Below the pieces are notes generated by a model, which made no database searches, was not told the DNA's origin, and was given only the letters and a program-made list of their open reading frames with translations. The position numbers and the translations under genes were made by a program. A DNA stretch of 53,439 nt. It comes from Bacillota bacterium (GTDB lineage: Bacteria > Bacillota > Clostridia > DSM-8532). Every line of letters starts with the position of its first letter. The first letter of the stretch is position 1. The stretch is from assembly GCA_022702935.2 (NCBI GenBank), contig JAKIML020000088.1, positions 1-53,439 on the forward strand, in the 5' to 3' direction. Positions 1-53,439 of the stretch are shown here, piece after piece.

Positions 1-595
1 GCCTGCCACAGCCCCAGCTCCCAAGACGACGGCCAAGGCTGCCACAGCCCCAGCTCCCAAGACGACGGCCAAGGCTGCCACAAAGAGCACCGCCAAGGCC
101 ACAGCCAAAACATCCACCACCGCTAAAAACACTGCAGCAGAAAAGACCACAGCAGCCAGCAACACCGCAACAACAGAAAAAACTGCTCCGGCAGATAAGG
201 CCACAACGGCTCCTGCGGCATCAAGCGCCGCCCAAAAGATCATTGCCACCGCCAAGACCTATCTGGGTGTCCCCTATGTCTGGGGCGGCACCACGCCCTC
301 GGGATTTGACTGTTCGGGCTTCATACACTATGTCTTTGCACAGCATGGCATCACCCTGCCCCGAGTGACCTCGGATCAGTATCAGGTGGGAATGGCCATA
401 GCCAAGAGCGCGCTTATTCCCGGAGATCTGGTGTTCTTTGAAACCTACAAGCCCGGGGCCTCCCATGTGGGCATTTACCTGGGCAACAATGAATTTATTC
501 ATGCCAGCTCAGGAAGTAATAAGGTCATGATATCAAAGCTCAGCTCAACCTATTACACCGAGCATTATCTCGGAGCCAAGCGTGTACTGAAATAA
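1..595 (+). CDS. NlpC/P60 family cell-wall hydrolase, C-terminal part (5' end outside window)
   Basis: The frame is open from the left edge, so this is the 3' part of a longer gene. About 75 residues of Ala/Thr/Lys/Pro-rich low-complexity linker lead into an NlpC/P60 domain of about 115 residues. The papain-like catalytic set is visible: Cys in FDCSGF (residue 104 of the visible part), His in SHVGIYLG (155) and a third polar residue, His, in FIHAS (167). Family members are secreted endopeptidases that cut stem peptides of peptidoglycan, commonly the D-Glu to meso-DAP bond. The linker looks like a wall-spanning tether. The N-terminal anchoring or SH3/LysM modules expected in such proteins lie outside the window. 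The domain call is firm; the exact bond cut is inferred. Confidence 0.9.
   Translation, partial: PATAPAPKTTAKAATAPAPKTTAKAATKSTAKATAKTSTTAKNTAAEKTTAASNTATTEKTAPADKATTAPAASSAAQKIIATAKTYLGVPYVWGGTTPSGFDCSGFIHYVFAQHGITLPRVTSDQYQVGMAIAKSALIPGDLVFFETYKPGASHVGIYLGNNEFIHASSGSNKVMISKLSSTYYTEHYLGAKRVLK
2..82 (+). repeat. 36-bp in-frame tandem repeat in the hydrolase linker
   Basis: Two copies of a 36-bp unit (2-37 and 38-73) differ only in the first codon, and a third partial copy runs to 82. Each unit encodes 12 residues of the type ATAPAPKTTAKA. More copies may lie left of the window. This is a protein linker repeat, not a CRISPR: there are no spacers and the unit is translated. Confidence 0.9.
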
Positions 596-611
596 AAGCA
601 TTTACTTTTCA

Positions 612-640
612 TTGAAACCTGCAGAAAACAGTGGTAAATT
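612..640 (+). promoter_or_regulatory. Candidate sigma-A promoter for the hotdog thioesterase
   Basis: TTGAAA (612-617), a 17-bp spacer and TAAATT (635-640) lie about 55 bp upstream of the thioesterase start. The gene would then be transcribed independently of the hydrolase. Confidence 0.5.
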
Positions 641-703
641 AAAAGATGAACTATTAGTCCCCCCTAGTAGGCAAATGAGTATATCAGTGAGAGGTTGACA
701 CAC

Positions 704-1096
704 TTGGATAAGAACTGGTATGAGTTTTTTGAAAGGGATCGGTTTGCTTACCAGAACGGAATGAGGCTCACCCACATTGAGCCCGGCATGGCCGAAGCAG
801 TCATGGCCATTGAGGACAGGCATCTGAATGCCGCCAATATCGTGCAGGGAGGTGCCATATTCACACTGGCTGACTATGCCTTTGCAGCAGCCTCCAATGC
901 CTGCGGTACCTTTACCCTGGGCGTGAACTGCACGATTAATTACTTTAAGTCTCCTAAAGGGAGAATACTCTATGCCAAGGCCAGAAGGCTTTCCTCAGGG
1001 AAAAAGCTGTGCACCTACCAGGTGGATATCACCGACGATGAGGGCGAGTACATCGCCTGCTATACCGCCATGGGTTATATCAAGTCCTCCACATAA
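704..1096 (+). CDS. PaaI-type hotdog-fold thioesterase
   Basis: A single-domain hotdog protein of about 130 residues. The segment NIVQGGAIFTLADYAFAAAS matches the PaaI/YbgC-like pattern in which the central helix carries the active-site region after an (H/Q)GG turn. The family hydrolyses acyl- or aryl-CoA thioesters; the substrate cannot be read from sequence. The start is ambiguous. A TTG at 695 directly abuts the GAGAGG ribosome site, whereas a second in-frame TTG at 704 sits about 9 nt downstream of it and gives an N-terminus MDKNWYEFF; 704 is preferred. A bidirectional terminator follows. Confidence 0.75.
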   Translation: MDKNWYEFFERDRFAYQNGMRLTHIEPGMAEAVMAIEDRHLNAANIVQGGAIFTLADYAFAAASNACGTFTLGVNCTINYFKSPKGRILYAKARRLSSGKKLCTYQVDITDDEGEYIACYTAMGYIKSST

Positions 1097-1110
1097 CTTT
1101 AACGATTGAC

Positions 1111-1146
1111 AAAAGACGCCCGGTTAAATGACCGAGCGTCTTTTTT
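1111..1146. terminator. Bidirectional rho-independent terminator
   Basis: AAAAGACGC and CGGT pair with ACCG and GCGTCTTTT around a TAAATG loop. T runs follow on both strands. It separates the convergent thioesterase and AI-2E family genes. The single C-A mismatch on the plus strand is a G-U pair in the minus-strand RNA. Confidence 0.85.
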
Positions 1147-1161
1147 GCGTCTTATAAAGTT

Positions 1162-2301
1162 TTATTCGACCACGATATTCTTCTCACGCAGCTTCCGATG
1201 GGTAATCCGTCTTAAGACAACATAGAAAACGGCGAAGGCCGGAATACCCAGAAGCATGCCAATAATGCCAAAAAGGCTGCCGCCCACAATGAGCGCAAAC
1301 AGAACCCAGAGACCGTCGAGGCCGATGGAATTGCCCACCACCCTGGGGTAGATAATGTTCCCTTCCAACTGCTGCAGAACAAAGAGAAAAAGGATGAACC
1401 ACAGGGTCTTTTGAGGGGCAGCCATCAATACGATGAAGGCACTGGGTATACCGCCTATCCAGGCCCCGAAGATGGGTATAATGGCGGTTACGGCAATGAT
1501 GACACCGCAGAGCACCGCATAGGGGAACCCAAAGATCAGCATGCCAATGAGCACCAGACCTCCGAGGATAAGGGCCTCGGTCAACTGCCCTGCAACAAAG
1601 TTGTGAAAGGTCTTGTTGGCCTGGGAACCCGTCTCTATAAGTCTTTCAGCGGTGGTGCGGGAAGCAAAGCCATAGACCAGCTTCTTGACAATGCGAATGA
1701 GCTTTTCCTTCTGAATCAGCAAATACACCGAAACAATGAGTCCCATGATAAAGTTGATGATGCCATTGGTCAGGCTCACGGTAAGGCTCAGGAGGCCCTG
1801 CAGCGCCGCCGTGGTAAACTGGGTGGTGCGCGCAATAATATCATTCCAGTTGAAGGCTATCTGATTCCAGAACTCCCCGACAAGATGGAAGCGCTGGGCC
1901 AAATCGTTGATAAACCTTTCGGCTCTCCGTATATAGTCCTTGGAGTTGGTGGTCAGGGTTGTCACACTCTGGGACAATTGAGGAATTAAAAAGAGCATGA
2001 TGGCTGTGATAAAGGCTGCAAGAATCAGGAAGGTGGCAATGACCGACAATGGCCGCTTCAGCTTCCTTAAGAAGGGGCGCTTGGCCTTATCCAGCTTATA
2101 GAAAAGCTTTCTTTCCAAAAAGCTCATAAGGATATTTAAGATAAACGCGAACAAGAGGCCCAGTATAAAAGGGGTCAGCACGGTAACGACCCTTCTTAAA
2201 AAAGCAAGCACCTCATTGAGATGGGATACTCCAAGATAGAGCAGTACCCCATAGGTAATCAACAGCAAATAGCCTTTGAGCTTATCTCTCAGTTCATCCA
2301 T
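1162..2301 (-). CDS. AI-2E family transporter (permease)
   Basis: This is a 379-residue polytopic membrane protein of the AI-2E/PurR-regulated permease family (PF01594). Hydrophobic segments cluster near residues 12-60 and 90-110. After a long amphipathic central region, several more lie near 170-200 and 230-370. The C-terminal motif GNIIYPRVVGNSIGLDGLWV is very typical of the family. Members export autoinducer-2 or act as Na+(Li+)/H+ antiporters; which applies here is not visible. The ATG start has a GGGAG ribosome site. The C-terminus is short and basic. The gene is monocistronic or followed only by the shared terminator. Confidence 0.9.
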   Translation of the reverse strand: MDELRDKLKGYLLLITYGVLLYLGVSHLNEVLAFLRRVVTVLTPFILGLLFAFILNILMSFLERKLFYKLDKAKRPFLRKLKRPLSVIATFLILAAFITAIMLFLIPQLSQSVTTLTTNSKDYIRRAERFINDLAQRFHLVGEFWNQIAFNWNDIIARTTQFTTAALQGLLSLTVSLTNGIINFIMGLIVSVYLLIQKEKLIRIVKKLVYGFASRTTAERLIETGSQANKTFHNFVAGQLTEALILGGLVLIGMLIFGFPYAVLCGVIIAVTAIIPIFGAWIGGIPSAFIVLMAAPQKTLWFILFLFVLQQLEGNIIYPRVVGNSIGLDGLWVLFALIVGGSLFGIIGMLLGIPAFAVFYVVLRRITHRKLREKNIVVE

Positions 2302-2371
2302 AGAATGCTCTCCCTATTATGTGTCGTTATTAAGAGTATAGCCCATTCTTTCTTCTATGACACGAAAAAGA

Positions 2372-2764
2372 TTATGTTTTTCTGACAAATTCGGTTTTGC
2401 AGAGGGTACAGGTTATGCATATCTTCCCCTTGCCCTTAGGCAGCCTCAGCTTAGCCTTGCACTGGGGGCATTTATAGATTTTATGTGTTTTTGAATCCCT
2501 GATTCGGTAGATGAGCCTGACCAAAGCACTATAGACAGGGCTCATGAGCATGGCGAAGCGGTAATTCTCAAGCTGCCGCTTGCGGATATTTTTGGACAGT
2601 ATTCTGAAAACACACCAGATAAGAGGAAGGTAGCTTAAGATGCTGATAACAAGTATACCCGTTACGCTTCCAATAAAGGTCAACACCATGGATATAAGGA
2701 TGAGGGCCAGCGAAAGCTGGTCCCCTCCATATCGTCCAGTCATGAATTTTTTAAGTCGGTTCAT
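2372..2764 (-). CDS. Small membrane protein with C-terminal zinc ribbon, conserved hypothetical
   Basis: The 130-residue product has a basic N-terminus, one or two hydrophobic segments (about residues 18-55), a basic cytoplasmic region and a C-terminal Cys4 zinc ribbon (CPQC near 98-101 and CTLC near 119-122). I do not recognise a named family. The topology suggests a membrane-anchored zinc-ribbon protein with the ribbon in the cytoplasm. It lies 24 bp downstream of the calcium ATPase and 70 bp upstream of the AI-2E permease, all on the minus strand, so co-transcription is possible. A GGAGGG ribosome site lies close to the ATG. Confidence 0.7.
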   Translation of the reverse strand: MNRLKKFMTGRYGGDQLSLALILISMVLTFIGSVTGILVISILSYLPLIWCVFRILSKNIRKRQLENYRFAMLMSPVYSALVRLIYRIRDSKTHKIYKCPQCKAKLRLPKGKGKICITCTLCKTEFVRKT

Positions 2765-2788
2765 AGTCCCTCCATATCATAGCTTTCC

Positions 2789-5389
2789 TCAGGCCGCCTT
2801 TTTCTTGGCCAGGCTGCGGGTGATGAGCTTCTCCAGCTCCACAATGGGGATGATGGCTAAGGCCAGACCCACGGCACTGAAGAAATCTTTGGCCGAAAGG
2901 GCTGTCAGCTTAAAGACCTCATTCACACCCGGCAGGTAAATGACGCCCAGGGTCATTACAAAGGAAGCCACCATGGCCAAAAGCAGGTACTTGTTGCGGG
3001 TCTTAAGGGTAAAGATGGACTTGGTGCCTGATCTCAGGTTGAGCGAATGGAAGATCTCGCACATGGAAAGAGTCAGGAAGGCCATGGTCATTCCCGTTAA
3101 ATGGTTCTGGCTGTTTCCAATCATAAAGGACAGCAGGGTCAAAAGCGCAATGATGGTTCCCTGATAGATGATCTTAATACCCAGCTTGTCAGCAAAAATG
3201 CCTTCCTTGGGATCCCGGGGCGGCCTTTCCATAATATCCTTTTCAGCCTCTTCCATACCCAGGGCAATGGCCGGGAAGGTATCGGTCACCAGGTTGATCC
3301 ACAGAATGTGGATGGGTGAAAACAGGACATAGTTCATCAGGGTGGCCAGGAAGAGGGATACCACCTCGCTTAGGTTGGAGGACAGCAGGAACTGAATGGC
3401 CTTTCGGATATTATCGTAGATGCGGCGGCCCTCCTCCACGGCATAAACAATGGAGGCGAAATTATCATCGGCCAGCACCATATCTGAAACGCTCTTGCTT
3501 ACATCGGTTCCGGTAATGCCCATACCCACGCCGATATCGGCGGATTTGAGAGCGGGCGCATCGTTGACGCCGTCTCCGGTCATGGCCGTTATCTTGCCGC
3601 GCTTCTTCCAGGCATTGACGATACGCACCTTATGCTCGGGCTGAACACGGGCATAGACCGAATATTGCACAACCTTTTCATCAAACTCCTCATCGGACAT
3701 CCTGGAGATTTCAGCACCGGTAATGGCCTGGCTCTCGTCGGTAATAATGCCCAGCTCTTTAGCGATAGCTACGGCTGTATCCCTGTGGTCGCCGGTAATC
3801 ATGATAGGACGGATACCGGCCTGGCGGCATTCCTCAATGGCGGCCTTGGCTTCGGGACGAACCGGATCAATCATCCCCGTCAGACCAATAAAACAGAGCG
3901 CCTTTTCCAGATTCTCAGGGGAGGTATCAGCGGGAAGCGCATCGTAATTTCTCAAGGCCGAGCCCAGCACGCGAAGCGCTTTACCGGCCATCGTTTTGTT
4001 TTCTTCAAGGATCTTCTGCCGATAGTCATCGGTCAGAGGCACCATACCCTCCTCGGTGAGGGCATGGGTGCAATTCTTCAGCACCTCATCGGGCGCCCCT
4101 TTGGTGTACTGGATGATCTTATCTCCCGTCCTGTGCAGGGTGGACATCATCTTGCGCAGTGAATCAAAGGGGGCCTCACCCACACGGGGGTAGTCTTTGA
4201 CAAGATCATTCTTGCTTGTTCCGGCATCCAATGCGAAGCGGACGAGAGCGCTTTCAGTGGGCTCTCCCACTACGCTGCCATCGTCGGCCAGACTGGCATC
4301 ATTGCAGAGGGCCATGGAGATCACAAGCTGTTCTTTATGGCCAAAGGTTTCAACCACTGTCATCTTGTTCTGGGTCAGAGTACCGGTCTTGTCAGAGCAG
4401 ATGACCTGGGTGCAGCCCAGGGTTTCTACTGCCGTCAGCTTACGGATAATGGCATTACGCTTGGACATCTTGGTCACGCCAATGGAGAGCACCACCGTCA
4501 CCACGGCCACAAGGCCCTCGGGTATGGCGGCAACGGCAAGGCTGACAGCCGTCATGAACATCTCAAGCACATGGCCGCCAGAAAAGCCCCCGCTTCTTAA
4601 GACACTGAATACAAAGATAAAGACGCTGATGCCTAAAACCCCGATGCTCAGAACCTTGCTCAATGAAGCCAGCTTCTTCTGGAGGGGGGTTTTTTCATTC
4701 TCGGTGCGGGAGATGATGCCCGCAATTTTTCCCATCTCAGTGGACATACCTGTGGCCACCAGAACGCCTTCTCCGCGTCCATAGACCACATTGGTGCCCA
4801 TATAGGCCATATTCTTTCTATCGCCAAGGGGAACATCCTCCCCGCTATCGGCTGTGAGGGTATGACTGCTTTTTTCCACGGGAACTGATTCACCCGTCAG
4901 GGATGCCTCTTCAATTTTCAAACTGGAGGCTTCTATAAGGCTCATATCGGCAGGAACGGCGTCGCCGGCCTCCAACAGCACAATGTCGCCGGGCACCAGC
5001 TCTTCGGATTTAACCTGCATCACCCGATTGTCCCTGCGGACCTTGGAATAGGGTGAGGACATCTGCTGAAGGGCTTCGATGGCCTTCTCGGCCTTTCCCT
5101 CCTGAACCACGCCCAGCACCGCGTTAAGAATAACTACGGCAAGTATAATCAGGGCATCGGCCAACTCACCCACGGCACCTGAAATGACGGCCGCCGCAAT
5201 CAGAACAATGACCATGGGATCGGCCATCTGGCCCAGCAAGCGGGCAATCAGCGACTTCTTCTCGCCTTGCTGAAGCTTATTGGGACCATGCTTTTGTATG
5301 CGTTCAGAGATTTGAGATGAATTTAAGCCACTACGTGATGTATTCTCCGATTGTAAAACCGCTTCAACATCTTCCAGATAGTGTTTCAT
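2789..5389 (-). CDS. P2A-type Ca2+-transporting ATPase
   Basis: An 866-residue P-type ATPase with every hallmark: N-terminal cation-ATPase domain, TGES (165-168) in the actuator domain, PEGL (290-293) in TM4, phosphorylated Asp333 in CSDKTGTLTQ, and TGDGVND in the P domain. TM6 carries NLVTDTFPAIALG, whose Asn and Asp are calcium-site ligands in SERCA-type pumps. PEGL together with the TM6 motif places it in the P2A calcium subgroup rather than among heavy-metal pumps. It is expected to export Ca2+ from the cytoplasm. The length is normal for bacterial calcium pumps. A TetR-type regulator is divergently encoded 161 bp away, but no shared operator was recognised. Confidence 0.92.
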   Translation of the reverse strand: MKHYLEDVEAVLQSENTSRSGLNSSQISERIQKHGPNKLQQGEKKSLIARLLGQMADPMVIVLIAAAVISGAVGELADALIILAVVILNAVLGVVQEGKAEKAIEALQQMSSPYSKVRRDNRVMQVKSEELVPGDIVLLEAGDAVPADMSLIEASSLKIEEASLTGESVPVEKSSHTLTADSGEDVPLGDRKNMAYMGTNVVYGRGEGVLVATGMSTEMGKIAGIISRTENEKTPLQKKLASLSKVLSIGVLGISVFIFVFSVLRSGGFSGGHVLEMFMTAVSLAVAAIPEGLVAVVTVVLSIGVTKMSKRNAIIRKLTAVETLGCTQVICSDKTGTLTQNKMTVVETFGHKEQLVISMALCNDASLADDGSVVGEPTESALVRFALDAGTSKNDLVKDYPRVGEAPFDSLRKMMSTLHRTGDKIIQYTKGAPDEVLKNCTHALTEEGMVPLTDDYRQKILEENKTMAGKALRVLGSALRNYDALPADTSPENLEKALCFIGLTGMIDPVRPEAKAAIEECRQAGIRPIMITGDHRDTAVAIAKELGIITDESQAITGAEISRMSDEEFDEKVVQYSVYARVQPEHKVRIVNAWKKRGKITAMTGDGVNDAPALKSADIGVGMGITGTDVSKSVSDMVLADDNFASIVYAVEEGRRIYDNIRKAIQFLLSSNLSEVVSLFLATLMNYVLFSPIHILWINLVTDTFPAIALGMEEAEKDIMERPPRDPKEGIFADKLGIKIIYQGTIIALLTLLSFMIGNSQNHLTGMTMAFLTLSMCEIFHSLNLRSGTKSIFTLKTRNKYLLLAMVASFVMTLGVIYLPGVNEVFKLTALSAKDFFSAVGLALAIIPIVELEKLITRSLAKKKAA

Positions 5390-5550
5390 AGAGCTTTCAT
5401 TTTCCTTTCTTCTTTCTGACCGTTTTTAATATAACACTTCTACTCTAACATGATGTATAATGAATAAAAACCAATAAAATTAAGAAAATGTCCAAAAATG
5501 AGTGCCAGGAATATGAAGGATTCCTTAAGGTAATACAAGAAGGTGACAAC

Positions 5551-6108
5551 ATGCCGAAAGCAGAGCAAACAAAGCTCCTGCTTGCTCAAGCATTAAAGCG
5601 GCTCATGCAAAAAACCCCCTTGGATAAAATCAGTGTTCAGGATCTGGTGGATGCCTGTGTGCTTAATCGGAAAACCTTTTACTATCATTTTAAGGATAAG
5701 CAGGAATTGATATGCTGGATTTTTGACACTCAATTTGCTGCCCTTCATGATACCAACAATGACAACAGCATCATCGACGAGCTTGTGGAGCATCTGTATG
5801 CCAACAAATCGTTTTATATTGCCGCATTAACCTCAAACACCCAGAACAATCTGCGGGAGCATCTCTACCATGTGGTATACAAGGCCATTCTGTTTCAGAT
5901 AAAGGAGGCATTGGGCCAGCGAACCATGTCCGATAAGGACATGGATACCATTGGCTTATTTTTTACCAATGCCATTGTCGGGTATATATATCAATGGGCC
6001 AAAGAAGGGATGACCAAATCATCCTCCGAATTTATATCAGGTTATTATCATCTGATGCGGGATACCCTTGACTTCATTATCAACAAACGCGTAAAACCCG
6101 CTATGTAG
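5551..6108 (+). CDS. TetR/AcrR family regulator, DhaS-like
   Basis: A 185-residue protein with an N-terminal TetR helix-turn-helix: KISVQDLVDACVLNRKTFYYHF matches the usual ...Ixx.aGvsrgtfY.hF pattern. The C-terminal region (TetR_C_33 type: FTNAIVGYIYQWAKEGM) resembles DhaS-like regulators of the dihydroxyacetone kinase group. The start at 5551 is preferred because AAGGTG lies about 7 nt upstream and TetR proteins rarely carry long leaders. An in-frame ATG at 5488 would add 21 residues but has no good ribosome site. A possible -10 (TATAAT) lies near 5455. The ligand and targets are unknown; the divergent calcium ATPase is one candidate target. Confidence 0.85.
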   Translation: MPKAEQTKLLLAQALKRLMQKTPLDKISVQDLVDACVLNRKTFYYHFKDKQELICWIFDTQFAALHDTNNDNSIIDELVEHLYANKSFYIAALTSNTQNNLREHLYHVVYKAILFQIKEALGQRTMSDKDMDTIGLFFTNAIVGYIYQWAKEGMTKSSSEFISGYYHLMRDTLDFIINKRVKPAM

Positions 6109-6155
6109 TGACACTGGCGGAAAACCCAGAGCTATAAACTTTACAGGGGGAAGCT

Positions 6156-7460
6156 ATGAAACACTCGAGACTCATGACAGGCGCCTTATTGACTACTGCT
6201 CTCCTATTTCTTTCATCCTGCGGCACCCAACTGCCACCGTCCAAGTTCCAGCAGGATACACCCAGCAGCATGCCCGTCCATAAAACCGCCATGGTCGCTG
6301 AGACTGTGGCCTATGAGGCACCAGACCCTCACAGAGCCGAACAGGATATGTTGATGGTCAACAGCCAGCCCTATTTTGATGAGAATCATCCCCTCTATGT
6401 GGGCAAGGAATCCACTGATTTTCTGCAAGCCTTTCTATTCGCCGAGGAAGAGGTTATAAGTCCCGTTTCGGTGAATGACCTGGAGCAAGTCATAAGACTC
6501 CTCTTTCACTTTTCTGAGGAGGAAGAATCCTGTATCCGCATGTACATTACTGATTTTTCCCAAGACGACACCATAGAAAGACAGCATGCCATGGCCGGTT
6601 TCATGAAGCTCCTCTCCTTAAAGTATCCTCTGGATCTGGGCGGGGACTATGAGAATCTCAAAAAATCCGAGGCCATTTATGACATGGCCGTTATTGACGA
6701 TAAGTACCAGTCCCTGGTGCGGCAGGCCTACTGCCTGAGCTTTACCGATTACACCGTCCAGAGGGACCTTAGGTTCAGACCCAACGATCTTCTTACCCAT
6801 TCCGAGGCCTTATCCATGATTTCCCGTGTCCTCGACCATTTTGGTCCTCCGGCCGTCGAGTCTATGATGATGGCTTCAGCAGCTCATACCGACACTGGTT
6901 CAGAGCAATCTCCAGAGGATAATCCCAAGGCGTTTGGAAGCCGAAGCCTTTATCAGGAGATCATTGATTATCGGGCAACGCTGGGTAAGTCTAAAACAAA
7001 AGCATCCAGGCAAAAGGCGGAATTCCTCACTCTGGCCCTTGACATTTTAGGGCTGTCCAATGATGACCTGGAGGACCCCTGGCTGGACGACCCGCTCCCT
7101 TTGGATGTATGGGTGAAGGTGCTCAATCTTTGCTTCAACCGGGTGAGTGAGGATATTTCCCCCTATATTCCCCAGGATGCCGGCAGTTTCTTGACCTATG
7201 ACATTGCCGCCATGAGCATTTTTATTCCCACAGATTCGGGAGCCTTTTCGGCCCGGAACGTGAGTTCTGAGGAAATGGAGGCGGCCAGAAATGCCATTCC
7301 TCAGTTTGAAACCGCCAGAGATACCGACAGACTGGCTCAAATGCATGCCTCGGGTCTCCTGGACGGTATCATCACCATGCCCGGTTTTACACCACAACGG
7401 CCCGTTCACAGGATTGAGGCCATGCTGTTGGTCAAGCGCATGGTGGAGTCCATGAAATAA
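6156..7460 (+). CDS. Lipoprotein with SLH-like motifs, unknown function
   Basis: The 434-residue product starts with a lipoprotein signal: Met-Lys-His, a hydrophobic core and lipobox LSSC, with Cys near residue 22. The mature protein is acidic and mostly helical. Two stretches resemble the S-layer homology pattern (F-P-x5-R/H-x-E-A-x-x-x-h-x-R-h-h): FRPNDLLTHSEALSMISRVL near residues 205-225, and FTPQRPVHRIEAMLLVKRMV at the C-terminus. They may be degenerate SLH repeats. It is probably exposed on the outer face of the membrane. The ribosome site (AGGGGGAAGCT) lies immediately upstream. A hairpin follows the stop. No function is assigned. Confidence 0.75.
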   Translation: MKHSRLMTGALLTTALLFLSSCGTQLPPSKFQQDTPSSMPVHKTAMVAETVAYEAPDPHRAEQDMLMVNSQPYFDENHPLYVGKESTDFLQAFLFAEEEVISPVSVNDLEQVIRLLFHFSEEEESCIRMYITDFSQDDTIERQHAMAGFMKLLSLKYPLDLGGDYENLKKSEAIYDMAVIDDKYQSLVRQAYCLSFTDYTVQRDLRFRPNDLLTHSEALSMISRVLDHFGPPAVESMMMASAAHTDTGSEQSPEDNPKAFGSRSLYQEIIDYRATLGKSKTKASRQKAEFLTLALDILGLSNDDLEDPWLDDPLPLDVWVKVLNLCFNRVSEDISPYIPQDAGSFLTYDIAAMSIFIPTDSGAFSARNVSSEEMEAARNAIPQFETARDTDRLAQMHASGLLDGIITMPGFTPQRPVHRIEAMLLVKRMVESMK

Positions 7461-7464
7461 CTTA

Positions 7465-7487
7465 AGGCGTCCCATTAATGGACGCCT
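7465..7487. terminator. Hairpin between convergent genes
   Basis: The perfect 8-bp stem AGGCGTCC / GGACGCCT has a 7-nt loop. It overlaps the last codons of the SGNH hydrolase on the minus strand. No strong T run follows on either strand, so terminator function is plausible but weak. Confidence 0.5.
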
Positions 7488-8182
7488 GCCAGCATCCGGC
7501 TTTGCACGTAGCCAGCAACCACTTCATTCATCAGCTCATGCCCTTTCTCGTTGGGATGGATGCCATCCTCACAGAGATAGCGGTAGTAATCGCGCTTCAT
7601 TAAGAAGGGCTGACGCACATCAATGAGATCACAGTTTAAGGTCTTGGCCAGATTCATCACTGTGAGGCTATAGCATTCATGGTGCCGATAGATCACTTCC
7701 TTATCCCCCAGCCAGCTCAAAATGGCCTGGGGGTTTAAATTTCGTGAAATCCAGGCAAAATATTTCTCAGAGTGGATGGGCGGCAGATTCATCAGGACGG
7801 GCGTAATGCCATGGTTTCTTAAGGACTGCACCATGTCGGTAATGCACTGCTTAAATTCCTCCAGAGTTGTGTGGGGCCTATGCTCCTGGTCAGGATGCTC
7901 GGAGACCTGTGTCCAGTCAAAATCGCAATCATTGCCCCCGAACTCGATGATGGCCATCTCAGCCTGAACTCCCTTTTCCAGGGCACTCATCATAAGGCTT
8001 CTGGCCTTGGGCGCTGTCAGTCCAAACTTGGTATTGTTTTTGACATCCAGTCCCAGCTCTGCAATTTTGTCCAGCGCGGTTTTTTGCTCCAGGCGCTTGT
8101 ATTTCCGGCGGGTTTCATCATAGATAACCCCCTTGAGTACTGAATCGCCCCAAACCGCAATGCATTTCTTCATATCAAACAC
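7475..8182 (-). CDS. SGNH/GDSL-family hydrolase
   Basis: A 235-residue SGNH hydrolase. Block I is WGDSVLKG (nucleophile Ser), block III is FGGNDCDFDW (GxND oxyanion Asn), and block V is DGIHPNEKGH (catalytic Asp and His). The oxyanion Gly of block II is less clear. Family members are esterases, lipases or carbohydrate deacetylases. There is no signal peptide, so it is probably cytoplasmic. The GTG start at 8182 is preferred because AGGA lies 9 nt upstream; an ATG at 8173 is the alternative. It is transcribed divergently from the DUF1836 gene. Confidence 0.88.
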   Translation of the reverse strand: MFDMKKCIAVWGDSVLKGVIYDETRRKYKRLEQKTALDKIAELGLDVKNNTKFGLTAPKARSLMMSALEKGVQAEMAIIEFGGNDCDFDWTQVSEHPDQEHRPHTTLEEFKQCITDMVQSLRNHGITPVLMNLPPIHSEKYFAWISRNLNPQAILSWLGDKEVIYRHHECYSLTVMNLAKTLNCDLIDVRQPFLMKRDYYRYLCEDGIHPNEKGHELMNEVVAGYVQSRMLAGVH

Positions 8183-8218
8183 ATTATCACATCCTATGAT
8201 TTAAGATATTGTTTTATC

Positions 8219-8233
8219 TAGTATTGAATACTA
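8219..8233. promoter_or_regulatory. 15-bp palindrome, candidate operator
   Basis: TAGTATT-G-AATACTA is a perfect inverted repeat around one central base. It overlaps the -35 of the upstream candidate promoter. A related imperfect copy sharing TATTGAATA lies near 8273-8287, over the -35 of the second promoter. This layout suits a repressor acting in the divergent intergenic region, possibly the adjacent DUF1836 HTH protein. Confidence 0.5.
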
Positions 8234-8252
8234 TGTTATAATATATTATACA
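8224..8252 (+). promoter_or_regulatory. Candidate promoter P1 upstream of the DUF1836 gene
   Basis: TTGAAT (8224-8229), a 17-bp spacer and TATACA (8247-8252). The region is very AT-rich, so chance matches are possible. Confidence 0.4.
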
Positions 8253-8278
8253 CCACGTCAACAATATTTATAACTATA

Positions 8279-8307
8279 TTGAATAGTAATAAACTACACG
8301 TTATAAT
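8279..8307 (+). promoter_or_regulatory. Candidate promoter P2 upstream of the DUF1836 gene
   Basis: TTGAAT (8279-8284), a 17-bp spacer and consensus TATAAT (8302-8307). The predicted start of transcription is about 50 nt before the chosen ATG. Confidence 0.6.
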
Positions 8308-8362
8308 GACCTTATATTGAGTTCCGTCAAAATTCATGAAACCGAACAAAGGAGCAGAGGAT

Positions 8363-8944
8363 ATGGAGCCTCTTAAGGAAACCTTGTTGAACTGGGCCGA
8401 TGAATTGGATAAGCATAAGCTTCCCGGCTGGGACGCCCTTCCCGATATTGATCTCTATATGGACCAGATTATTACCTATCTGGAGCGACAAATGGCGGTT
8501 TACATGCAATCCCCCGAAGAGAAGCCCATAACCCCCGCCATGATCAACAATTATGTCAAAAGCGAAGTGATTCCCCGTCCCCAGCAGAAAAAATACACCA
8601 GGGAGCATCTGGTGTATCTCATGGCTATTCTCAACTTAAAACAGGTGCTCTCCCTTTCGGATATTTCAAGGCTTATTGCCTATAAAAACGCCGGAGAGCC
8701 CATTCAGGATCTTCTTAGTGAATTTAACAGCATCCAGCAGGAGACTGTCCAAAGCGCCACAGCCAGAATGCGCCAGGTTCTGTCCAGGCTTGAGGAGCCC
8801 CAATCCTCCGAGGAGGTTGAAAAAGAGCTGGCCCAGCTTGCTCTGAAGCTCTCCCTGGAGGCCAATACCAACCGTATTCTGGCCAAGAGACTGCTGGATG
8901 AGATTGCATTACGAAGAAGTAAGGATAAGGACGAAAGGGAGTAG
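8363..8944 (+). CDS. DUF1836 family helix-turn-helix protein
   Basis: A 193-residue protein matching the DUF1836 pattern. An N-terminal helical segment precedes a winged-HTH-like core. It carries the MerR-like feature MINNYVKSEVIPRPQQKKYTREHL (in part), then LVYLMAILNLKQVLSLSDI and a C-terminal coiled coil rich in Glu and Leu. Members are predicted DNA-binding regulators of unknown targets, common in Clostridia. The start at 8363 is chosen because AAAGGAG sits 8 nt upstream; an earlier in-frame ATG at 8336 lacks a ribosome site. The palindromes upstream may be its own operators, which is inference. Confidence 0.85.
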   Translation: MEPLKETLLNWADELDKHKLPGWDALPDIDLYMDQIITYLERQMAVYMQSPEEKPITPAMINNYVKSEVIPRPQQKKYTREHLVYLMAILNLKQVLSLSDISRLIAYKNAGEPIQDLLSEFNSIQQETVQSATARMRQVLSRLEEPQSSEEVEKELAQLALKLSLEANTNRILAKRLLDEIALRRSKDKDERE

Positions 8945-9032
8945 TATAAGTTCTCCATGTTTTTTCAAATATGACAGAGAGCTGTCACAGCCCCTTTGGT
9001 ATGATGAGAAAAAAACGAATGGAGGACAGAGT

Positions 9033-9491
9033 ATGAGCTACAATCCCCAACTGAAAACGCAGGATGCCCGGCCTGCTTTATCCATCCGAGGCAGAGTCAG
9101 TTACGCTCAGATGTGCGACTTCATCACACAATGCTTTGCTTCACTCACAGCCTACCTGAATGCGCTTGGCCAGGCACCAGCCGGCCCTGGATTTGCCATC
9201 TATTACAGCATCGATATGAACGACCTGGATATTGAAATTGGCTTCCCCACAGCAGTTTCCCTTGCAGGCAGGGATAACATCCGGTCCACGCAAATCCCCG
9301 GCGGAAAACAGGTGGAATGCCACTATACAGGCCCCTATAAGGCTATTGAGCCCGCCTACAAGGCCAGCATGGCCTTTATTGAAAAGGAAGGACTGACTAT
9401 CCAGGGACCGAGCTATGAATTTTACCTCAATGATTCCCGGACTGTTCCCGAGGAGAAGCTGGAGACCCTTATTATGTTCCCGGTTGGCTGA
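9033..9491 (+). CDS. GyrI-like / AraC effector-binding domain protein
   Basis: The 152-residue product has the GyrI-like small-molecule-binding fold: two SHS2-type halves, with IYYSIDMNDLDIEIGFP in the first and HYTGPYKAIEPAYKASMAFI in the second, then a closing strand LETLIMFPV. Stand-alone versions bind or hydrolyse small hydrophobic compounds, or act as gyrase inhibitors. No DNA-binding domain is attached. GGAGG lies about 8 nt before the ATG, whereas longer in-frame starts upstream have no ribosome site. It is followed by a clear terminator. Confidence 0.82.
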   Translation: MSYNPQLKTQDARPALSIRGRVSYAQMCDFITQCFASLTAYLNALGQAPAGPGFAIYYSIDMNDLDIEIGFPTAVSLAGRDNIRSTQIPGGKQVECHYTGPYKAIEPAYKASMAFIEKEGLTIQGPSYEFYLNDSRTVPEEKLETLIMFPVG

Positions 9492-9520
9492 GGGGTCGGC
9501 ACCCATCATCGTATAATCGC

Positions 9521-9542
9521 AGAGGGCTTATGCCCTCTTTTT
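9521..9542 (+). terminator. Rho-independent terminator after the GyrI-like gene
   Basis: The perfect stem AGAGGGC / GCCCTCT has a TTAT loop and is followed by a T run on the plus strand. Confidence 0.85.
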
Positions 9543-10182
9543 CATTCCTGCACCTCTATGGCCTGTTCATAGGTAGGGGTGTCCTCGACAAACAGCTCTC
9601 CCCTGGCGGTGGCGTTCAGGATATAGAGCAAGACAGGGTTGTAAAGATTGATGAGTAAAAAAAGGAGCATTAAGTAATATGACATCAGAAATGGAAGCAG
9701 GACATAGGCTGCCATCGAAATAAAGGGCATGAGCAAAGGCACAACTGCAGTTTGTCTTTTTACCTTTCCCGCCACCAAACAGATCAACAGCAAAAAAGCA
9801 AGGGCAAGCTGAAACAGCCCTTGTGCATAAACCTCTGCAATAAGCAATTTATCGCCAAAGTCGGGAAGGGTATAGTAAAGTTCATAGAGGCATAATGCGC
9901 CGCACAGGAGCATAAAGCCAACGCATAAGGGGAAAAGAATTTTATAAAAGACAAGTTTTCGATGCCGTAAAACACAATGAAGCAAAGTACTGTCTGTGAA
10001 ATGACGGGAAATCCTAATACAAACCGCTGAGCCAGCTCCTCATAGGGCGAAAACCATACTGTTTTACCCAACGCTTTTATCACTGTCAGGAGCAACCAGC
10101 CCAAAAGGCTCCACAGGACAGTATGGATGGTCAAGAATGCAGTAAAGGACAGCTTTCTGATATACAAGTAAAGTTCCTTCAT
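9542..10182 (-). pseudogene. Frameshifted polytopic membrane protein, unknown family
   Basis: Two overlapping minus-strand frames together read as one membrane protein. The first (start 10182, MKELYLYIRKLSF) gives two hydrophobic segments and reaches FIVFYGIE. The second continues with KLVFYKILFPLCVGFMLL and three or four more segments, ending at 9542 with a short acidic tail. Adding one base to the TTTT run at 9956-9959 (an A run on the coding strand) joins them seamlessly as ...FYGIEKLVFYK..., giving about 213 residues. Either the gene is broken or the base is a sequencing or assembly error. Two true overlapping genes are less likely because the second frame has no ribosome site. The start lies 22 bp after the AlbA_2 gene, so it was probably its operon partner. 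Confidence 0.7.
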
Positions 10183-10204
10183 GGCCTTACCTCAATATCT
10201 CCTA

Positions 10205-11326
10205 TTATCGCGGAAGAACCACCTTGAAGCTGTTCTGCTTGCCCAGGTTGACAAATTTAACGGGGCCAATGTCTTTAAAGGCCTCCCGGATTCTGCTCAT
10301 ACCAATTCCCGATTTAATAAACCGCCGCTTTTCATCCATGGAGATGAGGCGCTGGTAGAGCCAGGCGTTGCGGCGCTCCGGCATGCACTCCTTCATATGA
10401 AGATAGACCTTGCTGCCCTGGGTAACGGCACCGGGGTTGACAATCTCAATGGATCGCTCCTTGATATCCACCGATACCCCGCGGGATAAATCCAGATAAT
10501 CCCGATGGACCAAGGCATTGGCCAGGGCCTCTTCGAAGGCTTCCATAGGGAAATTGTGTCCCACTGCTGCCTGTACCCGCTGTGAGCCCTGGCTTAAAAG
10601 GGAGAGAATATTCCCGGTCAGAATCTCGGTGGTATCCCCCTGGGTGATGGACACAAAGCATTGTGGAAGATAGATCTGCGGCTTTTTGCCAAAGAGCAGA
10701 AGACCGCCGATGGTGGGAGAATACTCGCCATTCCCTTTATGGCTGACAAAGCCAAAAGCCTCCAGAAGCGCCATCTGGGGCTGTTGGGTAGAGATATCCA
10801 TGCTTTTGAAAAAGGCCTTAATGGGCTCAAAATCAAGATCGTCGGGTGTGGCATTTTTTACGGCAACGGTCTCAAAGGTCATGAGCCCGTTTTCCTGCAT
10901 CATGGATGCCAGCTCGGATCGCCGGGCAAAATCAGTGGTTGACCCGCGCCGAATATAGAAGGCCCCGGTCTGGAGAATCTGATGGGGAGCATGCTGGCTT
11001 CGGTATATGGTAAGCACTGCAAGGGTTTTTCCCTCATAGGGAACCATATCAATGCTGATGGGTACCGGAGGATCGGTCCGGTTGTAAATAATCTGTTGGA
11101 TTTGCTCTTCCTGAAAGGCCTTGGGATCAATGCCCAGAATGCGCTTAGTCTTATCCTCCACCCCAAAGATGATATGACCGCGACCACCCCGGGTGTTAGC
11201 CATGGCCGAGACATCCTTGACTAACTCCTTTTTGTCGCTTTCGGTGACAAGGTGGAGTTCGGCTTTGAAATCAAGCTTTTCACTCTCTTCTCGCTTTAGT
11301 AGCTGTTTGAGCTTTTGAACATCCAC
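10205..11326 (-). CDS. AlbA_2 (Schlafen AAA-4) / HATPase_c_4 putative transcriptional regulator
   Basis: A 373-residue protein with an N-terminal AlbA_2 domain (residues about 10-135). Its signature is visible as EKLDFKAEL, then SAMANTRGGRGHIIFGVED. A C-terminal HATPase_c_4-like region follows (ALANALVHRDYLDLSRGVSV and IEIVNPGAVTQGSKVYL). This is the architecture often labelled RecG-like helicase or putative transcriptional regulator, although no helicase domain is present. It may bind nucleic acid through AlbA_2. The GTG start has AAGGGG 7 nt upstream. It lies 34 bp after the 93-residue gene and just before the frameshifted membrane gene. Confidence 0.85.
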   Translation of the reverse strand: MDVQKLKQLLKREESEKLDFKAELHLVTESDKKELVKDVSAMANTRGGRGHIIFGVEDKTKRILGIDPKAFQEEQIQQIIYNRTDPPVPISIDMVPYEGKTLAVLTIYRSQHAPHQILQTGAFYIRRGSTTDFARRSELASMMQENGLMTFETVAVKNATPDDLDFEPIKAFFKSMDISTQQPQMALLEAFGFVSHKGNGEYSPTIGGLLLFGKKPQIYLPQCFVSITQGDTTEILTGNILSLLSQGSQRVQAAVGHNFPMEAFEEALANALVHRDYLDLSRGVSVDIKERSIEIVNPGAVTQGSKVYLHMKECMPERRNAWLYQRLISMDEKRRFIKSGIGMSRIREAFKDIGPVKFVNLGKQNSFKVVLPR

Positions 11327-11360
11327 GCTAAGACCCCTTTACCCTTCTTAACCTTTGCTA

Positions 11361-11642
11361 TTATTCTATGTCCAGAATCTCGTAGCTCTTCCATTTGGAC
11401 AAAAGAATATCCGACTGCATGAGGATTCTGAAGGTGTGCCTGTTCTTGACGCTGCTGAAGTCCTCTTCGGCCAGCCTGAATTTCACTTTCACAGGACGTT
11501 CGGACAGGGTTCCCCAGCAGAGAAAATCAGTGTCAGCCTCCACAGTGTCATATTCGAGGCTATGTCCGGTCAAGATGCCTTCCGGAAGTTCCTTCACGTT
11601 CTGTTTGTACATGACTTCACCAGAGCTAAACAGATGTCTCAT
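11361..11642 (-). CDS. Small hypothetical protein
   Basis: This 93-residue soluble protein is not recognised. It is beta-rich in appearance, with alternating charged and hydrophobic residues such as PVKVKFRLAEEDF. It has no signal peptide and only one Cys. It lies 20 bp after recO and 34 bp before the AlbA_2 gene on the same strand, which supports a real gene in the cdd-era-recO transcription unit. The start could be the ATG at 11642 or the internal ATG giving MYKQNVKELPEG; neither has a strong ribosome site. Confidence 0.6.
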   Translation of the reverse strand: MRHLFSSGEVMYKQNVKELPEGILTGHSLEYDTVEADTDFLCWGTLSERPVKVKFRLAEEDFSSVKNRHTFRILMQSDILLSKWKSYEILDIE

Positions 11643-11662
11643 TCTAATGACCCCATTTCCCT

Positions 11663-12409
11663 TTACTGAACATTAAGTTCCTTCAAAAAGTCCAATTTGC
11701 TGTACCGCTTATCCAGCCGCTCGCCAATGTATCTGAAGGACAGGGCTGAAAAAGCTTCTAGCGCCTTATCGGACAGTTCAAAATTAAATATTCCACCCTC
11801 ATTGGCACATAAAACAAATAAAATGGCCTTGGCTGCTCCAATATCCATAAGCTGCGCCCCCAAATCCAGGGGTGCACAGGTTTCACAGAGAAAGCCGCAT
11901 TGCTTGAAGCTGAAGCGAATTTCATCCATATCGGTTCTGCCGCAGTTCACGCAACTCGTGACATGGGGCGGGTAGCCCGTCAACTGCATCAGCTTAAGGG
12001 CAAAGGCTGAGGAAACTAAAAGAGGATTACGCCCTTTTCTCAGGGCTTGAAGGCCGTAGAGCAGCGTTTTAAGCACCGGCTCGGCAGCCTGGGGGTCATG
12101 AGTGGCATCCCCGGCCATCTCCAGCATATGGGCCGCATGGGTAAACCTGACCAGGTCCGAGGCCAAATCATAATAATGGGTGATCACATCACAACTGTTC
12201 AGCGAAAAGCCATTTTTGCTTCGGAACAGAACATATTCACCATAGGTTAATACCTGAGTGCCGTATGAGGATCGGCTGCCGCTCTTTCTTGCGTTCCTGG
12301 CCGATACTGAGATCTTGCCATGATCCGCAGTGATGAGGGTCAGCATCTTATCGGCATCATTTAACGCAAATTCTTTGATGACAAGCCCCTTGGTTTTTAT
12401 TAATGCCAT
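11663..12409 (-). CDS. recO: DNA repair protein RecO
   Basis: The 248-residue RecO is part of the RecFOR pathway. It loads RecA onto gapped ssDNA and anneals SSB-coated strands. The N-terminal OB fold starts IKTKGLVIKEFALNDADKML, and the C-terminal helical part carries a zinc-finger-like set CVNC...CGFLCETC. The start at 12409 (MALIKTKG) matches the family N-terminus and has AGGGA upstream. A longer frame reaching 12463 would overlap era. Only 7 bp separate it from the era stop, so the two are co-transcribed. Confidence 0.95.
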   Translation of the reverse strand: MALIKTKGLVIKEFALNDADKMLTLITADHGKISVSARNARKSGSRSSYGTQVLTYGEYVLFRSKNGFSLNSCDVITHYYDLASDLVRFTHAAHMLEMAGDATHDPQAAEPVLKTLLYGLQALRKGRNPLLVSSAFALKLMQLTGYPPHVTSCVNCGRTDMDEIRFSFKQCGFLCETCAPLDLGAQLMDIGAAKAILFVLCANEGGIFNFELSDKALEAFSALSFRYIGERLDKRYSKLDFLKELNVQ

Positions 12410-12416
12410 AGCTTCC

Positions 12417-13319
12417 CTACTCGCTGCTTCTCTTATAACCAAGCTCATTGAGCATGAAATCATTATTGCGCCAATCGTCCTTGACCTTGACCCAAAGCTT
12501 TAAGAAGACCTTGCTGCCAAAGAGGCGCTCCATGTCCTCCCGGGCATAGGTGCCCACCTTTTTGAGCATGGCGCCTTCCTTGCCAATGATGATGCCCTTA
12601 TGGGATTCCTTCTCACAATAGATGTTGGCATCAATCTCAATGATTTTCTTTTGAGGGACCTCCTTAAAGCGGATGACCTCGATGCCCACGCCATGGGGAA
12701 CTTCATCACTTAATAGATGCAAGAGTTTTTCCCGAATCAGTCCCTGGGCCAAAACCCTTGCCTGCTGATCGGTCAGCATGTCGTCGGGATAGTATTTCTC
12801 CCCCTCGGGAAGGCGCTTTTCAATGGCTTGAAGCACCAAATCCTTGGTTTCAGCCTTAAGGGCGCTGACAGGGATGATCTCTTCAAAGTCAAAGGCCTGG
12901 CTGTATTGGGCAATGAGCGGAAGCAGCAATTGCTTCTCAATCATATCAATCTTGTTAATGATGAGCAGGACGGGGACCTCAGTCTGTTTGAGGGTTTCAA
13001 TGATATTGGCATCCCCCGGTCCAATGGATTTGTCATTGGCGTCCACAAGGTACAGGATGACATCCACATCGGTTAATGTACCTAAGGCCTCCTGGTTCAT
13101 AAACTCGCCCAGCTTGTTTTTGGGCTTGTGAATACCCGGGGTATCCACAAAGACCATCTGATAATTCTCGGTGGTTACAATGGTCCGGATGGCATGCCGG
13201 GTGGTCTGGGGCTTGCTGGACATAATGGCTATTTTTTCACCGGTCAGAAGGTTAAGCAGGGTGGATTTCCCCACATTGGGCCTTCCTATAATTGTTACAA
13301 AACCTGATTTAAATGCCAT
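12417..13319 (-). CDS. era: GTPase Era
   Basis: A 300-residue Era GTPase, which binds the 3' end of 16S rRNA and helps 30S assembly. G motifs: G1 GRPNVGKST, G3 DTPGIHKP and G4 NKID. The C-terminal KH domain carries GIIIGKEGAMLKKVG. The start at 13319 (MAFKSGFVTIIG) matches the family. A TTG at 13334 is too close to the AAGGAG ribosome site. The gene starts 8 bp after the cdd stop, the classic Firmicutes order cdd-era-recO. Confidence 0.96.
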   Translation of the reverse strand: MAFKSGFVTIIGRPNVGKSTLLNLLTGEKIAIMSSKPQTTRHAIRTIVTTENYQMVFVDTPGIHKPKNKLGEFMNQEALGTLTDVDVILYLVDANDKSIGPGDANIIETLKQTEVPVLLIINKIDMIEKQLLLPLIAQYSQAFDFEEIIPVSALKAETKDLVLQAIEKRLPEGEKYYPDDMLTDQQARVLAQGLIREKLLHLLSDEVPHGVGIEVIRFKEVPQKKIIEIDANIYCEKESHKGIIIGKEGAMLKKVGTYAREDMERLFGSKVFLKLWVKVKDDWRNNDFMLNELGYKRSSE

Positions 13320-13327
13320 ATCGTTTC

Positions 13328-13774
13328 TCAACACTCCTTGGCTGCTTCTAAGTCTTTTTGTGTAAATGCATGGGGCAGGATATCCTTGAACACATAGGCT
13401 GTGTATTGACCGAATCTATCACTTAAGTAAAGGGGTGTATCCGGCGCGCAAAACTCGGCCAGGGTCTGCCTGCAAATACCGCAGGGCATGGTGGCTTCAG
13501 GGCTGTCGCTGGTGATGGCAATGGCCTTTATTCCCCTGGCCCCGTCGGATATGGCCTTGACAATGGCCGTCCTTTCAGCGCATATGGTGGCGCCATAGGA
13601 AGCGTTTTCGATATTGCACCCTGTATATACCTTACCGTTATCGGCGATTAAGGCGGCGCCCACGTGAAACCCCGAATAAGGCACATAAGCGTTTTCCATG
13701 GCCTTCAGCGCCATTTGAACCAATTCATTGGGCTCTCTTGCTGCTTGATCCTTGCCGTCGCTTGACTGAAGCAT
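13328..13774 (-). CDS. cdd: Cytidine deaminase
   Basis: The 148-residue enzyme converts cytidine and deoxycytidine to uridine and deoxyuridine in pyrimidine salvage. The zinc site is complete: CAE (Cys65, Glu67) in ATICAERTA, and PCGIC (Cys98, Cys101). The substrate motif NIENASY is present. The start at 13774 follows a strong GGGAGGA ribosome site; the frame extends to 13837 but without translation signals. The N-terminus is about 15 residues longer than in compact family members. It heads the era-recO transcription unit. Confidence 0.95.
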   Translation of the reverse strand: MLQSSDGKDQAAREPNELVQMALKAMENAYVPYSGFHVGAALIADNGKVYTGCNIENASYGATICAERTAIVKAISDGARGIKAIAITSDSPEATMPCGICRQTLAEFCAPDTPLYLSDRFGQYTAYVFKDILPHAFTQKDLEAAKEC

Positions 13775-13900
13775 TGCTGTATCCTCCCGCACGGTTTCAT
13801 TATGTAAACATTTTACCATGTCTTTTGGTTTTGGCATAGCTTTACATGGAAAAGGCTGTGTGATGGATGACAGACATAGCTTTTTATATCTTATGCTCTC

Positions 13901-14596
13901 TTATGCATTAATCTTATAACCATAGCCCCAGACCGTTGTAATTTCAAGCTGGGAGCCAACATTCCGCAGCTTTTTTCTGATGCGTTTGATAAGATCATCC
14001 ACTGAACGGCAGTCCCCTTCGTAATCCTCGCCCCAAACAGCGGTGACAAGCTGTTCTCGATTGAAGACCATATTCTTGTTGGCGGCCAGGTAATAGAAGA
14101 GTTCATATTCCTTGATGGTGAAGTCTACCGGCTCGCCGTCCCTGAATACCGATCGTTCCCCCGTCCTGATGAGGATGTCCCCAATCTGAATATCCTTGGC
14201 CTTGGGCTCTTCTGCGGGTTTTGCCTCCGACTCCCCAACCCTTCGAAAGACGGTTTTCATACGCGCCAATAGCTCACGGGGACTGAAGGGCTTGGCAATA
14301 TAATCGTCACTGCCCAGCTCCAGCCCCAGAATTCTGTCGAAGGTCTCATGCCGGGCCGACACGAAGATAATGGGCACCTCACTGGATTTTCTCAGCTCAC
14401 GGCAAACATCCAGCCCGCTCATTCCCGGCATCATCACATCCAGAATAATCATATCGGGCTCCTGCCTCGCAATGGCGTTCATCAGGGCGATTCCATTCTC
14501 ATAGGCCTCCACCCGAAAGCCCTCGCCGGTAAGATAGCTGCTCAACAGTTCCCGGATATTCTCATCATCGTCACAAACATAAATGAGCTTCTGCAT
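13901..14596 (-). CDS. OmpR/PhoB-type response regulator, orphan
   Basis: A 231-residue regulator. The receiver domain (1-120) has the acidic pair DDD at 9-11, phospho-acceptor Asp53 in LDVMMPGMSG, and Lys in IAKPFSPREL. The C-terminal winged helix (about 135-230) is the Trans_reg_C type, with VWGEDYEGDCRSVDDLIKRI. No histidine kinase is encoded next to it, so its partner lies elsewhere. The start at 14596 has AGAGGG 6 nt upstream. A promoter matching TTTACA-17-TAGAAT lies about 75 bp upstream. Confidence 0.92.
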   Translation of the reverse strand: MQKLIYVCDDDENIRELLSSYLTGEGFRVEAYENGIALMNAIARQEPDMIILDVMMPGMSGLDVCRELRKSSEVPIIFVSARHETFDRILGLELGSDDYIAKPFSPRELLARMKTVFRRVGESEAKPAEEPKAKDIQIGDILIRTGERSVFRDGEPVDFTIKEYELFYYLAANKNMVFNREQLVTAVWGEDYEGDCRSVDDLIKRIRKKLRNVGSQLEITTVWGYGYKINA

Positions 14597-14671
14597 TGGT
14601 TTCCCTCTCATCCTTCTGCTCAGGCGCCTGCGCCTTACAGCAAAAAGACATCTGACGTTATCCCTGCCTTT

Positions 14672-14700
14672 ATTCTATCAAGAAACCCCAGCCCTGTAAA
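14672..14700 (-). promoter_or_regulatory. Candidate promoter for the orphan response regulator
   Basis: Read on the minus strand: TTTACA (14700-14695), a 17-bp spacer and TAGAAT (14677-14672). The 14597-14954 gap (358 bp) holds this promoter, a CAGGCGCCTG palindrome near 14620-14630, and the leader of the zinc-ribbon gene. No other gene is visible there. Confidence 0.6.
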
Positions 14701-14798
14701 AATGGATTTCTATCCAGCCACAAATTAACAAATCACCTTAAAACAGGCTTGTAGACTTAATTCTGTTATGCAGGCCTGAGAAAATTTCCCTAGACCAC

Positions 14799-14826
14799 TT
14801 GTTTTTTTTAGAATACATGTTATACT
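14799..14826 (+). promoter_or_regulatory. Candidate promoter of the short zinc-ribbon gene
   Basis: TTGTTT (14799-14804), a 16-bp spacer and TATACT (14821-14826). It predicts a leader of about 120 nt before the ATG. That leader includes a possible hairpin closed by TGGAT / ATCCA (about 14895-14931). Confidence 0.5.
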
Positions 14827-14954
14827 ACACTTAAAGTTTTTAATTCCTTTGGATTCATACTTGTTGAGTACTGCCCCTTTCTCCTTATTTTTTTGGATCA
14901 AGGGTCTAGGTTCGGAAACGGTGTAATCCAGAAAAATTAAGGAGGATCTTATCT

Positions 14955-15131
14955 ATGGGAGACAAGACATTAAAGTGCAAGGATTGCGGAGTGGACTTCA
15001 TTTTCACTGAAGGCGAGCAGGCTTTCTACAAGGAAAAGGGCTTTGAAAATGAACCTCAAAGATGTCCTGAATGCAGAAGAGCAAGAAAACAGCAGAGAAT
15101 GAACGGCGGCAACAGAGGCCCCAGATTCTAA
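14955..15131 (+). CDS. Short zinc-ribbon protein (PF13451, zf-trcl type)
   Basis: A 58-residue protein, MGDKTLKCKDCGVDFIF at the N-terminus. It has two CxxC pairs: CKDC near residues 8-11 and CPEC near 37-40. Between them lies the TEGEQAFYKEKGFENEPQRC pattern typical of the probable zinc-ribbon domain PF13451. The tail is basic and Gly-rich (RKQQRMNGGNRGPRF), suggesting nucleic-acid contact. The ribosome site is very strong: AAGGAGG, 9 nt before the ATG. A clear terminator follows directly. The gene is monocistronic and probably well expressed. The function of the family is not established. Confidence 0.88.
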   Translation: MGDKTLKCKDCGVDFIFTEGEQAFYKEKGFENEPQRCPECRRARKQQRMNGGNRGPRF

Positions 15132-15140
15132 GAAATTTCA

Positions 15141-15165
15141 AGGAGAGCAAAAGCTCTCCTTTTTT
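15141..15165 (+). terminator. Rho-independent terminator after the zinc-ribbon gene
   Basis: The perfect 8-bp stem AGGAGAGC / GCTCTCCT has an AAAA loop followed by TTTTT. It overlaps the stop of rnz on the other strand. Confidence 0.92.
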
Positions 15166-16087
15166 AATGCGCATCCCCTGTAGCATAGACCAGGGTCCTG
15201 ATTTTCAGCGAGCTTCCCAAATGGGTGTTTGAAAATATTTCCCGGGTGGATGCAAGAAAGTCCTCGGGATGTTCCAGCGACGGGCTGAAATGGGTGAGCC
15301 ACAGCTCTCTCACACAACCCTCCCGGGCAAGAGAAGCGGCCTCGGAAAAGAGCATATGCTTCTTGTCCATGGCTTTTTCCCTGTATTGGTCATCCCCATA
15401 CATGCCCTCGCAGATAAAGAGGTCCGATTGGCTGATAAAATCCACCAGTTCAGGGATGGGCCGCGTATCGGTCACGTAGCTGAGCTTAAGGCCTTTTCTG
15501 GGCGGCCCCAATACCATGTCGGGGGTATAGACCTTCCCGTCATATTCCACCTTTTCTCCCTTTTGCAGCCCCTTCCAGAGCTTCTGGGGCACCTTACTTT
15601 CCTGGGCTTTGGCAACATCGAATAATCCGGCCCTTTTCACTTCCAGGGCATAGGCCAGACAGGGCACCGAATGATCCACGTGTAGGGTTCTTATGCGCAT
15701 ATCGTTGATGGTGAAGGACTCCTCCTTTTGGAGGGAGCACTCAAGGATGTGCACATCAAAGGGCAGTCCCGGAATGATGGTCATGCACCCCTCAAGCACT
15801 CTTACCAGTCCCGGAGGACCTACCATGGTCAAAGGCTCGGTGCGCATGCTGTTTGCCAGGCTCAGCAAAAGGCCAGGAAGACCTGCCACATGGTCGGCAT
15901 GGTAATGGGTAAAACAAAGGACATCAATGGCTTTAAAACCCCAACCTACCTGCCTTAAAGGGATCTGGGTCCCTTCGCCGCAATCGATGAGCAGCATTTT
16001 CCCGTTAAGCCGCACCAACAGAGCGGTGAGCCAGCGATGATGGAGGGGCATCATGCCCCCCGAGCCCAGCAAGCATACATCCAGCAC
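15164..16087 (-). CDS. rnz: Ribonuclease Z (tRNA 3' endonuclease)
   Basis: The 307-residue metallo-beta-lactamase-fold RNase Z removes 3' trailers from tRNA precursors. The zinc motif is THYHADHVAGLPGLL. Further ligands lie in VDHSVPCLAYALE and in the C-terminal LTHFSP. FICEGMYGDDQ carries the family's conserved Glu. The GTG start has GAGGTG 5 nt upstream. The gene lies 79 bp downstream of clpB on the same strand and may be the last gene of a cbpA-clpB-rnz unit. Confidence 0.93.
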   Translation of the reverse strand: MLDVCLLGSGGMMPLHHRWLTALLVRLNGKMLLIDCGEGTQIPLRQVGWGFKAIDVLCFTHYHADHVAGLPGLLLSLANSMRTEPLTMVGPPGLVRVLEGCMTIIPGLPFDVHILECSLQKEESFTINDMRIRTLHVDHSVPCLAYALEVKRAGLFDVAKAQESKVPQKLWKGLQKGEKVEYDGKVYTPDMVLGPPRKGLKLSYVTDTRPIPELVDFISQSDLFICEGMYGDDQYREKAMDKKHMLFSEAASLAREGCVRELWLTHFSPSLEHPEDFLASTREIFSNTHLGSSLKIRTLVYATGDAH

Positions 16088-16166
16088 AAAAGCACCTCAT
16101 TCGTTCAAGTACTGCTAATATCATCACCCATAGCTTCCCCGCCTGCCAGGGGCTTATGAGTTGAAG

Positions 16167-18758
16167 CTAACCCCTGGTCACTGTGAGCTTTCCATCCATA
16201 GCATCCACCAAAGCTGTATCGCCTTCGGTCAGCACACCTTTGACCAGCAGCCTGCCCAATTCTGTTTCAACAATTCTTTGAATATAGCGTTTAATAGGCC
16301 TTGCCCCGTACTCGGGGTTCCAGCCCTCATCCACAATGGCCTTAAGGGCATTATCGGTGACCGACAACTCAATACCCCTCTCATCCAGCCTATCCGACAA
16401 ACTCTTAAGCACCAGCTTCACAATCTTCTTGATCTCCTCACGGGTCAAGGGTTTAAAGAGCACAATATCGTCCACACGATTGAGGAACTCGGGTCTGAAG
16501 CCCCGGCGCAGCTCACTGAGCACCGCCTGGGCCACTTCTTCCTTAAGCTCGCCGTCCTCGGAAACATTCTCCAAAAGGGTGCGGCTTCCGATATTGGAGG
16601 TCATGATGATGACGGTGTTCTTGAAATTAACCACCCGTCCCTGGCTGTCGGTGAGCCGTCCATCATCCAAAATCTGCAGCAGAATATTGAACACATCGGG
16701 ATGGGCCTTTTCGATTTCGTCAAAGAGGATGACGCTGTAGGGCTTCCTGCGGACAGCCTCGGTGAGCTGGCCGCCCTCCTCATAGCCCACATAGCCGGGA
16801 GGAGCGCCAATGAGCCGGGCCACCGAGTGCTTTTCCATATACTCGCTCATATCAATGCGAATCATATTATCCTCGGTATCAAAAAGGGCTTCGGACAAGG
16901 CTCTGGCCAGCTCAGTCTTGCCCACGCCCGTGGGACCTAAGAAAATAAAGGAGCCAATGGGCCGCTTCATGTCCTTAAGCCCTGCCCGAGCGCGCAGAAC
17001 CGCGTCGGCCACGGCGGCGACGGCCTCGTTCTGGCCCACTACCCGCTTATGAAGCACTTCCTCCAAATTCAGGAGTTTCTCCTTCTCCTCCTCCATGAGC
17101 TTGGTGATGGGTATGCCCGTCCACTTTGAGATGATCTCGGCAATCTCGTTCTCGGTCACCTCTTCTTTGAGCATACGGCCTGTGATGCCGGCCTGTCTTT
17201 CCTTTTCCTGCTTAAGAGCTGCTTCCAGTTCGGGCAGGCGTCCATGCTTCAGCTTGGCCAGCCTCTCCAGATCATACTGGCGCTCGGCCTGCTCAATATC
17301 CAGCTTGACCTGCTCAATTTCGGCTTTAAGCTCCTTCTCCCGCTGGATAACCTCTTTTTCAAGCTCCCACTGGGCCTTCATGCTGTTGGCCTTGTCCTTC
17401 AGATCGGCAATCTCGGCCTCAATACCCTTAAGCCGCTCCTGGGAGGCTTTGTCGCTCTCCTTTTTCAAGGCCTGCTGCTCGATTTCAAGCTGCATAATCC
17501 GGCGCATGATCTCGTCCAACTCGGCAGGCATGCTGTCAATTTCAGTTCTGAGCATGGCTGCAGCTTCGTCCATGAGATCAATGGCCTTATCGGGCAGGAA
17601 CCGGTCACTGATATAGCGGTTGGATAAAACCGCGCTGGCAATAATGGCCCCGTCGGTGATACGAACCCCGTGATGGATCTCAAACCGCTCCTTTAAGCCT
17701 CTTAAGATAGATATGGTGTCCTCCACTGTGGGCTGATCCACTAATACAGTCTGGAAGCGTCTTTCTAAGGCCGCATCCTTTTCGATGTACTGGCGATACT
17801 CGTCCAGAGTGGTCGCGCCAATGCAGTGGAGCTCGCCCCGGGCCAGCATGGGCTTGAGGATATTGCCTGCATCCATGGCGCCCTCGACCTTGCCGGCGCC
17901 CACAATATTATGAAGCTCGTCAATAAACAGGATGATCTGACCATCGGAGGCCTCCACCTCCTTGACCACGGCCTTGAGCCTTTCCTCAAACTCACCCCGG
18001 AACTTGGCCCCGGCAATCAATGCGCCCATATCCAGGGCAATCAGGGCCTTGTTCTTAAGGCCGTCGGGCACGTCCCCTTTGAGAATACGCTGGGCCAAAC
18101 CCTCCACTACTGCGGTTTTACCCACGCCCGGCTCGCCAATGAGCACAGGGTTGTTCTTAGTTCTTCTGGACAGAATGCGTATGACACGACGAATCTCGGC
18201 ATCCCGGCCAATAACGGGGTCCAGCTTGCCCTTTCTGGCCAGCTCAACCAGATTCCGACCGTACTTTTCAAGGGCCTGATAGCCTGCTTCGGGGTTCTGG
18301 CTGGTCACCCGCTGACTGCCCCGCACCTTGGCCACGGCCTCCAGAAAAGTATCCCTGGTTACGCCATAGCGTCTTAAAAGATTAGCCGTAAAGCCGCTGC
18401 GTTCTATGAGCAGGGCCAGAAACAAATGCTCCACGCTCACATAGTCATCCTTAAGCTCCCTGGCTCTGTCCTCGGCAGACAGAAGAAGCTGATTGAGCCT
18501 TCGGGTCGCATAAACCTGGCTGGCCGCATTCCCGTATACCTTGGGCTGCTTGTCCAGTTCTTTTTTAAGCTCTCTTGAAAACTCCTCAGGATTGATGCCC
18601 AATACCCATAAAAGGCGGGGGATCAGTCCTTCCTCCTGTTCCACCAGGGCCAGGGCCAGATGCTCCCCATCCACCTGCTGATGATCCAGCCGAATGGCCC
18701 ACTGCTGGGCAAGCACCACCGCTTGCTGTGCCTTTTCCGTATATTTTTCAAGATTCAC
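16167..18758 (-). CDS. clpB: ATP-dependent chaperone ClpB
   Basis: The 863-residue HSP100 disaggregase works with DnaK/DnaJ to pull proteins out of aggregates. It has an N-terminal Clp_N repeat domain (1-150), a first AAA+ module (Walker [14 protein letters not shown]), a long middle coiled coil (about 410-530) that distinguishes ClpB from ClpA/ClpC, and a second AAA+ module ([13 protein letters not shown]) with a C-terminal D2-small domain. The GTG start has GGAGGTG 8 nt upstream. It sits 45 bp after the cbpA-like gene. No CIRCE element was found; a palindrome in the operon promoter may control it. Confidence 0.97.
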
Positions 18759-18803
18759 GGTGCTTCACCTCCATGGCCTTTATAAAGCACTAAAACGGAA
18801 CGG

Positions 18804-19760
18804 CTATATTCCGTCCAGCTCCTTAAGCTGCTTATAAAGCGCCTTCTGCTTATCCGATAAATGTTCGGGATTATTGATATTCACAATAAGAAAGAGATCC
18901 CCCCTGCCGCCAATAGCGTTGGGATAGCCCTTCCCACCTACGCGTATGCTTCCGCCGCTGCGGATACCGGCAGGGATTTTCACCAAAAGCCGTCCCTCGG
19001 GGGTTTTGACCATGGTCTCCCCGCCCAGTGCGGCCGTCCAGGGCATCACCTCAATCTTCTGATGGAGGTCATAGCCCTTGAGGGTACAGTCTTCCTCCCT
19101 GAATTGAACCACTAAGTAAAGATCCCCATCAGGTCCTCCCTTGATGCCCGGACCTCCCAGTCCTGCCAGGCGGATTTTCCCGCCGGGCATAATGCCCCTG
19201 GGAATTTTCACCGAAAGGGTTTTCCGGCCCTTTGGGGTCTCCAGAATAATCTGTTTTTCAGCCCCTTTTAGGCCATCGGACACGCTGATGCGGATCTCGA
19301 CCTCTTTGTCCTCCCCCTTCATGCTCTGGCCGAAGGGAGTACCCCGATGGGCCGATTGAAAGCCCCCGGAGCCGAACCCCCCGCCCCTTGAGGAGAAAAG
19401 ATCATCCAGATTAATTCCGCCGTCACCAAAAAACATATTGAAAAAATCGCTGAACCCGCCTGAGCTCCTGAACTCATAGCGGGTATTCCCTGATCTGAAG
19501 CCAAACTGGGAGGGATCAAAATCATAGCCGTTGGCGAAGTTAAACTCTCTGCCAAACTGGTCGTATTTCCTGCGTTTATCTTCATTCCCCAGCACCTCAT
19601 AGGCCTCGTTAATTTCCTTGAATTTTTCTTCGGCCTTTTTATCACCGGGATGGGTGTCGGGATGGTATGTCTTAGCCAGCTTGCGATAGGCTTTTTTTAT
19701 TTCGTCCTGAGTGGCATCCTTCTTGACTCCCAGCACTTCGTAATAGTCTCTGTACTTCAT
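18804..19760 (-). CDS. DnaJ-class molecular chaperone, CbpA type
   Basis: The 318-residue J-domain protein opens with a J domain ([20 protein letters not shown]), HPD in [10 protein letters not shown] Gly/Phe-rich segment follows (about 95-150), then two DnaJ C-terminal substrate-binding barrels. The central CxxCxGxG zinc finger of true DnaJ is absent, so it is CbpA/type II rather than DnaJ. It would deliver substrates to DnaK, which is not encoded here, and it heads an apparent operon with clpB. The start at 19760 has GGGAGG 7 nt upstream. Confidence 0.93.
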
Positions 19761-19808
19761 CGGTATGCCTCCCACTATTCACTTTGACTTTCCTTGACCT
19801 TCAGGTCT

Positions 19809-19837
19809 ATTATATCTATTTCCATTGGAAAATTCAA
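19809..19837 (-). promoter_or_regulatory. Promoter of the cbpA-clpB unit
   Basis: Read on the minus strand: TTGAAT (19837-19832), a 17-bp spacer and consensus TATAAT (19814-19809). The start of transcription would be about 42 nt before the ATG. Confidence 0.7.
19819..19831. promoter_or_regulatory. Palindrome in the promoter spacer, candidate operator
   Basis: TTTCC-ATT-GGAAA is a perfect 5+5 inverted repeat centred between the -35 and -10 of the chaperone promoter, where a bound repressor would block RNA polymerase. It does not match CIRCE (TTAGCACTC-N9-GAGTGCTAA) or the CtsR heptad repeat. Confidence 0.5.
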
Positions 19838-19857
19838 TATTTTATTTTGGTCAGTGT

Positions 19858-19886
19858 TTGATTTATTATGTTATTTGGGGTAAATA
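19858..19886 (+). promoter_or_regulatory. Candidate promoter of glgC-glgD
   Basis: TTGATT (19858-19863), a 17-bp spacer and TAAATA (19881-19886), about 33 nt before the glgC ATG. It is divergent from the chaperone promoter. Confidence 0.45.
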
Positions 19887-19918
19887 ATAAACAAAGCTGT
19901 GTTGGGGAGGAAGAACAA

Positions 19919-21199
19919 ATGACGAGAAAAGAAATAGTTGCCCTGCTGCTGGCCGGCGGACAGGGAAGCCGACTTGGCGTACTCACTAAAAATATCGCCA
20001 AGCCTGCGGTTCTTTACGGCGGAAAATATCGCATCATCGACTTTACATTAAGTAACTGCATCAATTCCGGCATAGACACCGTAGGCGTACTGACACAATA
20101 CCAGCCGCTTAAATTAAATTCCCATATCGGCATTGGTAAACCCTGGGACCTGGACCGGGTTAACGGGGGCATCACCATTCTGGCACCCTATATGAAAACC
20201 GAAAAAGGAGAATGGTATTCGGGGACCGCAGATGCTGTATATCAGAACATCCACTACGTCAACGAAATGTCTCCGAAATATGTGATCATACTCTCCGGCG
20301 ATCATATTTATAAAATGAACTACTCTGAGATGCTGGAATATCACAAGGAAACAAAGGCTGATGCTACCATATCCGTCATCGATGTGCCTTACGAAGAAGC
20401 CAGCCGCTACGGTATTATGAACACCCGTGAGGACGGAACCATTTATGAATTTGAAGAAAAACCTCAAAATCCAAAGAGCACTTTGGCTTCCATGGGTATC
20501 TATATATTCAACTGGGACTGCCTGAGGGAATACCTGATTAACGACCACTTAAAGAGCAACTCGGATCATGACTTCGGTAAAAACATCATCCCTGCCATGC
20601 TGGCCGATGGCAAAAGAATGCTCGCCTATCGCTTCGCAGGCTATTGGCGCGATGTAGGAACCATCCAGGCCTATTGGGAATCCACCATCAATTTAACCGA
20701 ACGCATTCCTGATTTTAACATGTACGATCCCTACTGGAAGATTTACACCCCTAACCCCGTCTATCCCGCCCATTTCATCGGGGACACCGGTAAAGTAGAA
20801 AAATCCATTATCGCCGAGGGCTGCATGGTCTATGGCACCGTCAAAAACTCGGTCATCTTCCCCGGAGTCACTATTAACGAAGGGGCCTATATCGAAGACT
20901 CCATCATCATGTCCGATGCGCTTATCGGCGCAAATTCCGAAATCTACTGCTCCATCATCGGAGAGTCCAGTGTTATTGGAAACAATGCAAAATGCGGTGT
21001 GGGCGAGTTTGCCGAGAGCACCTATAATCCCAAGGTCTATGACTCAAAGATCACAGTCATTGGTTCCAATACTGTCATTCCCAACAATACGGTTTTGGGC
21101 AAGAATGTGGTTATCGATAACTATATCACCCCCCATGATTTTGAAAGCAATTTCATCCCATCGGGCGGAGCACTGATAAAGGGAGGCGACAACGAATGA
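19919..21199 (+). CDS. glgC: Glucose-1-phosphate adenylyltransferase, catalytic subunit
   Basis: The 426-residue enzyme makes ADP-glucose from glucose-1-phosphate and ATP, the committed step of glycogen synthesis. The nucleotidyltransferase domain begins [23 protein letters not shown]; the catalytic GGQGSRL loop and the later [10 protein letters not shown] are intact. Left-handed beta-helix hexapeptide repeats form the C-terminal 130 residues. The start at 19919 has GGGGAGG 8 nt upstream. Its stop overlaps the glgD start by 4 bp, indicating translational coupling and a two-subunit GlgCD enzyme as in Bacillus and Clostridia. Confidence 0.96.
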
Positions 21200-22317
21200 A
21201 ATCAACCATGGGCATTATTCTGACCGGTGGCAAAAACAGCCGCCTCAAGGAGCTCTCATTGGAGCGCTCCATCGCTGCAGTTCCCTTTGGCGGAAAATAC
21301 AGGGTCATTGATTTTACCCTTTCCAATATGGTCAATTCAGGGATCACCAATGTGGGAGTTATCACACAATACAATATCCGGTCATTGATGGACCACCTGG
21401 GTTCAGGAAAAGAATGGGACCTGGACAGAAAAAACGAGGGACTTTTTATCTTCCCCCCCTATCTCTCCGAGTTTGGCTCGGGCTGGTATAAAGGCACAGC
21501 CGATGCGCTGTACAACAATCTGACCTTCCTCTTACGAAGCGACGAGGAATTTGTGGTTATCGGACAGGGCTATGCCATTTACAATATGGAATTCGATCCC
21601 ATGCTGGAACAGCATATTAATAAGAATGCCGATATCACCATTGCCTGCAGAAATATGAGCGATTTCTCCTTCAATGACCAAAAGAACATGGGCATGGTTC
21701 AGATCGATGATGACGGACGCATTATCGACTTCATGGAAAAGCCCCTGAATCCTAAAAACAACCTGGGCTCCATGGGCGTTTACATCATTCGCCGCAAGCT
21801 GCTTATTGAGCTTTTGCAGGACAGCGCCGCCAAGGGGCAGACCGAGCTGGTGCAGGATATCATTGTTAAGAACACCGATACCTTAAGGATTTACTCCTAC
21901 ATTTTCAACGGCTATTGGCGTCCCTTGAGCAATATCCAGCTCTACTACCGAACCAATATGGAGCTGCTGAATCCGAAGGTGCGCAATGAGCTCTTTATGA
22001 GCCGCCGCAAGATCTTTACCAAGGTCAAGGACGAGGCTCCCGCCAAGTACAATGAAGAAGCCCGGGTGCGCAATTCCATTGTGGCCGATGGCTGCATCAT
22101 TGAGGGCGAAGTAGAAAACTGCGTCCTGTTCAGGGGGGTTCGGATCATGAAGGGCGCTGTGGTCAAGAACAGCCTGATCATGCAGGGTTCAGTGGTCGAA
22201 AGCAATACCCATCTGTCCTACTGCATTCTGGATAAGGGCGTGACCATCACCGCCGGCAAGACCCTCAACGGGGATTCGGAATGGCCTCTGATTGTGGGCA
22301 AAAATGTGAAGGTATAA
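21196..22317 (+). CDS. glgD: Glucose-1-phosphate adenylyltransferase, GlgD subunit
   Basis: The 373-residue paralogue of GlgC is typical of Firmicutes. The nucleotide loop is altered to [18 protein letters not shown]. The sugar-phosphate region reads [14 protein letters not shown] where GlgC has [10 protein letters not shown], so the catalytic Asp is missing. GlgD is known as a weakly active or inactive partner that stimulates GlgC. The C-terminal beta-helix is present. The gene overlaps glgC by 4 bp (ATGA). A bidirectional terminator follows. No glgA or glgB is in the window. Confidence 0.94.
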
Positions 22318-22332
22318 ACTGTATTGAATAAA

Positions 22333-22370
22333 AGGCGCATCCTCTTTATCGAGGGTGCGCCTCTTTATTT
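22333..22370. terminator. Bidirectional rho-independent terminator
   Basis: The 12-bp stem AGGCGCATCCTC / GAGGGTGCGCCT contains a wobble pair and is followed by CTTTATTT on the plus strand and TTTTATT on the minus strand. It separates glgD from the convergent HAD gene. Confidence 0.85.
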
Positions 22371-22405
22371 CCGTCATTCCGTTATTCAGCACGGGCTACA
22401 GGATT

Positions 22406-23206
22406 TTAATCCAATTGGCTTATCAAATCGGCCAGGGCATGGTCATCATGATGGGCGGTAATAATCTGGGCATGCTTTTTGACCTCGGGATGGGCATTGG
22501 CGGGGGCGGCCTTAATATCGGCTTTCTGAAGCATCTCCAGATCGTTGTGATAATCGCCGATGGCAATGACCTTTCTGATTCTCTCCCCATACTCCTTCTT
22601 TAAAAGCTCCAGAGCAAAGCCCTTGGAGACCCGGCTCCCGGTGATTTCCAGATAAGTGCCTATGGAGAAAAAGACATGGAAGTCTTTCTCCTTATCCTCC
22701 GCCATCACCAGTTTTTGCACTTCCTTCAGAACCTCATGCTCCTCATGGAGAAGGGCCTTTATCCAGGGCTTGGTAATAGCGTCCATATCCCCATAGACAA
22801 AATCCTGTTCCTCTCTGAGCATTAACTTATCCTCTATGCCGTTGGGATTAATCAGGTAACACGTATCCTCGGTATAAAGATGAATACAGATCTGGGGTAT
22901 TTCATGCATGACTCTTTTCAGAATGGCCCGGAGGGGCTCCTTGTTCACCGGGACGATTTTCTTGGCCCGATCCTCCTGAAAGTCATATAAGCATGCTCCG
23001 TTATAGAGTATCCACGGACAGTTGAGGGGCAGATCAATCATATAGGGTCTGATACTGAACTGGGTCCTGCCCGTAGCGCCGCAGAAGAGTCCGCCGTTCT
23101 CTGTAAAATATTGAATAGCCGCTTTGTTTTCCTTTGACACATGCTGACTTGAGTTGACCAGGGTTCCGTCAAAATCCGAAACCAGAAGATAACCGTCGTA
23201 TTTCAT
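22406..23206 (-). CDS. Cof-type HAD-IIB family phosphatase
   Basis: The 266-residue HAD hydrolase has motif I SDFDGTLVNS (nucleophile and acid Asp), motif II in CGATGRTQFS, motif III Lys near SKGFALELLKK, and motif IV GDYHNDLEML. The C2B cap and IIB subclass match Cof/YidA proteins, which dephosphorylate sugar phosphates and similar metabolites. It is the last gene of the transport/two-component operon, 14 bp after the YesN-type regulator. That placement suggests it processes the imported substrate, for example by removing phosphate from a sugar phosphate; this is inference. Confidence 0.9.
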   Translation of the reverse strand: MKYDGYLLVSDFDGTLVNSSQHVSKENKAAIQYFTENGGLFCGATGRTQFSIRPYMIDLPLNCPWILYNGACLYDFQEDRAKKIVPVNKEPLRAILKRVMHEIPQICIHLYTEDTCYLINPNGIEDKLMLREEQDFVYGDMDAITKPWIKALLHEEHEVLKEVQKLVMAEDKEKDFHVFFSIGTYLEITGSRVSKGFALELLKKEYGERIRKVIAIGDYHNDLEMLQKADIKAAPANAHPEVKKHAQIITAHHDDHALADLISQLD

Positions 23207-23220
23207 AGAATAATCAGTCC

Positions 23221-24021
23221 TTATGCCTTAACTTTCACATAGCTCTGCGATTTGATGAACTCGGTGGGTGAGGTATGGGTATATTTCTTAAAGACACTAC
23301 AAAAGTGCTTATATTCGCTGAAGCCTACCTTATAGGCAATCTCATAAATCCTAAGCTCCCCTTTGCCCATGAGCTCAATGGCTTTTTGAATGCGGTATTT
23401 ATTAAGGACATCCAAAAAGGTCTGGGCCGTTTCCTGCTTAAACTTTCGGCTTAAATAGCTGGTGCTGATGCCCATGCTCTCAGCAATGCCCTCAATGCTT
23501 ATCTTATTATAATACTCATCCCTGATGGCCACCAAGGCCTTTTGGACATAGGGATTGGTCTTCTCCCTGCCAATATAGAACTGGAGATCCACCAGAGCCA
23601 TTTCGCTTTTATCCTTGGACTTGACATAGATATCATGGTAAATCCGCTTCTGATCGATATAATCCACGGCCTTGCCCACAATGTCCAGGAGCTTTAATTC
23701 ATCAATGGGCTTGAGGATGTAGTCGAACACCTTCATGGAAATGGCCTGCTTGGCATACTCAAACTCGGCATAGCTGGTAAGAATGATGGTCTCAAAGCTG
23801 TGAATCTGGATGGCCTCCCGGACCATATCGATTCCGTTCATGGCGGGCATCTTGATATCGGTGATGACCAGGTCGGGCTTTAGGTCTTTGATCATCGCAA
23901 GGCCCTGGACCCCGTCCTTTGCCTCCCCCACAATGATGCAATCCACCGAAAACCAGTCAATGCCATGGACCAGCCCTTTTCTGATAATTTCCTCGTCCTC
24001 AACAATCAATACCTTTTTCAT
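23221..24021 (-). CDS. AraC-type response regulator (YesN family)
   Basis: The 266-residue regulator has a receiver domain (acidic residues near 8-10, Asp55 in VITDIKMPAMNG, Lys in DYILKPIDEL), a linker, and a C-terminal AraC HTH domain. The HTH signature is ISIEGIAESMGISTSYLSRK followed by YEIAYKVGFSEYKHFCSVFK. It is the partner of the adjacent sensor kinase and most likely activates the operon's transport genes. The start at 24021 (MKKVLIVEDE) has GAGGTGG just upstream. An ATG at 24031-24033 overlaps the kinase stop (ATGA) and is the alternative. Confidence 0.93.
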   Translation of the reverse strand: MKKVLIVEDEEIIRKGLVHGIDWFSVDCIIVGEAKDGVQGLAMIKDLKPDLVITDIKMPAMNGIDMVREAIQIHSFETIILTSYAEFEYAKQAISMKVFDYILKPIDELKLLDIVGKAVDYIDQKRIYHDIYVKSKDKSEMALVDLQFYIGREKTNPYVQKALVAIRDEYYNKISIEGIAESMGISTSYLSRKFKQETAQTFLDVLNKYRIQKAIELMGKGELRIYEIAYKVGFSEYKHFCSVFKKYTHTSPTEFIKSQSYVKVKA

Positions 24022-24029
24022 GAACCACC

Positions 24030-25730
24030 TCATTGACCCACGGGAATGGTTATCTTTACCGTTGTTCCTGCATTCTTCTCACTGATGATGTCCAACCCGT
24101 AATCCCTGCCATACATGAGCTGCATCCTTCGGCTAACATTGTACAGGCCCATGCTGGAGGATTGATTATACGCGCTTTTAAGCATGCGCTGTATTTCTTT
24201 GAGCTTTTCTTCGTCAATCCCCGCACCATCGTCATAGATGACGAGAACCAGGTGTTCATCAAAGAATCTGCCTTTGATTCGGATATAAAGGTGCTCCCTG
24301 CCTTCAAAGCCATGCTTGACCGCATTCTCAATAATGGGCTGGGTAAGGAGCTTGGGAACGATACAGTCCAGGGCCTCTTCCTCAATGGATATCTCATAGT
24401 CAAGCCTTTCCCCGAACCGGTACTTTAAAATCTCCAGATAGTTCTTGGTATGCTCCAGATCCTCTCCAAGGGGTACCGTCTTGACCGTGTTATTGATGCT
24501 GTACCTCAAAAGCGAAGAAAGGCTGATGATAATCCGATCCACATCGTTTGGCGCATACTTGACCATGCAGCGGATGGTTTCCAGAGTGTTAAAGAGGAAA
24601 TGGGGATTGAACTGGGACTCAAGCTGCTTGACCTCGGCCATCATGCTGCGCTGGGTCTCTTCCTTGTTCTTTTCAATGAGATCCTTAATATCCCACAGCA
24701 TCTGGTTAAAAGCCTGAGCAATGATTTGGAATTCGTCATGGGAGTCAATGGTCAGCTTGGTATCCAGATTCCCCTCCTGCACACTTTGGATGGCCCTGAC
24801 GATCTCGTCAATGGAGGTGGTCTTCCTGGCAGAAATACGCTTTGCCCACATGACCATGGCCAGTGCTATTACCACAAAGAGAACGGCCAGGAAGGCGCCT
24901 CCAAGAACGAAGGTTTTTCTGTAATAGTTCAGGGGAGTCATGGTATAAACCTGGAAGATCCCATCCAGCACCTGACCCCTGCAGAGAAAATAGGTCTGCT
25001 CTTCTACCTTAAGGACACCGGTGTCCTTTCTGAAGCTTCCCTTAAGCTTGGTAAAATTATCGGTATAATTGTTGTTTGTGGCCAGAGCCACATTGAAGAA
25101 TCTGTCGGTGATGATGGTATCGGTATTGCCCACATTGCTGAGCATGTTGAACACATCATTCTCCAACAGCTCGAAGACCAGATAGCCTTCGATATTATCC
25201 TGTATTTGAACGGCTTTGCACAGCGTAAAGATACTGTATTTATTCATGGAGGAATATACCCGATTGATGGAGACCGACACTATATCGGGATGGTTCCTCA
25301 TCCTTCCAAAGAGCCCCCAGTCATGCCCCATGTTCTCCATGATGTAATCGGGGGGCTTGAGGGTATTGCTCATGACCATCTCCCGGTCGGCATTGAAGAA
25401 GTAGAAATTACACCGAACCTCTTGGTGATTGATAAACTCATAGACCTGTTCATAGGCCTCCCGCCGCCTCTCCTCATGGAGAATGGCCTGGGTGATGGTG
25501 GGCGAAAGGGAATAGTCGACAATGGTCTGTGAATAGGCCTGGAGGGTGTTTTCCAACCGTCGGGTAATGGCCTTGTTGCTCATCACATTCTGACGTCTGA
25601 TGACCGTATCGGCCGCCACAAAGATGAGCAGGAAAGCAATAACGGTAAAGATAATAACGGGGGTCAGGGCATAACCGACAAAGACCTTATTAAGCTCACT
25701 GCGAAATGGCTTGAAACCTCTGTCTTTCAT
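24030..25730 (-). CDS. YesM-type sensor histidine kinase
   Basis: The 566-residue membrane kinase has TM1 near residues 18-40, an extracellular sensor domain of about 230 residues, TM2 near 272-296, a HAMP domain (about 297-350), a His_kinase domain with His377 in LESQFNPHFLFNTLE, and a HATPase_c domain with N box QPIIENAVKHGFEGR. This is the LytS/YesM class, usually sensing sugars or related extracellular ligands. The gene lies 34 bp after the permease and directly before its response regulator. What the sensor domain binds cannot be read from sequence. Confidence 0.93.
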   Translation of the reverse strand: MKDRGFKPFRSELNKVFVGYALTPVIIFTVIAFLLIFVAADTVIRRQNVMSNKAITRRLENTLQAYSQTIVDYSLSPTITQAILHEERRREAYEQVYEFINHQEVRCNFYFFNADREMVMSNTLKPPDYIMENMGHDWGLFGRMRNHPDIVSVSINRVYSSMNKYSIFTLCKAVQIQDNIEGYLVFELLENDVFNMLSNVGNTDTIITDRFFNVALATNNNYTDNFTKLKGSFRKDTGVLKVEEQTYFLCRGQVLDGIFQVYTMTPLNYYRKTFVLGGAFLAVLFVVIALAMVMWAKRISARKTTSIDEIVRAIQSVQEGNLDTKLTIDSHDEFQIIAQAFNQMLWDIKDLIEKNKEETQRSMMAEVKQLESQFNPHFLFNTLETIRCMVKYAPNDVDRIIISLSSLLRYSINNTVKTVPLGEDLEHTKNYLEILKYRFGERLDYEISIEEEALDCIVPKLLTQPIIENAVKHGFEGREHLYIRIKGRFFDEHLVLVIYDDGAGIDEEKLKEIQRMLKSAYNQSSSMGLYNVSRRMQLMYGRDYGLDIISEKNAGTTVKITIPVGQ

Positions 25731-25764
25731 ACCCCTACCCCCGTCTTATTCTATTATATACTAT

Positions 25765-27417
25765 CTATATACTAATTTCCTTCTTACCTGATATTTTAAA
25801 CGAAATTAGCAAGGAAGCAATGGTGGTCAGCGTCAGAATGGTGGACAGCGCTGCTGCCGTACCATAACTGGCCCGGATAACCTCGGTATAGATGGATACC
25901 GACATGGTCTTGGTATTGCCGGTATAGAGAATAACCGAGGCGCTGAGTTCGTTAATAATGGTAATCCAGCTTAAGATGGCCCCTGAGAACACACCGGGCA
26001 GCATCATTATGGCGGTGACTTTAAAGAAAGTCTTCAGGGGCGAGCAGCCCAGGCTGATGGAGGCCTCCTCCATGCTGGGGCTGATCTGATAGAGGATGGC
26101 GGCGCTGGATCTTAAGGTATAGGGCAGTCTTCTGACCACATAGGCCACCACAAGGATGCCAAAGGTACCGCTCAGCACCAGAGGCGGCTTGTTAAAGGCC
26201 AACAGCAGGGTAATACCTAAAACCGATCCCGGAATAATATAGGGGAACATGGTCATGGTATCAATAAGTCCGGTAAATACGTTCCTTCGGCGGATGGACA
26301 GATAGGCAATAAACATACCCAGCATCACAATGATGGCAATGGCGACTAAGCCATAGATATAGGTATTGCTGATGGCATTGCCCATGCGGCTGAAGATCTT
26401 GGTATAGCTTTCAAATGAAAAGCCCTTGGTGAACATGGCTCCCCTGGTTTTCAGGAAGGAGGTGTACATAACCGTCAACTGAGGAATGATGGCTAAAAAG
26501 ACAATAAAGTAGATAAAGAAGTGGGCTGCAACACTTTTGAATCCCTTAAGCTCCTTGGCTTTCATAGGACGCAGCGAGCTCATGGTAAAGGACTTTCTGT
26601 TGACGATGTATTTCTGGCCCACAAACAGCAGCGATGTGACAAAGACCATAATGGATGCCATGGCTGCCGCAAAGTTGGCCTGACCGCCTACTTCACTGAT
26701 AAACTCGGAATAGATCATAACCGGCATGACATTGAAGCCTTCCCCGATGAGCATGGGAGTACCGAAATCGGCCAGAGCATTCATGAATACCAGCAGAGCA
26801 CCGGCCAGAAGCGTAGGCAGAATCAAGGGCATGATAACGGTGAAGACCTTCTTTACACCGCTGCAGCCCAAGCTTTCGGCGGCTTCGCCCAGGGAGGCGT
26901 CAATCTTCTTAAGGGCTCCCGAAACATAGAGATAGATATAGGGGAACAGCTTAAGGGTCAGCACCAGCAGAATACCGCCAAAACCGTAGATGGTGGGAAG
27001 ATTGATGCCCAGGCCTGCAAAGAATTTGGTAAGAACGCCGCTTCTTCCGCTCAAGAGAACCCAGGAATAGGCTCCGATAAAGGGCGGAGACAGCATGGAG
27101 ATGATAATAAGTATTTCAATGAGTCCTTTTCCTTTGATCTTAAAGGCAGTCATCAGGTAGGCCAGGGGCACACCAATCAAGACCGACAGCAGGGTAACCA
27201 GCGAGGTCACCGAGAAGGAGTTAATCAGTGCCTGATAATAGTACTTTTTTTCAAAGAACTTGGTAAAGTTGCTTAAGGTGAAGGCTTCAGTCCGAGGGTC
27301 CTTGAAGCTGCTGATAAACAGGGAAAGCAGCGGATATATCAGGAACAGTGCAAAGATAGCCACAATCAGAATGGTGACGATGGACCAAAAATCAAATTTA
27401 AGCTTTTTCTTATTCAT
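25765..27417 (-). CDS. ABC transporter permease, fused two-domain (iron/AfuB type)
   Basis: The 550-residue permease has about 12 membrane segments made of two binding-protein-dependent transport domains in tandem. The first has an EAA-like loop at DASLGEAAESLGCSGVKKVF, the second at SPSMEEASISLGCSPLKTFF. Such duplicated permeases form the FbpB/AfuB/PotB-like group for ferric iron, phosphonates or sugar phosphates. The ATG at 27417 overlaps the end of the ATPase gene by 8 bp (ATGAATAA), implying tight coupling. Substrate is discussed under the operon finding. Confidence 0.92.
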   Translation of the reverse strand: MNKKKLKFDFWSIVTILIVAIFALFLIYPLLSLFISSFKDPRTEAFTLSNFTKFFEKKYYYQALINSFSVTSLVTLLSVLIGVPLAYLMTAFKIKGKGLIEILIIISMLSPPFIGAYSWVLLSGRSGVLTKFFAGLGINLPTIYGFGGILLVLTLKLFPYIYLYVSGALKKIDASLGEAAESLGCSGVKKVFTVIMPLILPTLLAGALLVFMNALADFGTPMLIGEGFNVMPVMIYSEFISEVGGQANFAAAMASIMVFVTSLLFVGQKYIVNRKSFTMSSLRPMKAKELKGFKSVAAHFFIYFIVFLAIIPQLTVMYTSFLKTRGAMFTKGFSFESYTKIFSRMGNAISNTYIYGLVAIAIIVMLGMFIAYLSIRRRNVFTGLIDTMTMFPYIIPGSVLGITLLLAFNKPPLVLSGTFGILVVAYVVRRLPYTLRSSAAILYQISPSMEEASISLGCSPLKTFFKVTAIMMLPGVFSGAILSWITIINELSASVILYTGNTKTMSVSIYTEVIRASYGTAAALSTILTLTTIASLLISFKISGKKEISI

Positions 27418-28528
27418 CAACCATCACACCCCTTATCAAGCTATGGCTGCCGTCCTCGTTGAAGATGTTGATGCGACGCATGCAGGGCTCAAGACAGACC
27501 TCTTCGCCTTCATTATAGAGCTTTTCTGTCAGGCCCAGATCCTGAGAAACCTCCAGATAGGTGCCGGGCACCACCATCAGATCCTCCATAAGGGTCAGCT
27601 CATAGTTTACATATCTTCCTAAGAAGGTTCTGCTTTTAATCTTTGCTCTGAGTCCCTTATCCGAAATGGTGAACTCCTCGGGTCTGACGGCGGCAATAAC
27701 ATCCATGTTATAGTTGACAAGATCGCTTAAGTTGTCAATGGCCATTCTCAAATCCCTGCCCAGTTCCAGGAAGGTCTGCTTGTTTTCAACGGCAATTCTG
27801 GCCTTGAGCAGATTGGAATGTCCGATGAAGGTGGCCACAAAGGTATTAACAGGACGGGTATAAATCTGTTCGGGCCGCCCCACCTGTTGGATGACACCAT
27901 CCTTCATGACGGCAATCCTGTCGGATACGGCCAGGGCTTCCTCCTGGTCATGGGTGACATAGACGGTGGTAATGCCCACCTTTTTCTGAATTTCACGGAT
28001 GGCACTCCGCATTTCAATTCTCAGCTTGGCATCCAGGTTGGAAAGGGGTTCGTCCATCAGCAGCACGTCGGGATGGATGACCACGGCACGGGCCAGAGCC
28101 ACACGCTGCTGCTGACCACCTGAGAGCCTTTCGGGCAACCTTTCCTGGTATTCCTCGATACGGGTCACCTTAAGGATCTCATCCACCTTCGTCTTAATCT
28201 CGGCTTTGGGTAGCTTTCTAAGCTTGAGTCCATATTCCACATTTTGCCGTACCGTCAGGTGAGGAAATATGGCATAGTTTTGGAAAACCATACCGATGTT
28301 TCTCTTGTGGGCGGGGATGTCATTAATCACCTTGTTATCAAAAGAGATTTCTCCCCCTTCTATGGTGTTGAAGCCTGCAATCATTCGAAGCAGGGTGGTT
28401 TTGCCGCACCCTGAGGGCCCGAGCAAAGTAAAGAATTCACCGTTTTTTACTTCAAGGGACAAATCCTTGAGAATAACGTTCTGGTCATAGATCTTGGTTA
28501 CCTTGTTGACAAAAATACTTACACTCAT
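27410..28528 (-). CDS. ABC transporter ATP-binding protein (FbpC/AfuC/PotA type)
   Basis: The 372-residue ATPase has Walker A GPSGCGKTT (37-45), Q-loop in FQNYAIFPHL, signature LSGGQQQRVALAR, Walker B VLLMDEPLSNLD and the H-loop His in YVTHDQEEA. The C-terminal third is a TOBE-type regulatory region. The family energises uptake of ferric ion, polyamines, phosphonates or sugar phosphates. It follows the binding-protein gene after a 103-bp gap with a hairpin and overlaps the permease gene. Confidence 0.95.
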   Translation of the reverse strand: MSVSIFVNKVTKIYDQNVILKDLSLEVKNGEFFTLLGPSGCGKTTLLRMIAGFNTIEGGEISFDNKVINDIPAHKRNIGMVFQNYAIFPHLTVRQNVEYGLKLRKLPKAEIKTKVDEILKVTRIEEYQERLPERLSGGQQQRVALARAVVIHPDVLLMDEPLSNLDAKLRIEMRSAIREIQKKVGITTVYVTHDQEEALAVSDRIAVMKDGVIQQVGRPEQIYTRPVNTFVATFIGHSNLLKARIAVENKQTFLELGRDLRMAIDNLSDLVNYNMDVIAAVRPEEFTISDKGLRAKIKSRTFLGRYVNYELTLMEDLMVVPGTYLEVSQDLGLTEKLYNEGEEVCLEPCMRRINIFNEDGSHSLIRGVMVDE

Positions 28529-28581
28529 GGTGATGCCTCCTTAAGGCTAAATAGCAGGTTTAGGCTGCCCTTCTAATAAAC

Positions 28582-28608
28582 CGCCCACAACGTATGCTGT
28601 TGCGGGCG
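28582..28608 (-). terminator. Intercistronic hairpin between binding-protein and ATPase genes
   Basis: In the minus-strand RNA, CGCCCGCAAC pairs with GTTGTGGGCG (10 bp, one G-U) around a 7-nt loop. It is followed by GTTTATTA, a weak U tract. It looks like a partial terminator or an mRNA-stabilising hairpin that would give more binding protein than transporter. Confidence 0.6.
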
Positions 28609-28631
28609 ATTTATTGCGGGCTTACATGGGT

Positions 28632-29702
28632 TTATTGAACGCTTGTGAAGATATCCTTGAACTTGTCAAGCCATTCTTGCTTCTTCTCCATGACAACATT
28701 CAGATCATCATAGATAAGGTTGATTTCGTTCATGGGCTTCAGACCTTCTGCCGGCGGCACATCCTTACGCACCGATCTTCTGTTGAGCTGGGAAGCGATA
28801 AGGCTTTGGGCATCCTTGCCGGTAACGAAGTCAACAAATTTCTTGGCATTGGCCATATTCTTTGCGCCCTTGATAATGGCAACACCGTCGGGCTTTGAGA
28901 TAACGCCTTCCTTCATATAAATCAGCTTAACAGGAGCGCCGTCTGCAACATATTTGGCACCGCCTTCCTCAAAGGTCAGGCCCACGGTGTACTCACCGTC
29001 AGCAACGCCCTTGTAGACGGCTGACGAACCGGAAAGCAGCTTACCATCCAGGTTCTTGCAGATAGCTTCAACATAGTCCCAGCCTTTTTCAGGATCACCG
29101 TTGCCCATAGCGTAGAGCATATTGACCAGGTGCTCAAAGGAGGACGAGGATTTGGAAGGATCGGCATGAGCGATCTTGCCTTTAAGCGCGGGATTCAAGA
29201 GATCCTCATAGCCCTCTATCTTGATATCACCAATCAGATTGGTGTTGACCATCAGGACGCTGGGAATATGGGTAAAGCGGGTCATACGTCCGTCAGTGTT
29301 CTTGCAGTCATCAAAGAAGGCATCCTCATTCACGGAAAGATACTGCTCAAACAAATCCAGCTTGGGCTTAAGGGTGGATTCGGAACCGCCCCACAGAACA
29401 TCGCCCAAAGGATTGTCCTTTTCGGCTTCAATACGCTTGAGGAGCTCACCGGTACCTGCTGCAACAACCTCAACGGTTATGCCAGTCTGAGCCTCAAACT
29501 CTGCTACAATGGGATCAATGAATTCCAGAGGATGGGGGCAATAGATAACCAGTTCTTTGGTGGCCGGTTCTTCGGATGGTCCCGGAGTACTGGTACCAGT
29601 ACTGGTATTGGTAGGCGTGGGCGTATTGGCGGGTGTCTGCCCACAGGCTGCCATGGAGAGAGTCATTACCAGAATCACGAAAAGGGCAAGAAACTTTTTC
29701 AT
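28632..29702 (-). CDS. Family 1 extracellular solute-binding lipoprotein (AfuA-like)
   Basis: The 356-residue binding protein has a lipoprotein signal with lipobox near MAACG, then a Thr/Pro/Ser-rich tether (about 20-50). The periplasmic-binding-like fold starts ELVIYCPHPLEFIDPIVAEF. Family-typical features include GDVLWGGSESTLKP and SSSSFEHLVNMLYAMGNGDP. The closest named relatives I recall are the AfuA/FbpA-like proteins, which include a hexose-phosphate binder. Iron-binding tyrosine pairs of FbpA are not obvious. The start at 29702 has GGAGG 8 nt upstream. It is the first gene of the operon. Confidence 0.9.
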   Translation of the reverse strand: MKKFLALFVILVMTLSMAACGQTPANTPTPTNTSTGTSTPGPSEEPATKELVIYCPHPLEFIDPIVAEFEAQTGITVEVVAAGTGELLKRIEAEKDNPLGDVLWGGSESTLKPKLDLFEQYLSVNEDAFFDDCKNTDGRMTRFTHIPSVLMVNTNLIGDIKIEGYEDLLNPALKGKIAHADPSKSSSSFEHLVNMLYAMGNGDPEKGWDYVEAICKNLDGKLLSGSSAVYKGVADGEYTVGLTFEEGGAKYVADGAPVKLIYMKEGVISKPDGVAIIKGAKNMANAKKFVDFVTGKDAQSLIASQLNRRSVRKDVPPAEGLKPMNEINLIYDDLNVVMEKKQEWLDKFKDIFTSVQ

Positions 29703-29852
29703 TGTCGAAACCTCCATTTACGATTTGGTTGGTGTGCTTTAAGAATAGCACCACCCCGGATTAAGTAAAATCCTATAAAAACGGACAATTATACGAAAAA
29801 ATGAACTGTCCCTCAGAATGGTATTATGCCCTGCAATGATGTTTTTTTTGCA

Positions 29853-29889
29853 TTAAAAAAGACATGGGAATTCGAACACCCATGTCTTT
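29853..29889 (-). terminator. Rho-independent terminator of the signalling cassette
   Basis: On the minus strand AAAGACATGGG pairs with CCCATGTCTTT and is followed by TTTTTT, directly after the EAL gene stop. The 29703-29906 gap otherwise holds the upstream region of the binding-protein gene; no firm promoter was recognised there. Confidence 0.92.
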
Positions 29890-29906
29890 GACAAAATGGC
29901 CACGTT

Positions 29907-31184
29907 TTACTTTAACGGTTTGATGTCAACCTCGCTGATAGGCGTGGGTTGAGGTCTTGCGAAGAAATAGCCCTGCATTTTATCCACGCCAATCTGAAGC
30001 AGGGTTTTGGCCTCCTCCAGGGTTTCCACGCCTTCGGCTATAAGCATGACATCGGCCGCTTCACAGAACTTCAGAATGGACTGGACGAAAGCTTTTTTAT
30101 AGGCGTTATTGGCAATATCCGAAATCAGCTCCTTATCCAACTTGACAATGTCGGGCTTAATCTTTATGAGCTCCAGGCCGCTGCAGCTTCCGGTACCGTA
30201 GTTATCAATGGCGATGAGAATTCCTTCCTCCCGCAAGGAGGCAATCTGCTCAATAAAGGTATCCACATCAATTTCATCCCGTTCAGTGAACTCCAGAACG
30301 ATTTCAGAGGGCTTAAAGCCCAGATCGTAAATGAGGCTTCGGATACGGGAATCCTCTTGTTTTAGCTCGTCAATGGACTTGGCCTCCATATTGAGGAAGA
30401 GCATTTTGGGCTCGGTTCGCATCTGGGCAAAGGTCCAGAGATGGTTGGAGGCCATCAGCTCATTGATTTCATTAATATATTTGGTGTTCTTGGCGCACTC
30501 AATGAGCTCCCAAATGTCGGAGAATATGGTGTTGGTAGTTCTGGACAGGGCTTCATAGCCGTAGATGGTGCCCAGCTTAACATTAATAATGGGCTGGAAT
30601 ACTGAGTAAAACTGGTTTTCGATATGGACCTCCCTGAGAAACTCCCTTTTCTCAACCAGCTTCACGTCCTTTACATACTCTTCCCAATCAAACCTGTTGA
30701 CGATATAGGATTTGTGCTTAATAGCCTGTTTAAGGGCAAATCTGGCCCGGTCCACCATCTCATAAATGTCCAGGGTCTTGTCAAAAAGCACGTACCCGGC
30801 ATAAAGCTTAAGCTTTATGACCAGATCCCCCTTCTGACGCACCGAGACCAGGCGCTTAAAAAAGTGGAATTCGGCAAAGGCTGAAGCCTCCTCCGCACAT
30901 TCAAAGCCATGGGCGAATATGATATATTCCCCGTCGCTGATTTGGAACACATTCTTGATATTCTTGTCCAAGGTGACCAGGTGCTGTGAAAACTCCTCAA
31001 TAATATGCTCCAAGTCCGCCCAGCCAATATCTTGCTTGAGCTTTTCATAATTACCGATACTGAGCGCCAGTAGAACACCCGCAGGCTGCTGCTCCCTGCA
31101 AAGACTTTCCTTGATCCTCAAACAGGCATCAAAGATTCGTTTGCTCATGGTGTATTTGTCTATGGTTTCTACAGTCGGATCCAT
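29907..31184 (-). CDS. Degenerate GGDEF plus EAL domain protein
   Basis: A 425-residue cytoplasmic protein. Residues about 35-165 resemble a GGDEF fold, but the active loop reads SDGEY, so no cyclase activity is expected. Residues 185-420 are an EAL c-di-GMP phosphodiesterase domain. Present: EAL (211-213), Asn265, Glu298, Lys348, Glu384 and Gln404. The metal-binding DDFGTG motif reads DNYGTG, with Asn328 in place of the second Asp. Activity may therefore be weak or absent and the protein could be a c-di-GMP sensor. The start at 31184 has AAGGAGG upstream. It is the last gene of the three-gene cassette. Confidence 0.9.
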   Translation of the reverse strand: MDPTVETIDKYTMSKRIFDACLRIKESLCREQQPAGVLLALSIGNYEKLKQDIGWADLEHIIEEFSQHLVTLDKNIKNVFQISDGEYIIFAHGFECAEEASAFAEFHFFKRLVSVRQKGDLVIKLKLYAGYVLFDKTLDIYEMVDRARFALKQAIKHKSYIVNRFDWEEYVKDVKLVEKREFLREVHIENQFYSVFQPIINVKLGTIYGYEALSRTTNTIFSDIWELIECAKNTKYINEINELMASNHLWTFAQMRTEPKMLFLNMEAKSIDELKQEDSRIRSLIYDLGFKPSEIVLEFTERDEIDVDTFIEQIASLREEGILIAIDNYGTGSCSGLELIKIKPDIVKLDKELISDIANNAYKKAFVQSILKFCEAADVMLIAEGVETLEEAKTLLQIGVDKMQGYFFARPQPTPISEVDIKPLK

Positions 31185-31221
31185 AATATCCTCCTTATAA
31201 TATAACACACATCATACTCGT

Positions 31222-31971
31222 TCATATTTCAATGAGCTTGACACTGCTCATGGAACCCGTCAATTTTTCCCGTATGATATCCGAGGCTGCCGCTAATTTC
31301 ACGCTTCCGTTGACTGCCTTGATGGAAGCAATCATCTTCTTAATTCCCTCAAGCAGCTCCTCCTCCAAGTCCTCTACCTTACCAAAATTGATGATAATAC
31401 TGAGAGGCTTGATAAACAGCAACCCCTGGACTGCATTGCTCAGGGCCGAGAAATTTTCTGCATGAAGGGTTTTACCAATATTAATGACCAGGGTTCCGCT
31501 TTTATTGTCAATGGAGAAGGGCGTTTTAATCTCCGTTTCCAGATCAAAAGCAATGGCCTCTTCTTCTTCGGTTGTGTCTCCATTCATCCATAGCTTTTTA
31601 GGCGGCTTATCATCCTTTAATACATTATCTATGACCTTCATGAGCTTGACTTCATCAATGGGCTTGAGCAAATAGTTTCGTGCTCCGCTATCCAAGGCGG
31701 TCAGCACCATATTCTTTTTTTCCAGGGCACTGATGACAATAACCCTTGCTCTGGGGAATTTGGACATTATCATTCGAAGCGCTGATACACCATCCATGAC
31801 GGGCATGGATATATCCATGGTGACTATATCAGGCTGCTTCTGAGTATACTCAATAATTGCCTGTTCCCCATTTGATGCCTCCCCTACTACATCATGTCCG
31901 GCATTAGTGAGCATGGTCTTAATCTTCATGCGCATGATGTAAGAATCATCTACTACAAGAATTTTGGCCAT
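31222..31971 (-). CDS. Response regulator with receiver and STAS-like domain
   Basis: The 249-residue protein has a CheY-like receiver (1-120): DD at 8-9, phospho-acceptor Asp53 in TMDISMPVMDG, Ser81 and Lys103. An acidic linker (about 125-150) follows. The C-terminal 90 residues look like a STAS/anti-anti-sigma fold: GTLVINIGKTLHAENFSALS, then LSIIINFGKVEDLEEELLEGI. The position of the regulatory Ser in SpoIIAA-type proteins (D-S-S-G) is replaced by acidic residues, so control would come from receiver phosphorylation. The STAS call is by pattern only. It lies 46 bp after the hybrid kinase gene. Confidence 0.82.
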   Translation of the reverse strand: MAKILVVDDSYIMRMKIKTMLTNAGHDVVGEASNGEQAIIEYTQKQPDIVTMDISMPVMDGVSALRMIMSKFPRARVIVISALEKKNMVLTALDSGARNYLLKPIDEVKLMKVIDNVLKDDKPPKKLWMNGDTTEEEEAIAFDLETEIKTPFSIDNKSGTLVINIGKTLHAENFSALSNAVQGLLFIKPLSIIINFGKVEDLEEELLEGIKKMIASIKAVNGSVKLAAASDIIREKLTGSMSSVKLIEI

Positions 31972-32017
31972 GTCTTGCCCGTACCTCCAAAGTGTAATTT
32001 AAGGCTTACTAGAATAA

Positions 32018-34468
32018 TTACCCTCTTTTTAGCAATCCGACACGCAAATTTCCGCAAAAATGCGACAAAGTACACGATATATTTTTTATACCGGGAATAC
32101 TGATGCTTCCATTCACGCTCCTGATGAAATAGGGTGTTTTAACAATCAGGAACTCGGAAATACCGGCAAGCTGTCCAAAACTATTGCCCAATATGACATT
32201 GGTTACCTCTGCCAGCGTATCATGAACGGCTTTCTCATCCTCCAGAGAACCGGCACCCTCCCCGTAGGTTTCAATGAAGGCCTGTGTCAGAACCTGGTCA
32301 AAGGACGCAAAGAATGTCCCTTCAAATACCCCCTCCAAATCAATGAAAACAGTATGCTCCTGAAACAGGATGGGTTCCTCCTGTACCCGCTCAAAGGACG
32401 ATATGCTTTGAACGGGTGAATCAAGAATATCCTTAAACAGCTTGGAGCTGGCACTGACCACAGCCTCCAGCAGCTTGTCCAGGGCAATGTCCTCAGTGGT
32501 GTCATAGGTCTCCTGGGGCAGAGTAAAATGGAAGGTGGTCCCCCGGTGGAGGGCCGTATGTATGTCCACATGTCCTTTAAGGCATTCCAATTCCTTACGG
32601 ACTGCAGGAAGCCCGATGCCCCGTCCTGCCCTTGAATCGGCTTCATTGAGGGTGGAGAAGCGATCATGGAAAATGAGATTATTGATCCCATCAGCCGTCA
32701 ACTGGCTGTCCGGACTGAGTATCCCCTTTTCAATGGCTTTGGCCTGAATCAGATGGGTATCCAGTCCACGGCCGTCATCGGATATTTCAATATGAAGGGA
32801 GCTGTTCTTGCGATACACCGCGCAGGTGATATGCCCGTATTCACTTTTGCCAAGGCGCAGGCGCTCTTCGGGGGACTCAATGCCGTGAACCACCGAGTTT
32901 CTGAACACATGGACCAGGGCCCTTAAAAAGCCTGAATTTCTCACAGGATCAATGAGCTCATCCTCGCCCAGAATATTAAACTTGACCAGCTTTCCGTATC
33001 GCTCTGATAAGGAGGCCAGATAGTCATGGTAGACCTTAAATATCTCCTTGGCTTTCTTACAGCCCAGGGCACGCACAGCGGGAATGACGGCAAGAAAATC
33101 ATGGGGGTTCAGTCTCTTGGCCAAATAGGTCTCGATCTCAACGAGAGCGCCGCGATCAATATTGATGGTTTTATCGGACCAAAGGAATTTATCGCCCAGC
33201 AGGGCCCGGATCTTGGCCAAATCCCGATCAAAGCCGGACCTGAGGTCAAGGGCACGCACAGCGTTAATCAGCCCCTCCCTGTCCAGACCGGGATGGCTGT
33301 CGGTGAGCTTAAAAAGCTTCTCCTCCGCATCATGGAGGGTTTTAACTGTTTCGCTCATATCAAATAAACTGAAGTTGCCCTTAAAGGTATGTATCTCCCA
33401 GTAAACGGTGTTGATGGCGAAGGTCATGGAATCGCTCTTTTGGATGATCTCCTCAAGCTCCTCATTGACAAAGTCCATAAACTCATGCACACAGGTGGAA
33501 AAATCCTGACTTGAGGAAATGACCTTCAGCGCCATTTTCAGGGCATCCTTTTCCTCGGTTCTCTGCTTTTCCATCTCCATGCGCTCGGTGATATCGGTGA
33601 GGATGGCCATCATCTTTCTGTCGGTTTTGAAGATGCTGTTCCGAATCAGCCGATATTCGATCATGATCTTCCTGCCCAGATGCTCGAAATAGTCGGGAAG
33701 CAGCGGCAGATACAGCTCCACCCCCTCCTCTGAATCTGCATCGAAGATCTTCTCAACCACATTGGTCATATAGCGGATCTGTTCCGCATCACTGCCATAA
33801 AGCAAACGGGCAAAGCTCTCTCCCGTTATGCTGCGGCCAAATATTCTGCGGCATTCCCGGCTATAGTCAATATGAACGATGAGATCCCGGCCGAAGGTCA
33901 AAAAGCCCTGCCCCGTATTGTCCAGGAGATTTCTGACCGAAGCGGTTCGCTCAGCCACCATGGTCTCCAGGGTAATGCTTTTCTCGCTCTCTTTGCGATA
34001 TTGGTTCTCCAGCTCTAAATACAGGGTCTTAATCTCAAGATTCCTGGCCTCCAGCTCCCTGACCTTCTCGTTGAGCTCCTCAATAAGCCGCTTCTTTTCC
34101 ATGGCGTTCTGGATGACGCTGATCAGGGCATCACTGTCCCAAGGCTTTTCCATATAATAAAAGATACCAATTTCGTTCATACTCTTGAGGGCATTATGCT
34201 TGTCTGCATATCCCGACAGGAGTATTCGAATGGTATCCGGAGAGATTTCCTTTATTTTTTTGAGGAATTCAATACCGGTCATTTGGGCCATGGAATAGTC
34301 CGAAATGACCAGATCTATCTTTAAAGCCTTGGCTTCTAACTGCGCCAATGCGTCCATAGGATTATTAAAGGCAATCACATTCTGCTTGAGCATCAATGTA
34401 ATAACCTTCTGCAGCGTATGCGTGATCATGGTGTCGTTATCAACAACCAGAATATTGTAGTTCTTCAA
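32018..34468 (-). CDS. Hybrid receiver-PAS-Hpt-HATPase-CheX-like signalling protein
   Basis: The 816-residue soluble protein has, in order: receiver (1-125, Asp57 in VISDYSMAQMTG, Lys108); coiled coil (125-175); PAS-like domain (178-295); coiled coil; an Hpt-like helix with His360 in YWEIHTFKGNF; a CheA-type HATPase with N box HVFRNSVVHG (520-529) and G box DDGRGLD; and a C-terminal CheX-like region (about 685-816) with the E-x-x-N motif AEVTNVILGN (Glu754, Asn757). No CheW-like P5 domain or membrane segment is seen. The TTG start has GGAGG 6 nt upstream. Kinase, phospho-acceptor and possible phosphatase thus sit in one chain. Confidence 0.85.
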   Translation of the reverse strand: MKNYNILVVDNDTMITHTLQKVITLMLKQNVIAFNNPMDALAQLEAKALKIDLVISDYSMAQMTGIEFLKKIKEISPDTIRILLSGYADKHNALKSMNEIGIFYYMEKPWDSDALISVIQNAMEKKRLIEELNEKVRELEARNLEIKTLYLELENQYRKESEKSITLETMVAERTASVRNLLDNTGQGFLTFGRDLIVHIDYSRECRRIFGRSITGESFARLLYGSDAEQIRYMTNVVEKIFDADSEEGVELYLPLLPDYFEHLGRKIMIEYRLIRNSIFKTDRKMMAILTDITERMEMEKQRTEEKDALKMALKVISSSQDFSTCVHEFMDFVNEELEEIIQKSDSMTFAINTVYWEIHTFKGNFSLFDMSETVKTLHDAEEKLFKLTDSHPGLDREGLINAVRALDLRSGFDRDLAKIRALLGDKFLWSDKTINIDRGALVEIETYLAKRLNPHDFLAVIPAVRALGCKKAKEIFKVYHDYLASLSERYGKLVKFNILGEDELIDPVRNSGFLRALVHVFRNSVVHGIESPEERLRLGKSEYGHITCAVYRKNSSLHIEISDDGRGLDTHLIQAKAIEKGILSPDSQLTADGINNLIFHDRFSTLNEADSRAGRGIGLPAVRKELECLKGHVDIHTALHRGTTFHFTLPQETYDTTEDIALDKLLEAVVSASSKLFKDILDSPVQSISSFERVQEEPILFQEHTVFIDLEGVFEGTFFASFDQVLTQAFIETYGEGAGSLEDEKAVHDTLAEVTNVILGNSFGQLAGISEFLIVKTPYFIRSVNGSISIPGIKNISCTLSHFCGNLRVGLLKRG

Positions 34469-34561
34469 AGGGTGCCTCCGGTAGTTAATTTTTAGACAAA
34501 TTTCAGCAAATTACTCTTATATATCCTCTACCACAACTGAGACATCCCTAATCAGAATATT

Positions 34562-35569
34562 TTACCAGCCTGTATCCTCGGTTTCGTGCTTACGTTTGCG
34601 GGTCATGAGATCAATGACGGCTTTCTTGCAGTCCTTGCCCTCAAATAGGATGGCATAGGCCTCCTGGCAGATGGGAAGGCTCACCTTGTATTTTTCGGAG
34701 AGCTCCTTTGCGGCCCGTGTTGCCGAGACGCCCTCAACAACCATTTTGACTTCTTTCTGAGCCTCATCTACACTCATGCCCTTGCCAATTAAGTAACCCG
34801 CCCGCCAATTGCGGCTGTGCTTGCTGGTGCAGGTGACAATGAGGTCGCCGATGCCCGTAAGCCCCGAGAAGGTTTTTGCATTGGCGCCCATGGCCGTGCC
34901 CAAACGGGCAATCTCGGTGATGCCACGAGTCATAAGGGCGGCCTTGCTGTTGTCGCCAAAGCCCAGGCCGTCGCAAATTCCGGCGCAAAGAGCGATAACA
35001 TTCTTCAAGGCCGAACCAATTTCGGTTCCTATCATATCCGAGCTGGTATAAACCCTGAAGCGGGGAGACATAAACAAATCCTGAACATTCATAGCCGCAT
35101 TCCTGTCATGGGAGGCGGCAACCACGGTGGTGGGTATGCCAATAGCCACTTCTTCAGCGTGGCTGGGTCCATAAAGGGCCACGGGCAGAACCTCGGGCAG
35201 CTCACTTAACAGCACCTGACTCAGCGTAAGACCGGTGCCTTCTTCCAGGCCCTTGGAACACATAACGACACAGTCATTGGGCTTTACATAGGGCTTTAAG
35301 CGCTGAGCGCTGGAGCGCACCGCCTGAGAGGGCACCACCATAACGATGTAATCATGGTCCTTCAGGCATTCTGCCAAATCGGTGGTAAACTCAACCGACT
35401 CCGGGATTTTAACCCCGGGGAGCTTGTCCCTATGCTCCCGCTCTTTGTTGAGCATGTCAACTTCCTCCTGAAAGAGGGACCACACCCGTACCTTATGACC
35501 ATTCCCCGAAAGAAGTATGGAAAGACTGGTTCCCCAGCTTCCCGCACCAATGATGGATACTACTGACAT
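34562..35569 (-). CDS. gpsA: Glycerol-3-phosphate dehydrogenase [NAD(P)+]
   Basis: The 335-residue enzyme reduces dihydroxyacetone phosphate to sn-glycerol-3-phosphate for phospholipid synthesis. The Rossmann motif IGAGSWGTSLS is at the N-terminus. The active-site Lys lies in GSALKNVIALCAG, and GLTGIGDLIVTCTSKHSRN is the family signature. It follows plsY, whose enzyme uses the glycerol-3-phosphate. der-plsY-gpsA is a common Firmicutes order. Confidence 0.97.
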   Translation of the reverse strand: MSVVSIIGAGSWGTSLSILLSGNGHKVRVWSLFQEEVDMLNKEREHRDKLPGVKIPESVEFTTDLAECLKDHDYIVMVVPSQAVRSSAQRLKPYVKPNDCVVMCSKGLEEGTGLTLSQVLLSELPEVLPVALYGPSHAEEVAIGIPTTVVAASHDRNAAMNVQDLFMSPRFRVYTSSDMIGTEIGSALKNVIALCAGICDGLGFGDNSKAALMTRGITEIARLGTAMGANAKTFSGLTGIGDLIVTCTSKHSRNWRAGYLIGKGMSVDEAQKEVKMVVEGVSATRAAKELSEKYKVSLPICQEAYAILFEGKDCKKAVIDLMTRKRKHETEDTGW

Positions 35570-35639
35570 ATTCTCATTACTCTCCTTAAGTTTTTTATCT
35601 TTATCCAGAAACAGTACTGAAATGCCCTTTATGAGTCCC

Positions 35640-36272
35640 TTAAGCCTGGGAGGCCTTCTTCTTGAAGCTCAGTTTTTTCTCATTGCCCGCCAGAAGCCTT
35701 TGAATATTGGCCCTGTGTCTCACGATGATGAGGATGGCCATTAAGGTGCCTACGGTTACCAGGGACCAGTGCTTTCCCATAAAATAGGCCATGACGGGGA
35801 AAAGGGCGGCACAGATCATGGACCCCAGCGAAACATAGCGGGTAAAGGCCACAATTACAATGAAGAAGCCCAGGCAGGCCAGGGCTATCCCCGGAGAAAA
35901 CATGACGATAACGGCAAAGGATGTCATAACGCCCTTGCCGCCCTTGAAGCCGAAATAAACAGGCCAGTTATGCCCCAGAACAGCAGAGAATCCGGCTAAA
36001 TACTCACCCAGATACTGGCCGTTCCCCGTGTCCAGGTCACGGGTCAGAAACCGACCCACCAAACAGGCAGCAATACCTTTTAAGAGATCCCCTAATATGA
36101 CAAGAACAGCGGCACTCTTGCCCAGGGTCCGCAAGGTGTTGGTTGCGCCGGCATTACCGCTGCCATGCTCACGGACATCGGTATTATAGAATAATTTGCC
36201 CACCACGAGGGAAGTGTTGATGCTGCCCAGGAGATACCCTGCCAGGGCAGAGATGAACACCGGTAGTATCAT
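35640..36272 (-). CDS. plsY: Acyl-phosphate:glycerol-3-phosphate acyltransferase PlsY
   Basis: The 210-residue integral membrane acyltransferase moves an acyl group from acyl-phosphate to glycerol-3-phosphate, making lysophosphatidic acid. Five to seven hydrophobic segments are present. Family motifs: GSINTSLVVGK, HGSGNAGATNTLRTLGK (motif 1), and KGGKGVMTSFAV (motif 2/3). Its ATG is directly next to the der stop with no gap, so the two are translated from one message. Confidence 0.96.
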   Translation of the reverse strand: MILPVFISALAGYLLGSINTSLVVGKLFYNTDVREHGSGNAGATNTLRTLGKSAAVLVILGDLLKGIAACLVGRFLTRDLDTGNGQYLGEYLAGFSAVLGHNWPVYFGFKGGKGVMTSFAVIVMFSPGIALACLGFFIVIVAFTRYVSLGSMICAALFPVMAYFMGKHWSLVTVGTLMAILIIVRHRANIQRLLAGNEKKLSFKKKASQA

Positions 36273-37595
36273 TTACTTATCCCCTTTTTCCTTAATCGTA
36301 AAGCGTATGGGCGTTCCCTCAAAACCGAAATTGCTGCGCAGCGTGTTTTTAAGGTAACGCTCATAGGAATAGTGCATGAGCTCCGCATCGTTGACAAAAA
36401 GGATAAAGCTTGGGGGCTTTACCCCGGTCTGGGTCATATAATAGATCTTTAAGCGCTTACCCTTGTCTGACGGCGGCTGAACCATGGCAATGGCATCATT
36501 GAGCACATCGTTGAGCACACCGGTTTGAACGCGGAAGGATGCCTGATCATTGACATAATCAATCAATTCAAACAGCCGCTCCACCCTCTGGCCTGTTTTC
36601 GCCGAGATAAAGACCACGGGGGCATAGTTCATAAATTCAAGCTGCTTGTATACCTCCTTGCGGTAACTTTCCAGCGTGCCCGTCTGCTTGTCAATCAAAT
36701 CCCATTTATTAATGACGATAATGGAGGCCTTGCCCTGCTCATGGGCATAGCCCGCAATCTTGGTATCCTGCTCGGTTACACCATCCTGGGCATCAATGAC
36801 AATAATGCATACATCGGCCCTGTCCACGGCGGCCCAGGAACGGATGATGCTGTATTTTTCAATGCTCTCATCAATGCGGCTCTTCCTTCTGATACCGGCC
36901 GTATCAATGAACATATACTTCTTTCCGTCCACCTCGTAGAAGGTGTCGATGGCATCCCGTGTGGTTCCGGGAACATTGCTGACAATGACCCGTTCCTCAC
37001 CCAAAATCCTGTTGATAAGAGAGGACTTGCCCGCATTGGGTTTGCCAATGATGGCCACCTTCACATAATCGTCCTCCTGATTATCATCCCCTTCAGCAGG
37101 AAAATGGCTGTAAATCTCATCCAGAAGCTCACCAATACCCAGGCCGTTCACCGATGAAATGGGGAAGATTTCACCCATGCCCAGATTGTAGAATTCATAG
37201 GCCTCGGGCGGGGTGCTTCCTATAGTATCGGCCTTATTGACAGCCAGCACCACGGGTTTTGCGGATTTTCTGAGCATGACGGCCACATCCTCATCAGCCG
37301 CCGTCAGCCCTGATTTCAAATCCACCATGAGCACAATGACATCGGCGGTGTCTATGGCAATCTGAGCCTGCCGTATCATCTGCTGCTTAATATAATCTTC
37401 GGTATGGGGCTCTATACCTCCCGTGTCAATGAGGGTAAACTTTTTGCCCCTCCATTCGCTTTCTGCATAGATTCTGTCGCGTGTGACTCCGGGCGTATCC
37501 TCGATAATGGAGATACGCCTTCCGGCCAGATAATTAAAAAATGTGGATTTCCCCACATTAGGTCGTCCTACAATAGCAACTACGGGTTTTGACAC
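36273..37595 (-). CDS. der: Ribosome-assembly GTPase Der (EngA)
   Basis: The 440-residue double-GTPase functions in 50S assembly. The first G domain has GRPNVGKST, DTGG and NKAD; the second has GKPNAGKSS, DTAGIRRKSR and NKWD. A C-terminal KH-like domain ends with KPPSFILFVN and GFEGTPIRFTIKEKG. The GTG start at 37595 gives VSKPVVAIVG, the family N-terminus, and has GGAGG 8 nt upstream. A longer frame to 37649 would begin upstream of the predicted transcription start, so it is rejected. Confidence 0.96.
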   Translation of the reverse strand: MSKPVVAIVGRPNVGKSTFFNYLAGRRISIIEDTPGVTRDRIYAESEWRGKKFTLIDTGGIEPHTEDYIKQQMIRQAQIAIDTADVIVLMVDLKSGLTAADEDVAVMLRKSAKPVVLAVNKADTIGSTPPEAYEFYNLGMGEIFPISSVNGLGIGELLDEIYSHFPAEGDDNQEDDYVKVAIIGKPNAGKSSLINRILGEERVIVSNVPGTTRDAIDTFYEVDGKKYMFIDTAGIRRKSRIDESIEKYSIIRSWAAVDRADVCIIVIDAQDGVTEQDTKIAGYAHEQGKASIIVINKWDLIDKQTGTLESYRKEVYKQLEFMNYAPVVFISAKTGQRVERLFELIDYVNDQASFRVQTGVLNDVLNDAIAMVQPPSDKGKRLKIYYMTQTGVKPPSFILFVNDAELMHYSYERYLKNTLRSNFGFEGTPIRFTIKEKGDK

Positions 37596-37628
37596 ATTTT
37601 GTACCTCCAGTTCCCATCTGTTATAAAC

Positions 37629-37657
37629 ATTGTACCCGCTTTTTGCCAAGATATCAA
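37629..37657 (-). promoter_or_regulatory. Promoter of der-plsY-gpsA
   Basis: Read on the minus strand: TTGATA (37657-37652), a 17-bp spacer and TACAAT (37634-37629). Transcription would begin near 37622, about 27 nt before the GTG. Confidence 0.7.
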
Positions 37658-37705
37658 ATCTAATTCACCATTCAAAACTGTTTCAAAGAATCCTGCGTTT
37701 CATTC

Positions 37706-37734
37706 TTGATTCTGGAAATAACATATGATATGAT
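37706..37734 (+). promoter_or_regulatory. Promoter of the GH94-type phosphorylase gene
   Basis: TTGATT (37706-37711), a 17-bp spacer and TATGAT (37729-37734). The predicted transcription start is near 37741, giving a 60-nt leader. Confidence 0.7.
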
Positions 37735-37742
37735 CAAGATGT

Positions 37743-37760
37743 TGTGAACGCGGTTTCACA
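37743..37760. promoter_or_regulatory. 18-bp inverted repeat at the transcription start, cre/LacI-like operator
   Basis: TGTGAACGCGGTTTCACA has TGTGAA / TTCACA arms around a CG-centred core. The inner 14 bases fit the CcpA cre pattern TGWNANCGNTNWCA with one mismatch. It sits just after the predicted +1, a typical roadblock or repressor position for catabolite or LacI-family control of a sugar gene. Confidence 0.65.
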
Positions 37761-37800
37761 CGCTTATACTAAGTGTTTTCACTCCTTGGAGGTATGGGTT

Positions 37801-40767
37801 ATGAAGGAAATAGTTGCACGAAAACTGTCAGTCACTCCTGACGAGTTTGCGGCCAGGACCTTTGGCAACGCCTTCGATAAAACAACGGGCAACGCCATCT
37901 ATTGTGACAGTGCCATGAAAAACGTTGTGGCAGTCAGCGGCTTAAAATTCAAGGCTCCTGTTGTTATAGAGCTTTTGAAGAACGAAATGGTTGCCGACTT
38001 TGCCATTGCCAGCACTCAAAACGGAAATTCCCTTCTTTTCAGTTATGACAGATCCTCTAACAATCTTAAGTTTTATAAAGCCGATGCCTCCGGAGTTGCG
38101 GAGATCCAGGCGCCTTACACAGTTGCCGCAGAGGCACTGAGGCAATTACATAACGTTCATCTCTGGGCCGGACAGCTCAACAGCAACGGCGAGCATGAGG
38201 TTGATCTTCTCACCCCCGCACCCGGTCCTCATTTTAATATCAATCTCCTGATGGGTAATCGGGTGGGCTATGCCCATGCCCTGCAGACCACCCCCAAGAG
38301 CGTGGTTGACAGAGTGGGCGGCGGAAGCTTCCGTTCCCATGCGGCCACCCAGGTTCTTGCAACACGCTGGGATATGCGCCAGGAGGAGAACGGCTTCCCG
38401 GCCAACCGCCAGTTCTATATTATTGAGAACAATCAAAAGATCTTTTATTCCGCTGAACCCACAGCGGCTAATATTGAAAGCGCAAAATGTATTCACGGCA
38501 GAAATCATACCCGCATCGAGTACAAGACCCGCTGCGGTCTGACCATCAAGCGCCTTATCTTCATTCTTCCCCAGTACCAGGGGCTCCCCCTGGCCACCGA
38601 GGTTCAGCGTATTGAAATCACCAATAACACTGACAGGGAAAGGGACTTAAGAATCGTCTACACCGGCATGTTCGGCAATGCCCAGCCCATGGGACAATGG
38701 GAGGATGTTCTCTATACCAATGTCATCATGCAGTCCCGTGTGCTTCAGAATGACGACGGTTCCATCCTGGCAGTGGGCCCCGATTACTACCCCCCCTACA
38801 CTAAAGGGGATCAGCGCTTCCACACCCTCATGGTCAGAGAGGAAGACAAGGTTTCCTTTGCTACTGAATTCTGCATGAACTATAACGAATTTGTAGGTGC
38901 GGGAAGCCTGCAGGAGCCCCAGAGTCTCCTTAAGCTTTCCAACAATCTCTACCGCAAGGGACCGGGCTTCTTTGCCGTGGCCGCTAACTTTAAGGTAGCT
39001 CCCAACACCACCAAGGTTATTGATAACTTTACCGGCCTGGTGTCGGATAAAACCAATCCCTCCTACAGCTACAGCGAAACCTACGCGTCGGAAATTCAGG
39101 CTCTGGTGGATACCTTCAAGCCCGAGGGCCTGCTGGAAAAGGCCTTTGCCTCAGTGGTCAAGTTCCTTGACGACTACTCCAGCTTTATCCAGTTGAATTC
39201 CTCCGATGCGCAAATGAACGCCTATTTCAATAAGAATCTTCCCTTCCAGGTGCTTTATCAGACCTTTGTTTCCCGCTCCTTCTGCCAGACCCAGAAGGGA
39301 TACCGCGAGCTTGGCTTCCGTGAAATTCAGGACATCTTTGCTTCCATGTACTATTTTGTAGCCATGGGCATGCCTGATTTTGTCAAGCAGTTGCTTAAGG
39401 AATGGTGCAGCATGGTCTTTGAGTTCGGCTATGCTTACCATAACTTCTTCTGGGTGGGCAAGGAACCTGGCAAATGGTCTGATGACGCACTATGGTTCAT
39501 TCAGGCTGTCTACCGTTATATCAACCTCACCGGGGATCTGGCCTTCCTGGATGAGGAAGTAACCATTGCCGGCACCGATGGCAAGACACGCCCCGTTTAT
39601 GAAACCATTAAGGCCATCTTGACCTATTCGTCCCAAATCTCCATCGGCAAGCATGGCATCCCCCTCATTGACAGCGCTGACTGGAATGACTGTCTCAAGG
39701 TGGACGATGACTTTATTGACGGTCCCACCAAGGAAAAGCGCTATAAGGAACAGATTGCTCAGGGCGGTAAAATGGGCGATCCCTTCAAGAGCGATTATTC
39801 TGAAAGCGTCATGAACGGCTTCCTGTTAAAGCTGGCTCTGGATGAGACCCTGTATCTGGCCAACGAGAAGGGCGATACTGATTATGTCCAGACCCTCAAG
39901 GCTTTAAGTGACAAGCTGCATAGCAACCTCCAGGCCCACGCCTGGAAGGAGGACTTCTTCGCCCGTGTGCTCCTCAACCGCTATGCCGATGGCCGTTATA
40001 CCTACTTAGGCGCCAAGGGCGATGGCTTCTCCATTGACCCTGAGATAGACGGCGTTTACTTCCTCAACTCCTTTAGCTGGTCAGTGCTTTCCGATGTGGC
40101 CAGTGATGCGCAGACTGAGAAGATGCTGGATGTGATTACACGCACCTTAAAGACCCCCTTCGGCCTTAAACTGGTTTCTCCCTCGGATTTAGGGCCCATT
40201 ACCCGAAGCAGTGCTACTGATCACTACTTCCCAGGCGACCGTGAAAACGGCGGCGTATTTAAGCATGCCTGCATGATGACCACCAGCGCCATGTTCAAGG
40301 CCGCCAAAAAGGTTAAGGATCCCGCTCTTGCTCAGAAGCTCACCGACATGGCTTACTGGATGCTGGACATCGTGCTGCCCTTCAAGACCATGGAAAATCC
40401 CTATGTGGTCTGCGGCAATCCTCGTTTCTGCACCCAGTACAATAACAGTGACACCGGTGAAAACATCGGTCCCATGCTGTCGGGAACCTCGACCTGGCTG
40501 ATATTGACACTTATGAATGCATATGGTATAGAATATACAAGACAAGGCATCATCTTCGATCCCATTCTGAAACCCAATGAGACAATGCTCTGCTACACTC
40601 TGAATACCGGTAAAGCCCTGTACAATGTAAAAATCACCAAAGAAAGCGGCTTTAAGCGTATCGCTGACGGGCACGCGGTTATTCGCTTTGATGGCGTTGA
40701 GCTCGGTTCCAACATGGTTCCTGTCATGACCGACGGCAAGGAACACAGTGTTGAGATTTCCTTATAG
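37801..40767 (+). CDS. GH94-type glycoside phosphorylase (cellobiose-phosphorylase-like)
   Basis: The 988-residue protein has an N-terminal beta-sandwich (glycosyltransferase 36 supersandwich type, about 1-330), a helical linker and an (alpha/alpha)6 barrel. The barrel carries GYRELGFREIQDI, DSADWNDCL (about residues 624-632, with the family's general-acid motif DWND) and DHYFPGDRENGGVFKHA. GH94 enzymes use phosphate to split beta-glucosides such as cellobiose, laminaribiose, chitobiose or beta-1,2-glucans, releasing a sugar 1-phosphate. At 988 residues it is longer than classical cellobiose phosphorylase (about 810) and shorter than beta-1,2-oligoglucan phosphorylases (about 1,100), so the substrate is open. 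There is no signal peptide. The start at 37801 has GGAGG 8 nt upstream. Confidence 0.85.
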   Translation: MKEIVARKLSVTPDEFAARTFGNAFDKTTGNAIYCDSAMKNVVAVSGLKFKAPVVIELLKNEMVADFAIASTQNGNSLLFSYDRSSNNLKFYKADASGVAEIQAPYTVAAEALRQLHNVHLWAGQLNSNGEHEVDLLTPAPGPHFNINLLMGNRVGYAHALQTTPKSVVDRVGGGSFRSHAATQVLATRWDMRQEENGFPANRQFYIIENNQKIFYSAEPTAANIESAKCIHGRNHTRIEYKTRCGLTIKRLIFILPQYQGLPLATEVQRIEITNNTDRERDLRIVYTGMFGNAQPMGQWEDVLYTNVIMQSRVLQNDDGSILAVGPDYYPPYTKGDQRFHTLMVREEDKVSFATEFCMNYNEFVGAGSLQEPQSLLKLSNNLYRKGPGFFAVAANFKVAPNTTKVIDNFTGLVSDKTNPSYSYSETYASEIQALVDTFKPEGLLEKAFASVVKFLDDYSSFIQLNSSDAQMNAYFNKNLPFQVLYQTFVSRSFCQTQKGYRELGFREIQDIFASMYYFVAMGMPDFVKQLLKEWCSMVFEFGYAYHNFFWVGKEPGKWSDDALWFIQAVYRYINLTGDLAFLDEEVTIAGTDGKTRPVYETIKAILTYSSQISIGKHGIPLIDSADWNDCLKVDDDFIDGPTKEKRYKEQIAQGGKMGDPFKSDYSESVMNGFLLKLALDETLYLANEKGDTDYVQTLKALSDKLHSNLQAHAWKEDFFARVLLNRYADGRYTYLGAKGDGFSIDPEIDGVYFLNSFSWSVLSDVASDAQTEKMLDVITRTLKTPFGLKLVSPSDLGPITRSSATDHYFPGDRENGGVFKHACMMTTSAMFKAAKKVKDPALAQKLTDMAYWMLDIVLPFKTMENPYVVCGNPRFCTQYNNSDTGENIGPMLSGTSTWLILTLMNAYGIEYTRQGIIFDPILKPNETMLCYTLNTGKALYNVKITKESGFKRIADGHAVIRFDGVELGSNMVPVMTDGKEHSVEISL

Positions 40768-40792
40768 AATTAGGAGCGAGCGTTTGCACAGC

Positions 40793-40832
40793 AAAATTCG
40801 GCCTTTTGAATAAAGGGCCGAATTTTGTTTTT
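40793..40832 (+). terminator. Rho-independent terminator after the phosphorylase gene
   Basis: The perfect 11-bp stem AAAATTCGGCC / GGCCGAATTTT is followed by GTTTTT. Confidence 0.92.
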
Positions 40833-40920
40833 CAGCCCTTTTGTCTTTAGGCATAGGAAGAGTTTCGGTATGATAATTATATAGTAATCATCCCACCCAC
40901 ATTCCTTTATGGAGGGAACT

Positions 40921-42315
40921 ATGAATCAGAAACTGGAAGCCTATAAATCATGGATAAAAAACCAAAGGGTGGCCGTCATTGGTTTGGGCATCAGCAATAC
41001 CCCCCTTGTAGAATATTTGGGCAGGCTGGGGGTTAATATCACCGTCTTTGACAAGAGCGAACCCGAGGCGCTTAAGGACAAAATCCAGGCCCTTAAGGAT
41101 TACAATGTTGAATTCAGTCTTGGCAAGGATTACTTAAGCAGGCTGAAGGGGTTCGATGTGATCTTCAAAACCCCTATCGTAAGGCCCGATATCCCCGAAT
41201 TTCTTGCCGAAAAGGAGCGGGGTGCCACCATTACCTCAGAAATGGAGGTCTTCTTTGATCTATGCCCTGCCGAGATTCTGGCGGTGACAGGAAGCGATGG
41301 CAAAACCACAACCACCACCATGATTTATGAATTAATGAAGGCCCAGGGTTATCACTGCTATTTAGGCGGCAATATCGGCACCCCCTTGCTTAACCGCATT
41401 GACGGGATAACCTCCGAGGATAAGATTGTGCTGGAGCTTTCCAGCTTCCAGCTTCTGACCATGAGGAAAAGCCCCCATGTGGCCGTCATCACCAATCTCT
41501 CCCCCAACCATCTGGATGTGCATACCTCCATGGAGGAATATGTGGACGCCAAAAAGAATATTTACCGGCACCAGCAAAAAGGGGATCTGGCCGTATTCAA
41601 CGCCGACAATGCCATCACCAACGCGCTTAAGCAGGAGGCCGCAGATCAGAGCGTGTTCTTTTCAAGGACCCAGGAGCTTAAGACGGGTGCATTCTTAAAG
41701 AATGATATCCTCTGCTACAGGGATGACAGCGGTACCACCGAGTATCTTCATAAAAAGGAACTGGCCCTTCCGGGTGACCATAATGTTGAGAACTATCTGG
41801 CGGCTATCGCCGCAACAAAGGCCTATGTGAGCGCAGATACAGCAGTCAGGGTGGGAAAAAGCCTGAAGGGCATTGAACACCGTATCGAATTTGTCAGAGA
41901 GCTCAATGGGGTCAAGTATTACAACGATTCCATAGGGAGCAGCCCCAGCCGCACCATGGCCACCCTTAATGCTTTTGATCAGCGTGTTATCCTTATAGCG
42001 GGAGGCTATGACAAAAAAATTCCCTACGATCCCCTGGGTGATGTTCTTATTGAGAAAACCAAACACCTGATTCTTATCGGACAGACGGCATCCCTTATTG
42101 AAATGGCCCTCATGCGCCGTCTGAAAGGCAAGAACCGGGGGCTTGACTTACGCATCACCCATTGCTCCACCCTCAGACAGGCGGTGGACTGTGCCTACCT
42201 CTCGGCCAAACCCGGGGATATTGTGTTATTATCACCGGCCAGTGCCAGCTTTGACATGTTTAAAAATTTCGAGGAACGGGGCAGAAAATTCAAGGAATAT
42301 GTCATGGCCTTATAA
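40921..42315 (+). CDS. murD: UDP-N-acetylmuramoylalanine--D-glutamate ligase
   Basis: The 464-residue Mur ligase adds D-Glu to UDP-MurNAc-L-Ala in peptidoglycan synthesis. The N-terminal Rossmann-like domain begins RVAVIGLGISNTPLVEYLG. The ATP loop is TGSDGKTTTTTM. The central domain has LSSFQL and NLSPNHLDVH, and the C-terminal domain has NDSIGSSPSRTMATL and IAGGYDKKIPY. It is isolated from other mur/fts genes, as seen in a number of Clostridia. The start at 40921 follows GGAGGG; an ATG at 40909 precedes that site and is rejected. Confidence 0.95.
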   Translation: MNQKLEAYKSWIKNQRVAVIGLGISNTPLVEYLGRLGVNITVFDKSEPEALKDKIQALKDYNVEFSLGKDYLSRLKGFDVIFKTPIVRPDIPEFLAEKERGATITSEMEVFFDLCPAEILAVTGSDGKTTTTTMIYELMKAQGYHCYLGGNIGTPLLNRIDGITSEDKIVLELSSFQLLTMRKSPHVAVITNLSPNHLDVHTSMEEYVDAKKNIYRHQQKGDLAVFNADNAITNALKQEAADQSVFFSRTQELKTGAFLKNDILCYRDDSGTTEYLHKKELALPGDHNVENYLAAIAATKAYVSADTAVRVGKSLKGIEHRIEFVRELNGVKYYNDSIGSSPSRTMATLNAFDQRVILIAGGYDKKIPYDPLGDVLIEKTKHLILIGQTASLIEMALMRRLKGKNRGLDLRITHCSTLRQAVDCAYLSAKPGDIVLLSPASASFDMFKNFEERGRKFKEYVMAL

Positions 42316-42354
42316 TATGGCCCGTTTACAGGCTTTTGCACCTTTCCTTCTCGC

Positions 42355-42383
42355 TTTACTAAAACCTTCAAGAGGGTTACAAT
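42355..42383 (+). promoter_or_regulatory. Promoter of the copper-amine-oxidase-like-domain lipoprotein gene
   Basis: TTTACT (42355-42360), a 17-bp spacer and TACAAT (42378-42383). Transcription would start near 42390, which supports the ATG at 42415 over that at 42385. Confidence 0.55.
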
Positions 42384-42414
42384 AATGGGGAATGAAAAAC
42401 CGGAGGTCGTACCT

Positions 42415-43380
42415 ATGAAAAAAATCACAGGATTTCGCATACTTATGGCACTCATTTGTCTTGCCCTGACCCTCTCCTTATGGGCCTGCAGTTTAAATAA
42501 TAGCACTCAGGCGGGGAACTCGCTTCCTGTAGCAGGCGATGCTGAGCATTCATCACCCGCACCTGCGTCAGCAGACAAGAGTGATAAGGGGATATACGAA
42601 AACCTGGTGATCAATGATCTGCCCATTGAAGACCATGAATATCTTGTCGAAAAGGTTCAGGAAACGGCTTATATTCTGCTGTCCGATGACATTCTTCCCT
42701 ATGCGCTGAAGCTGCCTAATTCCAACCAGTACTATCCCGACCTGTCCCTTGAAAACGGACAGATATCCTTAACCTGGAGAATGAATGATCAGCCCTATTT
42801 GAAAATTGATATGGTGGAGGGAAGCACCGAGGCCTATATCAATGACAGCAACGAGCCCATTGATATTAAGGTTGCCCCAAGAACAGTCAATGCGAAGCTC
42901 TATATTCCCATCAACCTGATTGTCCAGAGCCTTAACATGGGTGAAACCTATGATAAAGACCTGCAAACCACCTTTCTCCATTATCAGGAGAACTTCTCCA
43001 CTGTAGATCTCGTAGGATGCTGGTCCGATACCGGAACCAACAGCTTTGAGGAATTCAAAAACGCTCTTCAGGGTAATGGCAGCTTAGCTTCCTTTGTCAC
43101 CGCTTATGAGTTTAATGAGGACGGTACTTATCAGGTTCTCCTCCTTGGGGTGGGTGGCTTTGATGAGCAGATGGTTATGTGCAAAGGAAGGTACACCATC
43201 CTGGGTAACACATTGATCTATCAGCAGGTGGAGGAAACCCTCTATGAGGGCAATCCCCTTGAAATGGTGCATGAAAACCAGAAGCTGGATCATCCCGTTT
43301 ACGAATTCATCGATTTCTATGACAAGGCCAGCGACCAAATCGGCATCAACGGCTTTCTGCTTCAAAGGGTAACAGAATAA
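42415..43380 (+). CDS. Lipoprotein with copper amine oxidase N-terminal-like domain, unknown function
   Basis: The 321-residue product has a lipoprotein signal (MKKITGFRILMALICLALT, lipobox SLWAC) and a short Ser/Ala-rich tether. Residues about 85-190 resemble the Cu_amine_oxidN1 stalk domain, with the pattern VNAKLYIPINLIVQSLNMGETYD. The C-terminal part (about 195-321) looks like a lipocalin-like or threshold-type beta domain (LVGCWSDTGTNSFEEF, then YEFNEDGTYQVLLLG and GRYTILGNTLIY). No enzymatic role is evident. The stalk domain name does not imply copper binding. GGAGG lies 8 nt before the ATG. Confidence 0.75.
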   Translation: MKKITGFRILMALICLALTLSLWACSLNNSTQAGNSLPVAGDAEHSSPAPASADKSDKGIYENLVINDLPIEDHEYLVEKVQETAYILLSDDILPYALKLPNSNQYYPDLSLENGQISLTWRMNDQPYLKIDMVEGSTEAYINDSNEPIDIKVAPRTVNAKLYIPINLIVQSLNMGETYDKDLQTTFLHYQENFSTVDLVGCWSDTGTNSFEEFKNALQGNGSLASFVTAYEFNEDGTYQVLLLGVGGFDEQMVMCKGRYTILGNTLIYQQVEETLYEGNPLEMVHENQKLDHPVYEFIDFYDKASDQIGINGFLLQRVTE

Positions 43381-43392
43381 GGCGAAGGACTC

Positions 43393-44115
43393 TCACCCAT
43401 GCGTGCCTTCATCTATTTCAAAATCGCTGATTTCCTCTGTAACGGGTGAAAAACAATAGGAACCGGTATAAATCTTCTCGTCTTGCCCAACGAATTCGAA
43501 GGATACACGAACCTTAGCATCCTCCACCCATTCTTCAGCGAAAAAGTAGGGATCGGGACGATATTCACGCATTTTCTTCTCGATCTCTTCAGGCACGGGC
43601 AAAACAATCTCCTTCCCATCCTCCAGGTTGACCAGCACTACGTTACCATAGATTCTGGCCATATAGGAGACTGCAAGGAAACGACTGTCCTCCGACCATA
43701 GAAATGAACAGGCATAATAACCTGGTTCCATTCCCCATACGGTCCTGCCACTGGAAAGCTCTATCACCCGTATACCTTCATTGGGATAATAGCCTCCTGA
43801 CGTAACACTGGTTACTTTTCCGTAAGTTTCTCCACGGTATTGGCCGTTTGGCGAAACAGAGGAGGCATAGTCCACCTTAGGTTCAACAATTAATGTTGGT
43901 GTCGGAGAAGCTTCTTGGGGTTCTTCTGAGGTGATTGAAAGCGTCGGTGCCGGAGAAACCTCTTCTGGTTCTTCTGAGCCGATTGAAGGTGTCGGTGACA
44001 GTTCCTGCCCCTCTGCCACATCTGCCGCCAGGAATTTACCACAGGCGCCCATCAGGATTGAAAGACAAATCATAACAAAGACGAGCAAAAATGCTCGGTT
44101 TAACTTCCGTTTCAT
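43393..44115 (-). CDS. Lipoprotein with Pro/Ser/Glu repeat tether and beta-propeller-like region
   Basis: The 240-residue product has a lipoprotein signal (lipobox MGAC), then a tether of imperfect repeats of the type SxxPTPSIxSEEPEE (about residues 30-75). The C-terminal domain carries propeller-like phrases VSPNGQYRGETYG, IRVIELSSGRTVW and FLWSEDSRFLAVSY, so it may be a partial WD40/TolB-type fold with too few blades for a closed ring. The start lies among three nearby Met codons (44127, 44118, 44115); GGGGGA suits 44115 best. It converges with the preceding lipoprotein gene, 12 bp apart. Function unknown. Confidence 0.72.
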   Translation of the reverse strand: MKRKLNRAFLLVFVMICLSILMGACGKFLAADVAEGQELSPTPSIGSEEPEEVSPAPTLSITSEEPQEASPTPTLIVEPKVDYASSVSPNGQYRGETYGKVTSVTSGGYYPNEGIRVIELSSGRTVWGMEPGYYACSFLWSEDSRFLAVSYMARIYGNVVLVNLEDGKEIVLPVPEEIEKKMREYRPDPYFFAEEWVEDAKVRVSFEFVGQDEKIYTGSYCFSPVTEEISDFEIDEGTHG

Positions 44116-44215
44116 CATTTCCCCCATAAATATGCAAATGGTACTATATTTTACTCTATCAATTCTATTCTGCCTGCGTCAAATACATTTTAAGAGTTTA
44201 TCTGAAAGGTTAAAT

Positions 44216-44263
44216 AAAAAGACTCCTGGAAAACCCGAAGCGAGCGTTCCAAGAGTCTTTTTT
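44216..44263 (-). terminator. Rho-independent terminator of cysK
   Basis: In minus-strand RNA AAAAAAGACTCTTGGAA pairs with TTCCAGGAGTCTTTTT (one G-U) around a 15-nt loop and ends in a T run. It lies 14 bp after the cysK stop. Confidence 0.85.
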
Positions 44264-44276
44264 ATGGGAATATGTA

Positions 44277-45209
44277 TTATTCCTCAGAGAACAATGGGGT
44301 GGAAAGATATCTTTCACCGGTATCGGGAAGAATCACTACAATGGTCTTTCCTTTATTCTCAGGTCTTTGAGCCAGGACAGTAGCCGCATGAAGGGCCGCG
44401 CCGCTGGAGATACCTACCAGCAATCCCTCAGTTCTGGCTATCTTTCTGGATGCCGCAAAGGCCTCCTCATTCTTTACCTTGATGATTTCATCATATATGC
44501 CTGTGTTCAGTACATCGGGCACAAATCCGGCACCAATACCCTGAATCTTATGAGGTCCTTTGGTTCCGCCTGAGAGAACCGGTGAATCAAATGGTTCCAC
44601 GGCCACAACCTTAACGCCGGGCTTTCTTGACTTCAGAATTTCACCCACACCGGTCACAGTACCGCCAGTACCTACGCCGGCCACAAAGATATCCACTTGC
44701 CCGTCGGTGTCGTTCCAAACCTCTTCTGCAGTTGTCTTGCGGTGAATTTCAGGATTGGCAGGATTCTTAAACTGTTGAGGTATAAAGGAATTGGGGATCT
44801 CTTTGGCAAGCTCCTCAGCCTTTTTAATGGCTCCAGCCATACCCTCTGAACCGGGAGTGAGCACCAACTCGGCACCCAGAGCCTTCATGAGGTTCCTTCT
44901 CTCAATACTGAAGGTCTCGGGTAATGTGATAATGAGTCTGTAACCCTTGGCAGCCGCCACAAAGGAGAGTGCAATACCCGTATTTCCGCTGGTGGGTTCA
45001 ATAATGACGGTGTCCTTATTGATGAGCCCTTTCTCCTCGGCATCCTTAATCATGGCATAGCCGATTCTGTCCTTAACGCTTCCCAGGGGATTGAAGTACT
45101 CCAGCTTGCCGTAAATCTTAGCCTCAAGATTAAGCTGCTTCTCATAATTGGTGAGCTCCAGCAACGGGGTGTTTCCAATCAAATCGGTGATACTCTTTGC
45201 AACTTTCAT
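44277..45209 (-). CDS. cysK: Cysteine synthase A (O-acetylserine sulfhydrylase)
   Basis: The 310-residue PLP enzyme makes cysteine from O-acetylserine and sulfide. The PLP lysine lies in [14 protein letters not shown], the substrate loop is [11 protein letters not shown], and the phosphate-binding loop is [13 protein letters not shown]. In Bacillus, CysK also partners the repressor CymR, and a CymR-like Rrf2 gene lies 3 kb upstream here. It has its own consensus promoter and terminator, so it is a single-gene unit. Confidence 0.96.
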
Positions 45210-45233
45210 AATATCCTTACCTCCATACCTAAG

Positions 45234-45249
45234 TAATCATATCTGATTA
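45234..45249. promoter_or_regulatory. Inverted repeat in the cysK leader, candidate operator
   Basis: TAATCA-TATC-TGATTA has perfect 6-bp arms and lies about 10 bp downstream of the -10, so a bound protein would obstruct transcription. It is a candidate site for a sulfur regulator. Confidence 0.5.
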
Positions 45250-45259
45250 ATATGGTTTA

Positions 45260-45288
45260 ATTATACACGACCCCCCATATATTGTCAA
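45260..45288 (-). promoter_or_regulatory. Consensus promoter of cysK
   Basis: Read on the minus strand: TTGACA (45288-45283), a 17-bp spacer and TATAAT (45265-45260), a full sigma-A consensus. A strong intrinsic promoter implies that cysK is controlled by repression. Confidence 0.85.
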
Positions 45289-45329
45289 CACTTAATTTCT
45301 ACTTTTCTTATAGGATTACCATGAATTAA

Positions 45330-46430
45330 TCAAGGCAGGACTTCATGAATAATTCCCCCGCCAACCACATTATCATCCTGGTAAAGCACCACCGACTGCC
45401 CGGGTGCAACAAAGGCCTGGGGATTCTCAAAGAGGATCTTTGCTTTATCCCCCTCAAGGGCAATCAAGCGTGCGGGTACTTCCTTCTGGGAGTAGCGTGT
45501 CCGCGCCATGACCGGTTTTTCCTCGGCGGGCTTTTCATACAGAATGTAATTCATGTCTCGGGCAATCAAGCCGCTGACCAGCCCTTCCTGCTGGGAACCG
45601 AGGGTAACCGTGTTTTTTCTGCTGTCCTTTCGGATGACGTACCGGGGCTCCTTAAAGCTCATTCCCAAGCCCTTGCGCTGACCAATGGTATAGTGTATCA
45701 TGCCCTTGTTCTTGCCCAGCACATTACCCTTTGTATCCACAAAAGTGCCTTCCGGAAGGTCAATCCCCTTGTAGTCCTTAATAAAGTCGGCATAGCTTCC
45801 GTTCTGAACAAAGCAGATATCCTGGCTGTCAGGCTTTCTGGCGTTTACCAGACCCTTTTCCTCGGCAATTTCTCTCACGTTGGTCTTTTTATAGTCTCCC
45901 AAAGGAAGAAGCAGCCTCTTAAGCTGGTCCTGAGTCAGCATATAGAGCACATAGCTCTGATCCTTTGTGTTATCCAGAGCCTTTTTAAGCAGATATCTTC
46001 CCGATGCCTCGTCATAGACCACCCGGGCATAATGTCCCGTAGCAATATAGTCCATCTCCAGCGCTAAAGCCTTATGCAGCATGGCCTGAAACTTCACATA
46101 CTGGTTGCAGGCGATACAGGGATTGGGTGTCTCCCCTGCCAAATAGGAGTCTACAAAGTATTGAACCACCTTTTCCTCGAAGAGCTGCTTCATGTTGAGC
46201 ACATAAAAAGGAATGCCCAGCTTGAAGGCCGATGCCCGGGCATCCTCCACATCTTCGAGGGAGCAGCAGGTCCTTGTGGCTGTATTGCAGGAATTGTCAT
46301 TGCCATCCCAGAGCTTCAGTGTTGCTCCGTAAACTTCATAGCCTCTATCCAAAAGGATGGCGGCGGCCGTGCTCGAATCTACGCCGCCGCTCATCCCTAC
46401 AAGAACCTTTTTCTTTTTTGAATCATTCAT
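45330..46430 (-). CDS. mnmA: tRNA 2-thiouridylase MnmA
   Basis: The 366-residue enzyme thiolates U34 of tRNA-Lys, tRNA-Glu and tRNA-Gln using ATP and persulfide sulfur. The PP-loop is GMSGGVDSS. The two catalytic cysteines lie in TPNPCIACNQYVKF and SQDICFVQ. The C-terminal barrels contain TIGQRKGLGM. It needs a cysteine desulfurase as sulfur donor; none is encoded beside it, although rrf2-iscS-mnmA is the usual arrangement. It lies 18 bp after metY and may be co-transcribed with it. Confidence 0.96.
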   Translation of the reverse strand: MNDSKKKKVLVGMSGGVDSSTAAAILLDRGYEVYGATLKLWDGNDNSCNTATRTCCSLEDVEDARASAFKLGIPFYVLNMKQLFEEKVVQYFVDSYLAGETPNPCIACNQYVKFQAMLHKALALEMDYIATGHYARVVYDEASGRYLLKKALDNTKDQSYVLYMLTQDQLKRLLLPLGDYKKTNVREIAEEKGLVNARKPDSQDICFVQNGSYADFIKDYKGIDLPEGTFVDTKGNVLGKNKGMIHYTIGQRKGLGMSFKEPRYVIRKDSRKNTVTLGSQQEGLVSGLIARDMNYILYEKPAEEKPVMARTRYSQKEVPARLIALEGDKAKILFENPQAFVAPGQSVVLYQDDNVVGGGIIHEVLP

Positions 46431-46448
46431 TTACATCACCAGACTCTA

Positions 46449-47729
46449 TTATACCCGAGCCAGTGCCTGATTCAAATCCTCAATCAGATCTTCCACATCT
46501 TCAATACCGATGGACAAACGGATCATATCCGGTGTTACGCCTGCCTGGCGCTGTTCTTCTTCATTGAGCTGAGCATGGGTGGTGCTGGCCGGATGGATGA
46601 CCAGGGACTTGGCATCGGCTACATTGGCCAGCAAAGAGAAGATTTCAAGGGCCTCAATGAAGGTCTTTCCTGCTTCAAGGCCGCCCTTTACGCCAAAGGT
46701 AAAGATGGATCCGGCGCCTTTGGGCAGATACTTTTGAGCCAGAGGATAGTATTTATTGTCGGGCAAGGAGGGATAATTAACCCAGCTTACCTTTTCATGG
46801 CCTTTGAGGAACTCTACAATCTTCTTTGTGTTGGACACATGCCGTTCAACACGAAGGGAAAGGGTTTCAAGCCCTTGCAGCAGCAGGAAGGCATTGAAGG
46901 GGCTGATGCAGGCACCGGTATCACGCAGGAGGGTTACTCTCGCCTTGGTTATGTACGCGGCAGGCCCTACATCCTGAGCATAGCGGATGCCATGATAGCT
47001 GGGATCGGGTTCGGTGAGGCCCGGGAACTTTCCGCTGGCAACCCAGTCAAACTTGCCCGAATCAATCAGAACGCCACCAATGGAAGTACCATGACCGCCA
47101 ATGAACTTGGTTGCAGAATGGACCACAATATCCACACCATATTCAATGGGTCTGATGAGATAGGGTGTTCCAAAGGTGTTGTCGCAGATGGCGGGAATGC
47201 CGTTCTCATGAGCGATTTGGACCACTTTTTCAATATCTATGAGGTTGATGCCAGGATTACCGATGGTTTCAAAATAAATGGCCTTGGTCTTGTCGGTAAT
47301 GGCTTTTCTGAAGTTCTCAGGATCATCGGGGTCTACAAAGATGGTCTTGATGCCCAGCTTGGGCAGGGTATTGGAGAACAGGTTATAGGTGCCGCCATAG
47401 AGGGTGCTGGCCGATACAATCTCATCCCCGCTGCTGGCGATGTTTAAGATGGCATAGGTAATGGCCGCGGATCCCGAAGACAGCGCCAATGCCCCAATAC
47501 CGCCTTCAAGGGCGGCCATGCGCTGCTCGAAAACATCGGTGGTGGGATTCATGATACGCGTATAAATATTGCCAACTTCCTTTAAGGCAAAGAGATTGGC
47601 GGCATGCTCCGTACTGTCGAAAACATAGGATGTGGTCTGGTAGATGGGAACTGCCCGGCTGCCCGTGGTGGGATCAGGATTCTGCCCTGCATGAACCTGC
47701 AGAGTATCAAATCTGTAGTTTTTTGCCAT
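46449..47729 (-). CDS. metY: O-acetylhomoserine sulfhydrylase (O-acetylhomoserine aminocarboxypropyltransferase)
   Basis: The 426-residue PLP enzyme of the Cys/Met metabolism family makes homocysteine from O-acetylhomoserine and sulfide. The N-terminal signature is [20 protein letters not shown], the PLP lysine lies in [12 protein letters not shown], and [13 protein letters not shown] is at the C-terminal substrate end. The length (about 430) fits MetY rather than the shorter cystathionine enzymes (about 380). The start at 47729 has AAAGGA 8 nt upstream; the Met at 47738 lies within the ribosome-site region. An ATAGGAAT motif is found about 65 bp upstream. Confidence 0.93.
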
Positions 47730-47791
47730 GGTAATCATCCTTTCTATAATCGATAAAAATAAGTCCGTTTTAGGTCTGCGGGATACTTAGA

Positions 47792-47799
47792 ATTCCTAT
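47792..47799 (-). promoter_or_regulatory. Candidate CymR-type box upstream of metY
   Basis: On the minus strand the sequence reads GATAGGAATTC. The core ATAGGAAT recurs in the rrf2 promoter region (48313-48306). From memory, the Bacillus CymR site contains an AT(N)GGAATT half. The match is short, so this is suggestive only. Confidence 0.4.
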
Positions 47800-47835
47800 C
47801 TTTTTAGTCGTATTTAGCCCATAAAAAAGCAAACA

Positions 47836-48282
47836 TCAGATGTAATACATAAAGCTGTCAAGGCCATTGAGGCGCCTGTAATCATTGGCCAGATCCTCAA
47901 GGGTCACAGAGTCCACCAAGGTATTGATGCTTTCATCCATTTTATCCCATACTTGCGTTTTAAGACAATACTGAATACTCTTATCATCCAGATTATCGCT
48001 CTCGGAGCTGTCAATGACCGAGAGCTGTCCCTCCAGCACTCTTAAAACAACGCCTACCTTGATGGAATCGGGAGATTGAGCAAGAATATAACCCCCTTGG
48101 GCCCCCTTGATACTTTTAACCAAGCCTGCCTTACGAAGGCTGGCAAATACCTGCTCAAGATAGTTCATGGAGATATTCTGCCTTTCGGCTATGGCACCGA
48201 GGGGGACATGCTCCCCATTGGAATAGACCGCCAGATCAACCATGGCACGCAGCCCATAGCGACCCTTCGTTGAAATCTTCAT
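47836..48282 (-). CDS. Rrf2 family regulator, CymR-like
   Basis: The 148-residue Rrf2 winged-helix repressor opens MKISTKGRYGLRAMVDLA, with recognition-helix region QNISMNYLEQVFASLRKAG and wing GAQGGYIL. It has only one cysteine (in IQYCLKT), so it lacks the three-Cys iron-sulfur ligand set of IscR. That fits CymR, the cysteine-metabolism repressor of Bacilli. It lies upstream of metY on the same strand, 106 bp away, and has its own consensus promoter. Targets probably include metY, cysK and itself, which is inference from shared motifs. Confidence 0.88.
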   Translation of the reverse strand: MKISTKGRYGLRAMVDLAVYSNGEHVPLGAIAERQNISMNYLEQVFASLRKAGLVKSIKGAQGGYILAQSPDSIKVGVVLRVLEGQLSVIDSSESDNLDDKSIQYCLKTQVWDKMDESINTLVDSVTLEDLANDYRRLNGLDSFMYYI

Positions 48283-48305
48283 AAACCCTCCCTCTTATTC
48301 TTATT

Positions 48306-48313
48306 ATTCCTAT
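48306..48313 (-). promoter_or_regulatory. Candidate CymR-type box in the rrf2 leader
   Basis: On the minus strand CCTATAGGAATAAT lies just downstream of the -10 of the CymR-like gene and shares ATAGGAAT with the metY upstream site. The position fits autorepression. Confidence 0.4.
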
Positions 48314-48325
48314 AGGTTTTGATAT

Positions 48326-48354
48326 AATATACACCCGCTGCCTGAATTTGTCAA
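48326..48354 (-). promoter_or_regulatory. Promoter of the CymR-like rrf2 gene
   Basis: Read on the minus strand: TTGACA (48354-48349), a 17-bp spacer and TATATT (48331-48326). Confidence 0.75.
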
Positions 48355-48385
48355 GCAAAAGTCAACGAAAAGCAACCATAAATCA

Positions 48386-48415
48386 CAAAAGAAAAGAGCG
48401 CCCAAAAAGCGCTCT
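48386..48415 (-). terminator. Rho-independent terminator of the tcdA/rrf2 unit
   Basis: The perfect 7-bp stem AGAGCGC / GCGCTCT is followed on the minus strand by TTTCTTTTG, right after the stop of the second rrf2 gene. Confidence 0.88.
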
Positions 48416-48423
48416 GAACATAC

Positions 48424-48876
48424 TTAAATACAATAGTCCTCCACAATGGGCCGGGGATTTAGCGACCGATAATGATCAATGAGATGGGCGAGGGTTATGG
48501 AACGGGTGAGTTGGTTGAGCTCGCCGCCCACCCGCTGCCACAGAAGGCGTGTGGGACAGACTTCCATGCGGTCACATTTGCTGCCCCGTCCATCAGTGAC
48601 ACAGGCTACGGGCGAAAGGGGACCTTCCAAAACATGGAGCACCTCTCCCACCGTTACTTCCTTTTGTTCCTTGGCTAAACGATATCCGCCCTGGGCACCA
48701 CGGACACTCTCAACAATGCCTGCGCGCCGCAAAACAAGAAAGATCTGCATGATATATGCCTCAGAGATGTTCAGTGTTTCGGCGATTTTCTTCAGGCTTA
48801 CATGTCCCTGTTCATCGTCCAGGCACATGACCATCAAGGCTTCCAGTCCGTATCTGCCCTTGGTTGATATCTTCAT
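48424..48876 (-). CDS. Rrf2 family regulator with Fe-S-type cysteine set, IscR-like
   Basis: The 150-residue Rrf2 protein has the same N-terminal signature as its neighbour (MKISTKGRYGLEALMVM) and the wing GAQGGYRL. Unlike the neighbour it carries three cysteines in CVTDGRGSKCDRMEVC (spacing C-x8-C-x5-C). This is close to the IscR cluster-ligand pattern, so it probably senses iron-sulfur cluster status. Its ATG overlaps the tcdA stop by 4 bp (ATGA), so it is translationally coupled to tcdA. A terminator follows. The target genes are not visible in the window; no isc/suf genes are present. Confidence 0.9.
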   Translation of the reverse strand: MKISTKGRYGLEALMVMCLDDEQGHVSLKKIAETLNISEAYIMQIFLVLRRAGIVESVRGAQGGYRLAKEQKEVTVGEVLHVLEGPLSPVACVTDGRGSKCDRMEVCPTRLLWQRVGGELNQLTRSITLAHLIDHYRSLNPRPIVEDYCI

Positions 48877-49643
48877 TTTGTCTCACCCTTATATCCTATT
48901 AAATCCTTAATGACTTCACCGGCAATGATGAGCCCTGCCACCGAGGGGACAAAGGAAATACTGCCGGGGATCTGGTTTCTGATGGTACAGGTTCTGGTTG
49001 AGCCCTTGGGGCAGACACATCCGTTGGCACAACTGTTATCCTCGGTCTCAATGGGCTTTATAGCGGGCTCGGTGGAGTAAACCACCTTGAGGGAGTCAAT
49101 GCCTCGCTGCCGCAGTTCTCTGCGCATGACCCTTGCCAATGGATCCATGGTGGTCTTATAGATATCGGTGACCTCAAAGCGTGTGGGATCCAGCTTATTG
49201 CCTGCTCCCATACAGCTTATGATGGGGATATTCCGCTTTTTGGCCTGCACCACCAGATCTATCTTGGCGGTGACGGTATCCACCGCATCCACAATATAAT
49301 CATAATCATCCTTTATAAGCTCATTGGCATTTTCGGGCATATAGAAGCACTGGTGTGTCTCCACCTCCGCTTTTGGATTAATCTCCAGGATGCGCTCCTT
49401 CATCACCTCGACCTTGACCTTGCCAATGGTCTTGCGGGTTGCATGGAGCTGTCGGTTCAGATTGGTCAGACAGACCAAATCATCATCCACAAGCACAAAA
49501 CGCCCAACACCGGCACGAACCAATCCTTCTACCACGAAGGTGCCCACGCCGCCGATACCAAATACGGCAACCTTGCTTCTTTGTAGTTTTTCCAGGCCTT
49601 CTTTCCCGATAAGAAGCTCTGTCCGGGAAAACGCATGCAGCAT
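48873..49643 (-). CDS. tcdA: tRNA threonylcarbamoyladenosine dehydratase (TcdA, ThiF/E1-like)
   Basis: The 256-residue E1-like enzyme cyclises t6A37 of tRNA to ct6A. The ATP-binding motif VFGIGGVGTFVVEGLVRAG and the DDDLVCLTNLNRQ segment are typical. The C-terminal region has a cysteine cluster CANGCVCPKGSTRTC before IPGSISFVPSVAGLIIAGEV. The start at 49643 (MLHAFSRTELLIG) matches the family and has AAAGGG 7 nt upstream. The much longer frame to 49808 has no supporting signal. It precedes and overlaps the IscR-like gene. Confidence 0.92.
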   Translation of the reverse strand: MLHAFSRTELLIGKEGLEKLQRSKVAVFGIGGVGTFVVEGLVRAGVGRFVLVDDDLVCLTNLNRQLHATRKTIGKVKVEVMKERILEINPKAEVETHQCFYMPENANELIKDDYDYIVDAVDTVTAKIDLVVQAKKRNIPIISCMGAGNKLDPTRFEVTDIYKTTMDPLARVMRRELRQRGIDSLKVVYSTEPAIKPIETEDNSCANGCVCPKGSTRTCTIRNQIPGSISFVPSVAGLIIAGEVIKDLIGYKGETK

Positions 49644-49863
49644 AACAATACCCTTTCTAATATTGAAAAATAGCAAAAAACTAACGTTGCTTTTAAATTT
49701 ACCTATCTCATTATCTTGCACACTATGAAAAAAATCAACACTCATTCTGCCTCGGAGAAATTCGGACAGGCCTATTAACATAAGATAGAGATGGTAAATT
49801 TTCCACATCCAGGTTTTCTCTTAGGCTATTTGTACAAAATAGCGCCAATATTTGTGCAATAGT

Positions 49864-49892
49864 TTGATAATTTTATACGCTTGTAGTAGAAT
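49864..49892 (+). promoter_or_regulatory. Promoter of hppA
   Basis: TTGATA (49864-49869), a 17-bp spacer and TAGAAT (49887-49892), with a leader of about 43 nt. The 49644-49942 gap (299 bp) between tcdA and hppA holds this promoter and the AT-rich upstream region of tcdA. No gene or RNA was recognised there. Confidence 0.7.
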
Positions 49893-49942
49893 GGATAGGA
49901 AAACGTTTATATCCAAAACCATAGACATAAGGGGGTCTACGC

Positions 49943-52027
49943 ATGATTCAAATCTCCTCTCAAATGATTCAAGTTGTTGCCATCCTCATCTCTGTCTTAG
50001 CACTTGGTTTTGCTGCATGGCTCTATACTTGGGTCAAAGCTCAACCTTCATCCAACGCTCGTATAGCTGAAATCGGCGAGTATATTCGCAAAGGGGCGAA
50101 TACCTTCTTAAGGCGCGAGTATATTGTTTTGGCGCGCTTTACGGCTATCGTTGCGGTTTTGATTCTCGTTTTCCTGCCCAGTCCCATCTGGAAAGGAAAC
50201 ATTGCCGATAATATCTGGATGACTGTTTCCTACATTTTCGGTACCGTCTTATCCGCTCTGGCTGGTAAGATTGGTATTCAGGTTGCCACCATTGCCAACA
50301 TCAAATCCGCAGAAGCAGCCAAGCAAGGCATTAAGCCTGCCTTTATGGCCGGTTTCCGCGGCGGCGCCGTCATGGGTATGGCTGTTGTAGGCAGCAGCTT
50401 GCTGGGTGTAACCCTGGTACTCATGCTGGTAGGCGACGCTTCTTCAGTTCTTGGCTTCAGCTTTGGTGCAAGCTCACTGGCCCTCTTCGCTAAAGCAGGC
50501 GGCGGTATCTTTACCAAAACCGCTGATATCAGCGCCGACCTGGTGGGTAAGGTTGAAATGGGCATCGATGAGGATGATCCCAGAAACCCTGCCGTTATCG
50601 CCGATAACGTTGGTGACAACGTCGGTGACGTTGCTGGTATGGGCGCCGACCTCTTTGACTCCAATGTAGCCTCCATGTCTGCTGCTCTGGTTATGGCCAC
50701 CTCTCTGGGCGGCATTGCAGGCAATAATGTTAAGATGGTATTTGCTTATGCGGCATTAGGCCTTTTATCCTCCATTATTGGTGTGGCCACCGCACGCATT
50801 GGCAAGAATGGTGACCCCAACAAGGCCCTTAACAGCTCCACCTATGTTACAACCGCTATTTATGCCATACTCACTGCTGCCACCACCTATCTCTTCGGGT
50901 TTGAGTGGCGCATTTGGGGTGCTACCGCAGTGGGTCTGCTGGTAGGTACCATTATCGGTATTGCATCCGATTACTTTACCAATGATGCCAAGCCTCCGGT
51001 ACGCGAGGTTGCTGAGGCCTCCAAGTCAGGACCTGCCTTCACCATTCTTTCAGGCTTCTCCTATGGCTTGTTGAGCGCCCTTCCCGCGCTTATTGGTATT
51101 GCTGTATCAGCCCTTCTGGCCTATAATATCTGCGCCCCTCTGGGAGCAGGCTACGGTATGTTTGGTATAGCCATGTCCGCTTTGGGTATGCTCTCCATTG
51201 TGGGTATGATTATCTCCAATGACGCCTATGGCCCCATTGTTGACAACTCTCGTGGTCTTGCCGAAATGGGCGGTTTGGGCGAAAAGGTTATCGCTATTTC
51301 CGACGAGCTTGACTCGGCAGGAAATACGGTTAAGGCTGTTACCAAAGGCTTCTCCATAGGTGCTGCCGGCCTCACCGTTATAGCCCTTCTGGGTGCATTT
51401 ATGAGCGAGGTAAATGCTGCGGCTGCAGAACTAGGCCTTCCCGGTATTCAGAATTTTGATATTATGAATCCTACCGTCTTCTTCGGTCTCATTGTAGGCC
51501 TGGCCATACCCGCCGTATTCTCGGCCATGCTCATGCTGGGTGTTGACAAAAACGCTCAGAGAATGGTGGCTGAAATCCATCGTCAGTTTGATACAATTCC
51601 CGGCCTGAAGGAAGGACGCGAGGATGCCAAGCCCGATTATGACAAATGTATTGATATTGCCACCACCGGCGCTCTGAAGGAGCTTATCCCTGCAGGTGTC
51701 ATGGCCATTATCTCCACCCTGGTGGTTGGTTTTATTGGTGGCGCTGATGCCATTGGCGGATTCCTAACCGGTAATATCGCATCCGGCCTTCTGCTTGCTC
51801 TTTTGATGTCCAACTCAGGCGGCCTTTGGGATAATGCCAAGAAGTATATAGAGGCAGGAAACTTCGGCGGCAAGGGTTCAACAGCCCATAAATCCGCTGT
51901 TGTTGGTGATACCGTGGGCGATCCCTTCAAGGATACTGCCGGTCCCTCCATCAACACCCAGATTACCGTTGTGTCTCTTGTGGCTTCGCTTCTGTCTGTA
52001 ATCTTTATTCAGTTCTCCATCTTCTAA
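49943..52027 (+). CDS. hppA: Membrane-bound ion-pumping pyrophosphatase
   Basis: A 694-residue polytopic enzyme with about 15-16 membrane segments. It couples PPi hydrolysis to ion export. Substrate motifs: DDPRNPAVIADNVGDNVGD with GADLFDSN, the second cluster NDAYGPIVDNSRGLAEM, and the C-terminal KSAVVGDTVGDPFKDTAGP. The potassium-dependence position reads GNTVKAVTKGF; Lys in place of the first Ala of GNTTAA marks the K+-independent class. That class is mostly H+-pumping, so H+ is the more likely ion. It has its own promoter, an AAGGGGG ribosome site and a terminator. Confidence 0.96.
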   Translation: MIQISSQMIQVVAILISVLALGFAAWLYTWVKAQPSSNARIAEIGEYIRKGANTFLRREYIVLARFTAIVAVLILVFLPSPIWKGNIADNIWMTVSYIFGTVLSALAGKIGIQVATIANIKSAEAAKQGIKPAFMAGFRGGAVMGMAVVGSSLLGVTLVLMLVGDASSVLGFSFGASSLALFAKAGGGIFTKTADISADLVGKVEMGIDEDDPRNPAVIADNVGDNVGDVAGMGADLFDSNVASMSAALVMATSLGGIAGNNVKMVFAYAALGLLSSIIGVATARIGKNGDPNKALNSSTYVTTAIYAILTAATTYLFGFEWRIWGATAVGLLVGTIIGIASDYFTNDAKPPVREVAEASKSGPAFTILSGFSYGLLSALPALIGIAVSALLAYNICAPLGAGYGMFGIAMSALGMLSIVGMIISNDAYGPIVDNSRGLAEMGGLGEKVIAISDELDSAGNTVKAVTKGFSIGAAGLTVIALLGAFMSEVNAAAAELGLPGIQNFDIMNPTVFFGLIVGLAIPAVFSAMLMLGVDKNAQRMVAEIHRQFDTIPGLKEGREDAKPDYDKCIDIATTGALKELIPAGVMAIISTLVVGFIGGADAIGGFLTGNIASGLLLALLMSNSGGLWDNAKKYIEAGNFGGKGSTAHKSAVVGDTVGDPFKDTAGPSINTQITVVSLVASLLSVIFIQFSIF

Positions 52028-52043
52028 AGCCAAGTATAGGATC

Positions 52044-52080
52044 AAAAAGTCCCGGGGCATTACCTCGGGACTTTAATATT
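52044..52080 (+). terminator. Rho-independent terminator of hppA
   Basis: AAAGTCCCGGG pairs with CTCGGGACTTT (one G-U) around a 7-nt loop, followed by AATATT. The T tract is short. Confidence 0.75.
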
Positions 52081-52138
52081 CTTCAACACTTTATCAGTTT
52101 TCTTACCTTTCCCCTTCACCATGGGGCGCATCTCATCA

Positions 52139-52648
52139 TCAATAGCTCAGCTCAATGGTCTGAGGATCATCGGGGGATGCTATGACCATCCATTCCTCAT
52201 GATCCGTATTGAAGTCAGCAATCTTTTCAATGGGCATTTTCAGATACCGGCCAAAACCTGTAGCTGCCACCTCTCCGTTGGGAAGATAGATCTCACCGGT
52301 GCCCTCAAAAATGCGGGAGCTGTTCCTGGTAATTCGACCTACGGCTTTAAGGGTTTGGTTTAAGGGTATGGGCTTTTTATAGCTGACGGTTAATTCAATG
52401 GTGACACCCCAGATGTCATTCTGCTCCACCATAATGGCCCGACCAATGGTCTCGTCCAGAATGGAACCGGCAATACCGCCGTGAAGCCGTCCCGGGTAGC
52501 TTTGATGCTCCTCCAGGGTTCTGAAAAGGGCAGCCAGCTCCCCATTTTCCAGTTCGTAGAAGGATGTCTTTAACCCCAAAGGATTCTTCATGCCGCAGAC
52601 CAGGCACATCTTGCTGTTCTGCTGCTTTCTCGTAACCTTGTAAATCAT
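52139..52648 (-). CDS. PaaI-type hotdog thioesterase with N-terminal Cys knuckle
   Basis: The 169-residue hotdog protein has the PaaI active-site pattern LHGGIAGSILDETIGRAIM, followed by core strands VTIELTVSYKKPIPLNQTL and ATGFGRYLKM. The N-terminus has CLVCGMKNPLGL, a CxxC element seen in a subset of these thioesterases. The substrate is unknown. It differs clearly from the other hotdog gene at 704-1096. The ribosome site is GGAG, 7-9 nt before the ATG. It lies 43 bp after the ECF gene on the same strand. Confidence 0.85.
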   Translation of the reverse strand: MIYKVTRKQQNSKMCLVCGMKNPLGLKTSFYELENGELAALFRTLEEHQSYPGRLHGGIAGSILDETIGRAIMVEQNDIWGVTIELTVSYKKPIPLNQTLKAVGRITRNSSRIFEGTGEIYLPNGEVAATGFGRYLKMPIEKIADFNTDHEEWMVIASPDDPQTIELSY

Positions 52649-52691
52649 CTTTAATCTCCGTTATTCACATTTCTTTCTATTATACAGCTTT

Positions 52692-53439
52692 TTAACCCGC
52701 CTGGGAAAGAGTGGGGCCTGCAATACGATAGTAGATGGAGATAAGAAAAGCAGCAATATAGCTCTGTATGACCATCATAAACACTTCCTTGACCAGTCTG
52801 GGCATGAGAAACACGATAAAGCCCATCTTCCCCAAATCGGGAATAAATATCTGCAGAATAAAGGTGTTCAGCACTGTAACAACAAGACCTGCCACCCCAT
52901 AAGCAATGAGAACCCGTATGTAGTATTTGTGACCCCGGGCCTGAGGAAAGACCTTGCGCGCAATGATGTCGAGAACCAGAAGGAGAATACCTACCCCGGC
53001 AACCACAAGCAGGCCTGATTCAAGGAATTCTTTGTTTTTCCCTACCCCTTCCAGGGCGCGTGATATGAGCGAATCGGGGTAGAATGCAGTGCTTATCATA
53101 TTAATGCCGCCCATAACGCCGATGAGGGCAAAAATGACCCACAATGCAGTCTGAAGCTTTTTGGGTTCGGCTTTACTGATTCCCTTCCAGACCAAACCCG
53201 TCAATACACCGTCCAGGATGGCGGTCAGGGTCATTAAAGGAATATATGCGCCTTCAGGCTTAAGGATATAGCCCAGAACATCCACAATGCCTCCGGCCAT
53301 GCCACCCATGACCGGGCCGAACAAAAGGGCGGGCAATCGCGTGAAGATGGGGGAAAAGCTGATACGCATACCTGGTGCGCCGAAGAAAAAGATCATGGTG
53401 CTGAAACTGCGAAGGGCCAGGGCAAGACCAATGAAAAGA
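52692..53439 (-). CDS. ECF transporter S component, folate family (5' end outside window)
   Basis: The frame stays open from an ATG at 53396 to the window edge, where it reads LFIGLALALRSFSTMIFFFG. The true start is therefore outside, and at least 248 residues are present. IRISFSPIFTRLPALLFGPVMGGMAGGIVD is the family pattern in which the R-x-S-F region and small-residue helix recruit the ECF module. Six hydrophobic segments are expected. The C-terminal part has one long extra segment around residues 130-150 of the visible protein. S components of this subgroup are usually annotated for folate; the ligand here is not proven. The energising EcfA/EcfT genes are not in the window. Confidence 0.85.
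   Translation of the reverse strand, partial: LFIGLALALRSFSTMIFFFGAPGMRISFSPIFTRLPALLFGPVMGGMAGGIVDVLGYILKPEGAYIPLMTLTAILDGVLTGLVWKGISKAEPKKLQTALWVIFALIGVMGGINMISTAFYPDSLISRALEGVGKNKEFLESGLLVVAGVGILLLVLDIIARKVFPQARGHKYYIRVLIAYGVAGLVVTVLNTFILQIFIPDLGKMGFIVFLMPRLVKEVFMMVIQSYIAAFLISIYYRIAGPTLSQAG

Follow-up and report, generated by a model that had tools for sequence, protein, structure and literature searches.

The kinase described here is closest in its phosphotransfer parts to CheA of bacterial chemotaxis, with which it shares an Hpt histidine in an HxxKG motif, a P3/P4-type catalytic core and, presumably, a CheY-type target receiver. It differs from CheA in having CheX instead of a CheW-like P5 domain and in bringing its own sensor, which across its family may be a receiver, a Cache, a 7TMR-DISM or a hydrogenase-like region. 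The CheX/CheC phosphatases, including CheX of Thermotoga and Borrelia, have the same ExxN active-site motif in a domain that PF13690 recognizes above its cut-off, but they are separate proteins, whereas here the domain is fused to the kinase.

For the second protein of the locus, the closest solved structures to its STAS-like domain belong to the STAS-domain-only antagonists SpoIIAA/RsbV. Unlike these, the domain is fused to a receiver, has lost the phospho-Ser with its DSxG loop, and has no RsbW/SpoIIAB gene beside it. Two-component input into a STAS protein is known from HptB-HsbR-HsbA(-HsbD) of Pseudomonas aeruginosa and CrsR-CrsA of Shewanella (PMC6482189). The HsbR/CrsR regulators have kinase and phosphatase activity and switch a separate STAS protein through a Ser, whereas here receiver and STAS-like domain share one protein without that Ser, and a Pfam scan of all three proteins detected neither a PP2C nor a Ser-kinase domain. 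SiaC, the STAS-like protein of SiaABCD in P. aeruginosa, acts directly as the activator of a c-di-GMP enzyme in that pathway (PMC8457831), which sets a precedent for STAS-type control of such enzymes (PMC8457831, PMC9239204). Control of SiaC, however, lies with a Ser/Thr-type kinase together with a PP2C phosphatase, and SiaD is a cyclase, while the neighbor here is an EAL protein. RsfSR of Mycobacterium was considered as a receiver-STAS system and rejected, because RsfR is a receiver-PP2C protein. Finally, the [FeFe]-hydrogenases of group C (HydS), for which the literature goes no further than the label "putative sensory" (PMC8163306), resemble two relatives of our kinase, which itself has a receiver in place of the hydrogenase. 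The open-access papers searched yielded no named system of this make-up, no paper on receiver-STAS regulators and nothing relevant on a kinase-fused CheX, which is no proof of novelty.

The three-gene locus and its kinase

The window, a stretch of 53,439 nucleotides, contains three genes in one direction on the minus strand within 29853-34468, separated by gaps of 46 and 37 bp and followed by a single strong terminator (Table 1). For this terminator, a hairpin at 29889-29858 with a U-run behind it, the folding energy is -15.8 kcal/mol (z -5.1), which none of 200 shuffles matched. Gene calls and hairpin folding thus bear out the initial annotation, which had described a co-directional trio with these gaps and a common terminator; the positions it gave for His360, Asp57 and Asp53 are the same as ours. 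The kinase gene starts at TTG (34468) with a GGAGG site. The long open reading frame of the EAL gene begins at GTG 31208, but the start is placed at ATG 31184, which has an AAGGAGG site and agrees with the start in a congener. A promoter scan returned no more sites than shuffled sequence, and no chemoreceptor or CheW gene lies beside the kinase in the window.

Table 1. Features of the kinase, receiver-STAS-like and EAL genes
Feature	Positions	Strand	Basis
Gene 1: 816-aa hybrid CheA-type kinase, Rec-coiled coil-PAS-like-Hpt-P3/P4 HATPase-CheX	32018..34468	(-)	Pfam, PDB, relatives
Kinase N-terminal receiver, residues 6-119; Asp57, Lys108	34112..34453	(-)	Pfam; PDB 2rjn; relatives
Kinase Hpt, residues 329-394; phospho-acceptor His360 (HTFKG)	33287..33484	(-)	Sub-threshold Pfam; relatives
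Kinase CheA-type P4 HATPase, residues 516-653; N box HVFRNSVVHGIE, DDGRG, GRGIGL	32510..32923	(-)	Pfam, PDB, alignment
Kinase C-terminal CheX, residues 706-792; ExxN = Glu754/Asn757	32093..32353	(-)	Pfam PF13690, relatives
Gene 2: response regulator of 249 aa with CheY-type receiver (Asp53) and STAS-like output domain	31222..31971	(-)	Pfam, PDB profile
STAS-like domain, residues 151-249; Glu204 at SpoIIAA phospho-Ser site	31225..31521	(-)	Profile, alignment
Gene 3: 425-aa degenerate GGDEF (SDGEY)-EAL protein	29907..31184	(-)	Pfam, congener match
Intrinsic terminator shared by the three genes: hairpin, U-run	29853..29889	(-)	Folding

The kinase had been read as a receiver-PAS-Hpt-HATPase-CheX protein. 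Its receiver (1e-18), HATPase (3e-14) and CheX (2e-7) pass the Pfam cut-offs, while the Hpt domain falls below (0.09) but finds its support in the wider family, where PF01627 matches 8 of 15 proteins (best 4e-7) and the HxFKG-type histidine is unchanged in all 21 kinases compared. The PAS-like region is assigned from topology alone, with no Pfam PAS match. The core can be aligned to CheA P3-P4 at about 28-32% identity (1e-26), with candidate P3 helices at residues 439-467 ahead of P4 in the predicted model. CheX occupies the position that the CheW-like P5 has in CheA, for which Pfam gave no match in the 816 residues; the ExxN motif is present in 15 kinases of the set of 21. The N-terminal receiver is closest to those of Rec-HD-GYP proteins, and could itself be a target of CheX or of the Hpt domain.

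Sensors within the kinase family include a receiver, Cache-HAMP, 7TMR-DISM, a Ser/Thr-kinase-AAA-GAF arrangement and a putative sensory [FeFe]-hydrogenase. In two genomes the same kinase has the hydrogenase-like sensor; in the relatives L104 and L105, regions of 4Fe-4S, H-domain and PAS-like type are joined to this kinase. What CheX probably does had been overlooked in the initial annotation. Four kinases that have no receiver of their own retain CheX (L027, L047, L050 and L051), and at L057 and L058, where the kinase lacks it, a separate CheX-like gene adjoins CheY and the kinase. Because of both arrangements, the fused CheX most likely acts as a phosphatase for the partner receiver.

The receiver-STAS-like protein

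The receiver of the second protein passes its Pfam cut-off with ease (1e-27), and the receivers of receiver-STAS proteins cluster with CheYs of L048 and L051 whose genes adjoin the same kinases. The STAS assignment is more weakly supported, scoring below the cut-off in Pfam (0.0013), though relatives lend it some support. A profile of 12 STAS-like sequences placed the SpoIIAA structures 1th8, 1tid and 1auz as the top three among 177,635 PDB sequences, with matches that span the full domain (E 0.013-0.06). PF01740 weakly matches 5 of the 12, and the modelled order of strands and helices is compatible with STAS topology. Foldseek and other searches with the model of the whole protein listed matches to receivers and none to STAS. 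When the STAS-like set was compared by hhalign with the STAS proteins of the same genome, the alignments were in register but weak (probability 1-11%).

No member has a phosphorylatable Ser at the SpoIIAA site, which is Glu204 here, and all 12 lack the DSxG loop that surrounds it. With the Ser missing throughout, we rejected a partner switch based purely on phospho-Ser. The proposal that the STAS domain switches a partner may hold, although not in its classical phospho-Ser form. The domain itself is kept, with invariant residues, in 12 genes across four families.

Conservation of the pair and of the EAL gene

Genome comparisons indicate that conservation extends to the kinase and receiver-STAS pair and not to the trio. 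Within Clostridia, the core of the kinase is met repeatedly, coupled to sensors that can be exchanged, and the pair recurs with different sensors in unrelated genera of distantly related bacteria. In a survey of 398 genomes of the phylum, the receiver-STAS gene directly adjoins a relative of the kinase in all four other genomes matched (gaps 22-292 bp). In a family of 22 genomes, five encode the receiver-STAS protein and eight the kinase, and all five lie within the eight (hypergeometric 0.002, uncorrected for kinship); there it is an orphan gene restricted to kinase-bearing genomes. Receiver-STAS genes of family f21 sit in a housekeeping neighborhood without an obvious partner gene. The congener carries both kinase and receiver-STAS genes at the ends of two contigs, where adjacency is inferred. 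Elsewhere, the partner of the kinase is a receiver-STAS protein or a plain CheY. A direct scan of genome contigs with the kinase matched only the congener contig, families otherwise being searched one by one. Plasmid searches (tblastn) gave partial, distant matches to the kinase and none to the STAS-like domain, and a viral sequence scan gave a single, plain CheY-like match. The supposition that the kinase is dedicated to the receiver-STAS protein gains support from the recurrent adjacency and from the restriction to kinase-bearing genomes.

The trio fared differently. The product of the third gene is a degenerate GGDEF/EAL protein, as had been claimed: its EAL domain passes the Pfam cut-off (4e-47), while GGDEF does not (PF00990, 0.003) and SDGEY at residues 83-87 replaces the GG(D/E)EF active site. 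The EAL ligands E211, N265, E298, D327, D345, K348, E384 and Q404 are retained. DDFGTG is changed to DNYGTG, so that the second Asp is Asn328, likewise in the congener; in PA3825, both Asp residues of this motif bind metal (PMC5301497). The gene is syntenic in the congener (76% identity) and was seen only in these two species of one genus. Because it is absent from every other kinase/receiver-STAS locus found, the EAL protein cannot be the ancestral target.

Proposed relay and competing readings

Our preferred reading, to which we assign a probability of roughly 0.6, is a two-component system built from chemotaxis-type modules, in which Asp53 gates the receiver-STAS protein and the EAL protein is the likeliest local target. 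Whereas the domains, the active-site residues and the conserved pairing were observed, we infer every phosphotransfer, the target of CheX and the STAS partner as follows. A signal passing through the kinase receiver, coiled coil and PAS-like region would control the CheA-type P4, which would phosphorylate His360 of the Hpt domain. The phosphoryl group would then move to Asp53 of the receiver-STAS protein, and Glu754/Asn757 of CheX would remove it, placing kinase and phosphatase in one protein. Phosphorylation of the receiver may expose or hide the STAS-like domain. As that domain offers no Ser for phosphorylation, the receiver would be its switch in place of a Ser kinase of the anti-sigma type. 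The GGDEF-EAL protein, whose gene lies 37 bp downstream, would be the likeliest STAS target in this lineage, with the relay plausibly altering c-di-GMP breakdown or read-out.

Alternatively, the pair could feed a sigma-factor switch in trans. The STAS-like domain, with an acidic residue mimicking or replacing phospho-Ser, would bind an RsbW/SpoIIAB-type anti-sigma factor and so control a stress or sporulation sigma factor, while the EAL gene would serve a separate c-di-GMP function on the same transcript. The initial annotation had reported no anti-sigma gene nearby, but the genome does encode two STAS/anti-sigma/sigma modules elsewhere (SpoIIAA-AB-SigF-like and RsbV-W-SigB-like). Together with the closeness of the STAS-like profile to SpoIIAA and the lack of conservation of the EAL gene alongside the pair, these modules speak for such a switch. 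Yet the universal loss of the DSxG loop argues against it, as does the lack of an anti-sigma gene adjoining any receiver-STAS locus found, and we consider it unlikely. The relay might instead end in the kinase's own receiver and the receiver-STAS protein together, Asp57 being a phosphate sink or input and the second protein a CheY-like regulator whose tail only dimerizes or localizes. Related kinases do use plain CheY partners without STAS, even at L048, where the Rec-kinase architecture is the same, but the retention of the domain with its invariant residues makes this improbable. That three signaling genes are neighbors by chance or loose association would fit the narrow range of the trio and the lack of the kinase in 12 other congeners, but it is very improbable given the common terminator and the syntenic EAL gene, and for the pair it is already disfavored by recurrent adjacency in unrelated genera.

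More tentatively, the Asp53-gated relay may exemplify a modular two-component family, in which a CheA-type kinase with its own CheX serves many sensors and Asp phosphorylation gates partner binding by the receiver-STAS protein. Such a family would drive the EAL protein directly here, and, in hydrogenase-bearing relatives, could provide the output that has been missing for H2 sensors of group C. If true, the little-described pair would be a compact means of joining an Asp-based phosphorelay to STAS-type switching that dispenses with the customary pairing of Ser kinase and PP2C, and would place a kinase and a phosphatase made from chemotaxis parts within one protein. For sensors that have no known target, putative H2-sensing hydrogenases included, it would also provide an output path that can be tested. 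In this lineage, where the gene for a c-di-GMP protein has been added to the pair, it would suggest how a phosphorelay might reach c-di-GMP.

The three-gene unit and its products

The three co-directional minus-strand genes described in the initial annotation are real, and the hairpin and U-run of their terminator fold far more stably than shuffled sequences (z -5.1). Upstream, separated from gene 1 by 93 bp, is a group of genes in the same direction that, from reading their open reading frames, we take to be gpsA, plsY, and der. A promoter scan of the unit yielded no promoter-like site exceeding shuffled expectation, and the trio may therefore be transcribed by read-through from gpsA. Directly past the terminator on the same strand (23221-29717), there is a LytS/YesN-type histidine kinase with an AraC-type regulator, a pair that adjoins a ferric-type ABC transporter of three genes.

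Receiver, HATPase, and CheX in the kinase, the receiver in the receiver-STAS protein (RR-STAS), and EAL in the third protein all scored above Pfam cut-offs, whereas Hpt, STAS, and GGDEF in the same three proteins, respectively, fell below theirs. CheA P3-P4 aligned to the kinase at 1e-26, and CheA P4 was the best match of its structural model. While CheA carries a CheW-like P5 domain, the kinase is without one and has CheX in that position, with the ExxN motif at Glu754 and Asn757. From model topology alone, the segment at ~185-292 may be PAS-like.

RR-STAS contains Asp8, Asp9, Asp53, Ser81, and Lys103. In the structural model, the strands and helices of its C-terminal domain follow one another as in STAS, and when a profile from 12 relatives was compared against the PDB, SpoIIAA chains ranked 1, 2, and 3 (E 0.013 to 0.063), which together make a STAS fold probable. 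Glu204 aligns with SpoIIAA Ser58, a position that is acidic in 8 of the 12 members, Asn in 2, and Tyr in 2 in alignments read by eye. In the third protein, all EAL ligands are present but the second Asp of DDFGTG, which is Asn here (Asn328) and in the congener alike. Because both Asp residues of this motif bind metal in PA3825 (PMC5301497), EAL activity may be reduced or lost. In place of GGDEF, this protein has SDGEY, which does not form a cyclase site.

Features of the three-gene unit and of kinase/RR-STAS loci L104 to L107 from other genomes of the phylum
Feature	Locus	Position	Strand	Detail
Gene 1 (kinase)	window	34468-32018	-	start TTG, GGAGG site ahead
Gene 2 (RR-STAS)	window	31971-31222	-	start ATG
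Gene 3 (EAL protein)	window	start 31184	-	start ATG, AAGGAGG site ahead
Terminator	window	29889-29853	-	hairpin + U-run
Kinase with hydrogenase-like sensor	L104	3990-7367		RR-STAS downstream
Kinase with hydrogenase-like sensor	L105	8375-11752		RR-STAS downstream
Kinase-to-RR-STAS gap	L104			25 bp
Kinase-to-RR-STAS gap	L105			22 bp
Kinase-to-RR-STAS gap	L106			292 bp with ORF start used
Kinase-to-RR-STAS gap	L107			29 bp with longer ORF start

Conservation of the kinase and its receiver partners

Among 13 congeners, the kinase was present only in G008, the assembly with JAOABT010000500.1 ("Clostridia bacterium isolate SKW185"), at 58% identity, and in the kinase tree the window protein grouped firmly with this one only. 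Also encoded in this genome are RR-STAS, at 71% identity, and the EAL protein, at 76%; their genes share a contig and keep the order seen in the window. Because the kinase and RR-STAS genes of G008 are at the ends of two different contigs, we infer their adjacency. A separate CheX gene, absent from the window, lies between gpsA and the kinase in this congener (L026:2100-2579), and its product has ExxS where ExxN is expected. A class survey of 291 genomes (threshold 1e-75) found no EAL relative beyond G008. In a Rec-HD-GYP-like protein of a congener (L029:6350-7163), encoded next to a sensor histidine kinase, the receiver and coiled coil share 41-44% identity with the N-terminus of the window kinase, a hint at where the kinase's input receiver might have originated.

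Counting the window's own, 9 of 391 class genomes contain the kinase core, fused to sensors that include Rec, 7TMR-DISM, Ser/Thr-kinase-AAA-GAF, and others without a named domain. One protein of 2,157 aa (L049:2247-8720) combines Ser/Thr kinase, AAA_16, GAF, PAS-like, Hpt, HATPase, and CheX. A plain CheY gene adjoins several kinases, downstream in L027, L048, and L051 and upstream in L057 and L058. The L048 kinase is Rec-PAS-Hpt-HATPase-CheX like the window protein, yet its partner is a 121-aa CheY, not RR-STAS. The kinases of L057 and L058 (the latter with a reading frame fragmented in the assembly examined) are without recognized CheX; beside each and its CheY is encoded a DUF4388-like and CheX-like protein (L057:10163-11104, L058:3676-4554), with CheX above the cut-off in L058 and below it in L057.

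A four-sequence STAS-like profile run on 398 genomes of the phylum matched the window and four other genomes, and in 4/4 of the latter RR-STAS is immediately downstream of a family kinase. Because the four represent two families, each listed as same phylum and contributing a pair of genomes, they count as two independent lines, not four. In another family of 22 genomes, RR-STAS is an orphan gene in 5, several near rho, tdk, and prfA, and the kinase occurs in 8, including all 5 (hypergeometric chance 0.002, kinship between genomes ignored). In a receiver tree, built from 25 short sequences and strongly supported at few branches, RR-STAS receivers were intermixed with the CheYs of L048 and L051; closely related partners may therefore have acquired or shed the STAS-like domain.

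A proposed relay and its inputs

We propose that the CheA-type domain would autophosphorylate His360 and then pass the phosphoryl group to Asp53 of RR-STAS, because the CheA-CheY mechanism is established and the kinase/RR-STAS pairing is conserved. CheX would serve as phosphatase of the partner receiver, since it is kept in receiver-less kinases and encoded separately in L057 and L058. We assign this relay a probability of about 0.75. Output would run via the STAS-like domain, for which gene position, synteny, and STAS-type control of c-di-GMP enzymes elsewhere make the EAL protein the nearest candidate target. Such control is exercised by SiaC on SiaD (PMC8457831), and a similar arrangement has been proposed for Campylobacterota (PMC9239204). 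We hold this target only tentatively; other RR-STAS loci are without this EAL gene, so the ancestral partner must have been another. The whole explanation, with its inferences as marked, strikes us as somewhat probable. The open-access literature searched gave no instance of a CheA-type kinase that carries a fused CheX and is paired with a receiver-STAS protein; the component parts are already known, and the combination is a variant within two-component signaling, not a new category.

The L104 and L105 kinases (1,125 aa, near-identical layout) point to the breadth of inputs. In L104, which the Pfam sensor scan covered, the N-terminus comprises Fer4, Fe_hyd_lg_C (H-domain, 3e-33), and a C-terminal Fe-S motif, and this [FeFe]-hydrogenase-like sensor also includes a PAS-like region; L105 was placed by its length and layout. 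CheR, CheD, and CheB genes lie directly upstream of the L104 kinase (L104:1064-3774), a neighborhood that congeneric L105 is without. The N-terminal domain layout of the L104 kinase is the one reported in putative sensory group C [FeFe]-hydrogenases, for which signal passage is open (PMC8163306). The adjacent RR-STAS is a candidate output of sensory hydrogenases. Since the L106 kinase instead carries dCache and HAMP, one kinase/RR-STAS output serves several inputs.
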